DNA of 64,000 nucleotides. It comes from Xanthobacteraceae bacterium. Lineage in GTDB: Bacteria > Pseudomonadota > Alphaproteobacteria > Rhizobiales > Xanthobacteraceae. This document shows, piece after piece, positions 1 through 64,000 of the stretch (position 1 is the stretch's first letter; every line of letters begins with the position of its first letter). The stretch spans positions 1 to 64,000 of the forward strand of contig JAQGJU010000004.1 of the NCBI GenBank assembly GCA_028290465.1. The letters are read 5' to 3'. Position numbers and translations under genes: made by a program. The notes under the pieces were generated by a model. It was not told where the DNA came from and did no database searches. It worked only from the letters and a program-made list of their open reading frames with translations.

Positions 1-588
1 CTCGCGGAGCTTCTTCATCATGCGGAAGTATTCGTCCGGCACCGTGTAGCCGACCGTGTCGGGGATGTTGATGGTGGTGGCGCCGGCCTTGATCGCGGCC
101 TCGACGCAGCGGCACAGGAAATCGAACTCGGTGCGGGTGGCGTCCTCGGCCGACCACTCGACGTCATCGGTGTGGCCGCGCGCGCGCGTCACCTGCGAGA
201 TCACCATCTCGAGGACCTCGTGCGGCTCCTTCTGCAGCTTGTATTTCATGTGCACCGGCGACGTGGACAGGAAGGTGTGGATGCGGCTGCGCTTGGCGGG
301 CTTGATCGCCTCGGCGCAACGGTCGATGTCCTTGAACGCGGCGCGCGACAGTCCGCAGACGACCGCGTTCTTGGTGCGCTTGGCGATTTCATTCACCGCG
401 GCGAAGTCGCCCTCCGATGCGACCGGAAAACCGGCCTCGATGATGTCGACGCCCATCTGGTCGAGAATCTCTGCAACTTCGAGCTTCTCGTCATGGGTCA
501 TGGTGGCGCCGGGAGATTGCTCGCCGTCGCGCAAGGTGGTGTCGAATATGACGACTCGGTCCTGTTCGGACGGGGTCTGGGTGGCCAT
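1..588 (-). CDS. leuA: 2-isopropylmalate synthase, 5' part only (3' end outside window)
   Basis: LeuA condenses acetyl-CoA with 2-oxoisovalerate, the first committed step of leucine synthesis in the cytosol. The 196 codons present begin at an ATG preceded by AGAAGG. They carry the family signature [13 protein letters not shown] (residues 15-27), then [21 protein letters not shown] and NIPDTVGY, which are diagnostic of the HMGL-like TIM barrel of isopropylmalate synthases. The C-terminal leucine-sensing domain lies beyond the window edge. A leucine-rich leader peptide and hairpins lie directly upstream, so the gene is probably controlled by attenuation. Homocitrate and citramalate synthases are related, but the residues seen and the leucine leader favour LeuA. 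Confidence 0.95.
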
Positions 589-610
589 GGGATTGATCCT
601 TCTCGCTCTC

Positions 611-692
611 GCGCCCTCGGGCGCTTTCGGGGTCCAGGCTTCAGCAGTTCCCCTGAGTGCCCAGGCGCGAACGCCCAGACGGCCCTCAGGGG
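611..692 (-). promoter_or_regulatory. leucine attenuator hairpins in the leuA 5' leader
   Basis: Two hairpins are visible between the leader-peptide stop and leuA. The first pairs 685-692 with 650-657 (eight perfect pairs) and encloses a smaller stem 664-667/672-675; its outer arm overlaps the leader stop codon. The second is 611-624 (GCGCC/GGCGC around CTCG), just upstream of the leuA ribosome-binding site. No clear U-run follows, so it could act by transcription termination or by hiding the ribosome-binding site. Structures were read by eye and not folded. Confidence 0.6.
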
Positions 693-793
693 CTGATAAG
701 AAGCAGGAGCCCGCCGCGAATCAGGGCAGCACCGGTCGCGGCCTGGATGGCCGGCCGGACGGTCGCGCGATACTGGTTGCGCTTCGACACCAT
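686..793 (-). CDS. leucine leader peptide of leuA
   Basis: A 35-codon reading frame upstream of leuA ends with four consecutive leucine codons (CTC CTG CTT CTT), one isoleucine codon (ATC), then Ser-Pro-stop. A run of Leu codons immediately before a stop and a hairpin is the classic layout of a ribosome-stalling attenuator peptide: scarce charged Leu-tRNA would hold the ribosome and change the downstream fold. The chosen ATG (start MVSKRNQY) lacks a strong ribosome-binding site, so the exact start is uncertain, but the diagnostic C-terminus is not affected. The peptide probably has no function of its own. Confidence 0.7.
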
Positions 794-838
794 GAGAGGT
801 GAGCCGTGTACCCTGTTGTGCCCAAATACGCCTAGAAG

Positions 839-889
839 TCCGTCCAAGGTCGCGGAAGAGCGTGAACGCCACGTTAAGACTTGGACGGA
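839..889. promoter_or_regulatory. 10-bp inverted repeat in the leuA upstream region
   Basis: TCCGTCCAAG at 839-848 is repeated in inverted orientation at 880-889, 31 bp apart. It lies between the leucine leader peptide (minus strand) and the small exported protein (plus strand). It could be an operator pair or an RNA stem in the long leader; nothing else identifies it. Confidence 0.3.
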
Positions 890-968
890 TCGCCGCGTTT
901 TTACGGAATCCGGGCGGTTTGCGCAAGCGCAATGGCGCCCGGACCCGACCGTAAGTAAGGAGCCCACC

Positions 969-1244
969 ATGATCGTGCTACCGGCCATTGCCCTGGTATT
1001 GTCCGTCTGGACCGCGCCCGCCGACGCTGCCCCGGCCCGCGCTGTCCCATCGGTCTGCCGATCCGAGGTCGGGGCGTTCCGCTACACGCTGAACGACGAT
1101 CTGCGTGGCCGCATCCTGGAGCCGTCGGTGTATGGCACCATCCTGGCCGAACTTGGCCCAGTCGCCGAGGCGTGCCGGCTCGGCCAGGACGCGCAGGCCG
1201 GCCGCCTGCTCCGCGCCCTCAAGCGCCGCTGGCGCTATCAGTGA
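969..1244 (+). CDS. small exported protein of unknown function (91 aa)
   Basis: The ATG is preceded by a good ribosome-binding site (AAGGAG, 7 nt upstream). The first 20 residues form a hydrophobic signal segment ending ADAA, typical of Sec export. The mature part is about 70 residues with two cysteines (SVCRS, EACRL), which could form one disulfide, and a basic C-terminus. No family is recognised. Its last 26 bp overlap the 3' end of convergent ppk2. The longer in-frame extension upstream has no ribosome-binding site and runs through the leuA leader, so this start is preferred. Confidence 0.6.
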   Translation: MIVLPAIALVLSVWTAPADAAPARAVPSVCRSEVGAFRYTLNDDLRGRILEPSVYGTILAELGPVAEACRLGQDAQAGRLLRALKRRWRYQ

Positions 1245-2196
1245 CCGGCTTCTTGCCGCCGGCGCGAACCGGCTTCTTTTTCTTCTCGGCGGCCTTCTTG
1301 GCCGGCTTGGCGGGCGGCGCCTCGGCCAGCAGTGCCTGACGCACCTTTTCCAGCTCGGCGGCCGGCGCACCGGCGATCTTCGGGTACGACAGATCGAGTT
1401 CGTCCAACGCCTTGACGATGGCGGCCGCCACGGTCAGGCGCGTGAACCATTTATTGTCGGCTGGCACCACGTACCACGGTGCCTCCTTGCGGCTGGTGGC
1501 CCGGATCATGTCCTCATAGGCGCCCATATAGGTGTCCCACAGCTTGCGCTCGGCGACATCGCCCATCGAAAACTTCCAGCGCTTGGCCGGCTCCTCCAGG
1601 CGCGCCAGAAAACGTTTGCGCTGTTCTTCCTTCGAGACGTTCAAGAAGAACTTCAGGACCAGCGTGCCGTTGCGCGCCAGATGGCGCTCGAACTCCCGGA
1701 TGCTCTCGAACCGGCGCTCCCAGATGTTCTTGCCGGCCAACTGCTCCGGCAGATGCTGGCGCTCCAGCAATTCCGGATGCGCGCGCACCACCAGCACTTC
1801 CTCGTAGTGCGACCGGTTGAAGATGCCGATGCGGCCGCGCTCGGGCAGCGCCTTCGCGGTCCGCCACAGGAAATCATGGTCGAGTTCCTCGGCGCTCGGT
1901 TGCTTGAAGGCATGCACCTGGCAACCCTGCGGATTGATCCCGCTCATCACATGCTTGATGACGCCGTCCTTGCCGGCGGCGTCCATCGCCTGGAACACGA
2001 TCAGCACCGACCAGCGATCCTGCGCGTACAGCTTTTCCTGAAGCTCCGACAACCGGGCGACGCTGTCGGCCAGCATCGCCTTGGCTTCGTCCTTGTTGAT
2101 GTCGAGGCCGTCGGTGTCGGCCGGGTCGTAGTCGCGCAGCCGGAACTTGGCCGGATGATCGACGCGGTAATGCCGGGTGAGTTTGCCGAATTTCAT
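1219..2196 (-). CDS. ppk2: polyphosphate kinase 2 family protein (polyP:nucleotide phosphotransferase)
   Basis: PPK2 enzymes transfer phosphate between polyphosphate and nucleoside mono- or diphosphates in the cytosol. The 325-residue protein has the PPK2 Walker A form DAAGKDG (residues 72-78, in FQAMDAAGKDGVIKHV), the lid/Walker B region FNRSHYEE and the W-E-R-R-F-E-S-I-R-E-F-E stretch typical of the family. The core matches the usual ~270-residue single-domain enzyme. The last ~45 residues are an extra Lys/Ala/Pro-rich tail (PAKPAKKAAEKKKKP) that could bind polyphosphate or nucleic acid. The class (AMP or ADP/GDP as acceptor) cannot be assigned by eye. The 3' end overlaps the convergent small exported gene by 26 bp. 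Confidence 0.9.
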   Translation of the reverse strand: MKFGKLTRHYRVDHPAKFRLRDYDPADTDGLDINKDEAKAMLADSVARLSELQEKLYAQDRWSVLIVFQAMDAAGKDGVIKHVMSGINPQGCQVHAFKQPSAEELDHDFLWRTAKALPERGRIGIFNRSHYEEVLVVRAHPELLERQHLPEQLAGKNIWERRFESIREFERHLARNGTLVLKFFLNVSKEEQRKRFLARLEEPAKRWKFSMGDVAERKLWDTYMGAYEDMIRATSRKEAPWYVVPADNKWFTRLTVAAAIVKALDELDLSYPKIAGAPAAELEKVRQALLAEAPPAKPAKKAAEKKKKPVRAGGKKPVTDSASGA

Positions 2197-2309
2197 GGGC
2201 GTAGTTCACGCTGTACGGAGGCGAATGGCAAGGCGCGAATGCGATTTAAGACTAGACATATTTGAAGTTGTAACAAAAAATAACAGCACGATATTCGCGG
2301 GGGTGCACG

Positions 2310-2822
2310 ATGGGGTCTCACTTTGTTAAACGGCTGGTCTTTGCGCTGTTGCTGACCGCGTATGCAGATGCGGCAAGCGCACAAACATTCATGGATAAGA
2401 CAAAACGCGACGAAGGCATCCGCGTGCCTCAAGGCGATGTGGACATGGCGGCGGCCTTTCGCAAGGCGAAGGCTACATTAAAGGACTTTCTCGAGATCGT
2501 TCGCGCGGACCGGCCCTCGGTCACCAGCTACTCGGTCAAGATTGCGCTGCGTGAGGGCAACGTGGCCGAATACGTCTGGATCAGCCCATTTGTTGAGCGC
2601 AACGGCAACTTCATTGGACTGGTCAACAGCACCCTGCGTGCTGTTCGCAAGGTGAAGTCAGGACAAAAAATCACCTTTCATGAAAGCGAAGTCGTCGATT
2701 GGCTGTACCGCGAAAATGGCAAGATGATCGGAAATTTCACGGTATGCGCGCTGCTCAAGCGGGAGCCTCCGGAGCAAGCCGCAGCTTTCCGAAAGGAACA
2801 TGGCCTCGATTGCTCCGATTGA
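2310..2822 (+). CDS. exported DUF2314-family protein
   Basis: The N-terminus (KRLVFALLLTAYADAASAQ) is a Sec signal peptide with likely cleavage after ASA. The remaining ~145 residues resemble DUF2314: a helix with AFRKAKATLKDFLE, the strand EYVWISPF, a GLVNSTLRAVRKVKSGQKI segment, and ESEVVDWLYRENGKMIGNFTV near the end. The biochemical role of DUF2314 is not known. The gene stands alone between convergent or divergent neighbours. Local base composition is more AT-rich than that of the flanking genes, especially just upstream (2240-2310). Confidence 0.75.
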   Translation: MGSHFVKRLVFALLLTAYADAASAQTFMDKTKRDEGIRVPQGDVDMAAAFRKAKATLKDFLEIVRADRPSVTSYSVKIALREGNVAEYVWISPFVERNGNFIGLVNSTLRAVRKVKSGQKITFHESEVVDWLYRENGKMIGNFTVCALLKREPPEQAAAFRKEHGLDCSD

Positions 2823-2837
2823 CGACGTGCGCGTCAT

Positions 2838-3542
2838 TCATCGCCACACATGGCGCAGATAGGCGGCGATGAAATTCGGCATGGCCGGATCGAGGTCGTC
2901 CGGCCCGCGCACTATTCTGATGTCGGCGAGTTCAGGATGGCTCTCGGCGGACAGATAAGCCCGGATCGTCTGTTGAAGAGTCTTCGCATCGACCCCGGCG
3001 CGCATCGTCTTCATCAGCGCCAGATGCGGACCGTCACGCACCGCGGTCCAGCCGGGGGCGGCGATAAGGTCACGCGGCGTCAATCCGGTCTCCTCGGCGA
3101 CTTCGCGCCATACGCTGGCGTCGAGATCGACACGGTCGCCGACGATATCCGATGGATCCGGCGTGCCGGCCGGAAAGTAGATCATGCCGGCATTGGCCGT
3201 GTGCGACGCCATCACGCCCAGCAACGGTGCGCCATCGGCGCCGTGCAGCGCGCCCATGGCGAAGCAGTTGGTGACCTGCGCCTCCGGCCAGCCGAACTCC
3301 TTCCACGCCAGAAAACTGGCGAAGTCGGTCGTCAGAAAAGTGCCGCGCAGCACGCCCGACTCGATCGTCCAATCGCGCAGCAGCAGCACCTGCCCGTTCC
3401 ACAGCGCCGGCTTCTCGCGCCGGGCGACCTCGAAATGCGCGTCGATCTCGGCGCGACGTTCGTGGGCGAACTCCCAACGCAATGGCGCAAAGGCGAATTC
3501 GAGTCGGTCGATCGGGATGATCTCGATGGCCGGCGAATTCAC
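2838..3542 (-). CDS. NUDIX hydrolase-like protein
   Basis: The 234-residue protein contains a NUDIX-box core REVAEETGL preceded by YFPAGTPDPSD, matching the G-x5-E-x7-REUxEExGU pattern loosely. The first conserved glutamate spacing is altered by an insertion (IVGDRVDLDAS), so activity on nucleoside diphosphate substrates is likely but not certain. The N-terminal ~100 residues show no other recognised domain. Its ATG overlaps the TGA of pdxY (ATGA, 4 bp), so the two are probably translated together. That suggests, without proof, a housecleaning role linked to cofactor salvage. Confidence 0.75.
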   Translation of the reverse strand: MNSPAIEIIPIDRLEFAFAPLRWEFAHERRAEIDAHFEVARREKPALWNGQVLLLRDWTIESGVLRGTFLTTDFASFLAWKEFGWPEAQVTNCFAMGALHGADGAPLLGVMASHTANAGMIYFPAGTPDPSDIVGDRVDLDASVWREVAEETGLTPRDLIAAPGWTAVRDGPHLALMKTMRAGVDAKTLQQTIRAYLSAESHPELADIRIVRGPDDLDPAMPNFIAAYLRHVWR

Positions 3543-4387
3543 AGCGGTTCGACCGCGAACAGCCGCGTCGGCGCCACGATTTCGTCCTGCGCTTCGATCA
3601 GCAGGATTTCGCGCGAACCGGCATCCGTGGTCCGCTTCAAGATGCCGAAGATCGACGAGGCGGCGCGCGCCAAAGCCTCGGCGGCCGAACCGGTCCGCAA
3701 GTACTGCGCAAAGAACAGCGCCGCGATCGCATCGCCCGCACCGTTGATGCTGATCGGCAGCTTCGGCGTACGTACCCGCCAGCGGCCTTGCGCGGTCGAA
3801 GCCATCAGATCGACCGCATCGTCCGGCGTTTCATCATTGTGCAGCGAGGTGACCAGAATGGCGCGCGGCCCCATAGCGTGCACCGCCTCGACCGCCGCGA
3901 TGGCGTCGGCCAGCGTCGCCGTGGTACGGCCGGCAAGATATTCCAACTCGAATTGGTTGGGCGTGATCACGTCGGCGCGGCGCACCGCATGATCGCGCAT
4001 GAATTCCGGGATGCCGGGCCGCACGAACACGCCGCGCCCGACATCGCCGATCACCGGATCGCAGCAGTACAGCGCCTCCGGATTGGCGGCTTTGACGGCC
4101 GCCACCGCGTCCAGGATCGCCACCCCGATATCGGCGCCGCCCATGTAGCCGGACAATACGCCGTCGCAGCGCGGCAGCGCGCCGCGCTCAGCGATGCCGC
4201 CGATCAGCTCGTTGATCGTCGCGCCGTCGAACACCCGCCCGGTCCAGGCGCCATAGCCGGTATGGTTGGAAAACTGCACGGTGTGGATCGGCCACACTTC
4301 GATGCCGAGTCGCTGCAGCGGAAACACCGCAGCCGCGTTGCCGACATGGCCGTAGGCGACGTGGGATTGGATCGAGAGGAGATTCAT
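3539..4387 (-). CDS. pdxY: pyridoxal kinase PdxY
   Basis: PdxY phosphorylates pyridoxal to PLP in the vitamin B6 salvage pathway. The start [17 protein letters not shown] is the canonical N-terminus of the family. The substrate segment [15 protein letters not shown], the DPVIGD motif, [13 protein letters not shown] and the C-terminal ribokinase signature [12 protein letters not shown] (catalytic Asp in GAGD) all follow in order. The length of 282 residues is normal. The ATG at 4387 is chosen over an in-frame TTG 12 bp upstream because family members begin at this Met. It is translationally coupled to the downstream NUDIX gene. Confidence 0.93.
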
Positions 4388-4470
4388 GGGGCGCGCCAAG
4401 TTGTAGACCCTTGGTAACGCCGAAGGCCGGCCCGCTCAAATGATTTCGCGAGTGGGGCACCGCACCTCGG

Positions 4471-5235
4471 TCACCGTGCCAGGAGGTCTTCGGCCTGCGA
4501 CAGCAGCGCAGCGGCAGCAGGATCGGTTTCGCTCAGGCAGGCAGCTTCGAGCCGTTCGCGGATCTCCGGGCGGCTGAGCCAACGGAGCACTTGCGCCGTC
4601 GCGGCCTCGACAAGGGGCCGGTTGCCGCCATGCCGGAATAGATCGGACGATTGCTGCCCGGTCCCGTGGGCCGACGCGATGAGATCGGCCAGGCGAAGGT
4701 CGGCATCGCGGGTTTGGGTGGCGCTCCAGATGTCGAGCATCGGCGCGAGATCGACGCCCGCGCTGGCGGCGGTGCCGAGCAGGTCTTCCGCATCATTGTC
4801 GGCAAGACTCGCGACGCCGCCGAAATCGACATAGGGCGCGGGAGCGGCGATACGCGCGCGAAACAGCGCCGCAAAGAAACCGTCGATCGCGTCGGCCTCG
4901 ACCCTCGCCCAATCCCGGCGATAGGCGGCATCGGCGAGACGATCGAGACAGGTGCCGAATTGGCAGGGATCCTCGCGGGCGGCGATCAGTTCGAAATAGC
5001 GCGGCAGGAAGTGGCGCAACTCATCCGCGACGCGATCGTTCCAGCTATGGGCAGAGTGGGTGTATTCGGACAGCAGGTCGCGCGACACCGCGCGCACCGG
5101 CGTCGTCGCCAGCAACCGTTCCTGTTCGGATCCAACGCAGCTATTGCAGCGACAGACGTCTATTCCGTCAGCGAGCTCATAGGCCGCGAACACCCGATAG
5201 GCGTTTTCGATCGCGGCTTGCAGGTCGGCGTCCAT
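4471..5235 (-). CDS. conserved hypothetical protein (254 aa)
   Basis: This acidic, soluble-looking protein has no signal peptide or membrane segment. A short cysteine cluster near the N-terminus (DVCRCNSCVG, about residues 26-35) and one further Cys pair in DPCQFGTCLD could bind a metal. The rest is predicted helical with many Ala, Asp and Leu residues. No family is recognised. It lies 83 bp upstream of pdxY on the same strand and may share its transcript. Confidence 0.65.
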   Translation of the reverse strand: MDADLQAAIENAYRVFAAYELADGIDVCRCNSCVGSEQERLLATTPVRAVSRDLLSEYTHSAHSWNDRVADELRHFLPRYFELIAAREDPCQFGTCLDRLADAAYRRDWARVEADAIDGFFAALFRARIAAPAPYVDFGGVASLADNDAEDLLGTAASAGVDLAPMLDIWSATQTRDADLRLADLIASAHGTGQQSSDLFRHGGNRPLVEAATAQVLRWLSRPEIRERLEAACLSETDPAAAALLSQAEDLLAR

Positions 5236-5333
5236 CGGTCGCTTTCAATGAATTCTTACGTCATGCGAGGGTTTGCCCCTCTGTTGGTATCCGCTGGGCA
5301 ACGGCCCGTTCAATGCGGCCGGCCGGCACGAAA

Positions 5334-5359
5334 AACCCTCCGCCTTGCGGCGGAGGGTT
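5334..5359 (-). terminator. rho-independent terminator after the ABC importer operon
   Basis: An 11-bp perfect stem (AACCCTCCGCC/GGCGGAGGGTT) with a four-base loop is followed on the minus strand by TTTC. It lies 39 bp past the stop codon of the substrate-binding protein gene. Confidence 0.85.
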
Positions 5360-5397
5360 CAAGCAAAACGGTCTTATCGACCTGAACGCCGCCGGCG

Positions 5398-6417
5398 CTA
5401 CTTCCCGGCCGCCTTCAACGCCTCGTCGACATATTTGTTGGTGTAAGTCTTCGACAGGTCGACATTGGCCTTGGCGACCTCCGGCGACGACTGGCTGAAC
5501 ACGTCCAACACCGCCTTGGCGCCCTTCGGGTCCATCCGACCAGTCTCCGAATACATCGGAATGGTGTTCTTGAGCGCCGCCAGATACTGCGCCTTGTCGG
5601 CACCGACCAGTTCGTCCGGCATCTTGGCCATGATCTCCTCGGGCGTATGCGAATGCAGCCATTTCAGCGTATTGACGATGGCATTGGTCAGCGCCTGCAC
5701 CTGCTTCGGATTTTTCTCGATCCAGTCGGCCCGCGTGTACAGCGCACCGCCCGGATATTCACCGCCGAACACGTCGAGCGTGTCCTTCTGGGTGCGGGTA
5801 TCGCTGAGGATGACCAGATCCTTATACTTGCCCTGCAACAACGTCGGCGCCGGATCGAGCATGATGGCGGCGTCGACCGAGCCCTGCTCCATCGCGGCAA
5901 CGGCGGTCGCGCCGAGCCCGATGCCGATCACGCCGACCGAATTCGGATCGACGCCGTTCTTCTTCAGCATGAATTTGAGGAAGTAATCGGTCGAGGAACC
6001 GGGCGCGCTGACGCCGATGCGCTTGTTGGCCAGATCCTTGATCGACTTGATCTGGCCGGTCTGTTTCGGCGACACCACCAGCGCAAATCCCGGATAGCGG
6101 TCATAGACCACGAAGGCCTGCAGCGCCTGGTTCTTGGCCGCCAGATTGACGCAATGATCGAAATATCCCGACACCACGTCGGCGCTGCCGCCGAGCACCG
6201 CCGTCAGAGACTGCGAGCCGCCCTTGAAGTCGACCAGTTCGACATCGAGCCCGGCTTTTTTGTATTCGCCGAGCTGCTGGGCCAGTACGGTCGGCAGATA
6301 GCACAGGCAGGCCGAGCCGCCGACTGCGATGGTGACCTTTTGCGCCATCGCCACGCCGGACATCAGCACCAGCGCACCGAGCGCTGCCGTCAACCGGCGA
6401 ATGAGCATCCTCGACAT
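5398..6417 (-). CDS. ABC transporter substrate-binding protein, SsuA/TauA/NMT1 type
   Basis: A periplasmic binding protein of 339 residues. It has a signal peptide (LIRRLTAALGALVLMSGVAMAQ) and the type II periplasmic fold seen in nitrate/sulfonate/taurine/thiamine-precursor binders: KVTIAVGGSACLCYLPTVLAQQLG, FKGGSQSLTAVLGGSADVV and ISAPGSS-like RIGVSAPGSSTDYF. It is the last gene of an ATPase-permease-binding protein set on the minus strand, followed by a terminator. The ligand cannot be told from sequence; aliphatic sulfonates, aromatic acids and pyrimidine precursors are all possible in this family. Confidence 0.88.
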   Translation of the reverse strand: MSRMLIRRLTAALGALVLMSGVAMAQKVTIAVGGSACLCYLPTVLAQQLGEYKKAGLDVELVDFKGGSQSLTAVLGGSADVVSGYFDHCVNLAAKNQALQAFVVYDRYPGFALVVSPKQTGQIKSIKDLANKRIGVSAPGSSTDYFLKFMLKKNGVDPNSVGVIGIGLGATAVAAMEQGSVDAAIMLDPAPTLLQGKYKDLVILSDTRTQKDTLDVFGGEYPGGALYTRADWIEKNPKQVQALTNAIVNTLKWLHSHTPEEIMAKMPDELVGADKAQYLAALKNTIPMYSETGRMDPKGAKAVLDVFSQSSPEVAKANVDLSKTYTNKYVDEALKAAGK

Positions 6418-6498
6418 CGGTTTCTCCCGGGTTCGCAGCCCGCTTGGCGCGGGCGCATTGGCTCTAACGATAGAACAGTGCCACGGCGCTGGAAAGAC

Positions 6499-7287
6499 TT
6501 AAGGCCTCGCGTCGGCGGCCAGCGGCCGCCACACCAGCAGCCGGCGCTCGACCATCGTCACCAGAATGTCGATCACGATCACGAACACGGCCAGCACGAA
6601 CATGCCGGCGAAGACGCCCGCGATATCGAAAGTACCTTCCGCTTGCAGGATCAGGTAGCCGAGCCCGGCGGCCGAGCCGAGATACTCGCCGACGACGGCG
6701 CCGACCACCGCGAAGCCGACCGAGGTATGCAGCGAGGAGAACATCCACGACAGCGCCGACGGCCAATAGACGTGACGCATCAACTGCCGCTCGCTCATGC
6801 CCAGCATGCGGGCATTGGCCAGCACGGTCGGCGAGACTTCCTTGACGCCCTGATAGACGTTGAAGAACACGATGAAGAACACCAGCGTCACGCCGAGCGC
6901 GACCTTGGACAGGATGCCGAGGCCGAACCACAGCGTGAAGATCGGCGCCAGCACGATACGCGGCAGCGCATTGGCCATTTTCACATAGGGGTCGAACACG
7001 TCGGCCACCAAAGGCTGGCGGGCGAACCAGAAGCCGACCAGCACGCCGCCAGCCGAGCCGATGATGAAGGCGAGCGTCGCCTCCGTGAGCGTGATCCACA
7101 GATGGCGCCAGATGGTGCCTTCGTAAAACCATTTGTACACGCGCGCCGCCACATCGCCCGGCGTCGAGAAGAAGAACGGCGGCACCAGCGGCTTGCCGCC
7201 GACCGGGATCGTGGTCAGCAGATGCCACAGCACAATGGTCACCAGCGCGACCAGCAATTGCAGGGCAGTCAGTTTCAGGCGCGGCAT
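6499..7287 (-). CDS. ABC transporter permease, SsuC/TauC type
   Basis: The 262-residue inner-membrane protein has about six hydrophobic segments, beginning with LQLLVALVTIVLWHLLTTI. The cytoplasmic coupling region MRHVYWPSALSWMFSSLHTSVGFAVVGAVVGEYLGSAAGLGYLI is the classic EAA-loop area of binding-protein-dependent permeases. It sits between the ATPase gene (60 bp upstream) and the binding-protein gene (81 bp downstream), all on the same strand. Confidence 0.9.
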   Translation of the reverse strand: MPRLKLTALQLLVALVTIVLWHLLTTIPVGGKPLVPPFFFSTPGDVAARVYKWFYEGTIWRHLWITLTEATLAFIIGSAGGVLVGFWFARQPLVADVFDPYVKMANALPRIVLAPIFTLWFGLGILSKVALGVTLVFFIVFFNVYQGVKEVSPTVLANARMLGMSERQLMRHVYWPSALSWMFSSLHTSVGFAVVGAVVGEYLGSAAGLGYLILQAEGTFDIAGVFAGMFVLAVFVIVIDILVTMVERRLLVWRPLAADARP

Positions 7288-7347
7288 CTTACATTCCCTC
7301 GCGCAGCTTCGAGTGATGCGGCTCGGGAGCCGTGACCTGGTGCATCG

Positions 7348-8187
7348 TCAGCCTCCGGTCTGCTCGTAACCCTTGATCACTTCGGCCTTCAGCGACTGCC
7401 AAATCTCGCGATGCAGTTCGTGAAAGCCGCGTTCCAGCTTGATCTCGGCGATATCGCGCGGGCGCGGCAGCGGCACTTTCCAATCGCCGATGATCCGCGC
7501 CGCCGGCCCGGCCGACATGATCACCACGCGGTCGGACAGCGCGATCGCCTCTTCGAGATCATGCGTGATGAAGATCACGGCCTTGCGGGCCGCGCTCCAC
7601 AGGTCGAGCAGCAGGTTGCCCATGATCTGCCGCGTCTGCGCATCCAATGGGCCGAACGGCTCGTCCATCAGCAGGATCTGCGGATCGCGGATCAGCACCT
7701 GGGCGAGACCGACGCGCTTGCGTTGTCCGCCGGACAGCATGTGCGGATAACGTCCGCCGAAACTGCCGAGGCCGACGCGGGCCAGCCATTGCGCAGCGCG
7801 GCCGCGTGCCTCTTCGGACGATACACCGCCGACTTCCAATCCGATGGCGACATTGTCCAGCGCGGTCTTCCACGGGAACAGCGCGTCGGACTGGAACAGG
7901 TAACCGGCCTGCCGGTTGAGGCCGTCAAGCCTGTGCCCGCCGATCGCGACGGTGCCGGCCGCGGGCGCGATCAGGCCGGCCGCGACGTTCAGAAGCGTCG
8001 ACTTGCCGCAGCCGGTCGGGCCCACGATGGCGACGAATTCGCCGGCCGCGATGTCGAGTGACGCATGCTGCACGGCCGTAAACAGGCTGCGGTCGGCCAG
8101 GCGAAACGCCACCGTCACGTCGGCCAGCGTTACGGCGCTCGCCGAAACGGACGGCTGTTCGGTCGACACGGTCGCGACGTGCGACAT
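7348..8187 (-). CDS. ABC transporter ATP-binding protein, SsuB/TauB type
   Basis: This 279-residue ATPase powers the importer encoded with it. It has Walker A GPTGCGKST, a Q-loop (FQSDALFPW), signature LSGGQRKRVGLAQ, Walker B ILLMDEPFG and the switch His in FITHDLEEA. The start at 8187 (MSHVATVS) has a ribosome-binding site GGGAGA; a longer frame starting 39 bp upstream has none. FQSDALFPWKTALDNV and the overall length match nitrate/sulfonate-type ATPases. Confidence 0.92.
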   Translation of the reverse strand: MSHVATVSTEQPSVSASAVTLADVTVAFRLADRSLFTAVQHASLDIAAGEFVAIVGPTGCGKSTLLNVAAGLIAPAAGTVAIGGHRLDGLNRQAGYLFQSDALFPWKTALDNVAIGLEVGGVSSEEARGRAAQWLARVGLGSFGGRYPHMLSGGQRKRVGLAQVLIRDPQILLMDEPFGPLDAQTRQIMGNLLLDLWSAARKAVIFITHDLEEAIALSDRVVIMSAGPAARIIGDWKVPLPRPRDIAEIKLERGFHELHREIWQSLKAEVIKGYEQTGG

Positions 8188-8325
8188 TGCTTCTCCCTCA
8201 AGATGAATTGGACTTAAGCCGCCCAAACCCCGGCGCGCAAGCTAACCGGCTGGGGCGCCGATGCAAGCCGCAAGCTCTCATTCTATTGCCGGGAGGCGAG
8301 GACGGGCGGGCGGACGGACGCCCGC

Positions 8326-10047
8326 TCACAAACCCTTGATCAGGCCGGCATCAATCAGCAGCCGGTTGAAACGCCGGACCTCGGCGCCGTCGCGGCAGCC
8401 GTAGAACGCGCCGTCGCAGCGCTGCAGGATGCGCTTCTGCTCGACAAACGACGCATCCAGCGGCAGGCCGGCGGCCTCCTGGATGACGAGCGGCAGATAT
8501 GGCGCCTCCAGCACATCGCGGGCCGACGACAGATCGACCGGATCGAAATTGATGGTGTCGATCGCGTAGTAGGTCGAGAAATAGCGCGGGTCGAACTCCA
8601 TCACGCGCTGCGCGATCGCCGCATCGTCGAGGTTCGGATCGAGAAGCCGCGCCGAGATCTGTGGCTGGTGGTCGCCGAACCGCACAATCAGGAAGGACTC
8701 GCCGGGAAATTCGCGCGCCAGCCGGGCGCGGAATTCGGCGTAGTCGCGCGCGCTCATGGTCTGGCGGCGGATATATTCGTCGACCTCCGGCGCATTGCCG
8801 ATGCCGCGCCACTCCGGTGTCAGGTCCGGACGATATGACCAGGTCCATGGGAAATGATTGGCCGCCACATAGACGAACATGAACATCGGCTGGTCGGCTG
8901 GCTTGCGCTGCAAGGTGCGCACCGCCTGATCGAAATAGAACCGGTCGGGTTCGGGATCGCTGGCCTTCATGTCCTGCTGGTCGATGAAGCGCTCGATTCC
9001 GGTCGTCGTCTGAAATTTCTTGGCACTGAGAAACGCGCCGGACACCGGATACAGCGTCGCGGTCTGGTAGCCGCAGCGCCGCAACGCCTGCGGCAGGCCG
9101 CGCGCCACCCGGTCGGCCGCGATGCGCGTGACGAAAAACTTGAAGCGACCGAACGAGCGCGCCGACAGGCCGGTCAGCACACTATATTCGGCGTACCAGG
9201 TCGGGCCGCCGCTCGCCTCGACGACAAAGGAGCGCCACTTGCCGTCGAACGAGCGGAAATGCTGACGGTAGCCCGGCGGCACGCGGATGCCGGGCGCGGC
9301 CGTGATGTCGAAGCTCGACTCGTCCAGCACCATGATGATGTGCGGCGGCTTACGGGCCGGCCGGCAGGCACTGTCCCCAGCAAGCGGCGAAGTCCCGTTC
9401 GCAGGCGCGGCCGGATCGGAATCCAGCATGCCGCGCGTCAACAGTTCGGTGATTCCGGTCACGCCCGAACGGGCAAAGTTGGACAGATGGTTGACGCCCT
9501 GGAACGGCTCCCAGGGTTGCTCCGGCACGGTGAACGACATGGCCATCATGCCGGCCAGACTGACGGCGGCGACGGATGCCGCCACGCGCCGGCGCACCCG
9601 GAAAGGATCGAACCACCAGACCAACACCAGCAACAGCAGCAGCGCCAGCAAACCGGCAAAAATAATGGTCTGACGTTGCTGCGAAAACGTCGACATCAAA
9701 AACGAAGCGGTTTCGCGGTCGACAATCAGCACATCGAAGAAGCCGATCGTCATCCAACTGACGTCGAACTTAAGGCGCGACAGGACGACAAGGCTGCCGA
9801 CCAGCGCCAGTGCCAAGGTGACGGCGAGCATCGGGCGGCGCAGCACGGTCAGCAGCACGCCGTTGAGAAACGCGAAGGCCAGCAGCGCCAGCGTCATCGC
9901 GAACACGCCGTATTCGGAGGTGTACAGGAGGGCCAGCGCGGCCAGATACAGCACCGTGAGCGGCACATACCGCAACTGCCGCCACGCCGTGCCGGCTTGC
10001 GGCCAGGCGCGCCGGCCGTATGCGCGTGTCAGCTCAAGCAGCGACAT
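8326..10047 (-). CDS. LtaS-like membrane phosphatase/sulfatase-superfamily protein, copy 1
   Basis: The 573-residue protein has five hydrophobic segments in the first ~170 residues (for example VPLTVLYLAALALLYTSEYGVFAMTL), then an extracytoplasmic alkaline-phosphatase-fold domain. Metal and active-site features fit the lipoteichoic-acid synthase/phosphoglycerol or phosphoethanolamine transferase group: Glu243 in LDESSFD, candidate nucleophile Thr283 in GGPTWYAEY, and VRFGDHQP with the Asp-His pair. In Gram-negative bacteria such proteins modify periplasmic glucans or lipid A; the substrate here is unknown. It is the downstream member of a tandem pair, 21 bp from its paralogue, and ends with the same FNRLLIDAGLIKGL. 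Confidence 0.85.
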   Translation of the reverse strand: MSLLELTRAYGRRAWPQAGTAWRQLRYVPLTVLYLAALALLYTSEYGVFAMTLALLAFAFLNGVLLTVLRRPMLAVTLALALVGSLVVLSRLKFDVSWMTIGFFDVLIVDRETASFLMSTFSQQRQTIIFAGLLALLLLLVLVWWFDPFRVRRRVAASVAAVSLAGMMAMSFTVPEQPWEPFQGVNHLSNFARSGVTGITELLTRGMLDSDPAAPANGTSPLAGDSACRPARKPPHIIMVLDESSFDITAAPGIRVPPGYRQHFRSFDGKWRSFVVEASGGPTWYAEYSVLTGLSARSFGRFKFFVTRIAADRVARGLPQALRRCGYQTATLYPVSGAFLSAKKFQTTTGIERFIDQQDMKASDPEPDRFYFDQAVRTLQRKPADQPMFMFVYVAANHFPWTWSYRPDLTPEWRGIGNAPEVDEYIRRQTMSARDYAEFRARLAREFPGESFLIVRFGDHQPQISARLLDPNLDDAAIAQRVMEFDPRYFSTYYAIDTINFDPVDLSSARDVLEAPYLPLVIQEAAGLPLDASFVEQKRILQRCDGAFYGCRDGAEVRRFNRLLIDAGLIKGL

Positions 10048-10068
10048 GTTGGCTTAAGGGCATGGATG

Positions 10069-11778
10069 TCACAGCCCCTTGATCAGGCCGGCATCGATCA
10101 GCAGCCGGTTGAAGCGGCGCGCCTCGGCGCCGTCGCGGCAGCGATAGAACTGGCCCTGGCAGCGCTCCATGATCTTTTTCTGCTCGGCGAAGCTCGGCGA
10201 TAGCGACAGTCCGGCGGCCTCCAGCACGACCAGCGGAAGATACGCCGCGTCGAGCGTGGGGCGCGCCGAGGTCAGGTTCGGCGGATTGTAGTTGATGGTA
10301 TCGAGTGCGTAATAGGTCGTAAAATAACGCGGGTCGAAGCTGAGCAGACGGCGTCCGATCTCGGCTTCGCTCAGGCCCGGTTCGATCAGCGTCGAGGCGA
10401 AATCCGGCTGATGATCGCCGAACCGCACCAGCAGAAACGACTCGGTCGGGAAGTCGCGCTTCAGCCGGTCGACGAAATCCTCATAGGCGCGCGCGCTCAT
10501 GGCCTGACGCCGCAGATATTCGTCGACACGCGGCTCGTTGCCGGGCGCGCGCCAGTTCGTCATCAGGTCGGGCCGGTATTTGTAGTCCCAGGGAAAATGG
10601 TTGGCCGCCAGATACAGGAACATGAACATCGGCTGGTCGCCGGTCTCCCGGCCGATGGTGCGGGCGGCCCGGTCGTAGAAGAAGCTGTCGGGTTCGACCT
10701 TGTTGGTGCCCATCTCCTTGGAGTCGATGAAGCGCTCGACGCCGGTCGTGGTCTGGAACGATTTCGCGCTGAGGAATGCGCCGGAAGTCGGATACAGCGT
10801 GAAGGTCTGATAGCCGCAGCGCTTGAGCGCATTGGGCAGCCCGCGCTCGACCCGGCCGGCCGCGATACGGGTGACGAAGTAAGCGAAGCGGCCATAGGAC
10901 AGCGCTGATAGGCCGGTCAGCACATTGTACTCGGTGTACCAGCTCGGACCGCCGGCGCCCTCGACAATGAAGTTGCGCTGCTGGCCGTCGAACGAACGGA
11001 AATGCTTGCCATAGCCCGGCGGCACCTTGACGCCCGGAACCGCCCTGATGTCGAAACTGGATTCGTCGAACACCATGACGATGTGCGGCCGCTTGCCGGC
11101 CGGCTGGCACGCGGTGCCGGATTCGGACTTCAACTGATCCGGACTGGCGCTGTCGGAATCCAGAAGGCCGTGGGACGCCAGTTCGGACACCGCCATGGCG
11201 CCGGAGCGGACGAACTTCGACACGTAATTGTCGCCGAAGAACGCTTCCCAGGGTTCGGTCGGAAACGACGCAGACAGCATCGAAATGCCGAGCAGGCAAA
11301 CCACCCCGCCGGCCGCGGCGGCCCGGCGCCGAATCCGGAACGGATCGAACATCCACAGCAGCGCCAGCACCGGCAGCACGATCAGCCCGATCATGATGAC
11401 ATTGCGCTGCAACTGCGGGAACACCGTCAGCAGAAACCGGAAGGTCTCGGTGTCGATCACCATGACGTCGACGAAGCTGACCGTCATCAGCAGCGCGTTA
11501 TGCTTGAGCTGCGACAGCAGAATGAGAATGGTGAAGATCGCCAGCGAGATCGCACCCGCGGCCAGCGGCCGGCGCAGCACCACGATCCAGAAACAGTTGA
11601 TCAGGCCCCAGGTCAGCAGGAAGGCGACCCGGGCGACATAATCGACCTCGGTCGCCAGCATGATCGTCAAGGCAGCCAGATGCACGGCCGCGATCAGGCC
11701 GATACGTAACACGCCGTGACGCTGAAAAACGCCCGTCGCGGCGAGACGGACACCGAGATATGACACTGGGGACGGCAT
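10069..11778 (-). CDS. LtaS-like membrane phosphatase/sulfatase-superfamily protein, copy 2
   Basis: This 569-residue paralogue of the adjacent gene has the same architecture: about five N-terminal membrane segments, FDESSFD (Glu239) and VRFGDHQP, and an identical C-terminal ending. The residue at the expected nucleophile position is Ser279 (GGPSWYTEY), where the downstream copy has Thr. The two copies are closely similar through the catalytic domain and diverge more in the membrane part, so an old duplication followed by specialisation is likely. The genes are 21 bp apart and probably co-transcribed from a promoter in 11779-11971. Confidence 0.85.
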   Translation of the reverse strand: MPSPVSYLGVRLAATGVFQRHGVLRIGLIAAVHLAALTIMLATEVDYVARVAFLLTWGLINCFWIVVLRRPLAAGAISLAIFTILILLSQLKHNALLMTVSFVDVMVIDTETFRFLLTVFPQLQRNVIMIGLIVLPVLALLWMFDPFRIRRRAAAAGGVVCLLGISMLSASFPTEPWEAFFGDNYVSKFVRSGAMAVSELASHGLLDSDSASPDQLKSESGTACQPAGKRPHIVMVFDESSFDIRAVPGVKVPPGYGKHFRSFDGQQRNFIVEGAGGPSWYTEYNVLTGLSALSYGRFAYFVTRIAAGRVERGLPNALKRCGYQTFTLYPTSGAFLSAKSFQTTTGVERFIDSKEMGTNKVEPDSFFYDRAARTIGRETGDQPMFMFLYLAANHFPWDYKYRPDLMTNWRAPGNEPRVDEYLRRQAMSARAYEDFVDRLKRDFPTESFLLVRFGDHQPDFASTLIEPGLSEAEIGRRLLSFDPRYFTTYYALDTINYNPPNLTSARPTLDAAYLPLVVLEAAGLSLSPSFAEQKKIMERCQGQFYRCRDGAEARRFNRLLIDAGLIKGL

Positions 11779-11897
11779 GGCCCGACAACGCGCCGGCCCG
11801 GTTGGTTATGGGTGAATTCGTCCCCGGGGCTCGGTGGTGTCATCAAACTGTAATAGAGTTGATAATTCAAGAAGTTCCTGCGGCCCACCGGGTTTTT

Positions 11898-11916
11898 GCG
11901 GATAAAAAATATCCGC
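11898..11916. promoter_or_regulatory. AT-loop hairpin in divergent promoter region
   Basis: A perfect 7-bp stem (GCGGATA/TATCCGC) with an AAAAA loop lies in the 193-bp region between the LtaS-like pair (minus) and the OpuC-like importer (plus), 56 bp upstream of the importer ATPase. It could be an operator for osmotic control or a small transcribed hairpin. Only the symmetry is seen. Confidence 0.35.
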
Positions 11917-11971
11917 CGGCGCGTTTTCACCGCTGGCTGCGAACGGTGGGGCGTGATAGCGCGGATTCGAC

Positions 11972-12787
11972 ATGACGGCTTCCAGCACACTCCCCACTGC
12001 GGTCGGAAAGCCCGCGATCTCGTTTGAAGCGGTGGGTAAGAGCTACGGCGACAACCGCCGGCCGGCACTCGCCGACCTGTCGCTTGACGTGCGCGAGCGT
12101 GAATTCCTGGCCGTGGTCGGCGCCTCCGGCTCCGGCAAGACGACCCTGCTGGGTCTGATCAATCGGCTCGGCGAGCCGACCTCGGGCCAGGTGCGGCTTA
12201 ATGGCACCGACGTGCGCAGCCTCGACGGCGTCGTGCTGCGTCGCAGCATCGGCTACGTATTTCAGGGAATCGGCCTGTTTCCGCATATGACGGTGGCCGA
12301 GAACATCGCCATCACGCCGCGGCTGATCGGCATACCAAAACCTACCATCGCCGCCCGGGTCGACGAATTGCTCGATCTGGTCCGGCTGGATCGCGCCCAG
12401 CACCGCAACCGTTTTCCGCATGAACTGTCCGGCGGCGAGCGCCAGCGCGTCGGCTTTGCCAGGGCGCTGGCCGCCCGGCCGCGCATCATGCTGCTGGACG
12501 AACCGTTCGGCGCGCTCGATCCGGTGACCCGCGATGGGCTCGGCGGCGACTACCGGCGCCTGCACGAGACGCTCGGCCTGACCACCGTGATGATTACGCA
12601 CGACATGCTGGAGGCGCTGCTGCTGGCCGACCGCATCGCGGTGCTGAGCGCCGGCCGGCTGATCGCGCTCGATACGCCGGCCGCCTTGATGGCCGGCGCA
12701 GCCGGTCCCGAAGTCGAGGCGCTGATGCAGACGCCGCGCCGGCAGGCCGAGCGGCTGCGCGCCCTGACCGCGCGGGCAACCCCATGA
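11972..12787 (+). CDS. osmoprotectant (OpuC/ProV-type) ABC importer ATPase
   Basis: The 271-residue ATPase has Walker A GASGSGKTT, FQGIGLFPHMTVAENI, signature LSGGERQRVGFARAL, Walker B IMLLDEPFGALDP and switch MITHDMLEAL. FQGIGLFPHMTV is typical of ATPases for glycine betaine/choline/carnitine importers. There is no C-terminal CBS pair, so it is the short form. Its TGA overlaps the ATG of the next gene (ATGA), indicating coupled translation with the permease/binding-protein fusion. Confidence 0.9.
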   Translation: MTASSTLPTAVGKPAISFEAVGKSYGDNRRPALADLSLDVREREFLAVVGASGSGKTTLLGLINRLGEPTSGQVRLNGTDVRSLDGVVLRRSIGYVFQGIGLFPHMTVAENIAITPRLIGIPKPTIAARVDELLDLVRLDRAQHRNRFPHELSGGERQRVGFARALAARPRIMLLDEPFGALDPVTRDGLGGDYRRLHETLGLTTVMITHDMLEALLLADRIAVLSAGRLIALDTPAALMAGAAGPEVEALMQTPRRQAERLRALTARATP

Positions 12788-14346
12788 ACGGGCTCGACCC
12801 GCGCATTGCCGACGCCCTCGCCCACCTGCCGGATTATCTCGGCGGCCATGTGCTGGTCAGCATCGCGGCGCTGGCGCTCGGCCTTGCGGTGTCGCTGCCA
12901 TTGGCGCTGCTCGCGGCCCGACGTCCGGCCGCAAGACGGGCGCTGCTCGGCTTTTCGGGCATTGTGCAGACCGTGCCCGGGCTGGCTTTGCTCGCGTTAT
13001 TCTATCCGCTGCTGCTGGCGCTCGCGGCCCTGTCCGAGCGCCTGACCGGGTCAAGCTTTTCCGCGCTCGGGTTTCTGCCGTCGGTGCTGGCGCTGGCGCT
13101 GTATTCGATGCTGCCCGTCGTGCGCAACACGCTCACCGGCCTCGCCGAAATCGATCCGGCGATCCGCCAGGCCGCCGTCGGCGTCGGCATGACGCCGCGC
13201 CAGGCATTGTGGATGGTCGAACTGCCGCTCGCGCTGCCGGTCATCATGGCCGGCATCCGCACCGCCGCCGTCTGGGTGATCGGCACCGCCACGCTGGCAA
13301 CGCCGGTCGGCCAGACCTCGCTGGGCAATTACATCTTTGCCGGGTTGCAGACCCAGAACTGGATTTCCGTGCTGTTCGGCTGCGTGCTGGCCGCCGCGCT
13401 GGCGATCGTCGTCGACCAGATGCTGGCGCTGATCGAAAGCGGTTTGCGTTTGCGCGGCCGCAAGCGCGTCACGTTCGGCATCATCGGCCTCGCGCTGGTG
13501 GCGCTGGGCGCCATCGTGCCGGCGCTGCATAGCCGGCCAACCGGCTATGTCATCGGCACAAAACCGTTCACCGAACAATATGTGCTGGCCGGCGTGATGG
13601 AGCAGCGACTGCGCGCCGCCGGACACAGCGTGACGCGGCGCGACGGGCTCGGCTCCAGCATCATTTTCCGCGCGCTCGCGGCCGGCGAGATCGAGGCCTT
13701 TGTCGATTACTCCGGCACGCTGTGGGCCAATGAAATGCGCCGCACCGACCGCAAATCGCGGGCCGACATGCTGTCCGAGATAAAACAATATCTGGAGCGC
13801 CAGCATGGCATTGCTATGTTGGGCGGCCTTGGCTTCGAGAATGCCTATGCGCTGGCGATGCCGCGCGCGCGCGCAACCGCGCTCGGCATCAAGTCACTCG
13901 CCGATCTGGCCCGCCATGCCGGCACGCTGACCTTGGCGGCCGATGTGGAATTTTTCGGCCGGCCCGAATGGGCATCGGTACGCGACGGCTATGGATTGTC
14001 ATTCCGCACGCAGCGGCAGATGTCCGAAACTTTTATGTACGCCGCCGCCGCTTCGGGCGAAGCCGACGTGATCGTCGCCTACACCAGCGACGGACGGATC
14101 GCGCAGCAGGATCTGCTGGTGCTGGAAGATCCCAAACAAGCGATCCCGCCTTATGACGCGGTGCTGCTTGTGGCGCGGTCTCGTGCGTCCGATGCGGCGC
14201 TCATCGAAACGCTGCGGCCGCTGATCGGCGCTATCGATGTGACGCGCATGCGCGAGGCCAACCGCCGCGCCATCGTGGCCGGTGGCTCTCCAGATGAGGC
14301 CGCACGCTGGCTGTCGGGCGAGATCGCTGCGAAACAATCGCCGTAA
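12784..14346 (+). CDS. osmoprotectant ABC importer permease fused to substrate-binding domain
   Basis: This 520-residue protein joins two importer parts. Residues 1-~225 form a permease with about five to six membrane segments and the EAA-loop region AVGVGMTPRQALWMVELPLALPVIMAG. After an extra membrane segment (~231-248) comes a binding domain of the OpuCC/ProX type starting GYVIGTKPFTEQYVLAGVM and containing GLGSSIIFRALAAGEIEAFVDYSGTLW. The binding domain would be displayed in the periplasm and tethered to the channel. Such fusions are known for choline/betaine systems. Likely ligands are quaternary ammonium osmolytes, but aromatic-cage residues were not resolved. Confidence 0.9.
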   Translation: MNGLDPRIADALAHLPDYLGGHVLVSIAALALGLAVSLPLALLAARRPAARRALLGFSGIVQTVPGLALLALFYPLLLALAALSERLTGSSFSALGFLPSVLALALYSMLPVVRNTLTGLAEIDPAIRQAAVGVGMTPRQALWMVELPLALPVIMAGIRTAAVWVIGTATLATPVGQTSLGNYIFAGLQTQNWISVLFGCVLAAALAIVVDQMLALIESGLRLRGRKRVTFGIIGLALVALGAIVPALHSRPTGYVIGTKPFTEQYVLAGVMEQRLRAAGHSVTRRDGLGSSIIFRALAAGEIEAFVDYSGTLWANEMRRTDRKSRADMLSEIKQYLERQHGIAMLGGLGFENAYALAMPRARATALGIKSLADLARHAGTLTLAADVEFFGRPEWASVRDGYGLSFRTQRQMSETFMYAAAASGEADVIVAYTSDGRIAQQDLLVLEDPKQAIPPYDAVLLVARSRASDAALIETLRPLIGAIDVTRMREANRRAIVAGGSPDEAARWLSGEIAAKQSP

Positions 14347-14352
14347 GCCGGC

Positions 14353-14757
14353 CTACTTCAATAATCCCATCGCGCTCGCGGTGTCGAAGAACTGCGTGAA
14401 GCTGGCGATCTTGCCGTCCTTGAACTCCATCAGATCGAACAATTCGGTCTGGATCTCCTTGCCGGTGCCCTTGGCCCGCACCGTCAGGGTGGAATGCACC
14501 GCGGCCTTCGAGCCCTCGATGATGCAATCGAGGATCTTCAGTTCGCGAAAGTCGAAGTTCTCGATCAATTGCGCCATCGAGGTGCGTAGCGCATCGCGGT
14601 CCTCGACGAAGTGCGCCAGCACCGGCTCCACCGGCGTGGTGTTCAGCCGGAAACTCGCCCCGTCGCAGAACGCCTGCATCACGCCATCAAGGTCGCCGCG
14701 CACCCGGGCCGCGTAGCCGGCCTCGATGGTTTGCATGATCTGCTGTCGATCGCTCAT
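14353..14757 (-). CDS. NTF2/SnoaL-like small protein
   Basis: The 134-residue protein has the cone-shaped NTF2-like pattern: N-terminal helix IMQTIEAGYAARVRGDLDGVMQAFCDGASFRLN, then strands HSTLTVRAKGTGKEIQTELFDLMEFKDGKIASFTQFFD. Members include ketosteroid isomerases, SnoaL cyclases and binding proteins without catalysis, so no reaction is proposed. It is convergent with the osmoprotectant operon (6 bp apart). Confidence 0.8.
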   Translation of the reverse strand: MSDRQQIMQTIEAGYAARVRGDLDGVMQAFCDGASFRLNTTPVEPVLAHFVEDRDALRTSMAQLIENFDFRELKILDCIIEGSKAAVHSTLTVRAKGTGKEIQTELFDLMEFKDGKIASFTQFFDTASAMGLLK

Positions 14758-14910
14758 GGACCCCTCCTGTCGGAAACGGAGTACCAGCGTGACGCGAATT
14801 CCTGTAATTGTCTACCTCGACGAGCAGCGCCGGAGGCTACTTCGGGTCGCCGCCTTCGAGCTCCTTGGCCCGGGTTTCGGCTCATGCTGAGCATGCAGAC
14901 AAAACAGCGA

Positions 14911-14948
14911 CGGGGAGAACCGACCGCTTGCGCATCGTGTTCTCCCCG
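14911..14948 (-). terminator. terminator-like hairpin after ilvC
   Basis: A 10-bp perfect stem (CGGGGAGAAC/GTTCTCCCCG, 18-nt loop) lies 31 bp beyond the ilvC stop and is followed on the minus strand by GTCGCTGTTTTGTC. The T-run is imperfect and the loop large, so this is a probable rather than certain terminator. Confidence 0.55.
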
Positions 14949-14979
14949 CCTCTTTCGTCCGTCGCGATCAGTGTGTCGC

Positions 14980-16166
<1,187 letters not shown>

Positions 16167-16415
16167 CTATGTGGGCGGCTGATTTTCCTTGGCTTGGCGT
16201 GCCGCGCGGGACAGCCGGATACCCCACAGAATCAGGGCAAAACCGGCGATCTGCGGGGCCCATTTGAACAGGTAGGGCACCACCGAGCCCTTACTGAAGC
16301 AATTGGCGCTCCGGCTGAGCCCGTCGACCCAAAAGCAGGTGTCGGCGGTCACGTCGTAGACCCTCGTAAAGGTGCCGAGAAACAGCAGCGGGATGCCGAC
16401 CAGAAGGTAGATCAT
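16167..16415 (-). CDS. small two-helix membrane protein between ilvN and ilvC
   Basis: The 82-residue protein has two hydrophobic segments: IYLLVGIPLLFLGTFTRVY at the N-terminus and APQIAGFALILWGIRL near the C-terminus. Between them is an extracytoplasmic-looking stretch with two cysteines (DTCFWVDG, SANCFSKG) that could be bridged. Its tail is charged. It lies 21 bp downstream of ilvN on the same strand, so it is probably co-transcribed. No family is recognised, and a role in amino-acid synthesis is not implied by the sequence. Confidence 0.6.
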   Translation of the reverse strand: MIYLLVGIPLLFLGTFTRVYDVTADTCFWVDGLSRSANCFSKGSVVPYLFKWAPQIAGFALILWGIRLSRAARQAKENQPPT

Positions 16416-16436
16416 CTCGAACTCCGGAGGTCCCGG

Positions 16437-17006
16437 TCACATCCCTTCCGGCCCGCGGGCGATCGCGACCACGCCGGTGCGCGACACCTCGATCAGCCCA
16501 AGCGGCAGCATCAGCACGATGAACTGCTCGATCTTGGCGCTGTTGCCGGTGATCTCGAATACGAAGCTTTCCGTGGTGGCATCGATCACCCGGGCCCGGA
16601 AGGCGTCGGCCAGCCGCAGCGCCTCGACCCGCTGCTCGCCCTTGCCGCGCACCTTGACCATCGCCAGTTCGCGCTCGATCGACGGGCCGGCCTCCGTCAT
16701 GTCGACGACGCGATGCACCGGGATCAGGCGCTCCAGCTGGTGCCGGATCTGCTCGATCACCATCGGCGTGCCGCGCGTCACGATGGTGATGCGCGAGACA
16801 TGCTTCTGGTGCTCGGTCTCCGACACCGTCAGGGACTCGATATTGTAGCCGCGCCCCGAGAACAGGCCGATGACCCGGGCGAGAACGCCGGGCTCGTTGT
16901 CGACCAGCACCGACAAAGTGTGCGACTCGCTCTGCTGCGTGGCCGGCGCCGCCGGATAGTGCGATGTTGTTGCGGTGGTGTTCACGAAACTGCCCTTTGC
17001 GTTCAT
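16437..17006 (-). CDS. ilvN: acetolactate synthase small (regulatory) subunit
   Basis: This subunit activates the catalytic IlvB partner and makes it sensitive to valine. The ACT domain begins HTLSVLVDNEPGVLARVIGLFSGRGYNIESLTV at about residue 29. It is followed by RITIVTRGTPMVIEQIRHQLERLIPVHRVVDM and the C-terminal domain RELAMVKVRG...VIDATTESFVFEITGN...LPLGLIEVSRTGVVAIARG. The first ~25 residues are a Thr/Ala-rich extension of low conservation, so the true start may be slightly downstream. It lies 64 bp after ilvB on the same strand. Confidence 0.96.
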   Translation of the reverse strand: MNAKGSFVNTTATTSHYPAAPATQQSESHTLSVLVDNEPGVLARVIGLFSGRGYNIESLTVSETEHQKHVSRITIVTRGTPMVIEQIRHQLERLIPVHRVVDMTEAGPSIERELAMVKVRGKGEQRVEALRLADAFRARVIDATTESFVFEITGNSAKIEQFIVLMLPLGLIEVSRTGVVAIARGPEGM

Positions 17007-17070
17007 GCGTCATGCGCGGCTCAGGCCGCGCAAACCTTCGCGCGCTGCGCGAAGACGAAGTTAATTCCGA

Positions 17071-18831
17071 TCAGACCATCATCTTGCCTTCCTCGGTGAC
17101 CGCGTCCTCGATGTTTTCGGGACTGTCGCCAAGGATCATCTCGTTATGGGCGCGGCCCGACGGAATCATCGGGAAGCAGTTTTCGTTCTGATCGACCACG
17201 CAATCGAAGATCACCGGATGCGGCGTGTCGATCATCTGCTTGATCGCCGCGTCGAGTTCGTCGGGCTGCGAACAACGGATGCCGACCGCCTGATAGGCTT
17301 CGGCCAGCTTTACGAAGTCCGGCAGGGCTTCCGAATAGCTCGACGAATAGCGCCCGCCGTGCAGCAATTCCTGCCACTGCCTGACCATGCCCATATACTG
17401 ATTGTTCAGGATGAAGATCTTGATCGGCAACCGGTACTGCACGGCCGTCGAGATTTCCTGCATGGTCATCTGCACCGAGGCTTCGCCGGCGATGTCGATC
17501 ACCAGCGAATTCGGATGCGCGAGTTGGATGCCGACGGCGGCCGGCAAGCCATAGCCCATGGTGCCGAGGCCACCCGACGTCATCCAGCGGTTCGGCTCCT
17601 CGAAGCGATAGTGCTGCGCCGCCCACATCTGATGCTGGCCGACTTCGGTGCTGATATAGGTGTCGCGATCCTTGGTCAGCGCATACAGCCGCTCGATGGC
17701 GTATTGCGGCTTGATCACGTCCTTGGACTTTTTATAGGACAGCGACTTTCGCGCCCGCCATTTGTCGATCTGCTTCCACCACGCGCCGAGCGCCGCCTTG
17801 TCGGTCTCGACCGATGACGCGCGCCATATCTGCAGCATATCTTTCAGCACATTGGCGCAATCGCCGATGATCGGAATGTCGACCTTGACGTTCTTGTTGA
17901 TCGACGACGGATCGATGTCGATGTGGATCTTCTTGGAATGCGGTGCGAACGCATCGAGCCGCCCGGTGATGCGGTCGTCGAAGCGCGCGCCGACGCACAC
18001 CATCACGTCGCAATCGTGCATCGCCCAATTGGCCTCGAACGTGCCGTGCATGCCCAGCATGCCGAGCCATTGCGGATCGGCGGCCGGAAAGGCGCCGAGG
18101 CCCATCAGGGTCGAGGTGATCGGAAATCCGGTCAGCTTCACCAGTTCGCGCAGCAACTGGCTGGCGGCCGGCCCGGAATTGACCACGCCGCCGCCAGTGT
18201 AAAATAGCGGCCGCTTGGCATGGCGCATCAGTTCGATCGCTTCGCCGATCCGATGGAGGTCGCCCTTCACCCGCGGCTTGTAGGTCTTGTGCTCGATGCT
18301 CTTGGAGCCGTCATAGATGCCGGTCGCGAACTGGATGTCCTTCGGGATATCGACGACGACCGGACCGGGCCGGCCGGTCCTGGCGATGTAGAACGCCTCG
18401 TGCAGGATGCGCGGCAGGTCGGCGATATTCTTCACCAGGTAATTATGCTTGGTGCAGGGCCGCGTGATGCCGACGGTGTCGCATTCCTGGAACGCGTCAT
18501 TGCCGATCAGATGCGTCGGCACCTGGCCGGTGATGCAGACCAACGGCACCGAATCCATCAGCGCGTCGGTCAGGCCCGTCACCGCATTGGTGGCGCCCGG
18601 ACCTGAGGTCACGAGGACGGCACCCACTTTGCCGGTCGAGCGCGCGTAGCCCTCGGCGGCATGCACCGCGCCCTGCTCGTGCCGCACCAGGATGTGCTGG
18701 ACCCGTTGCTGCTGGAACAGTGCATCGTAGATCGGGAGCACGGCGCCGCCCGGATAGCCGAACAGATGTTCGACGCCCTGTTCGGCCAAGGCCTCGATCA
18801 CCATTTCCGCGCCGGTCATTTCCCTGGTCAT
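17071..18831 (-). CDS. ilvB: acetolactate synthase large (catalytic) subunit
   Basis: IlvB is the ThDP-dependent enzyme that condenses pyruvate with pyruvate or 2-oxobutyrate. The 586-residue form begins MTREMTGAEMVIEALAEQGVEHLFGYPGGAVLPIYD. The catalytic Glu lies in the RHEQGAVHAAEGYAR region, with FAD/ThDP regions following (GAFPAADPQWLGMLGMHG; IDIAGEASVQMTMQE and NNQYMGMVRQWQ near the C-terminus). The ATG at 18831 is chosen because GGAGCGG precedes it and the homology starts there. The frame extends 35 codons further upstream into the attenuator region. A branched-chain leader peptide lies 136 bp upstream. Confidence 0.96.
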   Translation of the reverse strand: MTREMTGAEMVIEALAEQGVEHLFGYPGGAVLPIYDALFQQQRVQHILVRHEQGAVHAAEGYARSTGKVGAVLVTSGPGATNAVTGLTDALMDSVPLVCITGQVPTHLIGNDAFQECDTVGITRPCTKHNYLVKNIADLPRILHEAFYIARTGRPGPVVVDIPKDIQFATGIYDGSKSIEHKTYKPRVKGDLHRIGEAIELMRHAKRPLFYTGGGVVNSGPAASQLLRELVKLTGFPITSTLMGLGAFPAADPQWLGMLGMHGTFEANWAMHDCDVMVCVGARFDDRITGRLDAFAPHSKKIHIDIDPSSINKNVKVDIPIIGDCANVLKDMLQIWRASSVETDKAALGAWWKQIDKWRARKSLSYKKSKDVIKPQYAIERLYALTKDRDTYISTEVGQHQMWAAQHYRFEEPNRWMTSGGLGTMGYGLPAAVGIQLAHPNSLVIDIAGEASVQMTMQEISTAVQYRLPIKIFILNNQYMGMVRQWQELLHGGRYSSSYSEALPDFVKLAEAYQAVGIRCSQPDELDAAIKQMIDTPHPVIFDCVVDQNENCFPMIPSGRAHNEMILGDSPENIEDAVTEEGKMMV

Positions 18832-18892
18832 CTTCCGCTCCATCCGCACGGTCGCCCGCGCTCTCTGTTCGTTATCGTCTTCGCTTATGGGA

Positions 18893-18934
18893 CCGGGGCT
18901 AACCCCGGAATCGAAAGGGGGCCGAAAGGCCCCC
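18893..18934 (-). promoter_or_regulatory. ilvB attenuator hairpins
   Basis: Downstream of the leader-peptide stop are two strong hairpins. 18917-18934 has stem GGGGGCC/GGCCCCC with a four-base loop, followed on the minus strand by TTTCGATT, which resembles a terminator. 18893-18908 has stem CCGGGG/CCCCGG with a four-base loop. Placed between a branched-chain leader peptide and ilvB, they are best read as a transcription attenuator. Confidence 0.65.
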
Positions 18935-18966
18935 ATGTTCGCGCGCCACCTGCTGCGGGTCGGCCG

Positions 18967-19026
18967 TCAGGCCGTATCCGCGGGGGCGCGCCGTCCTACT
19001 ACAATAAGCGAAACAAAATTGCGCAT
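18967..19026 (-). CDS. branched-chain leader peptide of ilvB
   Basis: A 19-codon frame starts at ATG with AGAAGAGA just upstream. It reads MRNFVSLIVVGRR and continues to a TGA. Five of six consecutive residues (V-S-L-I-V-V) are the end products of the pathway, as expected for a peptide sensing charged Val-, Leu- and Ile-tRNA. The downstream hairpins at 18893-18934 complete an attenuator arrangement. It is too short to be noticed by ordinary gene finding. Confidence 0.75.
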   Translation of the reverse strand: MRNFVSLIVVGRRAPADTA

Positions 19027-19176
19027 CGGTCTCTTCTGTCGTCATTTACTTGCGTGGACGGGGTTATATCCGCAACTTCGCGCCACGGTCAAGTCTATGG
19101 CCCTGAAATTTCCGCCTCGCGCTATGTAGAATAAGGCCTGACCCAGGTTTCGCAACCTGAAATAGGTCTTTTTGCC

Positions 19177-20115
19177 TTACGACAGGCCGGCCAGCATCCC
19201 GCCCGCCACCCGCCCTGCCTCGTCGGGCATCGCCCAGGTCCAGCCCGGCATCTGGTTGCGAAACCAGGTCGTCTGGCGCTTGGCATAGCGCCGCGTGTCC
19301 TGCTTGGCCATCGTGGCAGCGTCCTCCAAGCTCATTTCGCCGTCGAAATGCCGGAGCAGCCACGGCACGCCATGGGCCTTCATCGCCGGCAATGTCGGAT
19401 CGAGCCCGCGCGCCTTGAGCGCCCGGACCTCGTCGAGCGCGCCCTGCTCCAGCATCACGTCGAACCGGGCCTCGATCCGCGCGACCAGCGCGCCGCGCTC
19501 CGGCGTCAGGAACAGCTTCACGGCCTCGTTGGTGTCGAGCACCGGCGGCAGCCCGTCGCGGTGCCAATCGGTCAGCGAACGCCCGGTCGCCAGCACCACT
19601 TCGAGCGCCCGGCTGATCCGCGAGCGGTCGCCCGGCATCAGGCGGGCCGCAGTGACCGGGTCGCGCTGCCGAAGTTCGTCGTAGAGCGGCGCAACGCCGG
19701 TTTCGGCGAGCCGCCCCCGGACATCGGCCCGGATGTCGGCCGGGATCGGCGGCACCGCCGCCAGCCCATTCAGGAGCATCTTGAAATAAAGGCCAGTCCC
19801 GCCGACCACGACCGCGAGGCGCCCGGCGGCCTCGGCCGCCTCCAGCGCCGCCTTGGCATCGACGCACCAGCGCCCGACCGAATAGTTCTCGGCGGCGTCG
19901 ACATGGCCGTACAGGACATGCTCGGCCTGCTTTTCTTCGTCGACCGAAGGCCGCGCCGTAATCAGCCGCAGATCGCCATAGACCTGCATCGAATCCGCAT
20001 TGATGACCACGCCGTTGTGCGCTTGCGCCAAGGCCAGCGCCACCGCCGACTTGCCGCTCGCGGTCGGCCCTGCGATAAGCACCGCCCGAACCTTGCTTTG
20101 TCTCGCAGCATCCAT
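19177..20115 (-). CDS. miaA: tRNA dimethylallyltransferase
   Basis: MiaA transfers a dimethylallyl group to N6 of A37 in tRNAs that read UNN codons. The 312-residue protein has the P-loop GPTASGKS, the DSMQVY motif, [23 protein letters not shown] and the late [17 protein letters not shown] motif. The start at 20115 ([23 protein letters not shown]) fits family N-termini. A much longer frame upstream is antisense to serB. Its start codon is only 7 bp from that of divergent serB, so each promoter must sit inside the other gene. Confidence 0.95.
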
Positions 20116-20122
20116 TCCCGAT

Positions 20123-21034
20123 ATGACCCTGGTCGCGACGCTCATTTCCAATCCGGCCGAACCGGCGCTCGACACCGCCACGCTGGCCCGTGCGCGCGAC
20201 GCATTGCCGGGTGCTACGGCGCCGATCTGGCTCGACCCGGGCATCGCGGCCGACATCCCGTTTACCGGTTCCGGTGAAAACGACAACCGCGCGCTGACCG
20301 CGCGGCTGCGCGAAGCCATTGGCGCCGAGCCTGTGGACGTGGTGGTGCAGCCCGAAGACGGCCGGCGCAAGATGCTGTTCCTGGCCGACATGGATTCGAC
20401 CATGATCGGGCAGGAATGCATCGACGAACTCGCCGACTATGCCGGCCTGAAGGCGCACGTCTCGGCCATCACCGAGCGGGCGATGCGCGGCGAGATCGCC
20501 TTCGCACCGGCGCTGCGCGAGCGCGTCGCGCTGCTGAAAGGTTTGCCCGAAAAAGTCATCGACGAGGTGATCGCCGAACGCATTCGCCTGACGCCGGGCG
20601 CCCGCGCGCTGGTCGCCACACTACGGAGCCACGGCGTGCATACATGCCTCGTGTCCGGCGGCTTCACGCTGTTCACCGGACGGGTGGGGTCGATGTGCGG
20701 CTTTCATGAGAACCGCGCCAACACACTGCTGATGACGAACGACGGTAAGCTGGCCGGCGCGGTCGCCGAGCCTATCCTCGGCCGCGAAGCCAAGCGCGAC
20801 ACCCTGCTCGAACTGCGCGAACGGCTGGGTCTGGCACCCGACAGCACCATGGCGATCGGCGACGGCGCCAACGACCTCGACATGATTCACGAAGCGGGTC
20901 TCGGCGTCGCATACCGGGCCAAGCCCGTGGTGGCCGAGGCCGCGCGCGCGCGCATCGACCATGGCGACCTGACGGCTATGCTCTATATGCAGGGCTTTTC
21001 CGGCGAGGAATTTTTGGAGCGGGTCAGCACTTGA
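20123..21034 (+). CDS. serB: phosphoserine phosphatase
   Basis: SerB hydrolyses O-phosphoserine, the last step of serine synthesis. Serine is also an acceptor in C1 assimilation by the serine cycle, though that cycle is not seen here. The 303-residue protein carries the HAD nucleophile motif [18 protein letters not shown], motif [11 protein letters not shown] and motif [13 protein letters not shown]. The N-terminal ~85 residues are the extra ACT-like domain common in alphaproteobacterial SerB. The start is [11 protein letters not shown]. It diverges from miaA with only 7 bp between start codons. Confidence 0.95.
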
Positions 21035-21038
21035 GGCT

Positions 21039-21485
21039 TCAAGGCCTCAGATACGCATAGCCCTGCATCTGCAGCTCGGCGATCCGCACCACGCCGCCGC
21101 GTTCGTCGACCGCAAAGCCCGGCAGCAGATCCTTCAGTGTGATTTCCTGCGCCTTCATGGTGTTGCCGCAGGCAGCGAGTTCGATACCCGGAAATCCGCC
21201 GAGCTTGCGCCTGGTCTCGGGATTGGCGCTGGCCGTGTGAAAGGCCTTCAGCGCCGGCCCATGCACCACCAGCGCGATGGTCACCTTGTCGGCGCCGCCC
21301 ATGCCGTCGATATGGTTGCGGATATTGCCGAGCACGAAGTCGACCTTGCCGAGTTCGTTGAGGTGATAAACCACCTTCATCTTGGCCGGTGCAGCGGCGA
21401 AGGTCTCGGCGCGCGCCGAACCTAGCGCCGCGCCGATCAGGCCGCCGGCCGCCGCGAAGCCGGCCAGAATGTTACGTCGGTGCAT
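21039..21485 (-). CDS. exported DsrE-like protein
   Basis: The 148-residue protein starts MHRRNILAGFAAAGGLIGAALGSARA, a signal with Arg-Arg and a long hydrophobic stretch ending SARA; Sec or Tat export is possible. The mature part shows the DsrE/DsrF-like fold: KMKVVYHLNELGKVDFVLGNIRNHIDGMGG, VTIALVVHGPALKAF and IELAACGNTMKAQ. The Cys in AACGNTM is the position used in sulfur-relay relatives. A periplasmic location is unlike cytosolic DsrE, so the function is unknown. It lies 12 bp downstream of the next unknown gene, suggesting an operon. Confidence 0.8.
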   Translation of the reverse strand: MHRRNILAGFAAAGGLIGAALGSARAETFAAAPAKMKVVYHLNELGKVDFVLGNIRNHIDGMGGADKVTIALVVHGPALKAFHTASANPETRRKLGGFPGIELAACGNTMKAQEITLKDLLPGFAVDERGGVVRIAELQMQGYAYLRP

Positions 21486-21497
21486 GGTCGGCTCCTG

Positions 21498-22154
21498 TTA
21501 CTTATGCCGCATCGCGGCGAGTTCCTTGCGATCGGCCACCAGCGCGCGGCAATTCTCAAGATCGACGCGATCGAGCCGGAACACGCGGTCGTCGGCGCCG
21601 CCTTGCAGTGAGAGCGCGGCTTCCTCGTCGGGCTTGTTGTTGTTCCATATCCGGACCGCTTCGAGCCGGATCAGGGTCGCCTTGTCGCCCTTCGCCATTT
21701 CGACCGTGATGCCGCCGCCGTCGCAATCGACGCTGCAGCCAATGCGCAACTTGTCGGCCGAAATCTCGGACGTCTGGGTGTGGCCGCAATCGCCGCTTGA
21801 ATCAAAGAAGCCGGACTTATTGCGGAAATTGACGCCGAGCCGGAACGAATAGTTGAGCGCCTCGTCCTCCGGCACCTTCTCGGCGGTGACCAGCAGCTTC
21901 ATCCCATTCACCTTCTGGAGCGGATGCGCGGCCAGATGCGCGGCGTCGTAGCGGCGCACGAAACAGGCGTAGGATTTCTTCTTTGTAACCTTGCCGGCGA
22001 ACAGCCGTTTGGCGAAGCCCTCGCTTTGCGCCGAGGTGGGCGCATCGCTCGCCTTTTCGGCCGGGGCATCTTCGGCCCGCGCCGCATTTTGCACGGCGGA
22101 CGACGCCATCAACATCACCAAGGCTGCCAGGGTCAGGCCGGAAAGCCGCTTCAT
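21498..22154 (-). CDS. exported protein of unknown function (218 aa)
   Basis: A signal peptide (KRLSGLTLAALVMLMASSAVQNAARA) precedes an acidic linker and a globular part with seven cysteines, including SYACFVRRYD, SSGDCGHTQT, GCSVDCDGGG and ENCRALVADR. Several of these could form disulfides in the periplasm. The pattern HPLQKVNGMKLLVTAEK is distinctive, but no family is recognised. It precedes the exported DsrE-like gene on the same strand (12 bp), so the two may act together. Confidence 0.65.
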   Translation of the reverse strand: MKRLSGLTLAALVMLMASSAVQNAARAEDAPAEKASDAPTSAQSEGFAKRLFAGKVTKKKSYACFVRRYDAAHLAAHPLQKVNGMKLLVTAEKVPEDEALNYSFRLGVNFRNKSGFFDSSGDCGHTQTSEISADKLRIGCSVDCDGGGITVEMAKGDKATLIRLEAVRIWNNNKPDEEAALSLQGGADDRVFRLDRVDLENCRALVADRKELAAMRHK

Positions 22155-22285
22155 GTGATGCTCCTCGTGGCCTCACACGCGCCATGCATGCGTCCTGCCA
22201 ATGATCGCGGCCGCCAATCGGACGGGCGCTGTTATTGGTCGGGACCGGGCCGGTAAAGGTTCATACGGCCAGCCCCCCAAAGAAA

Positions 22286-22312
22286 AATGCCCGGGCCAAT
22301 GGCCCGGGCATT
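22286..22312 (-). terminator. rho-independent terminator after degP
   Basis: A 12-bp perfect stem (AATGCCCGGGCC/GGCCCGGGCATT) with a 3-nt loop is followed by TTTC on the minus strand, 27 bp past the degP stop. It also faces the upstream region of the exported-protein pair. Confidence 0.85.
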
Positions 22313-22338
22313 CAAAGCGCTCGCTTTGCGCGAACGGA

Positions 22339-23862
22339 TTATTGCAGGTTCAGCGCCACGAACCGCGTATCGCCTTCCGGGGTCGCGATCAGCAGGATGG
22401 CGGTGCGCTTGCCGTCCTTCTTCAACTTGTCGACCTGGGTCTGCAACGCTTCGGTGGTGCCGACCGGCTCATACTGCACTTCGACCACGACCTCGCCGGG
22501 CGCGAGGCGCTTGTCGGCGCTGCCGCTCGACAGGATGGAATCGACGCCGGTGATCACCACGCCCTTGATGCTGTCGCGGATCTTGTACTTCTTGCGCAGA
22601 TCGTCAGTGACGTTGGACAGTTCGAGGCCGAGCGTCTTCTTGACGGTCGACTTGTCTTCCGCCGGACCCGTGGTCTCGACCTTGGCCTGCACCGGCTTTT
22701 CGGTGTCATCCAGCCGGCCGAGCTTCACGGTGCGCTTTTCCTCTTTGCCCTTGCGCAGGATCAGCACCTCGACATCCTTGCCGACCGGCGTGTCGGCGAC
22801 GATGCGCGGCAGGTCGCGCATCTCCTTGATGTCCTTGCCGTCGAATTTCAGGATCACGTCGCCGGCCTCGATGCCGGCCGGCTTGGCCGGACCCTTCTCG
22901 TCGATGCCGGCGATCAGTGCGCCGCGCACCGGCTTGATGTCGAGGCTGGCCGCGATATCGTCGGTGACCTGCTGGATTCGCACGCCGAGCCAGCCGCGGC
23001 GCACGTCGCCGAACTGCTTGAGCTGGTCGATCACCGGGATTGCGGTCTTCGACGGCACCGCGAAGCCGATACCGATCGAGCCGCCGGACGGCGAGATGAT
23101 CGCCGTGTTGATGCCGATCACGTCGCCATCAAGGTTGAACAGCGGTCCGCCGGAATTGCCACGATTGATCGAAGCATCAGTCTGAATGTAGTTGTCGTAC
23201 GGGCCGGACTGGATGTCGCGGTTGCGCGCCGACACGATGCCGGCCGTCACGGTGCCGCCGAGGCTGAACGGGTTGCCGATCGCCACCACCCATTCGCCGA
23301 GCCGCAGCTTGTCGGAGTCGCCGAACTTGACCGACTTCAGCGGCTTGTCGGATTTGACCCGCAGCAGCGCGAGGTCGGTCTTCTTGTCGGTACCGATCAA
23401 TTCGGCCTTCAGCTTGGAGCCGTCGTTGAAGATTACCTGGATTTCGTCGGCGTCCGCGATGACGTGATTGTTGGTGACGACAAGACCGGACGGATCGATG
23501 ACGAAACCGGAGCCCAGCGAATTGGCGCGGCGCGGACCGCGGTCGCGGTTCGGATTCTGATTTGGGTTCTGGTTTTCGCCCTGCTGGCCGCGGCGGTTCT
23601 TGAAGAAATCCTCGAAGAACTCCTCCATCGGCGAGCCTGGCGGCACCTTCGGCAACTCGCCAACCCGCGATTCGACCTTTTGCGTCGTCGAGATGTTGAC
23701 GACGGCGTCGATCGCCTGCTCGGCGGCGTCGGCAATGTGTTCCGGACCGCGGGCCAAGGCCGCACCGGACGTCAGCGCCAGCGCGCTCACCACCAGGGCG
23801 ACGCGAAGCATCGCCCGCGAAGGCTGGGCTCCGCGACCGAGAAGAAGGAAAGAACCGCTCAT
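22339..23862 (-). CDS. degP: periplasmic serine protease/chaperone, DegP/MucD (Do) family
   Basis: DegP-type proteases degrade or refold damaged envelope proteins. The 507-residue protein has a signal sequence (MLRVALVVSALALTSGAALA), a catalytic triad in TNNHVIAD (His), KTDLALL (Asp) and NRGNSGGPL (Ser), and two PDZ domains (RGWLGVRIQQV onward, and KKTLGLELSNV onward). A Gly/Gln/Asn/Arg-rich linker (about residues 95-115: RRGQQGENQNPNQNPNRDR) is unusual and presumably flexible. The start with AAGGAGACACC is chosen over an upstream ATG. It is the last gene of the hflK-hflC-DUF2065-degP run. Confidence 0.95.
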   Translation of the reverse strand: MSGSFLLLGRGAQPSRAMLRVALVVSALALTSGAALARGPEHIADAAEQAIDAVVNISTTQKVESRVGELPKVPPGSPMEEFFEDFFKNRRGQQGENQNPNQNPNRDRGPRRANSLGSGFVIDPSGLVVTNNHVIADADEIQVIFNDGSKLKAELIGTDKKTDLALLRVKSDKPLKSVKFGDSDKLRLGEWVVAIGNPFSLGGTVTAGIVSARNRDIQSGPYDNYIQTDASINRGNSGGPLFNLDGDVIGINTAIISPSGGSIGIGFAVPSKTAIPVIDQLKQFGDVRRGWLGVRIQQVTDDIAASLDIKPVRGALIAGIDEKGPAKPAGIEAGDVILKFDGKDIKEMRDLPRIVADTPVGKDVEVLILRKGKEEKRTVKLGRLDDTEKPVQAKVETTGPAEDKSTVKKTLGLELSNVTDDLRKKYKIRDSIKGVVITGVDSILSSGSADKRLAPGEVVVEVQYEPVGTTEALQTQVDKLKKDGKRTAILLIATPEGDTRFVALNLQ

Positions 23863-24033
23863 GGTGTCTCCTTGAGACCGAATTTGCGACGCCGATTGCC
23901 GACACGCTCGCACGCGCACGCCCGATGCCGACTTTGCCGAAGGCCATGGCGGGACGCAAGCGCATCCCGGCGCCAGTAGGTGACCGGATTGGGGCGGAAA
24001 AGCGACTGTAAGGCTTCGTTCCGGCTAGGAAGA

Positions 24034-24219
24034 TTACCCGCGCACCGCCCAAACCAAGACGAGCCCGAGCACGGCTGACACGATACCGACCACGCGAAGC
24101 GCGGATTCCGGCGTTTCGGCCACCTGGAGCATGGCCCGGCGGGCGTGTTCCGGGAACGCCCCGAACACCAGCCCCTCGATCACGAAGACGAGACCGATCG
24201 CCACCAGGAAGTCGCCCAT
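24034..24219 (-). CDS. DUF2065 small membrane protein
   Basis: The 61-residue protein has two hydrophobic helices (LVAIGLVFVIEGLVFGAF and VVGIVSAVLGLVLVWAVRG) joined by RRAMLQVAETPESALR, the DUF2065 (YjeT-like) pattern. It lies 27 bp downstream of hflC, a conserved position in alphaproteobacteria, so a link to HflKC/FtsH membrane quality control is plausible but unproven. Confidence 0.88.
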   Translation of the reverse strand: MGDFLVAIGLVFVIEGLVFGAFPEHARRAMLQVAETPESALRVVGIVSAVLGLVLVWAVRG

Positions 24220-24246
24220 GGCGGCGATCGTCTCGTTCGTTGCCGG

Positions 24247-25164
24247 TTAGCGCGCTGGTGCCGGGGCCGCCGGAGCCGCGCCGGTGGCGGGCGCCTTGCC
24301 GCTCGGATTGCCGAAGAACCGGAAGAATTCGGAATCCGGCTTGATCACCATGCGGGTGTCGGTCGACTTCAGGCCGACTTCGTAGGCCTGCATCGAGCGG
24401 TAGAACACGAAGAAATCCTTGTCGCGGTTGTACGCCTCGGCAAAGATCTTGTTGCGTTCGCCGTCGCCCTCGCCGCGAAACTGCTCGGCCTTCTGGTTGG
24501 CTTCACCGATCAGCACCGTGACGTCGCGGTCGGCCCGCGAGCGGATTTCCTGCGCGCGCTGGCTGCCCTGGGCGCGGAATTCGGCGGCTTCGCGCTGCCG
24601 CTCGGTCTGCATCCGCTGATACACCGCCTGGCTGTTCTGCTCCGGGAGATCGACGCGACGGATTCGCACGTCGATCACGCTGATGCCGAAATTGGCGGCT
24701 TCGCGGTTGAGCTGCTCGCGGATGCGGCCCATCAACTGCGAACGCTCATCGCGCACCACGGTCTCGAACGAGGATTCGCCGAGCACGCGGCGCAGTGCCG
24801 AGTTGAGCAAGGTCGCAAGCCGGGAATTGGCCTGGTTGATGTCGCCGACCGCCTGATAGAACTTCAGCGCGTCCGTGATCTTGTAGCGCGCGAAGGCATC
24901 GACCACGAGCCGCTTTTGGTCGGCCGCGATCAATTCCTGCGCCGGGTTTTCGAGTTCGAGAATCCGCTTGTCGACATGAATGACACTGTCGATGAACGGC
25001 ACTTTCACATGCAGGCCGGGATTGGTGTAGATGTGCACCGGATCGCCGAGCCGGACCACCAGCGCCTGGTGGGTCTGGTAGACGGTGAACAACGAGGTAT
25101 AGGCCGCGATCAGAGCGATGACGGCTACGACGGCGAAGACGCCGCCGGTAAAATTGAGCCTCAT
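24247..25164 (-). CDS. hflC: HflC, FtsH modulator (SPFH/prohibitin family)
   Basis: HflC forms a large membrane complex with HflK that restrains the FtsH protease. The 305-residue protein has one N-terminal membrane helix (GVFAVVAVIALIAAYTSLFTV), then the SPFH domain (HQALVVRLGDPVHIYTNPGLHVKVPFIDSV) and a long charged helix (ERQREAAEFRAQGSQRAQEIRS). A Pro/Ala-rich tail ends the protein. Its ATG overlaps the hflK stop by 4 bp (ATGA). Confidence 0.96.
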   Translation of the reverse strand: MRLNFTGGVFAVVAVIALIAAYTSLFTVYQTHQALVVRLGDPVHIYTNPGLHVKVPFIDSVIHVDKRILELENPAQELIAADQKRLVVDAFARYKITDALKFYQAVGDINQANSRLATLLNSALRRVLGESSFETVVRDERSQLMGRIREQLNREAANFGISVIDVRIRRVDLPEQNSQAVYQRMQTERQREAAEFRAQGSQRAQEIRSRADRDVTVLIGEANQKAEQFRGEGDGERNKIFAEAYNRDKDFFVFYRSMQAYEVGLKSTDTRMVIKPDSEFFRFFGNPSGKAPATGAAPAAPAPAR

Positions 25165-26309
25165 CGGGTGCCTCCCATCGGCGTCGGCGTCGACTGAATT
25201 TGCGGCTGCACCGGCGGCGCGGTGCGCCGGGTCATCTCGTTGAGCGGCAGGAACGGCACCACCCCCGAACCGGCCTGGCCGGAGTCGAGAATGATCTTGT
25301 CCATGCCACCGAGCACGCGCTCCATGGTCTCAAGATACATGCGCTCGCGCGTGACTTCCGGCGCCAGCTTGTACTGGTCGAGAATCTGCGTGAAGCGCGA
25401 GGTCTGGCCCTTGGCCTCGGCGACGGTCTGCAACCGATAGCCTTCTGCGGCCTGCAGGATCCGCGCGGCCTGACCACGCGCTTCAGGGATCACCCGGTTG
25501 GCATAGGTCTGGGCTTCGTTCTGCGCGCGCTCAAGATCGGAACGCGCGGCCTGCACGTCTCGGAAGGAGTCGATGACCTGGGTCGGCGGATCGACCTTCT
25601 GCATCTGCACCTGCGATACCTGGATGCCGGCACCGTATTCGTCGAGCGTCTTCTGCATCAGCTCCTGCACCCCGGTCTCGATGGTGGTGCGGGCGCCGGT
25701 CAGGATCGGCTGGATCGGCTGGCGGCCGATGACTTCACGCATCGCGCTTTCGGCGACCGCTTTCACGGTGCCTTCGGGTTGCTGGATGTTGAACAGATAG
25801 TCGGCGGCGCCGCCGGCCTTGACCAGCCAGAACACCGCGAAGTCGACGTCGACGATGTTCTCGTCGCCGGTCAGCATCAGGCTTTCCTCGGGCACGTCGC
25901 GCATCGTGGTGCCGCGTCGCGTGTCCTCGACCCGCATGCCGATATCGATGCGGTTGACCCGCGTCACCTTCGGGGTCAGCGCGGTCTCGATCGGATACGG
26001 CAGGTGATAATTCAGGCCGGGCGGGGTCTCGCGGACATATTTGCCGAAACGCATCACCACGCCGAGTTCGTCGGGCTCGACCTTGAAGAAGCCGGAGACA
26101 CCCCAGATCGCAACCGCCAGCAGGGTGATCAGAGCGATGCCCTTGCCGCCGAGATTGCCGCCGGGCAGCACGGTCCGCAGCTTATCCTGGCCGCGACGCA
26201 GCATTTCTTCGAGATCCGGCGGTGTCGGGCCGGAGGATTGCGGCCCCGAGCCCCACGGACCCTTCGGGCCGGAGCCCCAGGGTCCGCCGCCTTGATTACT
26301 CCACGGCAT
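25161..26309 (-). CDS. hflK: HflK, FtsH modulator (SPFH/prohibitin family)
   Basis: This partner of HflC has 382 residues. The N-terminus is a Gly/Pro/Ser-rich repeat (GPWGSGPKGPWGSGPQSSGP) typical of HflK. It is followed by one membrane helix (IALITLLAVAIWGVSGFFKV) and the SPFH domain (VEPDELGVVMRFGKYVRETPPGLNYHLPYPIE). The long helix contains AEGYRLQTVAEAKGQTSRF. It is translationally coupled to hflC. The 174-bp region upstream (26310-26483) is the probable promoter region of the hflKC-degP unit. Confidence 0.96.
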   Translation of the reverse strand: MPWSNQGGGPWGSGPKGPWGSGPQSSGPTPPDLEEMLRRGQDKLRTVLPGGNLGGKGIALITLLAVAIWGVSGFFKVEPDELGVVMRFGKYVRETPPGLNYHLPYPIETALTPKVTRVNRIDIGMRVEDTRRGTTMRDVPEESLMLTGDENIVDVDFAVFWLVKAGGAADYLFNIQQPEGTVKAVAESAMREVIGRQPIQPILTGARTTIETGVQELMQKTLDEYGAGIQVSQVQMQKVDPPTQVIDSFRDVQAARSDLERAQNEAQTYANRVIPEARGQAARILQAAEGYRLQTVAEAKGQTSRFTQILDQYKLAPEVTRERMYLETMERVLGGMDKIILDSGQAGSGVVPFLPLNEMTRRTAPPVQPQIQSTPTPMGGTR

Positions 26310-26483
26310 GGAAATCCTCCGGTCGCGGCCCGCATGAATGGATCGGGCGCGTATCTGGCGCGGGTTATAGGGGAGCTAGTGCGGGCTTTCAATGCAGGCC
26401 CCTTCCCCGCCGGACCCTCAGATGGGCGATGGTAAGCGGTGGGTCAATGCGCGCGACCTTCCGCCGCGGCGATAAAAAGCCGA

Positions 26484-27014
26484 TTACACGGCTCTTTCGT
26501 ACGTGATCAGGGTGTAGGACGCGTCGTCGCCCGGCCCGGCCGGCTGCTCGCGGCGCTCGGTTTCGCGCCACTTTGCCGGGTCGATCCGCGGAAACAGCGT
26601 GTCGCCCTCGGGCCGGGCATGGACGCGGGTAACCAGCAGTTTGGCGGCCCACGGCATCAGTTGGGCGTAAAGATCAGCACCGCCGATCACCGCGATTTCA
26701 GGGGTGCCACGCCGCCGGGCGTCGCCCTCAGCGGCAGCGAGCGCCGCCGGGAGATCATGCGCGACCAGGACGCCCGGCGCCGCGAAAGCGCGGTCGCGCG
26801 TCACCACGATATTGGTGCGCTTATCGAGCGCCCGGCCGATCGATGCGTAGGTCTTGCGGCCCATCAAGATCGGCTTGTGCAGCGTCACCGAGCGGAAATA
26901 TTTCAAGTCCGACTTCAGCCGCCACGGCAGGCCCCCGGCCCGGCCGATCACGCCGTTCTCGGCAATGGCGACGACGAAGACGAGGGATGGTCCTGAAGGA
27001 TGACGGTTGGACAT
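26484..27014 (-). CDS. folA: dihydrofolate reductase
   Basis: FolA reduces dihydrofolate with NADPH, recycling the folate oxidised by ThyA. The 176-residue protein shows VFVVAIAENGVIGRAGGLPWRLKSDLKYFR (active-site WRLKSDLK), MGRKTYASIGRALDKRTNIVVTR and IAVIGGADLYAQLMPWA. The start at 27014 (MSNRHPSG) is preferred over an ATG 18 bp upstream. thyA lies on the same strand 1.9 kb upstream, separated by a membrane hydrolase gene, as expected for a loosely linked thyA-folA locus. Confidence 0.95.
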   Translation of the reverse strand: MSNRHPSGPSLVFVVAIAENGVIGRAGGLPWRLKSDLKYFRSVTLHKPILMGRKTYASIGRALDKRTNIVVTRDRAFAAPGVLVAHDLPAALAAAEGDARRRGTPEIAVIGGADLYAQLMPWAAKLLVTRVHARPEGDTLFPRIDPAKWRETERREQPAGPGDDASYTLITYERAV

Positions 27015-27098
27015 GCGACCGCCAGCAACCAAAGATTCGGCCCGGCCGCAAGCCCGGCGGGACCGCCTAAGGCAACAACCGCGGCCAAGCCGCCGCGG

Positions 27099-27293
27099 CT
27101 ATTCGACGGCCGCTGACTTCGATCCGCTCTTAGCTGCGCGGGGACGCGGCGCGCGTTGCGGGTCGTCAGCGTCTCGCTCGAATACCAAGAGCCTGGCCAA
27201 CAGGCCGACGATCCCTACGACGACGGCCGAGCCGACCGCGATCAAAATGGCATTCCCGACGAAGGATTGCGAGAAAAGTAAGATGGAATTCAT
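27099..27293 (-). CDS. small single-helix membrane protein (64 aa)
   Basis: One long hydrophobic segment (FVGNAILIAVGSAVVVGIVGLLARLLVF) is followed by a charged tail rich in Arg, Pro, Ala and Lys. No family is recognised. It is co-directional with folA and the upstream membrane hydrolase. Size and composition are compatible with a real gene, but conservation cannot be judged here. Confidence 0.45.
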   Translation of the reverse strand: MNSILLFSQSFVGNAILIAVGSAVVVGIVGLLARLLVFERDADDPQRAPRPRAAKSGSKSAAVE

Positions 27294-27337
27294 AGCGCCC
27301 TCGCTTGCTTATCGTGCGACGTGCCGCCGCCCCCGCA

Positions 27338-28870
27338 TCATTTATAAGAGCCGAAAAGTCGCTTCAGAAATGTAAGGAGTTGCGACCACGCTGCGCCAAT
27401 TATCTCCACTATCATTGGGATTGTAACGACAGCCAATATGAGCAGCACGAGGTAGATCAGGATCCACATCACATATGCCCAGACCCTTCGCAGCTTCTGA
27501 GTCCTTGATTGTGGGACGATCCAAGGCGACTTGGCGCCGCCTGCCGGCGTAAAGCTTCCACCATCGAGCAGCCAGTCGACCAACGCATCGGAAAGCTGAT
27601 TACGCGGTCCGGGCGACGTACCTTTCGCTTTCGCCTTCAGGCGGTGCCGCGCGATCCGCAAATAACAGAGATGACTATAGAGCAGGAGCCAATGTGCCTT
27701 GTAGGCTAGGTTTCGCGGCTGAATAACGGGCCGCGAAGCCAGGGTGACTGTGTCGAAAGCGTCGAGCGAAGCACCGACCGGATCGGTAGGATCATAAATA
27801 TTGATCCATTCCGTTGCGCTAGTGAACGCGGCCTCACCGACATTGATCGGCACCCGTGCCGGCCAAAGCGTCGCGAATTTGTCCAGCGGCGAGCCATAGG
27901 TCAGCAGCCCTCGAAAACCTTTGAAGAGCTCGTCGCGGTAGACCATGTCGTCATCGGCCAACCAGACGGGCCGCCTTGGCAGCATGTCGCCCGGCGCCGG
28001 CGGCGGATCGTGAGGCCGGCGCCGACCGGCAAGGCCTTTGGCGACAAGGTCCTGCCAACGCGGTTCGTCGAGATAGTTCGCAAGCGCGCGGCCGTTCTCC
28101 ATCATGCCGTTGTAAGCGACCACCGATCCAAGACTATGCGCGACGACATACCAACGGTCATAATTTTGCAGAGCGACGTCGACGATGGTTCGGATCATGC
28201 GCCGACGAATGGAGACGCGGGGTGGTTCGCGATAGGCGTCGATGAAACCGCCGTCGCTGCGCTTCGTCTGATTATAAAGTTTGACGGCACTCACATAGTT
28301 CACGAACACGCGGACCAGATCCGGCGGGTGCAGGCCGAGCAATCGCCGAGCTAAGAATACCAGGACGCCGATCGAGTACGCGCCGACCAGGAACACGTTT
28401 GAAACGGCAAAAAGCTGTAGGCGCGCAATTCCCATCTGGAGCTTCGATAGTCCTCCGGGAAACCGCGGCATCTGCATCACGCTGCTGCCGGATAGCGTAT
28501 TGTTGAGCTTGTTTGGCAGACTCCAGATCGAGAGGCCCCAAAGCCAGAACTTGATCTCTTTCTTGAGCGTGTAGGGCTCGTTGACATCGGCCCACCACAC
28601 CTCGTGGAAAAGCAGTTCCTGCTGCTTGCCATTCGGCTGCCGGACGATCGCGCGCAACGGCGCGCCGGGCTGGCCGGTCCAGGTGTCCTGTTCGGCGCGG
28701 AGCGTCGCGGCTCCGGAGCCGACGATCTCCACCGTGGCGTCGGGCGCCGGAGTTCGCAGACGGACCGCATCAATCAGCGGACGAATGGCGGCGTCGACGT
28801 GCTCGAAGCGGCGGTGATCGCCGATGCCATGAACGAAGATTGTCCCGATGCGCTCGCGCAAAACTCCCAT
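27338..28870 (-). CDS. membrane-anchored alpha/beta-hydrolase-like protein (510 aa)
   Basis: Two features of a lipase/esterase fold are visible: the N-terminal FVHGIGDH oxyanion-loop motif and a nucleophile elbow AHSLGS in WYVVAHSLGSVVAYN. Two regions are membrane-like: AVSNVFLVGAYSIGVLVFLARRLL in the middle and AYVMWILIYLVLLILAVVTIPMIVEIIGAAW at the C-terminus. The conserved-looking FTSATEWINIYDPTDPVGASLD near residue 370 may carry the acid residue, and a C-terminal His could complete the triad. The substrate is unknown. The start at 28870 gives MGVLRERIGTIFVHGIGDH, a sensible N-terminus. Confidence 0.7.
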   Translation of the reverse strand: MGVLRERIGTIFVHGIGDHRRFEHVDAAIRPLIDAVRLRTPAPDATVEIVGSGAATLRAEQDTWTGQPGAPLRAIVRQPNGKQQELLFHEVWWADVNEPYTLKKEIKFWLWGLSIWSLPNKLNNTLSGSSVMQMPRFPGGLSKLQMGIARLQLFAVSNVFLVGAYSIGVLVFLARRLLGLHPPDLVRVFVNYVSAVKLYNQTKRSDGGFIDAYREPPRVSIRRRMIRTIVDVALQNYDRWYVVAHSLGSVVAYNGMMENGRALANYLDEPRWQDLVAKGLAGRRRPHDPPPAPGDMLPRRPVWLADDDMVYRDELFKGFRGLLTYGSPLDKFATLWPARVPINVGEAAFTSATEWINIYDPTDPVGASLDAFDTVTLASRPVIQPRNLAYKAHWLLLYSHLCYLRIARHRLKAKAKGTSPGPRNQLSDALVDWLLDGGSFTPAGGAKSPWIVPQSRTQKLRRVWAYVMWILIYLVLLILAVVTIPMIVEIIGAAWSQLLTFLKRLFGSYK

Positions 28871-28963
28871 TTCAGCCCCCGAAAGTCACCACCCTAGGTT
28901 GCTGTTGTAAAGAACCTCGTCCTAGACTGCAAATCCGGTCCGTCGCCGACAAGGATAGCCGCT

Positions 28964-29758
28964 TTAAACAGCCACCGCGGCCTTGATGTGCGGATGGGCG
29001 TCGTAGTCCTCCAGCGTAAAGTCCTCGTAGCGGAAGCCGGAGATATCCTTCACGGCCGGATTGAGCCGCATCATGGGCAGCGCCTTTAAGGGTCGCGACA
29101 ATTGCAGCCGCGCCTGCTCCAGGTGATTGAGATAAAGGTGCGCGTCGCCGAGCGTGTGGATGAATTCACCGGGCTTGAGATCGGTTACCTGCGCTACCAT
29201 CAGGGTCAGCAGCGCATAGGACGCAATGTTGAACGGCACACCGAGAAAGATGTCGGCCGAGCGCTGATAGAGCTGGCAGGACAGTTTGCCGTCCGCGACA
29301 TAGAACTGAAACAGGCAGTGGCACGGCGGCAGCGCCATCTTGTCGACCTCGGCCGGATTCCAGGCCGTGACGATCAGCCGGCGCGAGTCCGGATTGCGCC
29401 TTATCGCCGCCACCACATTGGCGATCTGGTCGATGGTGGCGCCATCGGCCGCCGGCCAGGAACGCCACTGCTGGCCGTAGACCGGGCCGAGTTCGCCGTT
29501 CTCGTCGGCCCATTCGTCCCAGATCCGAACGCCGTTGTCGTTCAGATATTTGATGTTGGTCTCACCTTTGAGAAACCACAGCAGTTCGTGCACGATCGAT
29601 TTGACGTGCAGCTTCTTGGTGGTGGTCAGCGGAAAACCATTGGACAGGTCGAACCGCATCTGGTGGCCGAAGATCGAGCGCGTGCCGGTGCCGGTGCGGT
29701 CGTGCTTAACGGCACCGCGGTCCAGCACAGTCTGCATCAGGTCGAGATATTGGCGCAC
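28964..29758 (-). CDS. thyA: thymidylate synthase (GTG start)
   Basis: ThyA methylates dUMP to dTMP using methylene-tetrahydrofolate. From the GTG at 29758 the protein is 264 residues, the standard bacterial length, starting [14 protein letters not shown]. Motifs include [26 protein letters not shown], the catalytic Cys in [13 protein letters not shown], and [26 protein letters not shown] longer frame with an ATG start 354 bp upstream is not supported because the extra part has no ThyA homology. AGAGG precedes the GTG. Confidence 0.95.
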
Positions 29759-30395
29759 GCGGCCTCTTGTGGCGGTTAATTGCGGCGGTGGAGTGAGTCG
29801 GCCCCAGTGTAGCGCGGGGCGGCGGCGGCCGAAACGCCATCCCTGAGGGGTATCCCGGCCCCTCCGACGTGCCCCACTGATGAATGGCCGGCCCGCGGCA
29901 ATGGAACCAGGCACTCCGCCGCGCCGATTCCCTAACGTGAGCTTCGTCCGTTCGCGGGCTGTGCCGGCTGCGTTCGGACGGAGCTTAACAAGGCTGGCTA
30001 ATGTTCTGTTGGACAGAACGTCGAATCGTCTTCGCGCTGCGCTGAATGCCTTCAAACTGAGCGCCGGACATTTATAGGCACTTTGGGTGTGAGAATCCCG
30101 CGATGTAAACACACGACAGCCGTTGCCACGGTCTGTTCGCGCGGCGTCCCGGTCTTGTTCGCCCAGGCCTTAACAGGGCTGACTAATGTTCCGTTCGGCG
30201 AACGCGCGCATTGTCACCCTCCACGGCAATAATATGGAAACGGCGGCCTTTTCGGACCGCTGTTTCGACGCAAAGCTTAACAACGATATCCACAGTTCAA
30301 AGGTTGCCGATGGAACCCAGTCGAGGCAGGCTGCTGCGGAGGCCGGCGGCGATCTCGGGATGCTGCTGACAAGAAGTCCTCGGGGCATACAGCCG
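29759..30395. other. 637-bp non-coding region with two related palindrome-bearing repeats
   Basis: No convincing gene was found. Two copies of a ~36-bp element lie 185 bp apart, 29984-30020 and 30169-30204. Both read CTTAACA-GGCT-CTAATGTTC with few differences, then an inverted repeat. In the first it is the perfect GTTCTGT-TGG-ACAGAAC (30003-30019); in the second CGTTC-GGC-GAACG. The position, upstream of the signal-peptidase fusion gene and divergent from thyA, fits paired operator or promoter copies. Confidence 0.55.
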
Positions 30396-31616
30396 ATGAG
30401 TCCATGGCTTTCGGTCTGGCTGAAGCCAGGCAACACGATCGAACGCATGCTGGAGGAACATCCGCGACGCGGCATCTGGCTGCTGGCGGTCCTTGGCGGC
30501 ATATCCGGTATCGTCACGCAGTTGATCTCAGCCGGATGGACGACCGAATTGCTCGACTGGCGTGCGATCGTCGGCGTCGCACTGGCGGGAGCGTTATTCG
30601 GTGTCGTCGGACTTTATCTCTACGGCCTATGCTTCAGATGGAGCGGAAGGATGTTCGGCGGCCGGGCACCCGCCGCCGATTTGCGCACGCTAGTGGCCTG
30701 GGGATCCGTTCCCTACGTCGCAAGCTTGGCGATCTGTCTCGCCATCCTGGTCTGGCTGAAATTCTTCGGCAGCGCGGAGTCGGCCGTTAAGCCCGAGGCG
30801 CTGGTCGTTACGATGCAGACGATCGCCGCGGTGCTCAGCTTCTGGTGTCTGATCATGTTCTTGCTCATGGTCGCGCGCGTGCAGCATTTTGGATTCTGGC
30901 GCACCATCGCCAGCAGCGTGGTCGGTATGCTGTTGCTGCTCTTGCTGTTGTTCGCATTCATCGTGCCGTTCAGGACGTTTCTATTCCAGCCCTTCAATAC
31001 GCCCAGCGGCTCGCAGAAGCCGGCGCTGCTGGTCGACGATTATTTCTTCGTGTCGAAATATGCCTACGGCTACACTCACTATTCGCTGCCGTTTTCGCCG
31101 CCGCTGTTCTCCGGCCGGTTCTGGGCCGCCGAGCCAAAGCGCGGCGACATCGCCGTGTTCCGGCTGCCCAAGGACACCTCGACCGACTACATCAAGCGCG
31201 TGGTCGGCCTGCCCGGCGATCGCATTCAGATGATCAATGGCGAGCTCCATATCAACGGCCAGCCGGTCAAGCGCGAACGCATCGAGGATTTCATCGACAC
31301 CGACGATGGCCGCACCACTTCGGTCAAGCAATGGCGCGAGACGCTGCCCAACGGGGTGAGCTATGCCACGCTCGATCTCATCGACAATGGCTTTTACGAC
31401 AACACGCCGGTCTACAATGTTCCGCCCGGCCACTATTTCATGATGGGCGACAACCGCGACAACTCCACCGACAGCCGCGTGATGTCGCAGGTCGGCTATG
31501 TGCCGTTCGAAAACCTGATCGGCCGCGCCGAGATCATCTTCAATTCAATCGCGCCGCGTTCCAAATCAGCGCAGCCCGGCATACGCCTCAATCGCATCGG
31601 CATGGCGGTGCGATAG
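30396..31616 (+). CDS. lepB: Yip1-like membrane domain fused to type I signal peptidase
   Basis: Signal peptidase I removes Sec signal peptides at the outer face of the inner membrane. In this 406-residue protein residues 1-~165 form a Yip1-like module (MSPWLSVWLKPGNTIERMLEE, then four to five membrane helices). Residues ~173-190 are a further helix, and the rest is the peptidase. The catalytic Ser206 is in PSGSQKPALLV, where Met normally follows the Ser; here it is Gln. The catalytic Lys267 is in DYIKRVVGLPGDRI, and the box MGDNRDNSTDSR is intact. The start at 30396 is chosen because Yip1 proteins begin this way; the frame is open for 70 codons upstream. Ribosome-binding signals are weak. 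Confidence 0.85.
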   Translation: MSPWLSVWLKPGNTIERMLEEHPRRGIWLLAVLGGISGIVTQLISAGWTTELLDWRAIVGVALAGALFGVVGLYLYGLCFRWSGRMFGGRAPAADLRTLVAWGSVPYVASLAICLAILVWLKFFGSAESAVKPEALVVTMQTIAAVLSFWCLIMFLLMVARVQHFGFWRTIASSVVGMLLLLLLLFAFIVPFRTFLFQPFNTPSGSQKPALLVDDYFFVSKYAYGYTHYSLPFSPPLFSGRFWAAEPKRGDIAVFRLPKDTSTDYIKRVVGLPGDRIQMINGELHINGQPVKRERIEDFIDTDDGRTTSVKQWRETLPNGVSYATLDLIDNGFYDNTPVYNVPPGHYFMMGDNRDNSTDSRVMSQVGYVPFENLIGRAEIIFNSIAPRSKSAQPGIRLNRIGMAVR

Positions 31617-31625
31617 GCCGAACAA

Positions 31626-31653
31626 AAACGGCGGCCATTTCCGGCCGCCGTTT
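31626..31653. terminator. bidirectional terminator between lepB-like gene and tctC
   Basis: An 11-bp perfect stem (AAACGGCGGCC/GGCCGCCGTTT) with a 6-nt loop lies 9 bp past the lepB stop and 30 bp past the tctC stop on the other strand. A-rich and T-rich flanks on both sides fit termination in both directions. Confidence 0.85.
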
Positions 31654-31682
31654 ATTTCACTCAGATTCTAATTCTCACAACG

Positions 31683-32684
31683 TCAATTCGTGACGTTCGC
31701 CTTGATGATCGGGGTCCACTTCGCGATCTCGCTCTTCACCAGAGTGGCGAGGGCCTGCGACCCGCGGCGGTCCTTGCCCGGAATATCGCTGCCGAGATCG
31801 AGGAGACGCTTGCGCACGGTCTCATCGTCCAGCGCCTGATCGAGCGCCGCCGACAGCTTGTCGACGATCGGCTTCGGCGTCCCCTTCGGTGCGAACAGCG
31901 CGTTCCAGGCCGACGCCTGGAATTCCGGCAGTCCGGCCTCGGTCGAGGTCGGCACGTTCGGCAGCGCCGGGTTTCGCTCCGCCGTGCCGATCGCATAGGC
32001 CTTGATGGTGCCGCCCTGGATGTGCGGCACCAGATTGACGATCTGATCGCACATGTAGTCGACCTGACCGCCGAGCAGCGCGTTCAGGGCCGGGCCGGTG
32101 CCGTTGAACGGGACCGCGATCGGCTTGACCTGCATCACCGAGTTCAGCAACAGGCAGGTGGTGAACGACACCGAACCGACGCCCGCATGGGCCGCGTTCA
32201 TCTTGTCGGTGTTGGCCTTCACATACGCGACGAACTCCTTGAGATCCTTGGCCGGAAAATCCTTCTTGGCGACGATCAGGATCGGTGTGCCGGCCGCGAG
32301 GCCGATCGGTTCGAAATCGGCGTCCGGCTTGTAGGCGAGGTTCGGATACAGCGCGACCGAGGCCGCGTGGGTGCCCATATGGCCCATGACGATGGTGTAG
32401 CCGTCATTGGTGGCGCGCGCCGCGCGGGTCGACCCGGTGGTGCCGCCGGCCCCGACCACGTTTTCGACAACGACGGTCTGTTTCAAGGTGCGAGCCATGT
32501 GCTCGCTGACGATGCGGGCAATGATATCGGTGGGGCCGCCGGCCGCGAATGGTACGATCATGGTGATGACGCGGCTGGGATAGTCCTGCGCCGCCGCCGG
32601 GCCGGCCGCCAAGCTGACCGTCAGTCCTACCGCCACTACGGAGAGCAGTGCCTTCGACGCTACCCGTTTGAAAAGACTAGCCAT
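31683..32684 (-). CDS. tctC: tripartite tricarboxylate transporter substrate-binding protein (Bug/TctC family)
   Basis: The 333-residue periplasmic binding protein has signal peptide SKALLSVVAVGLTVSLAAGPAAAQ and the family opening YPSRVITMIVPFAAGGPTDIIARIV. VENVVGAGGTTGSTRAA and the late ALPNVPTSTEAGLPEF motif follow. It would deliver a carboxylate to the TctAB channel encoded just upstream on the same strand. A terminator lies between tctA and tctC, so tctC may also have its own promoter (32685-32820). The ligand is unknown. Confidence 0.92.
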   Translation of the reverse strand: MASLFKRVASKALLSVVAVGLTVSLAAGPAAAQDYPSRVITMIVPFAAGGPTDIIARIVSEHMARTLKQTVVVENVVGAGGTTGSTRAARATNDGYTIVMGHMGTHAASVALYPNLAYKPDADFEPIGLAAGTPILIVAKKDFPAKDLKEFVAYVKANTDKMNAAHAGVGSVSFTTCLLLNSVMQVKPIAVPFNGTGPALNALLGGQVDYMCDQIVNLVPHIQGGTIKAYAIGTAERNPALPNVPTSTEAGLPEFQASAWNALFAPKGTPKPIVDKLSAALDQALDDETVRKRLLDLGSDIPGKDRRGSQALATLVKSEIAKWTPIIKANVTN

Positions 32685-32820
32685 CCTGGTCACTCCCTGT
32701 TCGGTTTTTCCCACCCGTTCAAACGACGGCGGGTTTATGGCCCTACAACACCTGACGCTAGCGACTTTTTCAATGCGCCGTTCGTCGCGGAATGCGCCTA
32801 TCTGGATCACAAAATGGAAA

Positions 32821-32848
32821 TGGGGCGGCCCGAAACCGGACCGCCCCA
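32821..32848 (-). terminator. terminator-like hairpin between tctA and tctC
   Basis: An 8-bp stem (TGGGGCGG/CCGCCCCA) with a short internal pairing is followed by ATTTCC then ATTTTG on the minus strand, 55 bp past the tctA stop. It may reduce tctA read-through into tctC or process the transcript so that the binding protein is expressed separately. Confidence 0.6.
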
Positions 32849-32902
32849 TTTAAAAACATAGCCTTAGCAAGTCCGCAGAAACTCTCCGCGACGGAGAAGG
32901 CC

Positions 32903-34414
32903 TCAGCCTTCTTCGACGAAGACTTCGTCGCGGCGCTTGCGGATGGTCGGCAACAGCGCGAGCACCAGCAGAACGGTCGCGACGGCGATCAGGCCGGCCG
33001 AAATCGGACGGGTGATGAACACCGTCGGATCGCCGCGCGCGATCAGCATGGCGCGGCGCAGGTTCTCTTCCATCAGCGGGCCAAGCACGAAGCCGAGCAG
33101 CATCGGCGCCGGTTCGAAGTCGTGCTTCACCATCCAGTAGCCGATCAACCCGAAGACCGCCGCGATGATCACATCGCTCGGCGAGTTGTTCACCGAGTAG
33201 ATGCCGATGCAGCAGAACACGACGATCGACGGGAACAGCAGCCGATACGGCACCCGCAGCAGGCTGACCCACAGACCGACCAGCGGCAGGTTGATGATGA
33301 CCAGCATCAGATTGCCGACCCACATCGAGGCGATCATGCCCCAAAACAGTTCGGGCTGCTTGGTCATCACCTGCGGACCGGGCACGATGCCCTGGATCGT
33401 CATGGCGCCGACCATCAGCGCCATCACGGCGTTCGGCGGAATGCCGAGGGTCAAGAGCGGAATGAACGAGGTCTGAGCCGCGGCGTTATTGGCGCTTTCC
33501 GGCGCCGCGACGCCTTCGATCGCACCGCGACCGAAGCGCGACGGATCCTTGGCGATGCGCTTTTCCACCGTGTAGGCGGCGAACGACGCCACGATGGCGC
33601 CGCCGCCCGGCAGAATGCCCAGGATTGAGCCGAGTATCGTGCCGCGCGCGATGGCCGGCGCCGAGTCGATCAAATCCTGACGGGTCGGCATCAGGCCGGT
33701 GACCTTGGTATTCAAGATCTCGCGGCTTTCGTCCGACATTTCCAGGTTGCGGATGATTTCGGCGAACCCGAACAAGCCCATCGCCACGTTGGCGAAGCCG
33801 ATGCCGTCGGAAAGCTCCGCCCAGTCAAACGTCATGCGTCCGGCACCCGTTTCCAGATCGGAACCGACCATCGACAGCAGCAGGCCGAGCAGGATGACGG
33901 CGATCGCCTTGAGGACCGAGCCTCTGGCCAGCACCACGGCGAAGATCAGGCCGAGCACCATCAGCGAGAAGTATTCGGCCGGACCGAACAACAGCGCGAG
34001 GCTGGTGAGCGGCGCACCCAATGCGGCGACCAGCACGGTCGAAACCGTACCGGCAAAGAACGACCCGATCGCCGCGATAGAGAGCGCAGCTCCCGCCCTG
34101 CCTTGCCGGGCCATCTGATGGCCGTCCAGACATGTAACGACGGATCCGGCTTCACCCGGGATGTTGACCAGAACCGACGTGGTCGAGCCACCATATTGGG
34201 CGCCGTAGTAAATGCCGGCCAGCATGATCAGCGCGCTGGTCGGCGACAGGCCGAAGGTGATCGTCAGCAGCATCGCCACGGTGGCGACGGTGCCGATGCC
34301 GGGCAGCACGCCGACGAGCGTGCCGACCAGCGCACCGATCAGGCAGAAGAACAAGTTCTGCGGTTGCGCCGCGACCGAGAAGCCGAGCGCCAGGTTCGCA
34401 ATAAGATCGTGCAT
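32903..34414 (-). CDS. tctA: tripartite tricarboxylate transporter large permease TctA
   Basis: TctA is the large inner-membrane channel of the TTT system, driven by ion gradients. The 503-residue protein has about twelve membrane helices. Family motifs include FFCLIGALVGTLVGVLPGIGTVATVAMLL, GGSTTSVLVNIPGEAGSVVTCLDGHQMARQGRAG, ILGILPGGGAIVASFAAYTVEKR and LTLGIPPNAVMALMVGAM. It lies 12 bp after tctB and upstream of tctC, so a complete transporter is encoded. Confidence 0.95.
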   Translation of the reverse strand: MHDLIANLALGFSVAAQPQNLFFCLIGALVGTLVGVLPGIGTVATVAMLLTITFGLSPTSALIMLAGIYYGAQYGGSTTSVLVNIPGEAGSVVTCLDGHQMARQGRAGAALSIAAIGSFFAGTVSTVLVAALGAPLTSLALLFGPAEYFSLMVLGLIFAVVLARGSVLKAIAVILLGLLLSMVGSDLETGAGRMTFDWAELSDGIGFANVAMGLFGFAEIIRNLEMSDESREILNTKVTGLMPTRQDLIDSAPAIARGTILGSILGILPGGGAIVASFAAYTVEKRIAKDPSRFGRGAIEGVAAPESANNAAAQTSFIPLLTLGIPPNAVMALMVGAMTIQGIVPGPQVMTKQPELFWGMIASMWVGNLMLVIINLPLVGLWVSLLRVPYRLLFPSIVVFCCIGIYSVNNSPSDVIIAAVFGLIGYWMVKHDFEPAPMLLGFVLGPLMEENLRRAMLIARGDPTVFITRPISAGLIAVATVLLVLALLPTIRKRRDEVFVEEG

Positions 34415-34426
34415 TTCGATACCTGC

Positions 34427-34912
34427 TTAGAAACGCGGCCAGAGCTGGAACGGAAGTCCGAGCCCGTAATAGAACAGCGCGACGCAGAACGCGGTCATGG
34501 CCGCCGCGGCGATGAGGCTTTCCACCACCTTCGCCTCGCGCGAGCCGGCGATCGCGATCAGGAAGGCCAAGTAGGAGGCCGGCACCAGGCCGACGGGCCG
34601 TACGATCAGGGCGAAGATCAGGATTGCGGCCACGACCAGCGCCGGCCCGCGATAGGCATAGGGCTCGATGTCGGGTCCATCGGTGAACAGGCCGATCAAG
34701 GCAATGCCCGCGCCGCAGATGGCGAGCAGGACGGAGAACAGTCGCGGCGCCGTGCCCGGCCCGAAGGCGAAGCCCTGCATGCCGGACAGGTCTTTCGTCG
34801 CCCATAACGCAACGACCGCGACAACGAGCAGTACTAAGCCACCCCAAAAGTCGCGCGGGTTACGTACGCCCAGAAAGCGCTTGCCCGCGCCCGTCGATGT
34901 TTGATCCGACAT
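34427..34912 (-). CDS. tctB: tripartite tricarboxylate transporter small permease TctB
   Basis: The 161-residue membrane protein has four hydrophobic segments (FWGGLVLLVVAVVALWA; TAPRLFSVLLAICGAGIALIGL; RGPALVVAAILIFALIVRPVGLVPASYLAFLIAIAG; SLIAAAAMTAFCVALFYYGLGLPFQLWP). The pattern GTAPRLFS and the ending fit TctB/DUF1468. The start MSDQTSTG at 34912 is chosen; the frame is open further upstream but with no membrane or homology features. Confidence 0.88.
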   Translation of the reverse strand: MSDQTSTGAGKRFLGVRNPRDFWGGLVLLVVAVVALWATKDLSGMQGFAFGPGTAPRLFSVLLAICGAGIALIGLFTDGPDIEPYAYRGPALVVAAILIFALIVRPVGLVPASYLAFLIAIAGSREAKVVESLIAAAAMTAFCVALFYYGLGLPFQLWPRF

Positions 34913-35163
34913 TTTGTGTATCCCACCCGACGTTTTTGCTTCTGCCCGGGCGTTCTTGGCACATTGCGGTGGTGCGGTCAAATGTCGCACCATATGCAAG
35001 AAAGCCGCATGGGATGGGCTTTTCAGGCCAATCTTCACCTGCGACATCTTGTCAATGTGGCGAACTAGGGCGCTCAAGGGTGGGGCGACTCTCTCCGCGC
35101 GCGGGGAGAAGGTGCACGCAGCATTCGCGTGAGACCCAGCGTCCTACAGCCCCGGCCGGACCA

Positions 35164-35184
35164 CCGCCGGATCAAGTCCGGCGG
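35164..35184. repeat. GC-rich hairpin, likely intergenic repeat or terminator
   Basis: A perfect 8-bp stem (CCGCCGGA/TCCGGCGG) with a TCAAG loop lies 20 bp past the stop of the short DksA/TraR gene. The GATCAAGTCCGGCGG form recalls the many GGTCAAGCCCGGC repeats between alphaproteobacterial genes. It could also end the dksA-like transcript, though there is no T-run. Confidence 0.45.
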
Positions 35185-35204
35185 CAGGCTTTTCCGATCA
35201 TGCT

Positions 35205-35549
35205 CTAGCCGCAGGCTTCGCAGGCTTCGCAGGTGTCGCGGGTCGGGTCGGCTTCGAGATGACTTTTCGAAATGGCGGCGCCGCAGCAAGCGCACACGCC
35301 ATATTGGCCGGTCTCCATCAGATCGAAGGCCCGTAAGATTCGGGCGATGCGTCGGCGCACCGCCATGTCGCCTTGGTTAGGGTCGTTCGTCCGGTCATAC
35401 AGATCGTCAAGTTGCTGCTGAAGTCGGGCGCGCGTGCCGTTCAACCATCGGTCATCGCGCAGGTCCGGCTCCGCCCCCGCCGCGGTGATGGTGGTCCGAG
35501 GCCCCGTGACGCGTTGCAGGATCGCTTCGATAGCGGTTCGTATCATCAT
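35205..35549 (-). CDS. short TraR/DksA-family zinc-finger protein
   Basis: The 114-residue protein has a DksA/TraR-type C-terminal C4 zinc finger: first pair in VCACCGAAI, second in DTCEACEACG. A coiled-coil-like helix precedes it (RARLQQQLDDLYDRTNDPNQGDMAVRRRIARILRAFDLMETGQYG). DksA relatives bind the RNA polymerase secondary channel with ppGpp. The acidic DPNQ/GDM tip differs from the DxxDxA tip of true DksA, so it is more likely a minor paralogue or a TraR-like factor. The start is set by GAGGA upstream of ATG-ATG. Confidence 0.85.
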   Translation of the reverse strand: MMIRTAIEAILQRVTGPRTTITAAGAEPDLRDDRWLNGTRARLQQQLDDLYDRTNDPNQGDMAVRRRIARILRAFDLMETGQYGVCACCGAAISKSHLEADPTRDTCEACEACG

Positions 35550-35652
35550 GAATAGTCCTCGATCGCCGCATGGCGCGGCGAACGATGCGCCGCTCGCGCT
35601 CAGGTGGGCGAATGAATCGGAAAAATGGCGGGAAGATCCCGGCAGAAGCCGA

Positions 35653-36030
35653 TTACCGTCGAGGTGGTTTTTCCGGATGCGGCAGGCCTGCTCCCTGTCC
35701 GCAATCAGCATCGGCGCAGGCATGTACGGTATCCATCGAGTCGGTCAGCAGCGCCACCCGAAGCGGCACACCGAGATCGCAACCATGGTCGCTGGTGTCC
35801 GCGGGCGCTCCGCTGAGCGCGGCATGATCGATGCAGGTCCGGTTGCTGTTGGAAGTCGGGTTGCCGTCGCAAGTCGGGTTGCCGTCGGCCGGGACAATGC
35901 CGGTCGCGCTGTGGGCGGCCGCGTGCGCCGCGCTGTGGCTGGCGTGATGAGCGGGCAAGCCTGTAAGCAACGCAAAGCACAACATGGCGCGGCAAACAGC
36001 GTCAGCGAATGAAGTTTTGCCGGCCATCAT
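35653..36030 (-). CDS. putative exported Cys/His-containing small protein (125 aa)
   Basis: The N-terminus (KTSFADAVCRAMLCFALLTGLPAHHASHS) could be a signal peptide. It is followed by Ala/His repeats (SAAHAAAHSA), a short duplicated unit (GNPTCDGNPTSNSNRTC) and scattered cysteines. This composition suggests a secreted metal-binding or disulfide-rich protein, but no family is recognised. Its ATG overlaps the TGA of the upstream 92-aa frame by 4 bp. Because the region is repeat-like and codon use could not be computed, it remains tentative. Confidence 0.4.
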   Translation of the reverse strand: MMAGKTSFADAVCRAMLCFALLTGLPAHHASHSAAHAAAHSATGIVPADGNPTCDGNPTSNSNRTCIDHAALSGAPADTSDHGCDLGVPLRVALLTDSMDTVHACADADCGQGAGLPHPEKPPRR

Positions 36031-36305
36031 GATCCCCCGCCGGGCACACTCGGAACGAAATGTGACGTCAATTGGGCCTGGGCGGGGTCGATTGGAGCGC
36101 GGGGATGCGCGAGTAAGTGCCGGTGTACTCGGGCAACCGCAACAACACGATTTGCGGCTGTGTCAAAATGCGCAGCAACGTCGTTCGGGATCTGTTTGCC
36201 CTGCGCGCGCAAGCGATCGGAACGTCGCGCGAAATACCGGTTGAGTTCGAGCGTGCAAAAATCCCTGCGTTGTGTGGTCCGGTACATGGCGCGGGTTAGC
36301 CTCAA
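36027..36305 (-). CDS. tentative small basic protein upstream of the Cys/His protein
   Basis: A 92-codon frame (MRLTRAMYRTTQRRDFCTLELNRYF...) is strongly basic, with no hydrophobic segment or known motif. The only support is its ATGA overlap with the following frame, which could be chance. Confidence 0.2.
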   Translation of the reverse strand: MRLTRAMYRTTQRRDFCTLELNRYFARRSDRLRAQGKQIPNDVAAHFDTAANRVVAVARVHRHLLAHPRAPIDPAQAQLTSHFVPSVPGGGS

Positions 36306-36504
36306 GATAAACGAACAGGACTACCCACACTTCGTGGACATTGGCGATTGCCGCGTGTTACGGCGACCTAAAGGCGACAATCCAAGCGCTGCTCGTCACA
36401 CTTGATCGCAGGACACTTGATCGCAGTGCAACATGCGGGCGGTGTTTGCCGCTTGCGCCCGTACCGCGCTTCGCTAGGATCGCGCCGCGTCGATAACAAC
36501 AATA
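36306..36504. other. non-coding region upstream of orphan tctC-type gene
   Basis: Together with the weakly supported frame at 36027-36305 this makes about 470 bp with no firm gene. A short direct repeat (CACTTGATCGCA) occurs at about 36400 and 36416. Nothing else was recognised; it presumably holds the promoter of the downstream solute-binding gene. Confidence 0.4.
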
Positions 36505-37551
36505 ATGATGTGGGGAAATTTCTTGGGCCGAGTTCTTGGGTTTCGCAGTGTGAGGCGCGCCGCCATGTGCGGATGGGCCATTGCTGTTTTGGCCATGGCC
36601 GTTGTCGCAAGCTGGTCGACCGGCGCCATCGCGCAGGTCAACACCGACAAGTGGCCGGAGCGCCCCGTGCGATTCATCGTACCATTCCCGGCCGGCTCGG
36701 CGTCCGATCTGGTGGCCCGCGTCATCGCCAACGAGTTCAGCACCAAGCTCGGTCAGCAATTCGTCATTGAAAACCGTTCGGGCGCCAGCGGCACCAGCGG
36801 ATCCGACGTATTGGCGCACGCGCCGCCGGACGGTTACACGGTCGGGCTGGGGACCAGCACTACGCTTGGCGTGGCCGCGGGCCTCAATCCCAAATTGCCG
36901 TACAATCCGGTGACCGATTTCACGCCGATCTCGTTGATCGGCAGCTCGCCTTATGTTCTCGCGGTCGCGCCGCGGCTTCCGGTGCAGAACGTCAAGGAAC
37001 TGATCGCGCTCGCCAAGGCCAATCCGCGAACGCTCAATTACGCGTCGGCCGGGCCCGCCAGCCTGGCGCATCTCGCCGGCGAACTGTTCTCGCAGATGGC
37101 GCAAGTCGAGTTGACGCACGTGCCGTATCGCAGCTCGGCCCAGGCCGTCACCGATGCTACCGAAGGCCGCATCGAAATGCAGTTCGGCACGCTCGGCCCG
37201 ACGCTGGAATTGATTCGCGCCGGCAAGCTGCGGGCGCTGGCCGTGACCGGCGCCAAGCGCATCGACTCGCTACCGGACGTTCCGACCATGCAGGAAGCCG
37301 GGCTCGCCGGTTACGATGTGGAATTGTGGATGGCGATCGTGATGCCGGGTGGGAGTCCGCCGGCGATCCAAAGGCGATTGAACGACATCATGCTGCAGGC
37401 GCTTCAATCCAAGGAGATTATTGCCACGCTGCAGACCCAGGGGATGCAGCCGGAACCATCGACGCCAGAAGCCTTGACCAACTTGACCCGCGACGAGATC
37501 GCCAAATGGCGCAATCTCGCCAAGGACGCCGGTCTCAAGGTCTCGCAATGA
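36505..37551 (+). CDS. orphan Bug/TctC-family solute-binding protein
   Basis: The 348-residue protein has a signal region with Arg-rich start and hydrophobic core (MCGWAIAVLAMAVVASWSTGAIAQ). The Bug-family opening WPERPVRFIVPFPAGSASDLVARVI follows, then IENRSGASGTSGSDVLAHAPPDGYT, YASAGPASLAHLAGELF and LPDVPTMQEAGLAGYDVELW. No tctA or tctB accompanies it, as is common for Bug proteins, which are far more numerous than channels. A start at 36565 (GAGG upstream) is also possible but would give a poor signal peptide. Confidence 0.9.
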   Translation: MMWGNFLGRVLGFRSVRRAAMCGWAIAVLAMAVVASWSTGAIAQVNTDKWPERPVRFIVPFPAGSASDLVARVIANEFSTKLGQQFVIENRSGASGTSGSDVLAHAPPDGYTVGLGTSTTLGVAAGLNPKLPYNPVTDFTPISLIGSSPYVLAVAPRLPVQNVKELIALAKANPRTLNYASAGPASLAHLAGELFSQMAQVELTHVPYRSSAQAVTDATEGRIEMQFGTLGPTLELIRAGKLRALAVTGAKRIDSLPDVPTMQEAGLAGYDVELWMAIVMPGGSPPAIQRRLNDIMLQALQSKEIIATLQTQGMQPEPSTPEALTNLTRDEIAKWRNLAKDAGLKVSQ

Positions 37552-37670
37552 CATCACGCGGCGTGAAAGCGCGTGTCATAAAAACGCGTGCTTAGCCGCC
37601 CATCTCTTGTATTCTCGCCTTGTATCCCTCTCTGCATTCTCCGCGGCCCAAAGGCGACAGGACAACGACC

Positions 37671-38690
37671 ATGCTCGATACGGTACAACGCGGCGCCGCC
37701 GACCTGAAGCACACCGCTCCGGGCGCGCCAGCCACCGACCTCACCGTGACGCTGGCGATCGCGGATTACGACCGCACCCGGCCGCTGCTCAATGGGTCCG
37801 TCAAGCCGGCCGGGATCGATCTCCAATGCACCATCGGGAGCATTCCGGAATTCTGCCTGGTGCCGGTCTATGAGCAATACGACCTCGCCGAAATGTCGCT
37901 GTCCTGGTACCTGATGGCGCATTGCCGCAACGAGCCCGTGGTGGCGCTTCCGGTGTTTCCGCTGCGCATGCCGGTGCATGCCTACATGTATGTCCGCGCC
38001 GACGCGCCCTATACCAGCCCCGATGACCTTGCCGGCAAGCGCATCGGCACCAAACGATATCGCTCGACGATCAATGTTTGGCTGCGCGGCATCCTGCAGG
38101 AATATCACGGCCTCCGGCCCAGCGACTTCACTTGGTTCACGCCGGCCGAGGAGGGCGGTGGATTCGTCATTCCGGAAGACGTGTCGGTGACGCTGCGCCC
38201 CGGCCAGATGTCCGACATGGAAGAGATGCTGTTCAACGGCGAGGTCGACGCGCTGTTTACGCCGGTTCTTCCTGACGCGGTGATGCGGAACGACCCGCGC
38301 ATTCGCCGTCTCTATCCGGATTGCCGCGCGGTGTCTCGCGCCTATGCCAAGCAGACCGGGTTTGTCCCGATGACCCATGTGGTGGTGGTGAGCCAACGCC
38401 TGTTGGAACGCGAGCCATGGGTCGCGAAAAGCATGTCGCAGGCGCTCATCGAGTCGCAGCGGCAGTGGCAGGAATTTGTCCAAGCCGATCCGAAGCATTC
38501 GATGCTGTGCGAGACGGTGTACATGCAGGAGGAGGAGCGGGCGATCTACGGCAGCGATCCGTGGGCGCAGGGCGTTGCGGGCAATCGCGTGGCGCTGCAG
38601 ACCTTCATTCGCTACTGCAACGAACAAGGCTACATTCCGCGCCAGCCGGCCCCCGAAGAGATCTTCGCGGCCAACACGCTGTCTCTTTAA
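37671..38690 (+). CDS. 4,5-dihydroxyphthalate decarboxylase-like / periplasmic-binding-fold protein
   Basis: The 339-residue protein shows the pattern of the 4,5-dihydroxyphthalate decarboxylase family: VTLAIADYDRTRPLLNGSVKPAGIDLQC, DLAEMSLSWYLMAHC, PVFPLRMPVHAYMYVRADAPYTSPDDLAGKRIGTKRYRSTINVWLRGILQEYHGL. The fold is that of type II binding proteins. No signal peptide is seen, consistent with a cytosolic enzyme of aromatic-acid breakdown, but the real substrate is open. It follows the orphan Bug protein by 119 bp, so uptake and decarboxylation of one aromatic acid is a plausible link. ATG at 37671 has AGGA upstream. Confidence 0.8.
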   Translation: MLDTVQRGAADLKHTAPGAPATDLTVTLAIADYDRTRPLLNGSVKPAGIDLQCTIGSIPEFCLVPVYEQYDLAEMSLSWYLMAHCRNEPVVALPVFPLRMPVHAYMYVRADAPYTSPDDLAGKRIGTKRYRSTINVWLRGILQEYHGLRPSDFTWFTPAEEGGGFVIPEDVSVTLRPGQMSDMEEMLFNGEVDALFTPVLPDAVMRNDPRIRRLYPDCRAVSRAYAKQTGFVPMTHVVVVSQRLLEREPWVAKSMSQALIESQRQWQEFVQADPKHSMLCETVYMQEEERAIYGSDPWAQGVAGNRVALQTFIRYCNEQGYIPRQPAPEEIFAANTLSL

Positions 38691-38706
38691 GACGCTATCT
38701 CTTTAA
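38675..38706 (+). repeat. 16-bp tandem duplication across a stop codon
   Basis: ACGCTGTCTCTTTAAG is followed at once by ACGCTATCTCTTTAAG (one mismatch). The first copy supplies the last codons and stop of the decarboxylase-like gene. The duplication is a recent-looking slippage event with no effect on the protein. Confidence 0.8.
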
Positions 38707-38806
38707 GGCAGGAACGCGACCGGCCGCGCGAATTGCATCCTGAGCAATGACGCGCGGCTGCCGTCTTCAGGCGGCGCAGGGAATACCAGCTGTCGAGGAG
38801 GTGCTT

Positions 38807-39193
38807 ATGAGAATTGTTCAAGGAGTCATGGTTGCGCTCCTCGTGCTGACCGTCTGCCCCGTCGCGGCATCGGCGCAAGACGACAAGTGTCCGAAAGGCT
38901 TGAGCAACGATGAGTGCGATCAGTGGCACTTCGAGCGCATGGACAGACTGCTGAGCGAAGCGGTCGCCAGCAGGATCGACGCCAGCAGCAAAATGACGAC
39001 ACGCCAGGATATCATCGCGGCGATCAAGCAGACCGGACAGGAAGCTCACCGCGCGTGGGTCGCGTTCCGTGAAGCGGAATGCACGGCATATGTCGCGGCC
39101 AACGTCATGAGCGCAAGAACGGAAAGGGGTAAGAAGGCTTCGTGCTTACTATCCATGACACAGCGACGAATTGCGGAAGTGAAGAAGCCGTAG
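38807..39193 (+). CDS. exported LprI/DUF1311-like protein
   Basis: The 128-residue protein has signal peptide MRIVQGVMVALLVLTVCPVAASAQ and a helical mature domain with the DUF1311 hallmarks: an early Cys pair (DDKCPKGLSNDECDQ) and AHRAWVAFREAECTAY, then a Cys near the end (KKASCLLSMTQRRIAEV). Relatives include the mycobacterial lysozyme inhibitor LprI. GGAGG precedes the ATG at 38807. A role in protecting peptidoglycan is a family-based guess. Confidence 0.8.
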   Translation: MRIVQGVMVALLVLTVCPVAASAQDDKCPKGLSNDECDQWHFERMDRLLSEAVASRIDASSKMTTRQDIIAAIKQTGQEAHRAWVAFREAECTAYVAANVMSARTERGKKASCLLSMTQRRIAEVKKP

Positions 39194-39308
39194 TCGGCGT
39201 GTTGCGGGAGGCGGTCGTGCTCGAAGAGGCCGTCGCGCTGGCGCAAGCAGGCGCAGCCTGCGTACCATGGCTGCGACAGAGCGCGTCTCGAAGGATGGAC
39301 CTCGGTGC

Positions 39309-39564
39309 CTACGCCCTGACGAGGCAATAGCTGGTGCTGCGTCCACCGCCTTCGTCCTTTTTCAGAATGCCGGCTGCCAGAAGTTCATGGATGTCGCGCA
39401 ACGCCGTGTCGGGTGAGCATTTTTCGGTCGTGGCGTATTTGAGACCCTGCATCTGGGCGATCAGCTTGCCCTGACGCTGCAGGCCGCCGCCAACGGTCGG
39501 GTCAAAGCGTCCCGATTCCAGGAAATTCGGGCCAGTTTTCAAGCCGATGGATGTAGGTCAGCAT
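39309..39564 (-). pseudogene. remnant of a Fic-family (DUF4172-type) gene
   Basis: Two ends of one protein are preserved in different frames. From the ATG at 39564 the frame reads MLTYIHRLENWPEF, the N-terminus of Fic proteins with DUF4172, and then stops. The adjacent frame continues with GLQRQGKLIAQMQGL, matching the next segment of such proteins. It jumps directly to the C-terminal helix-turn-helix-like end KYATTEKCSPDTALRDIHELLAAGILKKDEGGGRSTSY. The central catalytic Fic core (HPFxxGNGR) is absent. A frameshift plus a large internal deletion explains this. Fic enzymes AMPylate target proteins; this copy cannot be active. Confidence 0.7.
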
Positions 39565-39777
39565 AATCTTCGCACCTTTTGCGGAGATTATGGGGGCATT
39601 CTCCGCACGGGCCAGGGTGTGGACGGTCCCATTCATTTCATCCCTCCCAGAGCATTTCCCGGTGGGAGCCGCTTCACCGCAGAAAATGCGACCAGACAAG
39701 TCGCCCTCGTCAATGCAGCCTTGTCGTGTATTGTTAAATGATGCACATTTTAGGTAGGTGTAAGACAGGGGGGTGTC

Positions 39778-40275
39778 ATGCAGGAAGCGGCGCGGCTTCA
39801 ACGCAACAAGCAACGCCTTGGCGAGTGCTTTCCGGCGTTTGCAAAACGTGTGGCAAAGGTCATCGGAGAGATGGAAGCGCTGGGTTTTCGGCCGCGCATC
39901 CAGGACGCCCATAGGACAATCGCCGACCAATTGAAGGCTTTCAATGGCGGTTTCTCGGACGTGAAATTCGGCTTTCACAACGTCACCGGTGATGGCGGAA
40001 AACCGGAATCTCTTGCCGTCGATTTGCTCGACGACGATCATCCGCTGGCTCCGCCTCGGAAATACGTCATCACGCTGGCTTCGATCGCGCAGAAACAAGA
40101 GCTGCACAGCGGAATCTTCTTCCGCCTCAAGACCGCACCGGAGCGGAAGGCGTTGCAAGACGCGATCGACAATCTGAACTTCGATCTGAAGGTCAGAATT
40201 GGTTTTGATCCGACGCATCTGGAGCCGACCGGGCTGACGATCGCTGAAGCAAAGGAGGGCGAGAGGCCGACGTAA
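39778..40275 (+). CDS. M15-type peptidase/endolysin-like protein (165 aa)
   Basis: A soluble 165-residue protein with no signal peptide. The segment IQDAHRTIADQLKAF...VKFGFHNVTGDGGKPESLAVDLLDDD recalls M15 D-Ala-D-Ala peptidases and phage endolysins, where an R-T-x-x-x-Q run precedes the metal-binding H-x6-D and a later His (here in PTHLEP). Spacing is not canonical, so activity is uncertain. It lies in a gene-poor zone beside the fic remnant and repeat elements, which suggests a phage or mobile origin. A longer ATG-less leader (39565-39777, 213 bp) shows no gene. Confidence 0.5.
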   Translation: MQEAARLQRNKQRLGECFPAFAKRVAKVIGEMEALGFRPRIQDAHRTIADQLKAFNGGFSDVKFGFHNVTGDGGKPESLAVDLLDDDHPLAPPRKYVITLASIAQKQELHSGIFFRLKTAPERKALQDAIDNLNFDLKVRIGFDPTHLEPTGLTIAEAKEGERPT

Positions 40276-40279
40276 TAAG

Positions 40280-40353
40280 TAGCCTGGATGGAGCGAAGCG
40301 AAATCCGAATGTCATGTGAAGGGTCCCGGATTGCGCTGCGCTCCATCGGGCTA
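40280..40353. repeat. imperfect palindromic intergenic repeat (74 bp)
   Basis: The left arm 40280-40307 (TAGCCTGGATGGAGCGAAGC...) matches the inverted right arm 40327-40353 (...GCTGCGCTCCATCGGGCTA) with a few changes. The GTAGCC-GGATGGAGCG-AGCG pattern is of a type widely scattered between genes in Bradyrhizobiaceae and relatives. It can fold into a long hairpin. No gene occupies 40276-40747. Confidence 0.75.
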
Positions 40354-40550
40354 AGCTGGCTAGACAGGCAGCCCGCACCTGTTGGCATTTTGCAGCAGGC
40401 GCTTGGCAGCTACCAAGTCGAGGGCTTTAGGGACAGCGACCTCTTGAGCAGACTTTGAGGATCTCACGACGTCGCTCGGCGGCGGTGAGGCCCAACCGGT
40501 CGAAAATCTTTAGCGCGCTTCTTCATAGCTGGGGCTATAGCCGACTTGCG

Positions 40551-40593
40551 ATGGTTCGAGACGCGCGACTTCGCAGCGCTCCTCACCATGAGG
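40551..40593. repeat. CCTCATGGTGAGG-type intergenic repeat
   Basis: Read on the minus strand this element starts CCTCATGGTGAGGAGCGC and runs to CGCGTCTCGAACCAT. It carries the small palindrome CCTCA-TGG-TGAGG. Similar CCTCAT-CTGAGGAGC...CGTCTCGAA-ATG sequences are common intergenic repeats in this order. A fragment of the same type (GCGCGTCTCGAAGGATGG) occurs at 39281-39298 in the opposite orientation. The two copies flank the fic remnant and peptidase-like gene. Confidence 0.65.
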
Positions 40594-40689
40594 CCAAGAG
40601 AGGCAGGGCACGCGAGGAGAGTGCGCAGCATTCGTGGCATCGTCAGAAATCCGGGCCTGAGAGCCGTGGCACACATCGAGCTGCCAAAG

Positions 40690-40716
40690 AAAAGGCGGGC
40701 ACAAGGCCCGCCTTTT
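40690..40716 (-). terminator. rho-independent terminator after flgD
   Basis: An 11-bp perfect stem (AAAAGGCGGGC/GCCCGCCTTTT) with a 5-nt loop is followed on the minus strand by CTTTGG, 32 bp past the flgD stop. Confidence 0.85.
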
Positions 40717-40747
40717 CTCAAACCTAAATGCCTTCTCGACCCGCCCC

Positions 40748-41455
40748 CTACAACCCCGGCCGCGTCACCTTCGTGATCTTGTCCATCGAATAGCTCGCCG
40801 TGCCGATGGTGAGCACCGGCGGCGTCTTCGACATGTCGACGGAATCGACGGTGCCGGAAACTTCCGAGCCGATGGTGACGGCCGCGCCGGTGGCGTCCTT
40901 GCCGGTGACCGAGATCGTGTAGGCGCCGGCCGGCCATTGATTGCCGCTGGCATCCTTGCCGTCCCAGACAAAGCCCTGCTGGCCCGGGTTCATCGTATAA
41001 TTGCCGGTGTGCACGGTCTGGCCGGTCGAGCTCTTGATGTTGACCGTCACGCTGGCGGTCTTCGGCACCGACAGCGTCCACTTGGCATTTTCGGTATCGG
41101 TAAGCTGCGTGGTCTGGCCCTGGGCCGAGACCGTAAGGCCGACATAGCCGAGCGCGATCGCCGATTGTGAAGACTTTTCCAGTGCGATCATCTGGCCGAG
41201 CTGGTCGTTCTGCTTGAGCTGCTGCTCGACCTGCGCGAACTGCACCAGTTGCTGGGTGAACTGGTTGGTGTCGAGCGGGTCCATCGGGTTCTGGTTCTGC
41301 AACTGCGTCGTCAGCAGTGTCAGGAAGGTCTGGAAATTACCCGCCAGCGTGCCGTTGGCGGTCGTGCTCGCGTCCTTGGAGACCGGCGACGTCGGCGTGG
41401 TGCCGGTCTGGCTGGTGACCGGCGGCGGCGTATAGCTGGTGTCGATGGTGGCCAT
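40748..41455 (-). CDS. flgD: flagellar hook-capping/assembly protein FlgD
   Basis: FlgD caps the growing hook and is later replaced. The 235-residue protein has the hallmark N-terminal region FQTFLTLLTTQLQNQNPMDPLDTNQFTQQLVQFAQVEQ at about residues 41-78. A C-terminal pair of beta domains includes WDGKDASGNQWPAGAYTISVTG (FlgD Ig-like). There is no signal peptide, as expected for flagellar type III export. It lies 12 bp downstream of fliK, a common pairing. Confidence 0.93.
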   Translation of the reverse strand: MATIDTSYTPPPVTSQTGTTPTSPVSKDASTTANGTLAGNFQTFLTLLTTQLQNQNPMDPLDTNQFTQQLVQFAQVEQQLKQNDQLGQMIALEKSSQSAIALGYVGLTVSAQGQTTQLTDTENAKWTLSVPKTASVTVNIKSSTGQTVHTGNYTMNPGQQGFVWDGKDASGNQWPAGAYTISVTGKDATGAAVTIGSEVSGTVDSVDMSKTPPVLTIGTASYSMDKITKVTRPGL

Positions 41456-41467
41456 GACGGGCTCCTT

Positions 41468-43069
41468 TTAAATTCGAATATCGACGCCGCCGCGCGATGC
41501 GCTCCAGCGGCCGTAGGAATTCGACGCAACGGTATCGACGAGCGGCAGATCTTCGGCCTGCGCCACGATACGCGCGGTGTTCGAGCGCGCCTCGTTCTGC
41601 TGCTGGCCGGAATTCTGGTCGCGCAGTGAGAACTGCATGCCGTTTTCGCCGGTCTTCAGGCCGGCATCCTGCATCGCGCGTTCGATGTTCTGCGCGTCGC
41701 GGCGCAGCAGATCGAGCGTCTCCGGCCGGTCGACCACCATATGGGTGTTGACCGTGCCGTCGCGGTCGACGTCGAGGCGAACCTCGACGCGGCCGAGTTC
41801 CGCCGGATCGAGCCGGATTTCAAAGCTGCTTTTGCCCGGCATGGCGCGGGCTGCGATTTCGATGGCGAGGCCGGCCACCGGAACGCCGGCGCGGGAATCC
41901 GTCGTGCCCGTCGCGGACGCCACGGTGGCGCCGGCCGTGGCCGATGCCGCGTGCTGGCTGGTGGTTTGAAGCTGGTTGGTCGGCGTCGCGTCGGCATGTT
42001 TCGCGGCGGCGGCCTCGGTCGGACGAATGTCGGTATCGCGCGCCTCGGCAACAGCCGGCCGCGCGGCGGCGGTCTTCGCGGCTTCGTTCGGCGTAGCCCG
42101 TTGCGTTGAAGCGGTCGCGGCGGTTGCCGGCTTGGCGTCGGTCTTCGGCGTTTCGCCTTCCGCCGTCTTCGCAGCGGCTTCGGTGTCGGCCGCGACCTTG
42201 CCGTCGACCGACTTGGCGGCCTTTTCACCGGCAGGCTTGGTGCCGGTCGCGAGCGCGGCTTCGGCATCGGCCGGATTCGCGGCTTCGGCATCGGTCGGAT
42301 TTGTGTTCGCGGCGTTCGCGTCGGCCGGTGTGTTATCGGCCGGCGTGGTGGCGGGTTTGCCCTTGGCGGCGTCGGCCAGCGCGGTCAGTGCGTCGGCTGC
42401 GGTCTCCGACGCGGTCGGAACGGCCTCAAAGACGACGGGTGCCAGCACGACAGTGGCGACCGGGGTCGGCGTCGGCGCGACCGGCTCGGGCGTGATCAGG
42501 GCCAAGAGCGCCGCGTCCAGCGCGACGGCTTCCTCGGTCTTGGTGGCGTCTTCTGCCGGAGCCGCGGTTTCGGTGCCGGCCTGTTGTTCGGTGGTCTTGG
42601 TGTCCTGGGCCGGCGCGGCGCTGTCCGTGGCGGTCGCGCTTGGCGCGTTGTCGGTAGGGTCCGGTGCCGGCGCGGCCTCGGCGGCCGGAGCGTCATTGTT
42701 ATTACCGCGCTCGGCCCGGTCCGGCCGTTCGGTACGATCATCACGTTCGTTGCGCTCGGCGCGCTGCGGACGTTCCGGCTTGTCGGGACTGTCGGGGCGG
42801 TCGGTCCGGTCGCGGCGGTCGGCGCGGTCGTTACGTTCGTTGCGCGCGGCCCGTTCATCGGCCCGGCTGCGCCGTTCGGCGGCGCGGTCGTCGGGCTGGG
42901 TGCGGGCCGGTTCGATCACGGTATGGGGTGGCGGCGTCGGATCCGCGTTGTCGGCGGTGGACAGCATCGACGCGAAATCGAGATTGCTCGACTTGGCGTC
43001 GGCGGCCCGCGCGGTGTCGCCCAGCCGCTGGCTGAACAGGATGGTCGGGTCGGTCATCACTCGCGACAC
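41468..43069 (-). CDS. fliK: flagellar hook-length control protein FliK
   Basis: FliK measures hook length and switches the export gate. The 533-residue protein has a poorly conserved N-terminal two-thirds of extreme composition. First comes a charged R/D/E/N tract (ERRSRADERAARNERNDRADR and similar, about residues 60-130). A long Ala/Thr/Pro/Asp-rich part follows (130-390), and then the conserved Flg_hook domain (about 395-490: KSSFEIRLDPAELGRVEVRLDVDRDGTVNTHMVVDRPETLDLLRRD). A disordered N-terminus is normal for FliK. The start is GTG with GAGG upstream; an ATG four codons later is also possible. Confidence 0.9.
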   Translation of the reverse strand: MSRVMTDPTILFSQRLGDTARAADAKSSNLDFASMLSTADNADPTPPPHTVIEPARTQPDDRAAERRSRADERAARNERNDRADRRDRTDRPDSPDKPERPQRAERNERDDRTERPDRAERGNNNDAPAAEAAPAPDPTDNAPSATATDSAAPAQDTKTTEQQAGTETAAPAEDATKTEEAVALDAALLALITPEPVAPTPTPVATVVLAPVVFEAVPTASETAADALTALADAAKGKPATTPADNTPADANAANTNPTDAEAANPADAEAALATGTKPAGEKAAKSVDGKVAADTEAAAKTAEGETPKTDAKPATAATASTQRATPNEAAKTAAARPAVAEARDTDIRPTEAAAAKHADATPTNQLQTTSQHAASATAGATVASATGTTDSRAGVPVAGLAIEIAARAMPGKSSFEIRLDPAELGRVEVRLDVDRDGTVNTHMVVDRPETLDLLRRDAQNIERAMQDAGLKTGENGMQFSLRDQNSGQQQNEARSNTARIVAQAEDLPLVDTVASNSYGRWSASRGGVDIRI

Positions 43070-43155
43070 TTTGGCCTCGCTCGCATGGGTTTTCCGCCAT
43101 CAGGCTTCGCAAGCCCCGTGCCAGCACCGATTTTTCAGTAATAATGTAATAATTT

Positions 43156-43173
43156 CAATAACTTAAGTTATTG
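43156..43173. promoter_or_regulatory. 18-bp perfect palindrome upstream of fliK
   Basis: CAATAACTT-AAGTTATTG is a perfect AT-rich palindrome in the 297-bp divergent region between fliK (minus) and mnmA (plus). It is 87 bp upstream of fliK, within an AT-rich island (43133-43175) in an otherwise GC-rich genome. A second hairpin, CCGGCA-AGAAA-TGCCGG, follows near 43211. The 18-bp dyad looks like a dimeric repressor or activator site. The rest of 43070-43366 shows no gene. Confidence 0.5.
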
Positions 43174-43366
43174 GTCGGCGGTTTGAAACGCTACCCAAAT
43201 AGACCAAAACCCGGCAAGAAATGCCGGTTTTGCCGGGCCAACGGCGGAAAACGCCGGGCCGGCCCGCATTGCGCCACCTTGGTGCGCACCTATAGTAAGA
43301 AGTCATTCGCCCCCAAAAGGCGCGGGTTCCGCCCGGTGCCACCCTTAGATCGCCCATACGAAGATC

Positions 43367-44563
43367 ATGATGCTGAACAGTCTCGATCTGCCCGGCCGCC
43401 CGCAGGACACCAGGGTCGTTGTCGCCATGTCCGGCGGCGTCGATTCCTCGGTCACGGCTGCGCTGCTCAAGGCCGAAGGCTATGACGTGGTCGGCGTCAC
43501 CCTGCAGCTGTACGACCATGGCGCCGCGACCCACCGCAAGGGCGCCTGTTGCGCCGGCCGCGACATCCATGACGCGCGCGCGGTCGCGGAGCGCATCGGT
43601 ATTCCGCATTACGTGCTGGACTACGAGCAGAAGTTTCGCGAAGCCGTGATCGACCGCTTCACGCAGAGCTATGTCGAGGGCGAGACGCCGGTGCCGTGCA
43701 TCTCGTGCAACCAGTCGGTCAAGTTTCGCGATCTCCTCGACACCGCGCGCGATCTCGGCGCCCACGCGATGGCGACCGGCCACTACATCGCGTCGCGCCT
43801 TCAGCCGGACGGCAGCCGCGGGCTTTATCGGGCGCGCGAGGAAGAGCGCGACCAGAGCTACTTCCTGTTCGCCACCACGCCCGAACAGCTCAGCCTACTG
43901 CGCTTTCCGCTCGGCGATCTGACCAAGGCGCAGACGCGCGAATTCGCGCGCCAGCATGGCCTGACCATCGCCGACAAGCCGGACAGCCAGGACATCTGCT
44001 TCGTGCCGAGCGGGCACTATGCCGACATGATCGAGCGGCTGCGGCCGGGCGCGGCCGAGACCGGCGATATCGTCGATCTGAACGGCCGGGTGCTCGGCAG
44101 CCATGCGGGCATCATTCATTTCACCGTCGGACAGCGGCGCGGCCTCGGCATCGCGGCGGCCGAGCCGCTCTATGTCGTGCGGCTTGATGCGTTGACGCGC
44201 CAAGTGGTGGTCGGACCGCGCGAAGCGTTGCGCACGCGCGCGATGCGGCTGCGCGATATCAATTGGATCGGCGATGGCACGCTCGATCAGGCTTGCGCCG
44301 GCGCGGGCCGCGAGGTGTTCGTCAAGGTGCGCTCGACGCGCGCGCCGCGGCCGGCCTGGCTGCGCGCCACGAATGACGGCATCGAAGTCGAACTGGTCGA
44401 CGGCGAAGACGGCGTCTCGCCCGGCCAGGCCTGCGTGTTCTACGACGCGGCGGACGGACAGGCCCGCGTGCTTGGCGGCGGTTTCATCGCCCGCGCAGTC
44501 GCGGCCGGTGTCACGCCGGCGCCGCGCGAATCTGTGCGCGAAGTCGCCGGAGCGCGCGGATAA
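43367..44563 (+). CDS. mnmA: tRNA-specific 2-thiouridylase MnmA
   Basis: MnmA thiolates U34 of Lys, Glu and Gln tRNAs, taking sulfur from a relay. The 398-residue protein has the PP-loop MSGGVDSSV (residues 21-29), the nucleophile Cys region [21 protein letters not shown], the DQSYFLFA segment and the second catalytic Cys in [25 protein letters not shown] and a C-terminal beta-barrel follow. Two ATGs are adjacent at the start. It is followed 74 bp later by pmtA. Confidence 0.96.
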
Positions 44564-44637
44564 CACCAACAACAAGCCGTACAATAAAAAGAACAGGCAC
44601 GAGTCAGTAAGCGTAAGCGTGGGGGGACGAAGCGGCC

Positions 44638-45321
44638 ATGAGCGATCAGCTCGATCAAAAGACCATCTCGAAAGCCTATGCGCGCTGGGCGCCGGTCTAC
44701 GATCTGGTGTTCGGCGCGGTGTTCGATCGTGGCCGCAAGGCGGCGATCGTATCGGCCGAGCGCGTCGGCGGGCGCATTCTCGAAGTCGGCGTCGGCACCG
44801 GCATTTCGCTGCCCGACTATGCGCGATCGAACCGTTTGTTCGGCGTCGACATCTCCGAGCCGATGCTGCGCAAGGCGCAGGAGCGCGTCGCTGCGCAGAA
44901 CCTGACCAATGTCGAAGGTCTCGCCGTGATGGACGCCGGCAATCTCGCTTTGCCGGATGCCAGCTTCGACGTGGTGGTCGCGCAATATGTGATTACGGCG
45001 GTACCGAATCCGGAAGCCACGCTCGATGAATTCGCCCGCGTGTTGAAGCCGGGCGGCGAGATCATCCTGGTCAACCATATCGGTGCCGAGAGCGGCTTTC
45101 GCCAAATCTTCGAGCAGGGCTTCGCGCCGCTGGCGCGCCGGCTCGGCTGGCGGCCTGAATTCAAGTGGGGCCGGCTGGCTGACTGGGCCGAGCGGCACGG
45201 CGGCGTCACTTTCGTCGAGCGACGCCCGATGCCGCCGCTTGGGCATTTCTCCCTGATTCGCTTCGCCAAAACGGCCGGAGCAACGCCCGCGGCCCGGGAG
45301 CCCGCGCAAGCCGTCGGCTGA
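44638..45321 (+). CDS. pmtA: phosphatidylethanolamine N-methyltransferase, PmtA (Rhodobacter type)
   Basis: PmtA methylates phosphatidylethanolamine three times with SAM to give phosphatidylcholine at the inner membrane. The 227-residue protein shows KAYARWAPVYDLVFGAVFDRGRKAA, SAM motif I ILEVGVGTGISLPDY, DISEPMLRKAQERV, MDAGNLALPDASFDVVVAQYVITAVPNPEATLDEFARVLKPGGEIILVNHIGAESG. The N-terminal YARWAPVYD and the RLGW region fit PmtA better than general UbiE-like enzymes. Phosphatidylcholine synthesis is usual in Hyphomicrobiales. Confidence 0.85.
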   Translation: MSDQLDQKTISKAYARWAPVYDLVFGAVFDRGRKAAIVSAERVGGRILEVGVGTGISLPDYARSNRLFGVDISEPMLRKAQERVAAQNLTNVEGLAVMDAGNLALPDASFDVVVAQYVITAVPNPEATLDEFARVLKPGGEIILVNHIGAESGFRQIFEQGFAPLARRLGWRPEFKWGRLADWAERHGGVTFVERRPMPPLGHFSLIRFAKTAGATPAAREPAQAVG

Positions 45322-45412
45322 CGCTAAAGCTCGCAGGCGCGACAATTTTTTTCGACTCTCGCGGAACCGGGTACCGATTTAGCGGTTATTTGGCATTAGC
45401 CAGAGACCCCAC

Positions 45413-46921
45413 ATGCACAATCCCGTTTTGTCTGCCTCCAAAACTAATTCCGGCATTTCGGGCCTCGATGACATTCTCTGTGGCGGCTTTGCCGACCGGC
45501 GCCTGTTCCTGGTCGAGGGCAGCCCTGGCTCGGGCAAGACCACCTTGGCCCTGCAATTCTTGATGGCCGGCGCGGCCGTGGGTGAAAAGGGTTTGTACAT
45601 CACACTGTCGGAAACCGAGGATGAATTGCGCCACGGCGCCGCCTCGCATGGCTGGAGCCTTAGCGACGACATCGACGTGTTCGAACTCGCGCCTCCGGAA
45701 AACCTGCTCGACGACGATCAGCAGCAGAGCCTGCTGTATTCGTCCGATCTCGAACTCGGCGAAACCACCAAGCGGATGTTCGAGGCGATGGACCGGGCGA
45801 AGCCCGTTCGCGTTGTCCTCGACAGCCTGTCGGAAATCCGTCTGCTGGCGCAGAGTTCGTTGCGCTATCGCCGCCAAATCCTGGCGCTGAAGCATTATTT
45901 CGCGCGCAAGGATGCGACCGTGCTGTTGCTCGACGACATGACGGCAGAAGCGACCGACAAGACGGTGCACAGTGTCGCGCATGGTGTGCTTCGGCTGGAG
46001 GAACTGGCGCCGAATTACGGCACCGAGCGCCGCCGGTTGAGGGTACTGAAATATCGCGGGCAGGCGTTTCGCGGCGGCTACCACGACTACGTCATCAAGC
46101 ATGGCGGCCTGCAGGTTTTTCCACGCCTCGTGGCGGCCGAATATCGCACCCGCAAGACCCAACCGGTGATGACCAGCGGCCTTAAGGAACTGGATCAACT
46201 GCTTGGCGGTGGGCTGGAACGCGGCTCAAGCGCGCTGGTGCTCGGGCCGGCGGGCTCCGGAAAGTCGCTGCTGGTGCTGCAATTCATCGCATCGGCGGTG
46301 GCGCGCGGCGAAACCGCGGCGCTGTTCGTGTTTGACGAAGAGCTCGGCCTGTTGTTTCAGCGCGCCAAGGCACTCAACATCGATCTCCAGGCCATGCATG
46401 ACAGCGGCAAGCTGTTCCTGGAGTCGATGGATGCCGCCGAATTGTCGCCGGGCGAATTCGCCCACAAGGTTCGGGCCTGCGTCGATCAGCATGCGGTGCG
46501 CACCGTCGTGATCGACAGCCTGAACGGCTATCAGAACGCGATGCCGGAAGAGCAATTCCTGATCCTCCATATGCATGAACTGCTGCAATATTTGAATCGC
46601 AGCGGCGCCACGACCTTCCTGACCGTCGCGCAGCATGGGCTCGTCGGGGACATGCAGGCGCCGGTGGACATCACCTATCTGGCCGACACTGTATTCCTGC
46701 TGCGCTATTTCGAAGCCGCCGGCCGAGTGCGGCGCGCGATCTCGGTGATCAAGAAGCGTACCGGCCCGCACGAGGACACCATCCGCGAATATCGGATCGG
46801 TGGGCGGGGCCTGAGCATCGGTCTTCCGCTTGAAGACTTTCAGGGCGTATTGCGTGGCGTGCCAACCTATGTCGGCAAAGCTGGACTAATGGATACCGGG
46901 TTGACGGGCACGCCATCGTGA
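45413..46921 (+). CDS. KaiC-like tandem RecA-fold ATPase
   Basis: The 502-residue protein has two KaiC/RadA-type ATPase domains: Walker A GSPGSGKTT at 36-44 and GPAGSGKSL at 278-286, each preceded by SGLDDILCGGF or SGLKELDQLLGGGLERGS. Walker B-like strands are RVVLDSLSE and TVVIDSLNG. No KaiA or KaiB is encoded nearby. In the second domain the LREYRIGGRGLSIG-like ending resembles bacterial KaiC homologues rather than DNA-repair proteins. Its TGA overlaps the GTG of the hybrid kinase gene (GTGA), so the two are made together and probably form a signalling pair. Confidence 0.88.
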   Translation: MHNPVLSASKTNSGISGLDDILCGGFADRRLFLVEGSPGSGKTTLALQFLMAGAAVGEKGLYITLSETEDELRHGAASHGWSLSDDIDVFELAPPENLLDDDQQQSLLYSSDLELGETTKRMFEAMDRAKPVRVVLDSLSEIRLLAQSSLRYRRQILALKHYFARKDATVLLLDDMTAEATDKTVHSVAHGVLRLEELAPNYGTERRRLRVLKYRGQAFRGGYHDYVIKHGGLQVFPRLVAAEYRTRKTQPVMTSGLKELDQLLGGGLERGSSALVLGPAGSGKSLLVLQFIASAVARGETAALFVFDEELGLLFQRAKALNIDLQAMHDSGKLFLESMDAAELSPGEFAHKVRACVDQHAVRTVVIDSLNGYQNAMPEEQFLILHMHELLQYLNRSGATTFLTVAQHGLVGDMQAPVDITYLADTVFLLRYFEAAGRVRRAISVIKKRTGPHEDTIREYRIGGRGLSIGLPLEDFQGVLRGVPTYVGKAGLMDTGLTGTPS

Positions 46922-48708
46922 ATATCGCCAGCCCTCCTAGTGCGAGCGTCGCCGAGCATCCGGAACGCGCGATTATTCTGGCGCCGCAGGGCCGCGATGC
47001 CAGGATCGCGGCTGGCATCCTGCACGAAGTCGGCATCGGCAGCGACATCGCGCACAGCCTGGACGAGCTGTTGCAGGCGATGCGCCGCGGTGCCGAGATT
47101 GCCGTCGTAACTGAAGAAGCGATCCGTACCGCCGACCTCAAGCCGTTGTCCGATTGGATTCACGGTCAGCCGCCCTGGGCGGATTTCCCGTTCATTCTTT
47201 TGACCGAGCGGGGCGGCGGCATCGAGCGCAATCCGACGGCCGGAAGGTTGATGCTGACGCTCGGCAACGTCACGTTTCTGGAGCGGCCGTTTCACCCGAC
47301 CACGCTGGTCAGCGTCGTGCGTACCGCGATGCGCGGCCGTCATCGGCAATATGAAGCGCGCGACCGCCTGGAGGCGCTGCACGAGAGCGAACTTCATGCC
47401 CGCAACGCGGAAGCCGAACTGCGCCGTTTCAACGAGACGCTGGAAGCCCGCGTCGCCGAGCGCACCTCCGAACTCGGCGCCGCGAACCGGCAATTGATGG
47501 GCCAGATCGAGGAACGCGAAAAGGTCGAAGCTACATTGCGTCAGATGCAGCGCCTCGAAGCCGTCGGCCAGCTCACATCCGGCGTCGCCCACGACTTCAA
47601 CAACCTTCTGACCGTCGTGCTCGGCAATGTCGGATTTCTTGAGCGCGAATTGCCGGCTGCCGGCGTCGACGGAAAATGCATGCGTCGTCTTAGCTTCATG
47701 CGTACCGCGGCCGAACGCGGCGCCAAACTGACCGCGCAATTGCTGGCGTTCTCGCGCCGGCAGCGGCTGGAGCCGAAGCCGCTCGACCTCAACGAGTCCC
47801 TCGATGGCATGCGCGACTTGTTGCAAAGCACACTCGGCGGCAGCGTGCAGGTCAACACCATGCTGCGGCCCGGCCTGTGGCCTGCGCTGGTCGATCCGAC
47901 GCAGATCGAACTCGTCGTGTTGAATCTTGCGATCAATGCCCGCGATGCGATGGAAGTCGGCGGACGGTTGACCATCGAGACCGCGAATGTGCGCATCGCC
48001 GTGCAGGAGCGGCCGGAACATCCCGCGCCCGGCGAATACGTCACGATCCGCGTGGCTGACACCGGCTCAGGCATGACGCCGGAGGTGCGGGTTAAAGTCT
48101 TCGAGCCGTTCTTTACGACGAAGGATGTCGGCAAGGGCTCGGGACTTGGTCTGAGCCAAGTGCTCGGCTTCGCCAAGCAGTCAGGCGGCGGCGTGCGGAT
48201 CGACACGCGGGTCGGCGAGGGCACCTCGGTGATCGTCTATTTGCCGCGGGCCCAGCACGCCGGAGTTGGACCGACGGTAGCGACCGCCGGAGCGCAGCAG
48301 AATTCGTATGCGCGCGGTTCCATCATTCTGCTGGTCGATGACGACAACGCGGTCCGCGAGGTCACGGCCTCGATGTTGTGCGATCTCGGCTATGTGGTGC
48401 GCGAAGTCGGCAGCGGCGGCGCGGCACTCGATCACCTCGAACGTCATGAGGATATTGACTTGGCGGTGCTGGATTTCGCGATGCCGGGCATGAATGGCGG
48501 CGACCTCGCGCGCCAAATTCAGGCCAAATGGCCGTCGATACCTATTCTGTTCGTCACCGGCTTTGCCGATATCACGGCGCTGGGCGAGGTCGGTGAGGAC
48601 CGAATCATCAAAAAGCCGTTCGTTGACGATGAGCTGGCCGTGAAGGTGCGCGCTGCACTGGCAGATAATCGGCGTGTCGCCGGCAATGTCGTGCGGTTGC
48701 GGCGATAA
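46918..48708 (+). CDS. hybrid histidine kinase coupled to KaiC-like protein
   Basis: The 596-residue protein has these parts in order: an N-terminal receiver-like domain (15-140) without a clear phospho-Asp; a coiled coil (~145-210); HisKA with His225 in SGVAHDFNNLL; HATPase with NLAINARDAM (N box), DTGSGM and GKGSGLGLS; and a C-terminal receiver with VDDDNAVRE and phospho-Asp in LAVLDFAMPG. No membrane helix is seen, so it is cytosolic. The start is GTG overlapping the KaiC-like stop by 4 bp. Coupling and the pseudo-receiver suggest that it reads the state of the KaiC-like ATPase. Confidence 0.9.
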   Translation: MNIASPPSASVAEHPERAIILAPQGRDARIAAGILHEVGIGSDIAHSLDELLQAMRRGAEIAVVTEEAIRTADLKPLSDWIHGQPPWADFPFILLTERGGGIERNPTAGRLMLTLGNVTFLERPFHPTTLVSVVRTAMRGRHRQYEARDRLEALHESELHARNAEAELRRFNETLEARVAERTSELGAANRQLMGQIEEREKVEATLRQMQRLEAVGQLTSGVAHDFNNLLTVVLGNVGFLERELPAAGVDGKCMRRLSFMRTAAERGAKLTAQLLAFSRRQRLEPKPLDLNESLDGMRDLLQSTLGGSVQVNTMLRPGLWPALVDPTQIELVVLNLAINARDAMEVGGRLTIETANVRIAVQERPEHPAPGEYVTIRVADTGSGMTPEVRVKVFEPFFTTKDVGKGSGLGLSQVLGFAKQSGGGVRIDTRVGEGTSVIVYLPRAQHAGVGPTVATAGAQQNSYARGSIILLVDDDNAVREVTASMLCDLGYVVREVGSGGAALDHLERHEDIDLAVLDFAMPGMNGGDLARQIQAKWPSIPILFVTGFADITALGEVGEDRIIKKPFVDDELAVKVRAALADNRRVAGNVVRLRR

Positions 48709-48812
48709 CTTCGATCGTTCGTCGTGTTCCCTCGGGAACCTGCGCAAGGATATCGACGTGACGCACCGGCTCAAACAAAAACTCCCAAGATCCTGCCCAC
48801 GATTGGATAGCT

Positions 48813-51140
48813 TTACAATTTTGCCCGCAGCCCAACATATGCGGCGAGTGGCGCACCCGGCGTCATCATGCGCGGATCGGTGACGTTCAGGAACGGGATC
48901 GATTCGGCCTCGAAGAACGTGCCGAACGTATAATAGTGCTTGTTGAACAGGTTCTGCACCAGGCCGAACACTTCGATGTTCGGCGTCACCTTGTACGAGG
49001 AGTGCAGGTTCACCATCCAATAGCTCGGCAGCATCGCATTCAGGTTGGATTCGTCGCCGCGCAGATACTGGCCGCTGGTCGCGACAAGATCAGCCCCGAG
49101 CTTCCACTTTTCATCGAACGCATATTCGGCGCCCGTCTTGAACCGGTGGCGCGGCATGCTCGGCATCACGTTGCCGGGCGAGACCGTGATGGTGCCGTCG
49201 GGCGACGCCATCGGGTTGTCGGGCGATTGCAGCGTCAGCGTGCTCTGGAAGGTGGCTTCGAGGTACGTGTAGTTGGCGTAGACCTGCCATTCCTTGGACT
49301 GGAACGTAACGGCCGCTTCGAATCCGCGTCGCCGCGTATCGCCGGCGTTCTGGAAATAGCCGCGCCCGGCGATGTCGCTTGCCACGTTGATAATGTCGTT
49401 GCTGTTGCGGGTGTGGAATAAGCCCAGGTTCCAGACCAGTTGGCCGTGCAGCGGCCCGGCGTCGAACCGGCCGCGCAGGCCGGCCTCATAAGTATGCGAC
49501 ACCACCTGCTGCAACGGCGGATCGGCCACCAGGAAATTGTCCAGGAGACACGGCCGCGCCGGATCGCTGCAGCCGAGCTCGGCCGGCGTCGGCGCGCGGT
49601 TGGCTTCCGAGTAGCCGAGATAGGCGGTGATCCCCGGCGTCAGCTTATAGGTCGCACCGATCACCGGATTGAAACGGCTGAACAGATGCGAGCCGTTCAG
49701 CGCGGTGCCGAGCTGATCCTCCAGCTTGATCTGCGCCATATTGAACCGTCCACCGGCTGTCACCGATAGTGCCGACGTGACGTCGAAGGTGTTGGTCGCA
49801 TAGAAGCCCGTATAGGTGCTGGTGGTATCCAGTGAGACCGGCGCGATGTCGGCGGCCGGCTGCTGGACGATGACACCGGTGCCCGTAACGAACAGGTCGG
49901 ACCCGATGGTGCCGAGCTCGCTGTCAGCCTTGAAGTTCACCCGGCCGCGATCGATCGCGACGCCGGCGACGAATTGATTGCCGTGTTCGAACAGCCGCGC
50001 GGCGCTGATGGCCTGCAGCGAGCCGCCGAATGTGTCGGCTTTGGTGTTAGTGCGGTCGACGGCTCCGGGCACGTTGCCGCCGAGGATCGAGGCCGCGACC
50101 GTGCTGCCGCTGGTGCTGATCAATTGCGTGGTGTCGTCGCCGATGCAGAGCAGCGTATCGAACGGCGCGGCGCAGACCTCGACCACGGATGTATTGCCGT
50201 CGACATGCTTCTGCCGGAAGCCGCGATAGTAAAAGTTGCCCTGCAATGACAACGTATCCGTCATGGCATATTTGCCGCTGGCGTTGAGAAAGATCAGCTC
50301 GTTCTTGGTGGTCTGCGGCGTGGTGTAGACGCTGTGCCAATTCTGTTCGAGCATCTGCACCGGGGTCGGCCCGGTGGCGCCGAACCGGTTGGACGCAGTG
50401 GTGAAGTTGAAATGAAACTCGGTCTTCTCGCCGCGCACGCCGATGTCGCCAAAGATGCGCCGCAGCCGCGAATCCGAGCGGGCACGCCAACCGTCGTCCT
50501 TCAGGGCGTCGGCCGCGATGTAGCCGGCCACATTGCCGCGCTGGCCGCCGACCTGCGCCGACATCGCCTGTCGGCCGAACGAGCCGCCGCGTATTTCGGC
50601 TTCGGCGCCCTGATAGGTGAAGCCATCCTTCATGGTGACGACGACCGCGCCGCCGAGCGCGTTGAGGCCGAACACCGGATTGTTCGGCACCACGTTCATG
50701 CGGTCGATGGCGTTTTCCGGGATGAAATCCCAGTTGACGGTGTCACCGAAGGTTTCGTTGATGCGCACGCCGTTCTGGTAAACGGCTAGCCCCTGCGCGG
50801 TGCCGACCACCGGCGAAGCGACGAAGCCGCGATATTGAATATCCGGCTGAAACGGATTGCCGGCCACATCGGTGATCAGCAGGCCCGGTATGCGCCGCTG
50901 CATCGCATCGGCGAGGCTCGATGTCTTGGCGGTGTCGAAATCGGCCGGCGTCAGAATATGGGTGTTGGCCGGAACCTTGTCGCGATCGCTACTCTGCGAC
51001 AGCGGCGAGGAGGCGATGACTTCGATTTCGGGCAGCACATCTGAACTGGCGGTCTGTGCGCCGGCCGGACCGGTCAGCGACAGGGGGAGCGACAGCGCGA
51101 TCAGGCTGGTGCCCCACAGCCATGCCTTGCCCGTGCCCAT
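48813..51140 (-). CDS. TonB-dependent outer-membrane receptor
   Basis: The 775-residue receptor starts MGTGKAWLWGTSLIALSLPLSLTGPAGAQ (signal peptide; GGGGGA upstream of the ATG). A short linker with a possible TonB box (LPEIEVIAS) and the plug domain follow (SLADAMQRRIPGLLITDVAGNPFQPDIQYRGF ... NNPVFGLNALGGAVVVTMKDGF). Many beta strands come next, and the end EVFGLVQNLFNKHYYTFGTF...PGAPLAAYVGLRAKL is the typical last strand. The ligand is unknown. It lies 163 bp downstream of a two-component regulator gene, co-directional with H4MPT/methanofuran genes, so a metal chelate needed for C1 metabolism is a reasonable hypothesis. Confidence 0.92.
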   Translation of the reverse strand: MGTGKAWLWGTSLIALSLPLSLTGPAGAQTASSDVLPEIEVIASSPLSQSSDRDKVPANTHILTPADFDTAKTSSLADAMQRRIPGLLITDVAGNPFQPDIQYRGFVASPVVGTAQGLAVYQNGVRINETFGDTVNWDFIPENAIDRMNVVPNNPVFGLNALGGAVVVTMKDGFTYQGAEAEIRGGSFGRQAMSAQVGGQRGNVAGYIAADALKDDGWRARSDSRLRRIFGDIGVRGEKTEFHFNFTTASNRFGATGPTPVQMLEQNWHSVYTTPQTTKNELIFLNASGKYAMTDTLSLQGNFYYRGFRQKHVDGNTSVVEVCAAPFDTLLCIGDDTTQLISTSGSTVAASILGGNVPGAVDRTNTKADTFGGSLQAISAARLFEHGNQFVAGVAIDRGRVNFKADSELGTIGSDLFVTGTGVIVQQPAADIAPVSLDTTSTYTGFYATNTFDVTSALSVTAGGRFNMAQIKLEDQLGTALNGSHLFSRFNPVIGATYKLTPGITAYLGYSEANRAPTPAELGCSDPARPCLLDNFLVADPPLQQVVSHTYEAGLRGRFDAGPLHGQLVWNLGLFHTRNSNDIINVASDIAGRGYFQNAGDTRRRGFEAAVTFQSKEWQVYANYTYLEATFQSTLTLQSPDNPMASPDGTITVSPGNVMPSMPRHRFKTGAEYAFDEKWKLGADLVATSGQYLRGDESNLNAMLPSYWMVNLHSSYKVTPNIEVFGLVQNLFNKHYYTFGTFFEAESIPFLNVTDPRMMTPGAPLAAYVGLRAKL

Positions 51141-51303
51141 GAGCATTCCCCCACGCCCGACATACGGTCTCGCGGCAAATGCTAACGATGGCGATAGACC
51201 GCTTCGCAACTGTCGAATGCGCGGCGGGCGCTGTCTTGGTCAGATTGTCCAATTGTGGGCGGGAACAAGTGGCAATGGCTTGCGACGGGCGAAGCGGAAC
51301 GGC

Positions 51304-51939
51304 TCACGAAGCGGCCGGAACAAGCTGGGTCGCGGCGCGGATCAGTTCCGGCAGGGTGCGCAGGCCAAGCTTCTGCTTGAGCTGGTAGCAGAGGTTGACC
51401 ACGGTCTTATAGCTGACGCCGAGTTCGCTCGCGATGATGCCGTAGGACTTTCCTTCCGCCAGCAGCGCCAGCGCCTGCAATTCGCGCGGCGTCAATTGCG
51501 CCAGCGGATCGCGCCGCACCCCGGTCGCCGACAGCGCGACCTGGGTCGCCACATCGGGACTGAGATAGGGTTTTCCGGCCCGCACCTTCTCAAATGCCAG
51601 AACCAGTTCCTCCGGCGAGGTGTCCTTGAGCAGGTAACCTGTAGCACCTGCTTCAAGTGCCCGCGTTACGATGATCGGATCGGCATGCATGCTGAATACC
51701 AGGATGCGGGTGCTGTGGCCGCGCGCGCGAATACGCCGGATCAGGGCGAGGCCCGCCAAGCCGCTGTTCTGCATCGACAGATCGACGATCATCACGTCCG
51801 GGCGATGCCGAAGATACTGTCGGTAACCGGAAACAGGATCGCGCGCCTCGAACACGTCGCGCATGCCGGCATCGAGCAGGATGCGCCGGCAGCCCTGCAG
51901 CACGATCGGGTGGTCGTCGACGATCAGTACCGAGGTCAT
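51304..51939 (-). CDS. NarL/FixJ-family response regulator
   Basis: The 211-residue protein has a receiver domain (VLIVDDHPIVLQG; phospho-Asp53 in MIVDLSM; conserved Ser/Thr and Lys in FSMHAD and YLLKDTSPEE). A LuxR-type helix-turn-helix follows (LTPRELQALALLAEGKSYGIIASELGVSYKTVVNLCYQLKQKLG). The recognition helix reads KTVVNLCYQLKQKL rather than the usual KTVxxHxxxIxxKL. It overlaps the kinase gene by 4 bp. Its pairing with C1 genes recalls the FlhR regulator of Paracoccus formaldehyde metabolism, an analogy only. Confidence 0.9.
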   Translation of the reverse strand: MTSVLIVDDHPIVLQGCRRILLDAGMRDVFEARDPVSGYRQYLRHRPDVMIVDLSMQNSGLAGLALIRRIRARGHSTRILVFSMHADPIIVTRALEAGATGYLLKDTSPEELVLAFEKVRAGKPYLSPDVATQVALSATGVRRDPLAQLTPRELQALALLAEGKSYGIIASELGVSYKTVVNLCYQLKQKLGLRTLPELIRAATQLVPAAS

Positions 51940-53438
51940 GGCAGGCCGCCCTTCGGTTTGGCGAATTCACGACTGCCGGCGGTCTGAGCGCGCACCGGAA
52001 TCATGACCCGCACGCAGGTGCCGCGCCCGGCGAGGCTCTCCAACCCATGCTCGCCGCCGAGTGCGTGCACGCGTTCCTGCATGCCGGTGAGGCCGAAGCC
52101 CGGCCGGGCATTCGGCTCCATGCCGCGCCCGTCGTCGCGCAAGGTCAGCGTCAGATTGGATGCGGTGCCGTCGGGCATCTCGCCGATGTCGATATCGACG
52201 CGGTTGGCGTCGGCGTGGCGCAGCGCGTTGGTCAGGCCTTCCTGGACGCAGCGATAAATCGTCAGATCGACGCTGTCGCCATAGCTGTCGCGCAACTGGC
52301 CGGTCCGGAGTGCGAACGCGATATCGGGCTGCTGGCGGGCGCGTTCCTGCACCATCTCCGACAGCAGGTCGCCGAGCGGCAGATGTCCGAGCGCCATCGG
52401 CCGCAGCCGGTTCAGCATGCGCCGGTTCAGGCCTTGCAGATGATCGATGATCGTCTGCATCTCCCGCACCCGTTCGGCGATCTTGCTGGCCGTCGTGGTT
52501 CTGGCCTTGCCGAGCACGAGACCGATCGAACCGGCGCTGGCCTTGAGGCCGAACAACGACGGGCCGACTTCGTCGTGCAGTTCCAGCGCCACGCGCCGTC
52601 GCTCGTCGTCCTGCGCGGTGATGACCCGGCGGCTGAGGCGGATGTTTTCAGCCCGTGCGGCCTCGAGTGCCGATGCCAGGGCGTTGAATCGATCCGTAAT
52701 GCCGGAAAGTTCGCGCGCGCGGGGGTCTGTCAGCCTTACCGTATAGTTGTGCCGTTCGAGATCGCGCATGCCGCCGGCGAGGCCGGCGAGCGGCCGCAGC
52801 AGATGGCCGAAGATCACATAAAGCGCGCCGATCAAGACCAGATGCCCGACCAGCGCGACGGCGCCGAGCGCCAGCGTGTTCTCCCAGACTTCCGCGATCT
52901 CGTCGCTCGGTTCGCCGACAATGACCAGCGAGCCGATAGCGCGGCCATCGACGACGACCGGCAATTCGTGCCGGCGCGGCGGCGGCCGGATCAGGGCGGC
53001 GAACCACGCGGGCGTTCGCGGGTCGGTCCAATTCGCAGCATCGGGGCTTGTCGGCGGCGTGACGTCCTTGGCGCTGACATCGACCACATGGATGCGTACA
53101 TGGCGCAGCACCTGCAAGGGCGATGGCAGCCGCGACATCAGGTCCTGCGCCGAGCCGTCCTGCTGGGCGAGGCGCAATGTCTCGGAGGCCAGACGCTCGG
53201 CCAGTTGCATCGAAGCCGCGATCTCGATCCGCGTGGAAGCGCGGGCCTGCCAGATGATGATCGCCCCGGCGATCGATGCCGCGATCAGGTCGAGCACGAT
53301 GAAGGCCAGCAGAAGCTGTGCCCGGATCGAGCGGCGATGCCATAACGCGCCGAACAGGCCGCGCGGGCGCGGGAACAACTCGGCCGGCGGTCCGGTCGCG
53401 GTGCCGCGAAGGTCGTGGGGGCGGGACGGCCGGTTCAT
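51936..53438 (-). CDS. NarX/FlhS-like membrane sensor histidine kinase
   Basis: The 500-residue kinase has membrane helices at about 41-63 and 189-209 that bound a ~125-residue periplasmic domain, then a HAMP-like segment (RPLAGLAGGMRDLERHNYTVRLTDPR). HisKA_3 has His288 in LELHDEVGPSLFGLKASAG, and the HATPase has DDGRGM and GFGLTGMQERV. This architecture fits kinases that pair with NarL-type regulators, and one lies immediately downstream (4-bp overlap). Its own ATG overlaps the stop of the MfnF-like gene by 4 bp, so sensing and cofactor synthesis genes share a transcript. Confidence 0.9.
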   Translation of the reverse strand: MNRPSRPHDLRGTATGPPAELFPRPRGLFGALWHRRSIRAQLLLAFIVLDLIAASIAGAIIIWQARASTRIEIAASMQLAERLASETLRLAQQDGSAQDLMSRLPSPLQVLRHVRIHVVDVSAKDVTPPTSPDAANWTDPRTPAWFAALIRPPPRRHELPVVVDGRAIGSLVIVGEPSDEIAEVWENTLALGAVALVGHLVLIGALYVIFGHLLRPLAGLAGGMRDLERHNYTVRLTDPRARELSGITDRFNALASALEAARAENIRLSRRVITAQDDERRRVALELHDEVGPSLFGLKASAGSIGLVLGKARTTTASKIAERVREMQTIIDHLQGLNRRMLNRLRPMALGHLPLGDLLSEMVQERARQQPDIAFALRTGQLRDSYGDSVDLTIYRCVQEGLTNALRHADANRVDIDIGEMPDGTASNLTLTLRDDGRGMEPNARPGFGLTGMQERVHALGGEHGLESLAGRGTCVRVMIPVRAQTAGSREFAKPKGGLP

Positions 53439-54526
53439 GTGACACCCGTCAATGTGTCGGCGGGCATCACATCGTGCGCGGCATGCGACGCCAGCAGCGC
53501 GACCGCGGCGGCCGGTGCGCCATACGTCGCTGCGGCGCGTGCTTCGGGTGTGGCGTCGAACACCGTATCGAACGAGACATGATGGCGGCCGAGGCGCCGG
53601 GCGATGTCATGCGCGACCGTTTCGCCGATGCCGGCGACGACCAGTGGCGCGTCCGGCGGCAGCGCAGCCTGTGAGAGCACCAGCATGGCGGAATCCAGCA
53701 CGGTGCTGACCTGAGCTTCCGCGAACCAGCGCGCCAGCTCGAACCAGGCTTCATCGTTCGCGTCACCGGCATCGCGCCCGACGATGCGCGCCAGCCGTGC
53801 GCGCGAGGCCGGGATGGTCTTTTCCCGCCCGTCGGCGGTCGACATTTGGTCGGCGCCGTCCGGTAGCGTACCGAGAATGCGATGCACGTCCGCCATGGTG
53901 GCGAAATTTTCCCTAATCAATGGCGTCCACTGGCCGGCGAACGGCGCCCGCTCCGAGATCGCCATCAGGAAGCTGCGCACCATGCCGGTGTAGACGAGTT
54001 CGCCGTGTGCAAGACGTTCGGCGTCCGTATAGCCGCGCGCCGCAACGCTGCCGTTGCGGACAGGAACGAGATCGGTCGTGGTCGATCCGATATCGACGAA
54101 CAGCGCATCCGTGTGGGTGCGCGCCGCCATCGCCGCGCTGGCGTGCCAGTTGGCCGAGGCGATGTCCGCGACGTGCTGGCCGGCGCGATCCGCCGCGATA
54201 AAGCCGGCACGGCCGGCATAGAGCCTGATCGGGCCGAGTTCCTGTTCGGCGGCGGCGGCCAGGAGCGCGACGCCTTCGCTGCGCGACGTGAAGGTGTCGG
54301 CAAGCTCCCCGGTCATGGTGACGGCGTGCACATCCGCGTCGCCCATCGCGGCTTTCGCTTCCGCGAAAGCCTGCCCGAGCCGCTCCAGGCCATAGCGCAG
54401 CGGCGAGGCGACCTGCACGGCCGCGACGATCCGGCCGTTTTCGGCACGCGCGGCCTTGAGATGGGCGCCGCCGATGTCCCAGCCGATGACGACATGTGGA
54501 GTGCCGGGTTTGGCGGTGCCGTGCAT
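53435..54526 (-). CDS. H4MPT-linked C1 pathway protein, hydantoinase/ASKHA fold, MfnF-like
   Basis: The 363-residue protein has the ASKHA start VIGWDIGGAHLKAARAENG and a second nucleotide-binding stretch TDALFVDIGSTTTDLVPVRNGSV. TMTGELADTF and LVVAGIGETVAHDIARRLG also fit the 'H4MPT-linked C1 transfer pathway' family. Archaeal members include MfnF, which joins the furan and tyramine halves of methanofuran. A role in building the methanofuran-type cofactor used by Fhc is therefore likely. It diverges from the HisA-like gene (38 bp) and is coupled to the downstream sensor kinase. Confidence 0.85.
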   Translation of the reverse strand: MHGTAKPGTPHVVIGWDIGGAHLKAARAENGRIVAAVQVASPLRYGLERLGQAFAEAKAAMGDADVHAVTMTGELADTFTSRSEGVALLAAAAEQELGPIRLYAGRAGFIAADRAGQHVADIASANWHASAAMAARTHTDALFVDIGSTTTDLVPVRNGSVAARGYTDAERLAHGELVYTGMVRSFLMAISERAPFAGQWTPLIRENFATMADVHRILGTLPDGADQMSTADGREKTIPASRARLARIVGRDAGDANDEAWFELARWFAEAQVSTVLDSAMLVLSQAALPPDAPLVVAGIGETVAHDIARRLGRHHVSFDTVFDATPEARAAATYGAPAAAVALLASHAAHDVMPADTLTGVT

Positions 54527-54564
54527 TAGCGTATACCCGTTTCGGAACTGGCGGAGGCGCTGGC

Positions 54565-55284
54565 GTGCAGGTGATTCCGGTGATCGATCTCAAAGCGGGA
54601 ATCGTCGTTCATGCCCGCATGGGACAGCGCGACCGGTACCGGCCGATCGAAACCCCGTTGTCGGCGACCAGCGATCCGGTCGATGTAACGCGCGGACTGA
54701 TGTCGTTGTATCCGTTCAAGACGCTCTACGTGGCCGACCTCGACGCCATCGAACGCAACGGCGACAACCGCGCGGCGCTCGCGCGTGTGAAGGCGGCATT
54801 TCCCGGCCTCACGCTGTGGGTCGACAACGGCATCGGGTCGCTGAACGCCGCTGCGGACTTCATTGAAACCGAACTCGGCCATCTGGTCCTCGGTTCTGAG
54901 ACGCAGACCGGTCTCGATGTGGTGCGCCACTTTTCCAACGATCCGCGCGCGGTGCTGTCGCTCGATTTTCGTACGGACGCATTTCAAGGTCCGCCAGCGC
55001 TGCTGGTGGACCCGACGTGCTGGCCGCGCCGCGTGATCGCGATGACGCTGGCCCGGGTCGGTAGCGGCGCCGGCCCGGATCTCGAACGACTGCGCACGAT
55101 CCGCGACGCTGCCGCAAAAGACACGGCGACAAGTCGACAGGTCTACGCGGCCGGCGGCATCCGCGATGCCGCCGACCTTGCGACCCTCCAACAACTCGGC
55201 ATCGCGGGCGCGCTGGTCGCCTCGTGTCTGCATGACGGACGGCTGCGTGGCGAGGAGATTGCCAAGCTTCACATGCGTCCGTGA
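54565..55284 (+). CDS. HisA/HisF-related TIM-barrel protein of the H4MPT cluster
   Basis: From a GTG with GGAGG upstream, the 239-residue protein reads QVIPVIDLKAGIVVHARMGQRDRYRPI, similar to HisA openings. It then has LYVADLDAIERNG (HisA-like Asp), LWVDNGIGS, VLGSETQT, LSLDFRTDAFQG and QVYAAGGIRDAADLATLQQLGIAGALVASCLHDG, with two phosphate-binding loops. It is not expected to be the histidine enzyme, since it is alone among C1 genes. Homologues recur in methanofuran/H4MPT clusters, where a step in cofactor synthesis is assumed but unproven. Confidence 0.8.
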   Translation: MQVIPVIDLKAGIVVHARMGQRDRYRPIETPLSATSDPVDVTRGLMSLYPFKTLYVADLDAIERNGDNRAALARVKAAFPGLTLWVDNGIGSLNAAADFIETELGHLVLGSETQTGLDVVRHFSNDPRAVLSLDFRTDAFQGPPALLVDPTCWPRRVIAMTLARVGSGAGPDLERLRTIRDAAAKDTATSRQVYAAGGIRDAADLATLQQLGIAGALVASCLHDGRLRGEEIAKLHMRP

Positions 55285-55356
55285 GGCTTTCGCGCAACGA
55301 CCCACCCGGCGCCGCGCCGCCGCGCGGGGCCGTCCCATCATCGTCATGCGCTCGCG

Positions 55357-55866
55357 CTAGTTCGGCGCGAACGGATGCTTGGCTTGGTCGCGTTTCGCGA
55401 CGACCTCGGAAACCTTCGGTTCTCCGGCCACGGCGCGGGCAATGGCTTCCTTGGTGGCCGCGTAATTGTAATCCTGGATCTTCTTGTCATCGGCGGCGTC
55501 CCAGTGGATGAACACACCGACGCAGATAAACAGGTCGTCGGCTTCGTCCTGCGGGATCACGCCCTCGGCGACGCTGTCGGCCACGGCCTTCGCGACGCCA
55601 TGCTGCGCCGGGCCGAACATCTGCACCGCCTGCTTCGCGCCTTTGATGGTCACCTTGTTGAACATCACCGTCGCCGGCTTGCAGATTAGGTTCGGCGCGA
55701 TCACGGCGAGCAGCGACGTGAAGCCGTCCTTGTTGTTGGTCAGGGCGTGTGCGAACGCGGTTTCGGCGGCGCCGCCGCGTGGCCCGATCAGCAGATCGAT
55801 ATGGGCCACTTCGTTGCCGTCGCCGATCAGCGACTCTCCGACGCAAAGTTTGGTGATTTTCGCCAT
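55357..55866 (-). CDS. fae: formaldehyde-activating enzyme
   Basis: Fae condenses formaldehyde with H4MPT to methylene-H4MPT, both detoxifying it and feeding oxidation. The 169-residue protein is nearly canonical from end to end: [25 protein letters not shown] (with the conserved His22), [55 protein letters not shown] and [16 protein letters not shown] very strong ribosome-binding site (GGGAGGAG) precedes the ATG, consistent with high expression. It has its own 150-bp upstream region. Confidence 0.97.
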
Positions 55867-55990
55867 AGCCGTCTCCTCCCGTGAAATATTAAGCCTGCAC
55901 GCTCCCGGGTCGGAAGCTTGAGGTTTCGGAAGTGGGCTATCCTTGTTGACAGCATCCAGACGCCAATGCGCCGGATCGGTTAGCCAGATA

Positions 55991-56010
55991 GCTGCGGTAG
56001 TTTCCGCAGC
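55991..56010 (-). promoter_or_regulatory. 7-bp hairpin between the CitG-like gene and fae
   Basis: A perfect stem GCTGCGG/CCGCAGC with a 6-nt loop lies 6 bp past the stop of the CitG-like gene and 125 bp upstream of fae. It may be a weak terminator for the cofactor operon or an operator in the fae promoter region. Confidence 0.4.
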
Positions 56011-56016
56011 CTCAAG

Positions 56017-56892
56017 TCAAGCACTGTTGCCGGCTGTCGGCAAGATGGTACGTAGTCGGTGCGCGAACAACGTCGCCACCGTCAGGTCGGCGCTAGTGCC
56101 CGGATTGAGCCGCCGCGCCTTGAGCGATGCATCCCACGTCAAAATATCTGCCAGAAGATGGGCGGGATGGGCTGCGACACGCAGGCGATCGTGAAATACG
56201 CGCGCGTTCTGAAGCACATCTTCGGCGACAGCCACGCCATATTTGCGGACAATATGGGAATCCGGGAACGTCGCGAGAAAGTTTAGATAAACCGCGAGCG
56301 TGGCCCATTTCGGTTCGCTATGGGCCAACAACGCGACGTCGAGCACCGGCAAGCCGACATCGAACACGTCGGCGAAGCCGCTCGCGTATTGTTGTGCAAT
56401 GCGGTCGCGGTCCGCCGCTGCCTGCATGGCTTCCAGCAATGTTCCGGTCGCGTGCGTCCGCACATCGTGGCGTTCGGCGCGTCCGAGCCCGGCCGGATTG
56501 GCCAGCGCGATGGCGCGGAACGCCAACTGCGCGTCCTCGATGTCCAGATCGTCGAGCACATGCGGCAACGCGGAGTGAAGATCGCTGGTGTGGGTTTCGG
56601 CCGCTACTTCGGTGGCCACGGCGAGCGGCGCGCACAGCAAAACGATACCCAGATTGGTGTTAGTGTTGACCGCCGCATATGTCGCCTCGATGGCGCCCAG
56701 GATGCGGGCGCCGACTCGGGAACCGGCGTGCGATAAAGGTTCCGCCGCGACTTCGGCGCTACGGATAAATGCTTCGGGCGTCAGTTCCCCGCCTGTCGCG
56801 AAGACGTGGACGTTGCCGGGTTTCGGCGCGTCGAGTTCATCCGTGCACGCGGTTCTGAACGCGGCGGCAATCCGCGCGGCAAGATCAATCAC
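56017..56892 (-). CDS. triphosphoribosyl-dephospho-CoA synthase-like (CitG/MdcB) protein of the H4MPT cluster
   Basis: From a GTG that overlaps the stop of the RimK-like gene (GTGA), the protein is 291 residues. It has CitG-family features: DELDAPKPGNVHVFATGGELTPEAFIRSAEVAAEPLSHAGSRVGARILGAIEAT, VNTNTNLGIVLLCAPL and DAQLAFRAIALANPAGLGRAERHDV. CitG enzymes attach a phosphoribosyl unit to a nucleotide cofactor. In methylotroph clusters this relative (Orf5-type) is needed for C1 metabolism, presumably for cofactor assembly. The exact reaction is not known. Confidence 0.85.
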   Translation of the reverse strand: MIDLAARIAAAFRTACTDELDAPKPGNVHVFATGGELTPEAFIRSAEVAAEPLSHAGSRVGARILGAIEATYAAVNTNTNLGIVLLCAPLAVATEVAAETHTSDLHSALPHVLDDLDIEDAQLAFRAIALANPAGLGRAERHDVRTHATGTLLEAMQAAADRDRIAQQYASGFADVFDVGLPVLDVALLAHSEPKWATLAVYLNFLATFPDSHIVRKYGVAVAEDVLQNARVFHDRLRVAAHPAHLLADILTWDASLKARRLNPGTSADLTVATLFAHRLRTILPTAGNSA

Positions 56893-57839
56893 GCCTGCGC
56901 CTCGCGAACTGTTCCGGCGCGCAGCACTTCGACCAGATCCCGGACCAGCACGGCCGCGATGCTGGCCGGCGTCACCTTCTGGAGGCCGGACCAAGCCGGC
57001 ATACTGTTGACCTCAATCACGGTGGCACGGCCTTGCGCATCGTGGATGATATCCACGCCTGCAAAGTTAGCACCGATCGCCGCCGTGGCTCGCAGGGCGA
57101 GATCTTTCATCTCGGCATCCGGAACCGCGAACACCGGACGGCCGCCCTGCTTGACGTTGGTGATCCACTGATCGGCGTGGCGCACCATCGCGGCCACGAC
57201 GCGGCCCTGCGACACCAGCAGACGAAAATCGCGATAGCCGTCACGCTCGATGCCGACATAGCGTTGCAGATAGTACACGCCGGCTGCTTCCGCCGGTGCC
57301 GGCAGGTCGTTCTCGCCATGGATCAGCCGCAGGCCACGGCCCTGCGAGCCAAACAGCGGCTTGAACACCAGCGAACCCGCGGGCGTTTCGCGCCGCACGA
57401 TGGCCTTGGCGACATCGAGCGCTTCCACCGCCCAGGTTTCCGGCGTCGCGATGCCGGCACGGGCCAGCACGAAACTGGTCATCGATTTGTCGACGCAGCG
57501 CTCGATGGCGCGCGCGTCGTTCCACACCGGAACGCCCAACTCACGCAATGCATGCAGGATGCCGAGCCGCAAGGTGACGGCTTGAAAGCTGCCGCCCGCC
57601 ATCGACCGGACCATGACGGCATCCGGCAGTGCGTCGCCGAAGCCCGCGATGGTCAGGCCGAATGGTGTGGATGTTGCAATGCCGCATGACGATAAATTGA
57701 CCGGCACCGCGCGCACGCGATGCTTGGCGAACGCCTCGATGAGTTTCCGCGCATGCCAATCGACCCGGTCGACGACCAGCGCGATACGCAATTTCGGTAG
57801 TGTCGGCAGTGGCGCGTTGGCTTCAAGCGAATGAGGCAT
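56889..57839 (-). CDS. RimK-like ATP-grasp ligase of the H4MPT cluster
   Basis: The 316-residue protein has an ATP-grasp core: SLVFKPLFGSQGRGLRLI (ATP-binding loop), VYYLQRYVGIERDGYRDFRLLVSQGRVVAAMVRHADQWITNVKQGGRPVFAV and GVDIIHDAQGRATVIEVNSMPAWSGLQKV (metal-binding Glu/Asn). RimK-type enzymes add glutamate by acyl-phosphate chemistry. The archaeal MptN homologue glutamylates H4MPT, so a side-chain ligation on H4MPT or methylofuran is likely. It overlaps mch upstream by 17 bp and the CitG-like gene downstream by 4 bp. Confidence 0.85.
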   Translation of the reverse strand: MPHSLEANAPLPTLPKLRIALVVDRVDWHARKLIEAFAKHRVRAVPVNLSSCGIATSTPFGLTIAGFGDALPDAVMVRSMAGGSFQAVTLRLGILHALRELGVPVWNDARAIERCVDKSMTSFVLARAGIATPETWAVEALDVAKAIVRRETPAGSLVFKPLFGSQGRGLRLIHGENDLPAPAEAAGVYYLQRYVGIERDGYRDFRLLVSQGRVVAAMVRHADQWITNVKQGGRPVFAVPDAEMKDLALRATAAIGANFAGVDIIHDAQGRATVIEVNSMPAWSGLQKVTPASIAAVLVRDLVEVLRAGTVREAQA

Positions 57840-58824
57840 CGAGCAGACTCGGATTGATCTGGCCGCGATGCACCGTCTCGCCGGTCTCCAGCGCGGTTAT
57901 CGTCACCTGTGCCGGACTGAACAGCATCGGATCGATGGCGTAGAAGTCGCCCTTGAAATGCCGGAACACCTCGGCGAATGGCCGGCCGTAGTCGCGCGAG
58001 CGCTCGCTCGGCAATTGATCGGCCAGCGCGCGCGCGTCTTCGACAGGGCCGCTGACGAACAGATGCACTTGCCCGGCATAGATGATCGCATCATTGGTGC
58101 GGCCCATCGCGGCGACGAAGTCCGGGTGCGGCGGCGGCAGCGGTGCCGTGCCCATGCCGTCGAGGATACGCTCCAGCGGGAATTTCAATTCGTGCGCTTT
58201 GTGCAGCGCGACCTCGAGGACGCGCGCGGCGATCTGCACGCTGCCGGCCAGACTCTGGGTCGGCGCGTACAGGATGGTCAAATGCTCGGGCGAGACGCCG
58301 CATTCCTGCGCCACCTTGGCGACGAGTGCGGTTGGCGGCGGACGGGCGCTTTCCAGCACCAGCGTCGCGCTGGTCGTGCTGTCCGCATAGGCGAGATGGG
58401 CGAACGCAGGATTCTCGAACAACGGCTCGCCGCGCGCCAGCGCCCGCGCCGGGCCGGAGCCGAGCGCCATGAACGCATCCCGGCCTTCGCCGTCAGAAAG
58501 GCGCCATCCGGCATATTGGCTGGCCAGGCACGCGATCACCGGATCGGACGAGCGCACCGCCACCGACCACGGCCATCGCGGCACGGTCGCATTCGGGATA
58601 AGGCTCACCACGCCGAGCCCGCCCATGCAGACCTCGGCCATGCGAAGGCCGGCCGCGATACCGCCGACATGCTCGGCGCCGGCATCGATCAGAGTTTCGC
58701 CGAGTTCGCCGCGCGCGATGCCGATGCGCAGTTCCAGCGCTTCGGCCTTCATGCGTTCGACCAGCGCCGCCGCGCGTTCGTTGATACTGTTTGCCGTGCT
58801 GGTGATCGGGCTTGATTGGCTCAT
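57823..58824 (-). CDS. mch: methenyl-H4MPT cyclohydrolase
   Basis: Mch interconverts methenyl-H4MPT and 5-formyl-H4MPT. The 333-residue protein has SINERAAALVERM, GIARGELGETLIDAGAEHVGGIAAGLRMAEVCMGGLG, PWSVAVRSSDPVIACLASQYAGW, MALGSGPARALA, VSPEHLTILYAPTQSLAGSVQIAARVLEVALHKAHEL and FYAIDPMLFSPAQVTITALETGE, all standard for the family. The ATG at 58824 is set by homology and overlaps the preceding ATP-grasp stop (ATGA). Confidence 0.96.
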   Translation of the reverse strand: MSQSSPITSTANSINERAAALVERMKAEALELRIGIARGELGETLIDAGAEHVGGIAAGLRMAEVCMGGLGVVSLIPNATVPRWPWSVAVRSSDPVIACLASQYAGWRLSDGEGRDAFMALGSGPARALARGEPLFENPAFAHLAYADSTTSATLVLESARPPPTALVAKVAQECGVSPEHLTILYAPTQSLAGSVQIAARVLEVALHKAHELKFPLERILDGMGTAPLPPPHPDFVAAMGRTNDAIIYAGQVHLFVSGPVEDARALADQLPSERSRDYGRPFAEVFRHFKGDFYAIDPMLFSPAQVTITALETGETVHRGQINPSLLDASFA

Positions 58825-59963
58825 GATCGCCACTCCCGCGCCGCCGCCACGATCGCGTCGACGCGTTCCAGCGCACGGGCCTTGGCCTGCGCGGATGTCG
58901 GTGCCATCGCGAATACCGTGCACAGCGGGTAGCCGGCCGGCACCGATGTTCCGGCACGTGGCCGGTCGGCGGTCCAGTCCGGCCAGTCGTGCGCCGGCAC
59001 ATAGGCGATGTCGTGATCGGCATAGACCAGCGCGGATGCGTGTGCACCGGTTAGCGCGGGAAGATTGGCAGGCAGGGTGCCGCGGCAGGCGGCGACATGC
59101 AACGCGAACAGAGAATTGTGTCGTGCGTCGCCAGCCTCGGTCGAATCGAAGATATCCAGCGTCGCGCCGGGACGCGGATTGACCTCCAACATCCAGTGTC
59201 GGTCATCGACAAGAAAATCCACGCTGTTCAGGCCGACCAGCGGCACTTTCGTCATCAGGCGGGCAACGCAAATAGCGATGTCGCTCTCGCAGCCCGGCGC
59301 GACGATGGCCGGTCGCACCGCGCCACCGTAACGGAACGGTTTGCCGCGCGTCGGCGTCGCCCATTGTGTGCTCAGGCCCAGCAGCATCGCGTTTCGGCCA
59401 TCGGCAAGGATCAGCGCCGAGACCGGCACGCCCTCGACACGGTGCTGGAAGTACTGCGAGGCGCTACGGCCATCATTCGGCGTCGCCGGCCGGACATGGC
59501 CGCCGCCGGAGCCGCCACAGCGCTTGACCAGCCAGTGTGTCGGGTCATCCGGCGGCGTGTCGGATGTCTCGGGATGCAGAATACCACCGGCCTCGCACAG
59601 TTCCGAGAAGCACTGCGGATCTTTCAGCAGCGCCACGGTGTCCGGCGTATTGCCCAGCAGCCGCCAGCGTCGGCCAAGGGCGGCGAGCACGCCCGTGCGA
59701 TCCTCGAACCCGGTGCCGTAAACGACGCCGATCGGCGGCTGGGTGCTGGAGGCGCCCAGCATCTCGCATGCAGTCATCAGCGCGGCTTCGTTCATGCCGT
59801 GCGACAGTGGAAGATCGAGAGTCACATGTTGCTGCGCGATCGCGAGCGTATCCGCGTCGCCAAAGAAATCGGCGACTAAAGGCGCATAGCCGCCTCGACG
59901 GGCGGAGGCGGCGAGAGCGCGGCCGGACACCGCGGCGATCAGCACGGCGTTCTCCCTATCCAT
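58821..59963 (-). CDS. ATP-grasp protein of the H4MPT cluster (Orf17-type)
   Basis: The 380-residue protein has an ATP-grasp arrangement: HWLVKRCGGSGGGHV (glycine-rich ATP loop), YFQHRVEGVPVSALILADG, LVGLNSVDFLVDDRHWMLEVNPRPGATLDIFD (metal-binding EVNPRPG). The N-terminal ~130 residues form a pre-ATP-grasp domain. Archaeal MfnD (tyramine-glutamate ligase) is an ATP-grasp enzyme of methanofuran synthesis. This gene may do a comparable ligation, but direct orthology is not shown. It overlaps mtdB upstream by 8 bp and mch downstream by 4 bp. Confidence 0.82.
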   Translation of the reverse strand: MDRENAVLIAAVSGRALAASARRGGYAPLVADFFGDADTLAIAQQHVTLDLPLSHGMNEAALMTACEMLGASSTQPPIGVVYGTGFEDRTGVLAALGRRWRLLGNTPDTVALLKDPQCFSELCEAGGILHPETSDTPPDDPTHWLVKRCGGSGGGHVRPATPNDGRSASQYFQHRVEGVPVSALILADGRNAMLLGLSTQWATPTRGKPFRYGGAVRPAIVAPGCESDIAICVARLMTKVPLVGLNSVDFLVDDRHWMLEVNPRPGATLDIFDSTEAGDARHNSLFALHVAACRGTLPANLPALTGAHASALVYADHDIAYVPAHDWPDWTADRPRAGTSVPAGYPLCTVFAMAPTSAQAKARALERVDAIVAAAREWRS

Positions 59964-60852
59964 TGAGCTCGCGGGCGAGCGCGAAGGCGTCGCGGAAATC
60001 GAAGCTGACCGGCTTCGTGGCCGCGATCATTTTCTGGAACAGGCCGAACTCGGTCTTGTACTTGATGTTGCCGATGGCGAGCGGGCCGATGCCGAGCGTG
60101 CCGTGCGCCGTCAGTTCGCTGCCATTGGCATTCATCTCCAACCCTTCGACGCCGGTCGGCGGCACCGCGTTGACGTCGGCCACGACCAGCAGAGTTGTCG
60201 CCGCCCCAAGTTGGGCGCGCGACAGGATCTGCACGCCGGCTCGTCCGGCACACAGTGCGACTTCCGTTTCGGACAAAATCTTGGTTTTCTTCGCATCGTC
60301 GCTGCCATCGGTGACATTCACGTCGATCTCGAAACGCTTTTTTATTTCCTGCGCGCTGTCGCCGACGCGTTTGACGCCGTCATGGCCGACCAGCGTAAGC
60401 TTGGCCCCTTCCAGCGCCGCAATGACGGCGGCCGAAAAGCCGACCACGCCGGTCGCGCCGAAAACAGCTATCTTCAGACCTTTCAGGTCACGGTTTTTTT
60501 TGGTCTTCAGGGTGTGCTCGACGCAGGCCGCCATCGCGGCCGCCGTGGTGAATGAGCCCGCCGGGTCGGCGAAAAAAGAGATCGCGAACGGCGGCACCAA
60601 CGCCTTCTTGGCAGCGGCCAGCATGTCGAGCGCCTGGATCGCATTCTTGCCGCCAAAGAACATGCCGGTCTTCACGCCCATCTTCGGCGCGCGGGAAAAG
60701 ATCGCGTCCTGAACGAGGCCCGTCACTTCTTCGAGCGTCGCGTTCGGATAGGTCAGCGTCGCGTCATAGCCGGCATCGAGCGCCATGTTGACGTCGAACG
60801 GGCTCATGTGCTTTTGCGGCGTGACCATGTGAAGAATGTGCTTGTCCGCCAT
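59956..60852 (-). CDS. mtdB: NAD(P)-dependent methylene-H4MPT dehydrogenase
   Basis: MtdB oxidises methylene-H4MPT to methenyl-H4MPT with NAD+ or NADP+. The 298-residue protein begins MADKHILHMVTPQKHMSPFDVNMALDAGYD. It has KTGMFFGGKNAIQALDMLAAAKKALVPPFAISFFADPAGSFTTAAAMAACVE, the Rossmann motif KIAVFGATGVVGFSAAVIAALEGAKLTLVG, and LLVVADVNAVPPTGVEGLEM. It aligns by eye with MtdB rather than MtdA because of the DPAGSFTTAAAMAACVE block. The ATG at 60852 has GGGAGA upstream. Confidence 0.94.
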   Translation of the reverse strand: MADKHILHMVTPQKHMSPFDVNMALDAGYDATLTYPNATLEEVTGLVQDAIFSRAPKMGVKTGMFFGGKNAIQALDMLAAAKKALVPPFAISFFADPAGSFTTAAAMAACVEHTLKTKKNRDLKGLKIAVFGATGVVGFSAAVIAALEGAKLTLVGHDGVKRVGDSAQEIKKRFEIDVNVTDGSDDAKKTKILSETEVALCAGRAGVQILSRAQLGAATTLLVVADVNAVPPTGVEGLEMNANGSELTAHGTLGIGPLAIGNIKYKTEFGLFQKMIAATKPVSFDFRDAFALARELNG

Positions 60853-60867
60853 CAATGTCTCCCGCGA

Positions 60868-61866
60868 TTACGCCGTGTGCGCATTCTCGGCCGCATGAAC
60901 GCTGATCTCGGCGCCGCGATTGAGCGCGGTGCAAATCCGAAAGTCCAGACCCTGACAGTCCGGATGCGCACGCACCGGCGTCAACAGACGGCTGGCTTCC
61001 TGCGCCGACGGCGCGAACGCAAAGCCGGTCGGACCCCACGAGCTTTGTCCGATACCGAACGCGCCGGCGCGGTCGAGCAGGTTGAGCGCGGCCGTCACTG
61101 TGGGGCTTGTGAAGCGATGGCCGCCTTGGGCAGGCGCGAAATAGTCGCCGAGCCGCGCCTGCATTTGCTTGATGGCGGAACCGAAGTTCACAATGTCGTG
61201 TTCCGCCAGGCTTGGCAGCGCCTGCATCAGCACAAGGCGACACAGATGCGCGGCTTGTTCGGCCGAGAATGGCGGCAGGGCGACAAAGACATTTTCCTCT
61301 TCAGGACCGTGCACGCCGGTTCGCTTTGGGTCGAGCACCAGCAGCACACGCCAGCTTTCCGGTACGGCAAGGCGCGCGACGATCGGCGCCGCCTGTGTGC
61401 TCGCGCCGCGTCCACCATCGACCACGAGTCCACCTTGATTGAACAGACCGATGCCCACGCCGGAGCGCGCGCCGCGCCCGAGTCGCACCGCGTCGCCGCG
61501 TACATCGATCGGTATGTCGTGTAGTCGGCGCACGGCCGTCGCGATAGCTAATGCGAGTTGCGTGCCGGATCCGAGTCCGGCATGCGCCGGAACCGCTTCG
61601 TCCACGGTCAACCGATGGAAATCGGGAAGACCCAGATGCCGTTGCATGATGTCGAGATAGCGTTCCGCGCGCGCGCTGTTCGGACCATCGACTTGCGCGC
61701 GCTCCGCTTTTGCGAGCGTGATCGTCGTTCGTAATCCGCCGATCGCGATGCCGAGACTGCCGAAGCGCCGGCCTAGGTCGCCGTTGAAATCGAGAAAGCC
61801 GAGATGCAAGCGTGCGGGAACGCTGACGGTGATGCCGGCCGCAATGGGTGCTGGCGCCTTGGTCAC
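60868..61866 (-). CDS. mptG: beta-ribofuranosylaminobenzene 5'-phosphate synthase
   Basis: RFAP synthase condenses 4-hydroxybenzoate or 4-aminobenzoate with PRPP, the committed step of H4MPT synthesis. The 332-residue GHMP-kinase-fold protein reads VSVPARLHLGFLDFNGDLGRRFGSLGIAI, EAVPAHAGLGSGTQLALAIATAV (GLGSGTQ), GRGARSGVGIGLFNQGGLVVDGGRG and GIGQSSWGPTGFAF. The start is GTG with GGGAGA upstream. It is the first gene of the minus-strand cofactor/C1 operon and diverges from the pterin dehydratase gene across 129 bp. Confidence 0.93.
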   Translation of the reverse strand: MTKAPAPIAAGITVSVPARLHLGFLDFNGDLGRRFGSLGIAIGGLRTTITLAKAERAQVDGPNSARAERYLDIMQRHLGLPDFHRLTVDEAVPAHAGLGSGTQLALAIATAVRRLHDIPIDVRGDAVRLGRGARSGVGIGLFNQGGLVVDGGRGASTQAAPIVARLAVPESWRVLLVLDPKRTGVHGPEEENVFVALPPFSAEQAAHLCRLVLMQALPSLAEHDIVNFGSAIKQMQARLGDYFAPAQGGHRFTSPTVTAALNLLDRAGAFGIGQSSWGPTGFAFAPSAQEASRLLTPVRAHPDCQGLDFRICTALNRGAEISVHAAENAHTA

Positions 61867-61995
61867 CGCACGTTTCTCCCGCGGCTTTTACTTGATTTTC
61901 CAAAATCAAATACCGGTTTACAGTGCAGCAGCCGTCATGGAATGGCAACCGGGGTTCGGACGGCACTATTTTTTGTTCAATAAAGGCCGCGCATC

Positions 61996-62376
61996 ATGAG
62001 CGAACAGAGCAAAGAACGGACGTATTCGGATGAAGAAATCGAGGCGCGTCTCAAGAGCGAGCTGCCGCATTGGCGACTGGAAGGCGGCTGGATTCGCCGC
62101 AAATATCGCACCAACAGCTGGAAGGGAACGCTGATGGTCATCAACACCGTCGGCCATCTGGCTGAGGCTGCGTGGCACCATCCGGACCTCACGGCGTCCT
62201 ATGCGTGGGTCGAGGTGCGGCTGCAGAACCACGCGGCCAAGGGCATCACCGATAAGGATTTCGAATTGGCCAGGAAGATCGAAGACGTGGTGCATTGGCA
62301 GCCCGGCAAGGAAGCCAGCGCGCTGGAAGGCACGCCGGGTGGCGACGCGCGCTTCGCCTATGTGAAGTACGACTAG
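61996..62376 (+). CDS. pterin-4a-carbinolamine dehydratase-like protein
   Basis: The 126-residue protein has the family core IEARLKSELPHWRLEGGWIRRKYRT, HLAEAAWHHPDLTASYAWVEVRLQNHAAKGITDKDFELARKIE, where the [E/H]-x3-H-H-P-x3 motif holds the active-site His pair. Classical members dehydrate 4a-hydroxytetrahydrobiopterin. No aromatic hydroxylase lies here, and homologues are regular residents of H4MPT clusters, so a pterin-related step or chaperone role in H4MPT metabolism is more likely. It begins the plus-strand run that continues with fhcB and fhcA. Confidence 0.88.
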   Translation: MSEQSKERTYSDEEIEARLKSELPHWRLEGGWIRRKYRTNSWKGTLMVINTVGHLAEAAWHHPDLTASYAWVEVRLQNHAAKGITDKDFELARKIEDVVHWQPGKEASALEGTPGGDARFAYVKYD

Positions 62377-62386
62377 CCTATTGTTG

Positions 62387-62433
62387 AGCATGATCTTATC
62401 CGAAAACCGGTATCCACTTTTCGGGATCATGCT
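62387..62433. repeat. 47-bp rhizobial palindromic repeat
   Basis: AGCATGATC at the left end and GATCATGCT at the right end are perfect inverses. Inside, CCGAAAACCGG and CCACTTTTCGG continue the dyad with mismatches. This AGCATGATC-CCGAAAA-CCGGTTTTCGG-GATCATGCT type is one of the commonest intergenic repeats in Hyphomicrobiales (RIME-like). It lies between the pterin dehydratase gene and fhcB and could form a stable RNA hairpin there. Confidence 0.85.
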
Positions 62434-62486
62434 TGAGGCGTTGCAGCGCAGCATCGCGGATAAACCGCATGCGTTAGGGGAGGAAG

Positions 62487-63620
62487 ATGGATCGCGGCGG
62501 GATCGATCATGCGGGCGTCGGCCGCGCTTGGATCGACGGCAGGCCGGCAACGCTTGACGCCGCGGCCGCGGAAGCCGGTCGTCTGCTGGCCGACAGCCGC
62601 CTGCCGGTGATTGCCGGTCTCGGCACTGATGTGGCGGGGGCGCGCGCGGCTATCGCATTGGCAGAGCGCCTCGGCGGCGCGGTCGATCACATGCATGCCG
62701 GCCAGTTGCTGCGCGATCTCGATATAGTGCGCGAAGCCCGTGTAATGCTGACCACGCCCAACGAGGCGCGGGTACGGGCCGATACCGTTCTTCTGGTCGG
62801 ACCGGATCTTTCGGTCGCATGGCCGGATTTGGCGCCGCGCCTGCTGGATGCGCCGATGGGCCACGAAGTGGTCGATGGCGCACGTCACGTGTTTGCGCTG
62901 TGTCCTGGCCGTAGCCCGGTGAAACGGGCGAGGGAGACCATCGAAGCCATCGGCCGCAATGCGGGCGAATTGCCCGATGTATTGGCCGCGTTGCGCGCGA
63001 GGCTTGCTGGGCGTCCGGTCGGCAAGCTATCTGTTTCGGCCAAGCGTCTCGACGCGCTGGCCACGGCCTTGCAGGCCGCGCGCTTCGGCGTCGTCGTCTG
63101 GTCGAGCGCCAGCCTCGACGCACTGAGCATCGAGATGCTGTGCGGTCTTGTGGCCGATCTCAATGCGCGGACGCGGTTTTCGGGTCTGCCGTTGGCGCCG
63201 GCCGACAATGCGGCCGGCGTGTTGCAGGTCTGTGGCTGGATGACCGGATTTCCAATGCGAACCGGATTCGGTCGTGGATCGTCCGAGCACGATCCGTGGC
63301 GGTTCGATGCCGTGCGTATGGTTGAAAGCGGCGAGGCGGATTGCGCGCTATGGATTTCGGCTTACCGGAGCGCGCCGCCGCCGTGGACGCGCAAGCTGCC
63401 GACCATTGTGCTCGGCGCGGTAGATGTAGATGCCAGCAACGCTTCGCACGTTCACATCGCGGTCGGTCGGCCGAGTATCGATCACGATGCGGTCGAATAC
63501 CTCGCGGCGACCGGCACGCTGGCGGCCATTGTGGCCTCGAAAAAAAATGACTCACTTTCGGTCGCCGACGCGATCGGACGGATTGCCGCGCATCTGCGGC
63601 CGGACGACAGGCCATGCTGA
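62487..63620 (+). CDS. fhcB: formyltransferase/hydrolase complex subunit B (FwdB-like)
   Basis: FhcB is part of the complex that moves formyl from H4MPT to methanofuran and hydrolyses it to formate. The 377-residue protein resembles formylmethanofuran dehydrogenase subunit B: GRAWIDGRPATLDAAAAEAGRLLADSRLPVIAGLGTDVAGARAAIALAERLGGAVDHMHA, GRSPVKRARETIEAIGR, VLQVCGWMTGFPMRTGFGRGSSEHDPWRFDAVRMVESGEADCALWISAY. No N-terminal [4Fe-4S] cysteines or metal-pterin Cys are evident, as known for bacterial FhcB. It overlaps fhcA by 7 bp. Confidence 0.92.
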   Translation: MDRGGIDHAGVGRAWIDGRPATLDAAAAEAGRLLADSRLPVIAGLGTDVAGARAAIALAERLGGAVDHMHAGQLLRDLDIVREARVMLTTPNEARVRADTVLLVGPDLSVAWPDLAPRLLDAPMGHEVVDGARHVFALCPGRSPVKRARETIEAIGRNAGELPDVLAALRARLAGRPVGKLSVSAKRLDALATALQAARFGVVVWSSASLDALSIEMLCGLVADLNARTRFSGLPLAPADNAAGVLQVCGWMTGFPMRTGFGRGSSEHDPWRFDAVRMVESGEADCALWISAYRSAPPPWTRKLPTIVLGAVDVDASNASHVHIAVGRPSIDHDAVEYLAATGTLAAIVASKKNDSLSVADAIGRIAAHLRPDDRPC

Positions 63621-64000
63621 CGTGCATCCAGAGCGGCCGCGTGATAGATCCGGCCAACCGGCGGGACGAAGTCGGCGACGTTTGGATGCACGACGGGCGC
63701 ATCGTCGATGCGCCGCAAGGCGCCAAGGCCGATCAGACCTTTGACGCCACCGGCAAGATCGTGATGGCAGGCGCCATCGACATCCATTCGCACATCGCCG
63801 GCGCCAACGAGAACATGGGCCGTCTGATGCGGCCGGAGATGCATCATCCCGGTCACGAAGCCGCACCGGTGCCGTTTCCGTTCTCGGACGCGGTGTCGTC
63901 GACCTTCGCGACCGGATGCCGCTATGCCGAGATGGGCTTCACGTTCGTGGTCGAGCCCGCGGTGGCGCCGCGTCAGGCGTTGCAGGCGCATCTGGAACTC
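63614..64000 (+). CDS. fhcA: formyltransferase/hydrolase complex subunit A, 5' part only
   Basis: FhcA is the amidohydrolase subunit that hydrolyses N-formylmethanofuran to formate. The 129 codons present start MLTCIQSGRVIDPANRRDEVGDVWMHDGRIV. They contain the metal-binding DIHSHIAG (His58 and His60), ENMGRLMRPEMHHPG and GCRYAEMGFTFVVEPAVAP, diagnostic of the FwdA/FhcA family. The frame is open to the window end. The ATG lies inside the fhcB stop region (ATGCTGA), indicating translational coupling. fhcD and fhcC are expected further on. Confidence 0.94.
   Translation, partial: MLTCIQSGRVIDPANRRDEVGDVWMHDGRIVDAPQGAKADQTFDATGKIVMAGAIDIHSHIAGANENMGRLMRPEMHHPGHEAAPVPFPFSDAVSSTFATGCRYAEMGFTFVVEPAVAPRQALQAHLEL

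Follow-up and report, generated by a model that had tools for sequence, protein, structure and literature searches.

A LutH-like TonB-dependent receptor joined to a MoxY/MoxX-type two-component pair within an H4MPT/methylofuran gene cluster of a Xanthobacteraceae bacterium: a probable lanthanide acquisition-and-sensing unit

In Methylorubrum extorquens AM1, lutABEF, the TonB-dependent receptor gene lutH and lanM belong to a single lut cluster, and lutH is repressed fourfold by La (PMC7391723). A TonB receptor and homologues of LutB and LutA are found beside xoxF1 in Methylocella silvestris (PMC9291206), and in Methylomicrobium buryatense the sensor kinase MxaY controls the lanthanide switch, with the E147G variant being constitutively active and lanthanide-blind, showing no response to La (PMC5018670). 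How lanthanides are sensed in bacteria is an acknowledged open problem (PMC5018670, PMC6115532, PMC11845868). The row of genes described here, from a soil-type bacterium, is best read as a lanthanide acquisition-and-sensing unit, a lutH-like receptor with a MoxY/MoxX-type pair, set inside an H4MPT/methylofuran cluster, a reading to which we assign a probability of roughly 0.7.

The row lies on the minus strand of the window (the whole stretch of 64,000 nucleotides that was analyzed) and reads, 5' to 3', mfnF-like gene, sensor kinase, NarL-type regulator and TonB receptor (Table 1). An earlier note on this DNA had described the four open reading frames as co-directional, the first three overlapping one another by 4 bp and the receptor following 163 bp beyond the regulator stop; strand and positions agree, both overlaps are exact, and the 163-bp gap holds when translation of the receptor is taken to begin at the ATG at 51140, from which a signal peptide reads (the first codon of the reading frame is a TTG, at 51209). 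A scan for a sigma-70-like consensus returned no match, a result that carries little information; the gap may hold a separate receptor promoter, and co-transcription of the four genes is a proposal. Besides the H4MPT-pathway genes listed, fhc-type genes were recognized upstream of the row by inspection and neighbourhood.

Table 1. Features of the gene row and its surroundings, in positions of the window
Feature	Position	Strand	Remarks
LutH-like TonB-dependent receptor	48813..51140 (ORF 48813-51209)	-	PF07715 plug and PF00593 barrel
Intergenic stretch between regulator and receptor	51141..51303	-	163 bp; sequence read
NarL/LuxR-type response regulator (MoxX-like)	51304..51939	-	211 aa; PF00072 and PF00196; 4-bp overlap with kinase
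MoxY/MxaY-type sensor histidine kinase	51936..53438	-	500 aa; 4-bp overlap with mfnF
Codons of D179-E180-x-x-E183, acidic motif just before second membrane helix	52890..52904	-	alignment of MoxY/MxaY set
Codons of R112-H113, pair before sensor-domain strand	53100..53105	-	49/49
Codon of E72, first periplasmic helix	53223..53225	-	49/49
MfnF-like (Orf9-type) methylofuran biosynthesis gene	53435..54526	-	363 aa; first gene of the row
HisA/HisF-like gene of the C1-cofactor cluster	54496..55284	+	PF00977; TIGR00734 under cut-off; divergent from mfnF
fae, formaldehyde-activating enzyme	55357..55866	-	TIGR03126, 260 bits
mch, methenyl-H4MPT cyclohydrolase	57823..58923	-	TIGR03120, 377 bits
mtdB-like methylene-H4MPT dehydrogenase	59956..60855	-	inspection and conserved neighbourhood

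The plug and barrel domains of the receptor both score above the Pfam cut-offs, and Pfam reported no STN signalling domain; with only plug and barrel reported and with a two-component pair as neighbours, the protein does not fit the FecA type of transducing receptor (STN with FecIR partners). Relatives were collected from 120 genomes of the family and 297 of the order, together with named public contigs, and in a quick tree of 72 receptors, in which the outgroup branches are long, the window protein and 62 relatives form one LutH-like clade (63 rows; SH-aLRT 100; stem 0.88). Outside this clade fall BtuB, FepA, CirA, FecA, FhuA and PqqU of E. coli and the three other receptors of the bacterium's own genome. 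Identities to the window receptor are consistent with the tree, at 35-63% within the clade and at most 29% outside, where the matches are short or weak. Two methylobacterial receptors (L185 and L187), used in the tree and the identity comparison as gene-order stand-ins for AM1 LutH, are 43-44% identical to it; their gene order, lutA-lutB-..-lutE-lutF-..-TonB-lanM, matches the M. extorquens lut cluster (PMC7391723). A plug aspartate (D156), a two-cysteine loop (C547, C554), D563 and D605 are common to all 63 clade members and are mostly not found in the outgroup receptors. A PDB sequence search with the TonB protein returned distant siderophore receptors only. The identification of the receptor as LutH-like and as a probable lanthanide importer is supported by these comparisons.

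The neighbourhoods of the relatives point the same way. In the stretches read, lanM, lutABEF, a PQQ methanol/alcohol dehydrogenase, pqqBC or H4MPT genes occur beside 36 of the 61 relatives, with both xoxF and mxaF among the adjoining C1 genes, and a kinase of the same family is present in 27 of the 61, while the three paralogous receptors of the own genome have neither such C1/lanthanide genes nor the kinase nearby (0/3). Among the 25 relatives with no recognized C1/lanthanide gene in the stretch read are methanotroph MAGs and short contigs. Lanmodulin, identified by NF053806 above its cut-off, is the receptor's neighbour in L035, L063 and Methylobacterium nodulans (L153). Across the 120 family genomes, PQQ methanol dehydrogenase (close query matches with E no higher than 1e-140, and one copy in G030 that is cut by the contig) was counted in 27 of 32 genomes with the receptor and in 7 of 88 without it, and lanmodulin, counted down to 94 bits, in 21 of 32 and 2 of 88, respectively, all of these counts being inflated by shared ancestry. 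A TonB-regulator-kinase group beside the mxa cluster of Methylocystis iwaonis was excluded from the count, its receptor being siderophore-type.

Within the own genome, the remaining lut functions are found elsewhere. Contig C29 carries MfnB-, MfnE- and AfpA-like genes divergent from lutA (TIGR03863, 478 bits), lutB (77% identical to a Bradyrhizobium protein), lutE and lutF, together with a PedC-type permease (TIGR03861), and pqqBC is on contig C15. The single cluster of the AM1 type is thus not present, with lutABEF on C29, the receptor on C103 (the contig of the window) and no lanM. The earlier note had linked the row to methylotrophs with XoxF, and a check of the genome for xoxF and lanmodulin found neither: no PQQ methanol dehydrogenase (xoxF/mxaF) was detected with TIGR03075 and a methanol dehydrogenase query in the 5.53-Mb assembly, rated 100% complete, and no lanmodulin was found in it, so that the XoxF premise now draws on the gene order at a contig break. 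Contig C103 ends at 70,220 inside a gene for a quinoprotein-relay metallohydrolase (TIGR04559, residues 145-283 of 283), preceded by a quinoprotein-associated SoxYZ-like carrier (TIGR04557), and in genome G021 xoxF is separated from the fhc-side genes by two ORFs similar to these in size and direction. Based on this order, xoxF is most likely located just beyond the break of C103; its genuine loss is possible.

The first gene of the row scores 336 bits against TIGR03123 (NCBIfam cut-off 244) and 131 bits against the archaeal MfnF equivalog NF040623 (cut-off 520), and since Orf9 is the bacterial homologue of MfnF (PMC8141765), the name "MfnF-like" given by the earlier note is the correct wording. 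The association of this gene, or of its partners in the C1-cofactor pathway, with the receptor or the two-component pair recurs. The identical order of mfnF, kinase, regulator and TonB receptor is found in another genus (G055; about 20 bp between mfnF and kinase), preceded by mtdB, mch and fae and with xoxF 20 kb away, and as its receptor belongs to a different branch of the clade, this row is more than a recent copy of the one in the window. Elsewhere the order is mch-orf-orf-fae-kinase-regulator (G004), a lutA-like gene, TonB, mfnF, hisAF and fae (G067), or xoxF, TonB, mtdB and mfnF (G041 and G113), and in G030 the TonB gene is near fae, mch and pqqBC. The recurrence in G055, G004 and G067 indicates that the order of the row is more than chance. 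The coupling had been called unusual, which is correct only in part, with TonB_Ln/mxcQE (PMC9260416) and TonB/xoxF1 (PMC9291206) already known.

By sequence, the kinase belongs to the MoxY/MxaY type, possessing LapD_MoxY_N (PF16448, about residues 62-185; 27 bits against a cut-off of 25), HAMP (PF00672), HisKA_3 (PF07730) and HATPase_c (PF02518) domains and falling, in a kinase tree, in a clade of 19 rows (SH-aLRT 99) with L041-L049 and L192. Members of this family are divergent from mxaFJG in L041, L046 and L192, and in Paracoccus methylovorus moxZ, a "LapD/MoxY" kinase and a regulator are divergent from moxFJGI. Residues E72, R112, H113, E180 and E183 are present in 49 of the 49 kinases of the MoxY/MxaY set, including some that are only 25-31% identical, and D179 in 48 of the 49; the P. 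methylovorus kinase also has the motif. A distant kinase with YExxE (L210) was left out of the set. Six paralogous kinases of the LapD/MoxY type from the same searches, whose distance from the Methyloprofundus kinase is similar to that of many set members, keep PxWF and W185 and have lost DExxE and, in most of them, the other signature residues as well, and the solved LapD-type domain 4u64 is without DExxE. As the set was picked by similarity, the association of motif and set is a correlation. In a sensor-domain model from AlphaFold2 (mean pLDDT 80), the long helix that follows TM1 carries E72, and DExxE opens the helix leading into TM2, which places both near the membrane; in a fold search with the model, a modelled WalK complex was the sole match below E 0.001, and the LapD-type domain 4u64 came third (E 0.12).

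The motif glutamates are E141/E144 and E143/E146 in two gammaproteobacterial kinases (L069 and L209, respectively), and judging by these positions the lanthanide-blind E147G substitution of MxaY probably falls on a glutamate of the DExxE motif. No description of the motif was found in the literature searched. This acidic motif is a candidate for the rare-earth sensing site that has long been sought, and direct binding of Ln3+ by E72, D179, E180 and E183 is a tentative proposal with somewhat less than even odds. The wider proposal, a shade more tentative, is that the signature marks a direct, membrane-adjacent Ln3+-sensing site, that the kinases carrying it would read periplasmic lanthanide, and that here it would drive lanthanide import together with the H4MPT/methylofuran branch.

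For the row as a whole, the receptor would bring a lanthanide chelate through the outer membrane, a LutABEF-type ABC system, whose genes are on a different contig, would process it further, and the LapD/MoxY domain of the kinase would read periplasmic lanthanide or a lanthanide-loaded protein, with the regulator tuning lutH and the methanol-oxidation genes in a direction that is likewise a proposal. With mfnF first in the row, sensing and uptake would stand beside the cofactor for handling formaldehyde from a lanthanide-dependent methanol dehydrogenase, a placement that would let metal supply, enzyme and formaldehyde disposal be matched. The suggestion of the earlier note, a lanthanide import and sensing module tied to the H4MPT pathway, gains support from the LutH-like clade and the MoxY/MxaY-type kinase; homology and context back the lanthanide as the likely ligand.

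Other substrates for the receptor have little in their favour. PqqU is its best NCBIfam name and pqqBC is near some of its relatives, which could suggest uptake of PQQ in place of a lanthanide chelate, but the score of 116 bits is a tenth of the cut-off of 1200 (NF041535), E. coli PqqU shares 27% identity over 298 aa, and a genome that already has pqqBC argues against import, making this very improbable. That an ordinary iron-siderophore or B12 receptor is there by accident is more improbable still, as the siderophore and B12 models give weak generic matches, all under cut-off, and are contradicted by the neighbourhoods and the tree; the earlier note had named clustering with such receptors as the contrary outcome, and the receptor is instead inside the LutH-like clade, its matches to E. 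coli BtuB, FhuA, FecA, CirA and PqqU being short or weak and below 30% identity.

The alternatives that accept a lanthanide receptor concern its partners. MoxYX in Paracoccus and FlhSR-type systems govern methanol and formaldehyde genes, and the MoxY-type kinases of Paracoccus were first linked to methanol oxidation, not to lanthanides, which counts against a lanthanide signal and for a pair that senses methanol or formaldehyde and merely switches on the whole C1 set, as do the position of the pair directly after fae in G004 and its adjacency to mxaFJG in several genomes. Set against this are the same-family kinases beside LutH-like receptors in 27 of the 61 loci and MxaY, a related kinase that runs the lanthanide switch and is made lanthanide-blind by one Glu-to-Gly change (PMC5018670), and a C1-sensing pair is considered unlikely. 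A further alternative leaves kinase, regulator and receptor acting jointly on lanthanides with mfnF a mere neighbour under no shared control; this accords with the separation of mfnF from the other three in G002 and most genomes and is at odds with the 4-bp overlaps, with the recurrent orders in G055, G004 and G067 and with the MfnB/MfnE-like genes adjoining lutABEF on C29, so that it appears less likely again.

Under the preferred reading of a lanthanide acquisition-and-sensing unit, the row points to a receptor and its sensor, and to a few residues worth mutating, and the motif suggests where the known lanthanide-blind mutation is located. Two places in one genome set lanthanide uptake genes among the genes for formaldehyde-oxidation cofactors, an arrangement that may bring import, sensing and product disposal under common control.

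Compared with described systems, the row resembles the AM1 lut cluster (PMC7391723) in that its receptor shares a clade with receptors of the lutAB..EF-TonB-lanM arrangement and the genome has a LutABEF-type operon, and differs in that receptor and ABC operon are on separate contigs, each beside methylofuran/H4MPT genes, and in that no lanmodulin was found. Methylobacterium aquaticum 22A likewise has a lanthanide TonB receptor beside a co-directional two-component system (tonB_Ln-mxcQE; PMC9260416), though the pair there is MxcQE, as opposed to the MoxY/MoxX type here, and there is no C1-cofactor gene nearby. The LapD/MoxY-type sensor kinase is shared with MxaY of M. buryatense (PMC5018670) and with Paracoccus MoxYX, the latter divergent from the moxF operon as are relatives of the window's pair, whereas in this row the pair comes with a LutH-like receptor and mfnF, with no mxaF in the assembly. 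In Pseudomonas putida, PedS2/PedR2 and PedA1A2BC (PMC6115532, PMC6839425) also combine a sensor-regulator pair and an ABC system for the lanthanide response, but the periplasmic domain of PedS2 is not of the LapD/MoxY type and the system serves alcohol oxidation rather than the H4MPT pathway. Given the precedents (PMC9260416, PMC9291206, PMC7391723), the row is a variant on known arrangements, and the invariant E72/R112-H113/DExxE signature of the sensor is its one new element.

Across the clade of LutH-like TonB-dependent receptors to which the window protein belongs, the alignment revealed an acidic plug motif (N-E-x-F-x-D ... D) specific to the clade and an invariant two-cysteine loop, and the two are candidates for ligand binding.

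Convergent to the receptor gene is a gene pair, overlapping by 4 bp, that encodes a double-domain KaiC-like ATPase and a hybrid histidine kinase with a receiver. Elsewhere in the genome, a lutABEF-type operon, its lutF cut by the contig end, is divergent from MfnB-, MfnE- and AfpA-like cofactor genes, and a SoxYZ-like quinoprotein carrier gene adjoins a quinoprotein-relay metallohydrolase gene that is likewise cut by the contig end.

Coordinates of the receptor segments (window protein residues) and of the genes described
Feature	Location	Strand
Acidic plug motif	residues 151-161	
Two-cysteine loop	residues 547-554	
KaiC-like ATPase and hybrid kinase	window 45413-48708	+
lutABEF-type operon and cofactor genes (L181)	C29:1-11167	
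Carrier and metallohydrolase genes (L123)	C103:67290-70220	

A NitT/TauT-type ABC transporter is a repeated neighbour of LutH-like receptors (loci L035, L050, L052, L063, L130 and L190). A stretch of ~13 kb at locus L192 (genome G282) holds mxaFJG, one MoxYX-type pair, a LutH-like receptor and another MoxYX-type pair. On a Methylocystis iwaonis plasmid (L238) the mxa cluster and pqqA are adjoined by a siderophore-type TonB receptor accompanied by its own regulator and kinase.
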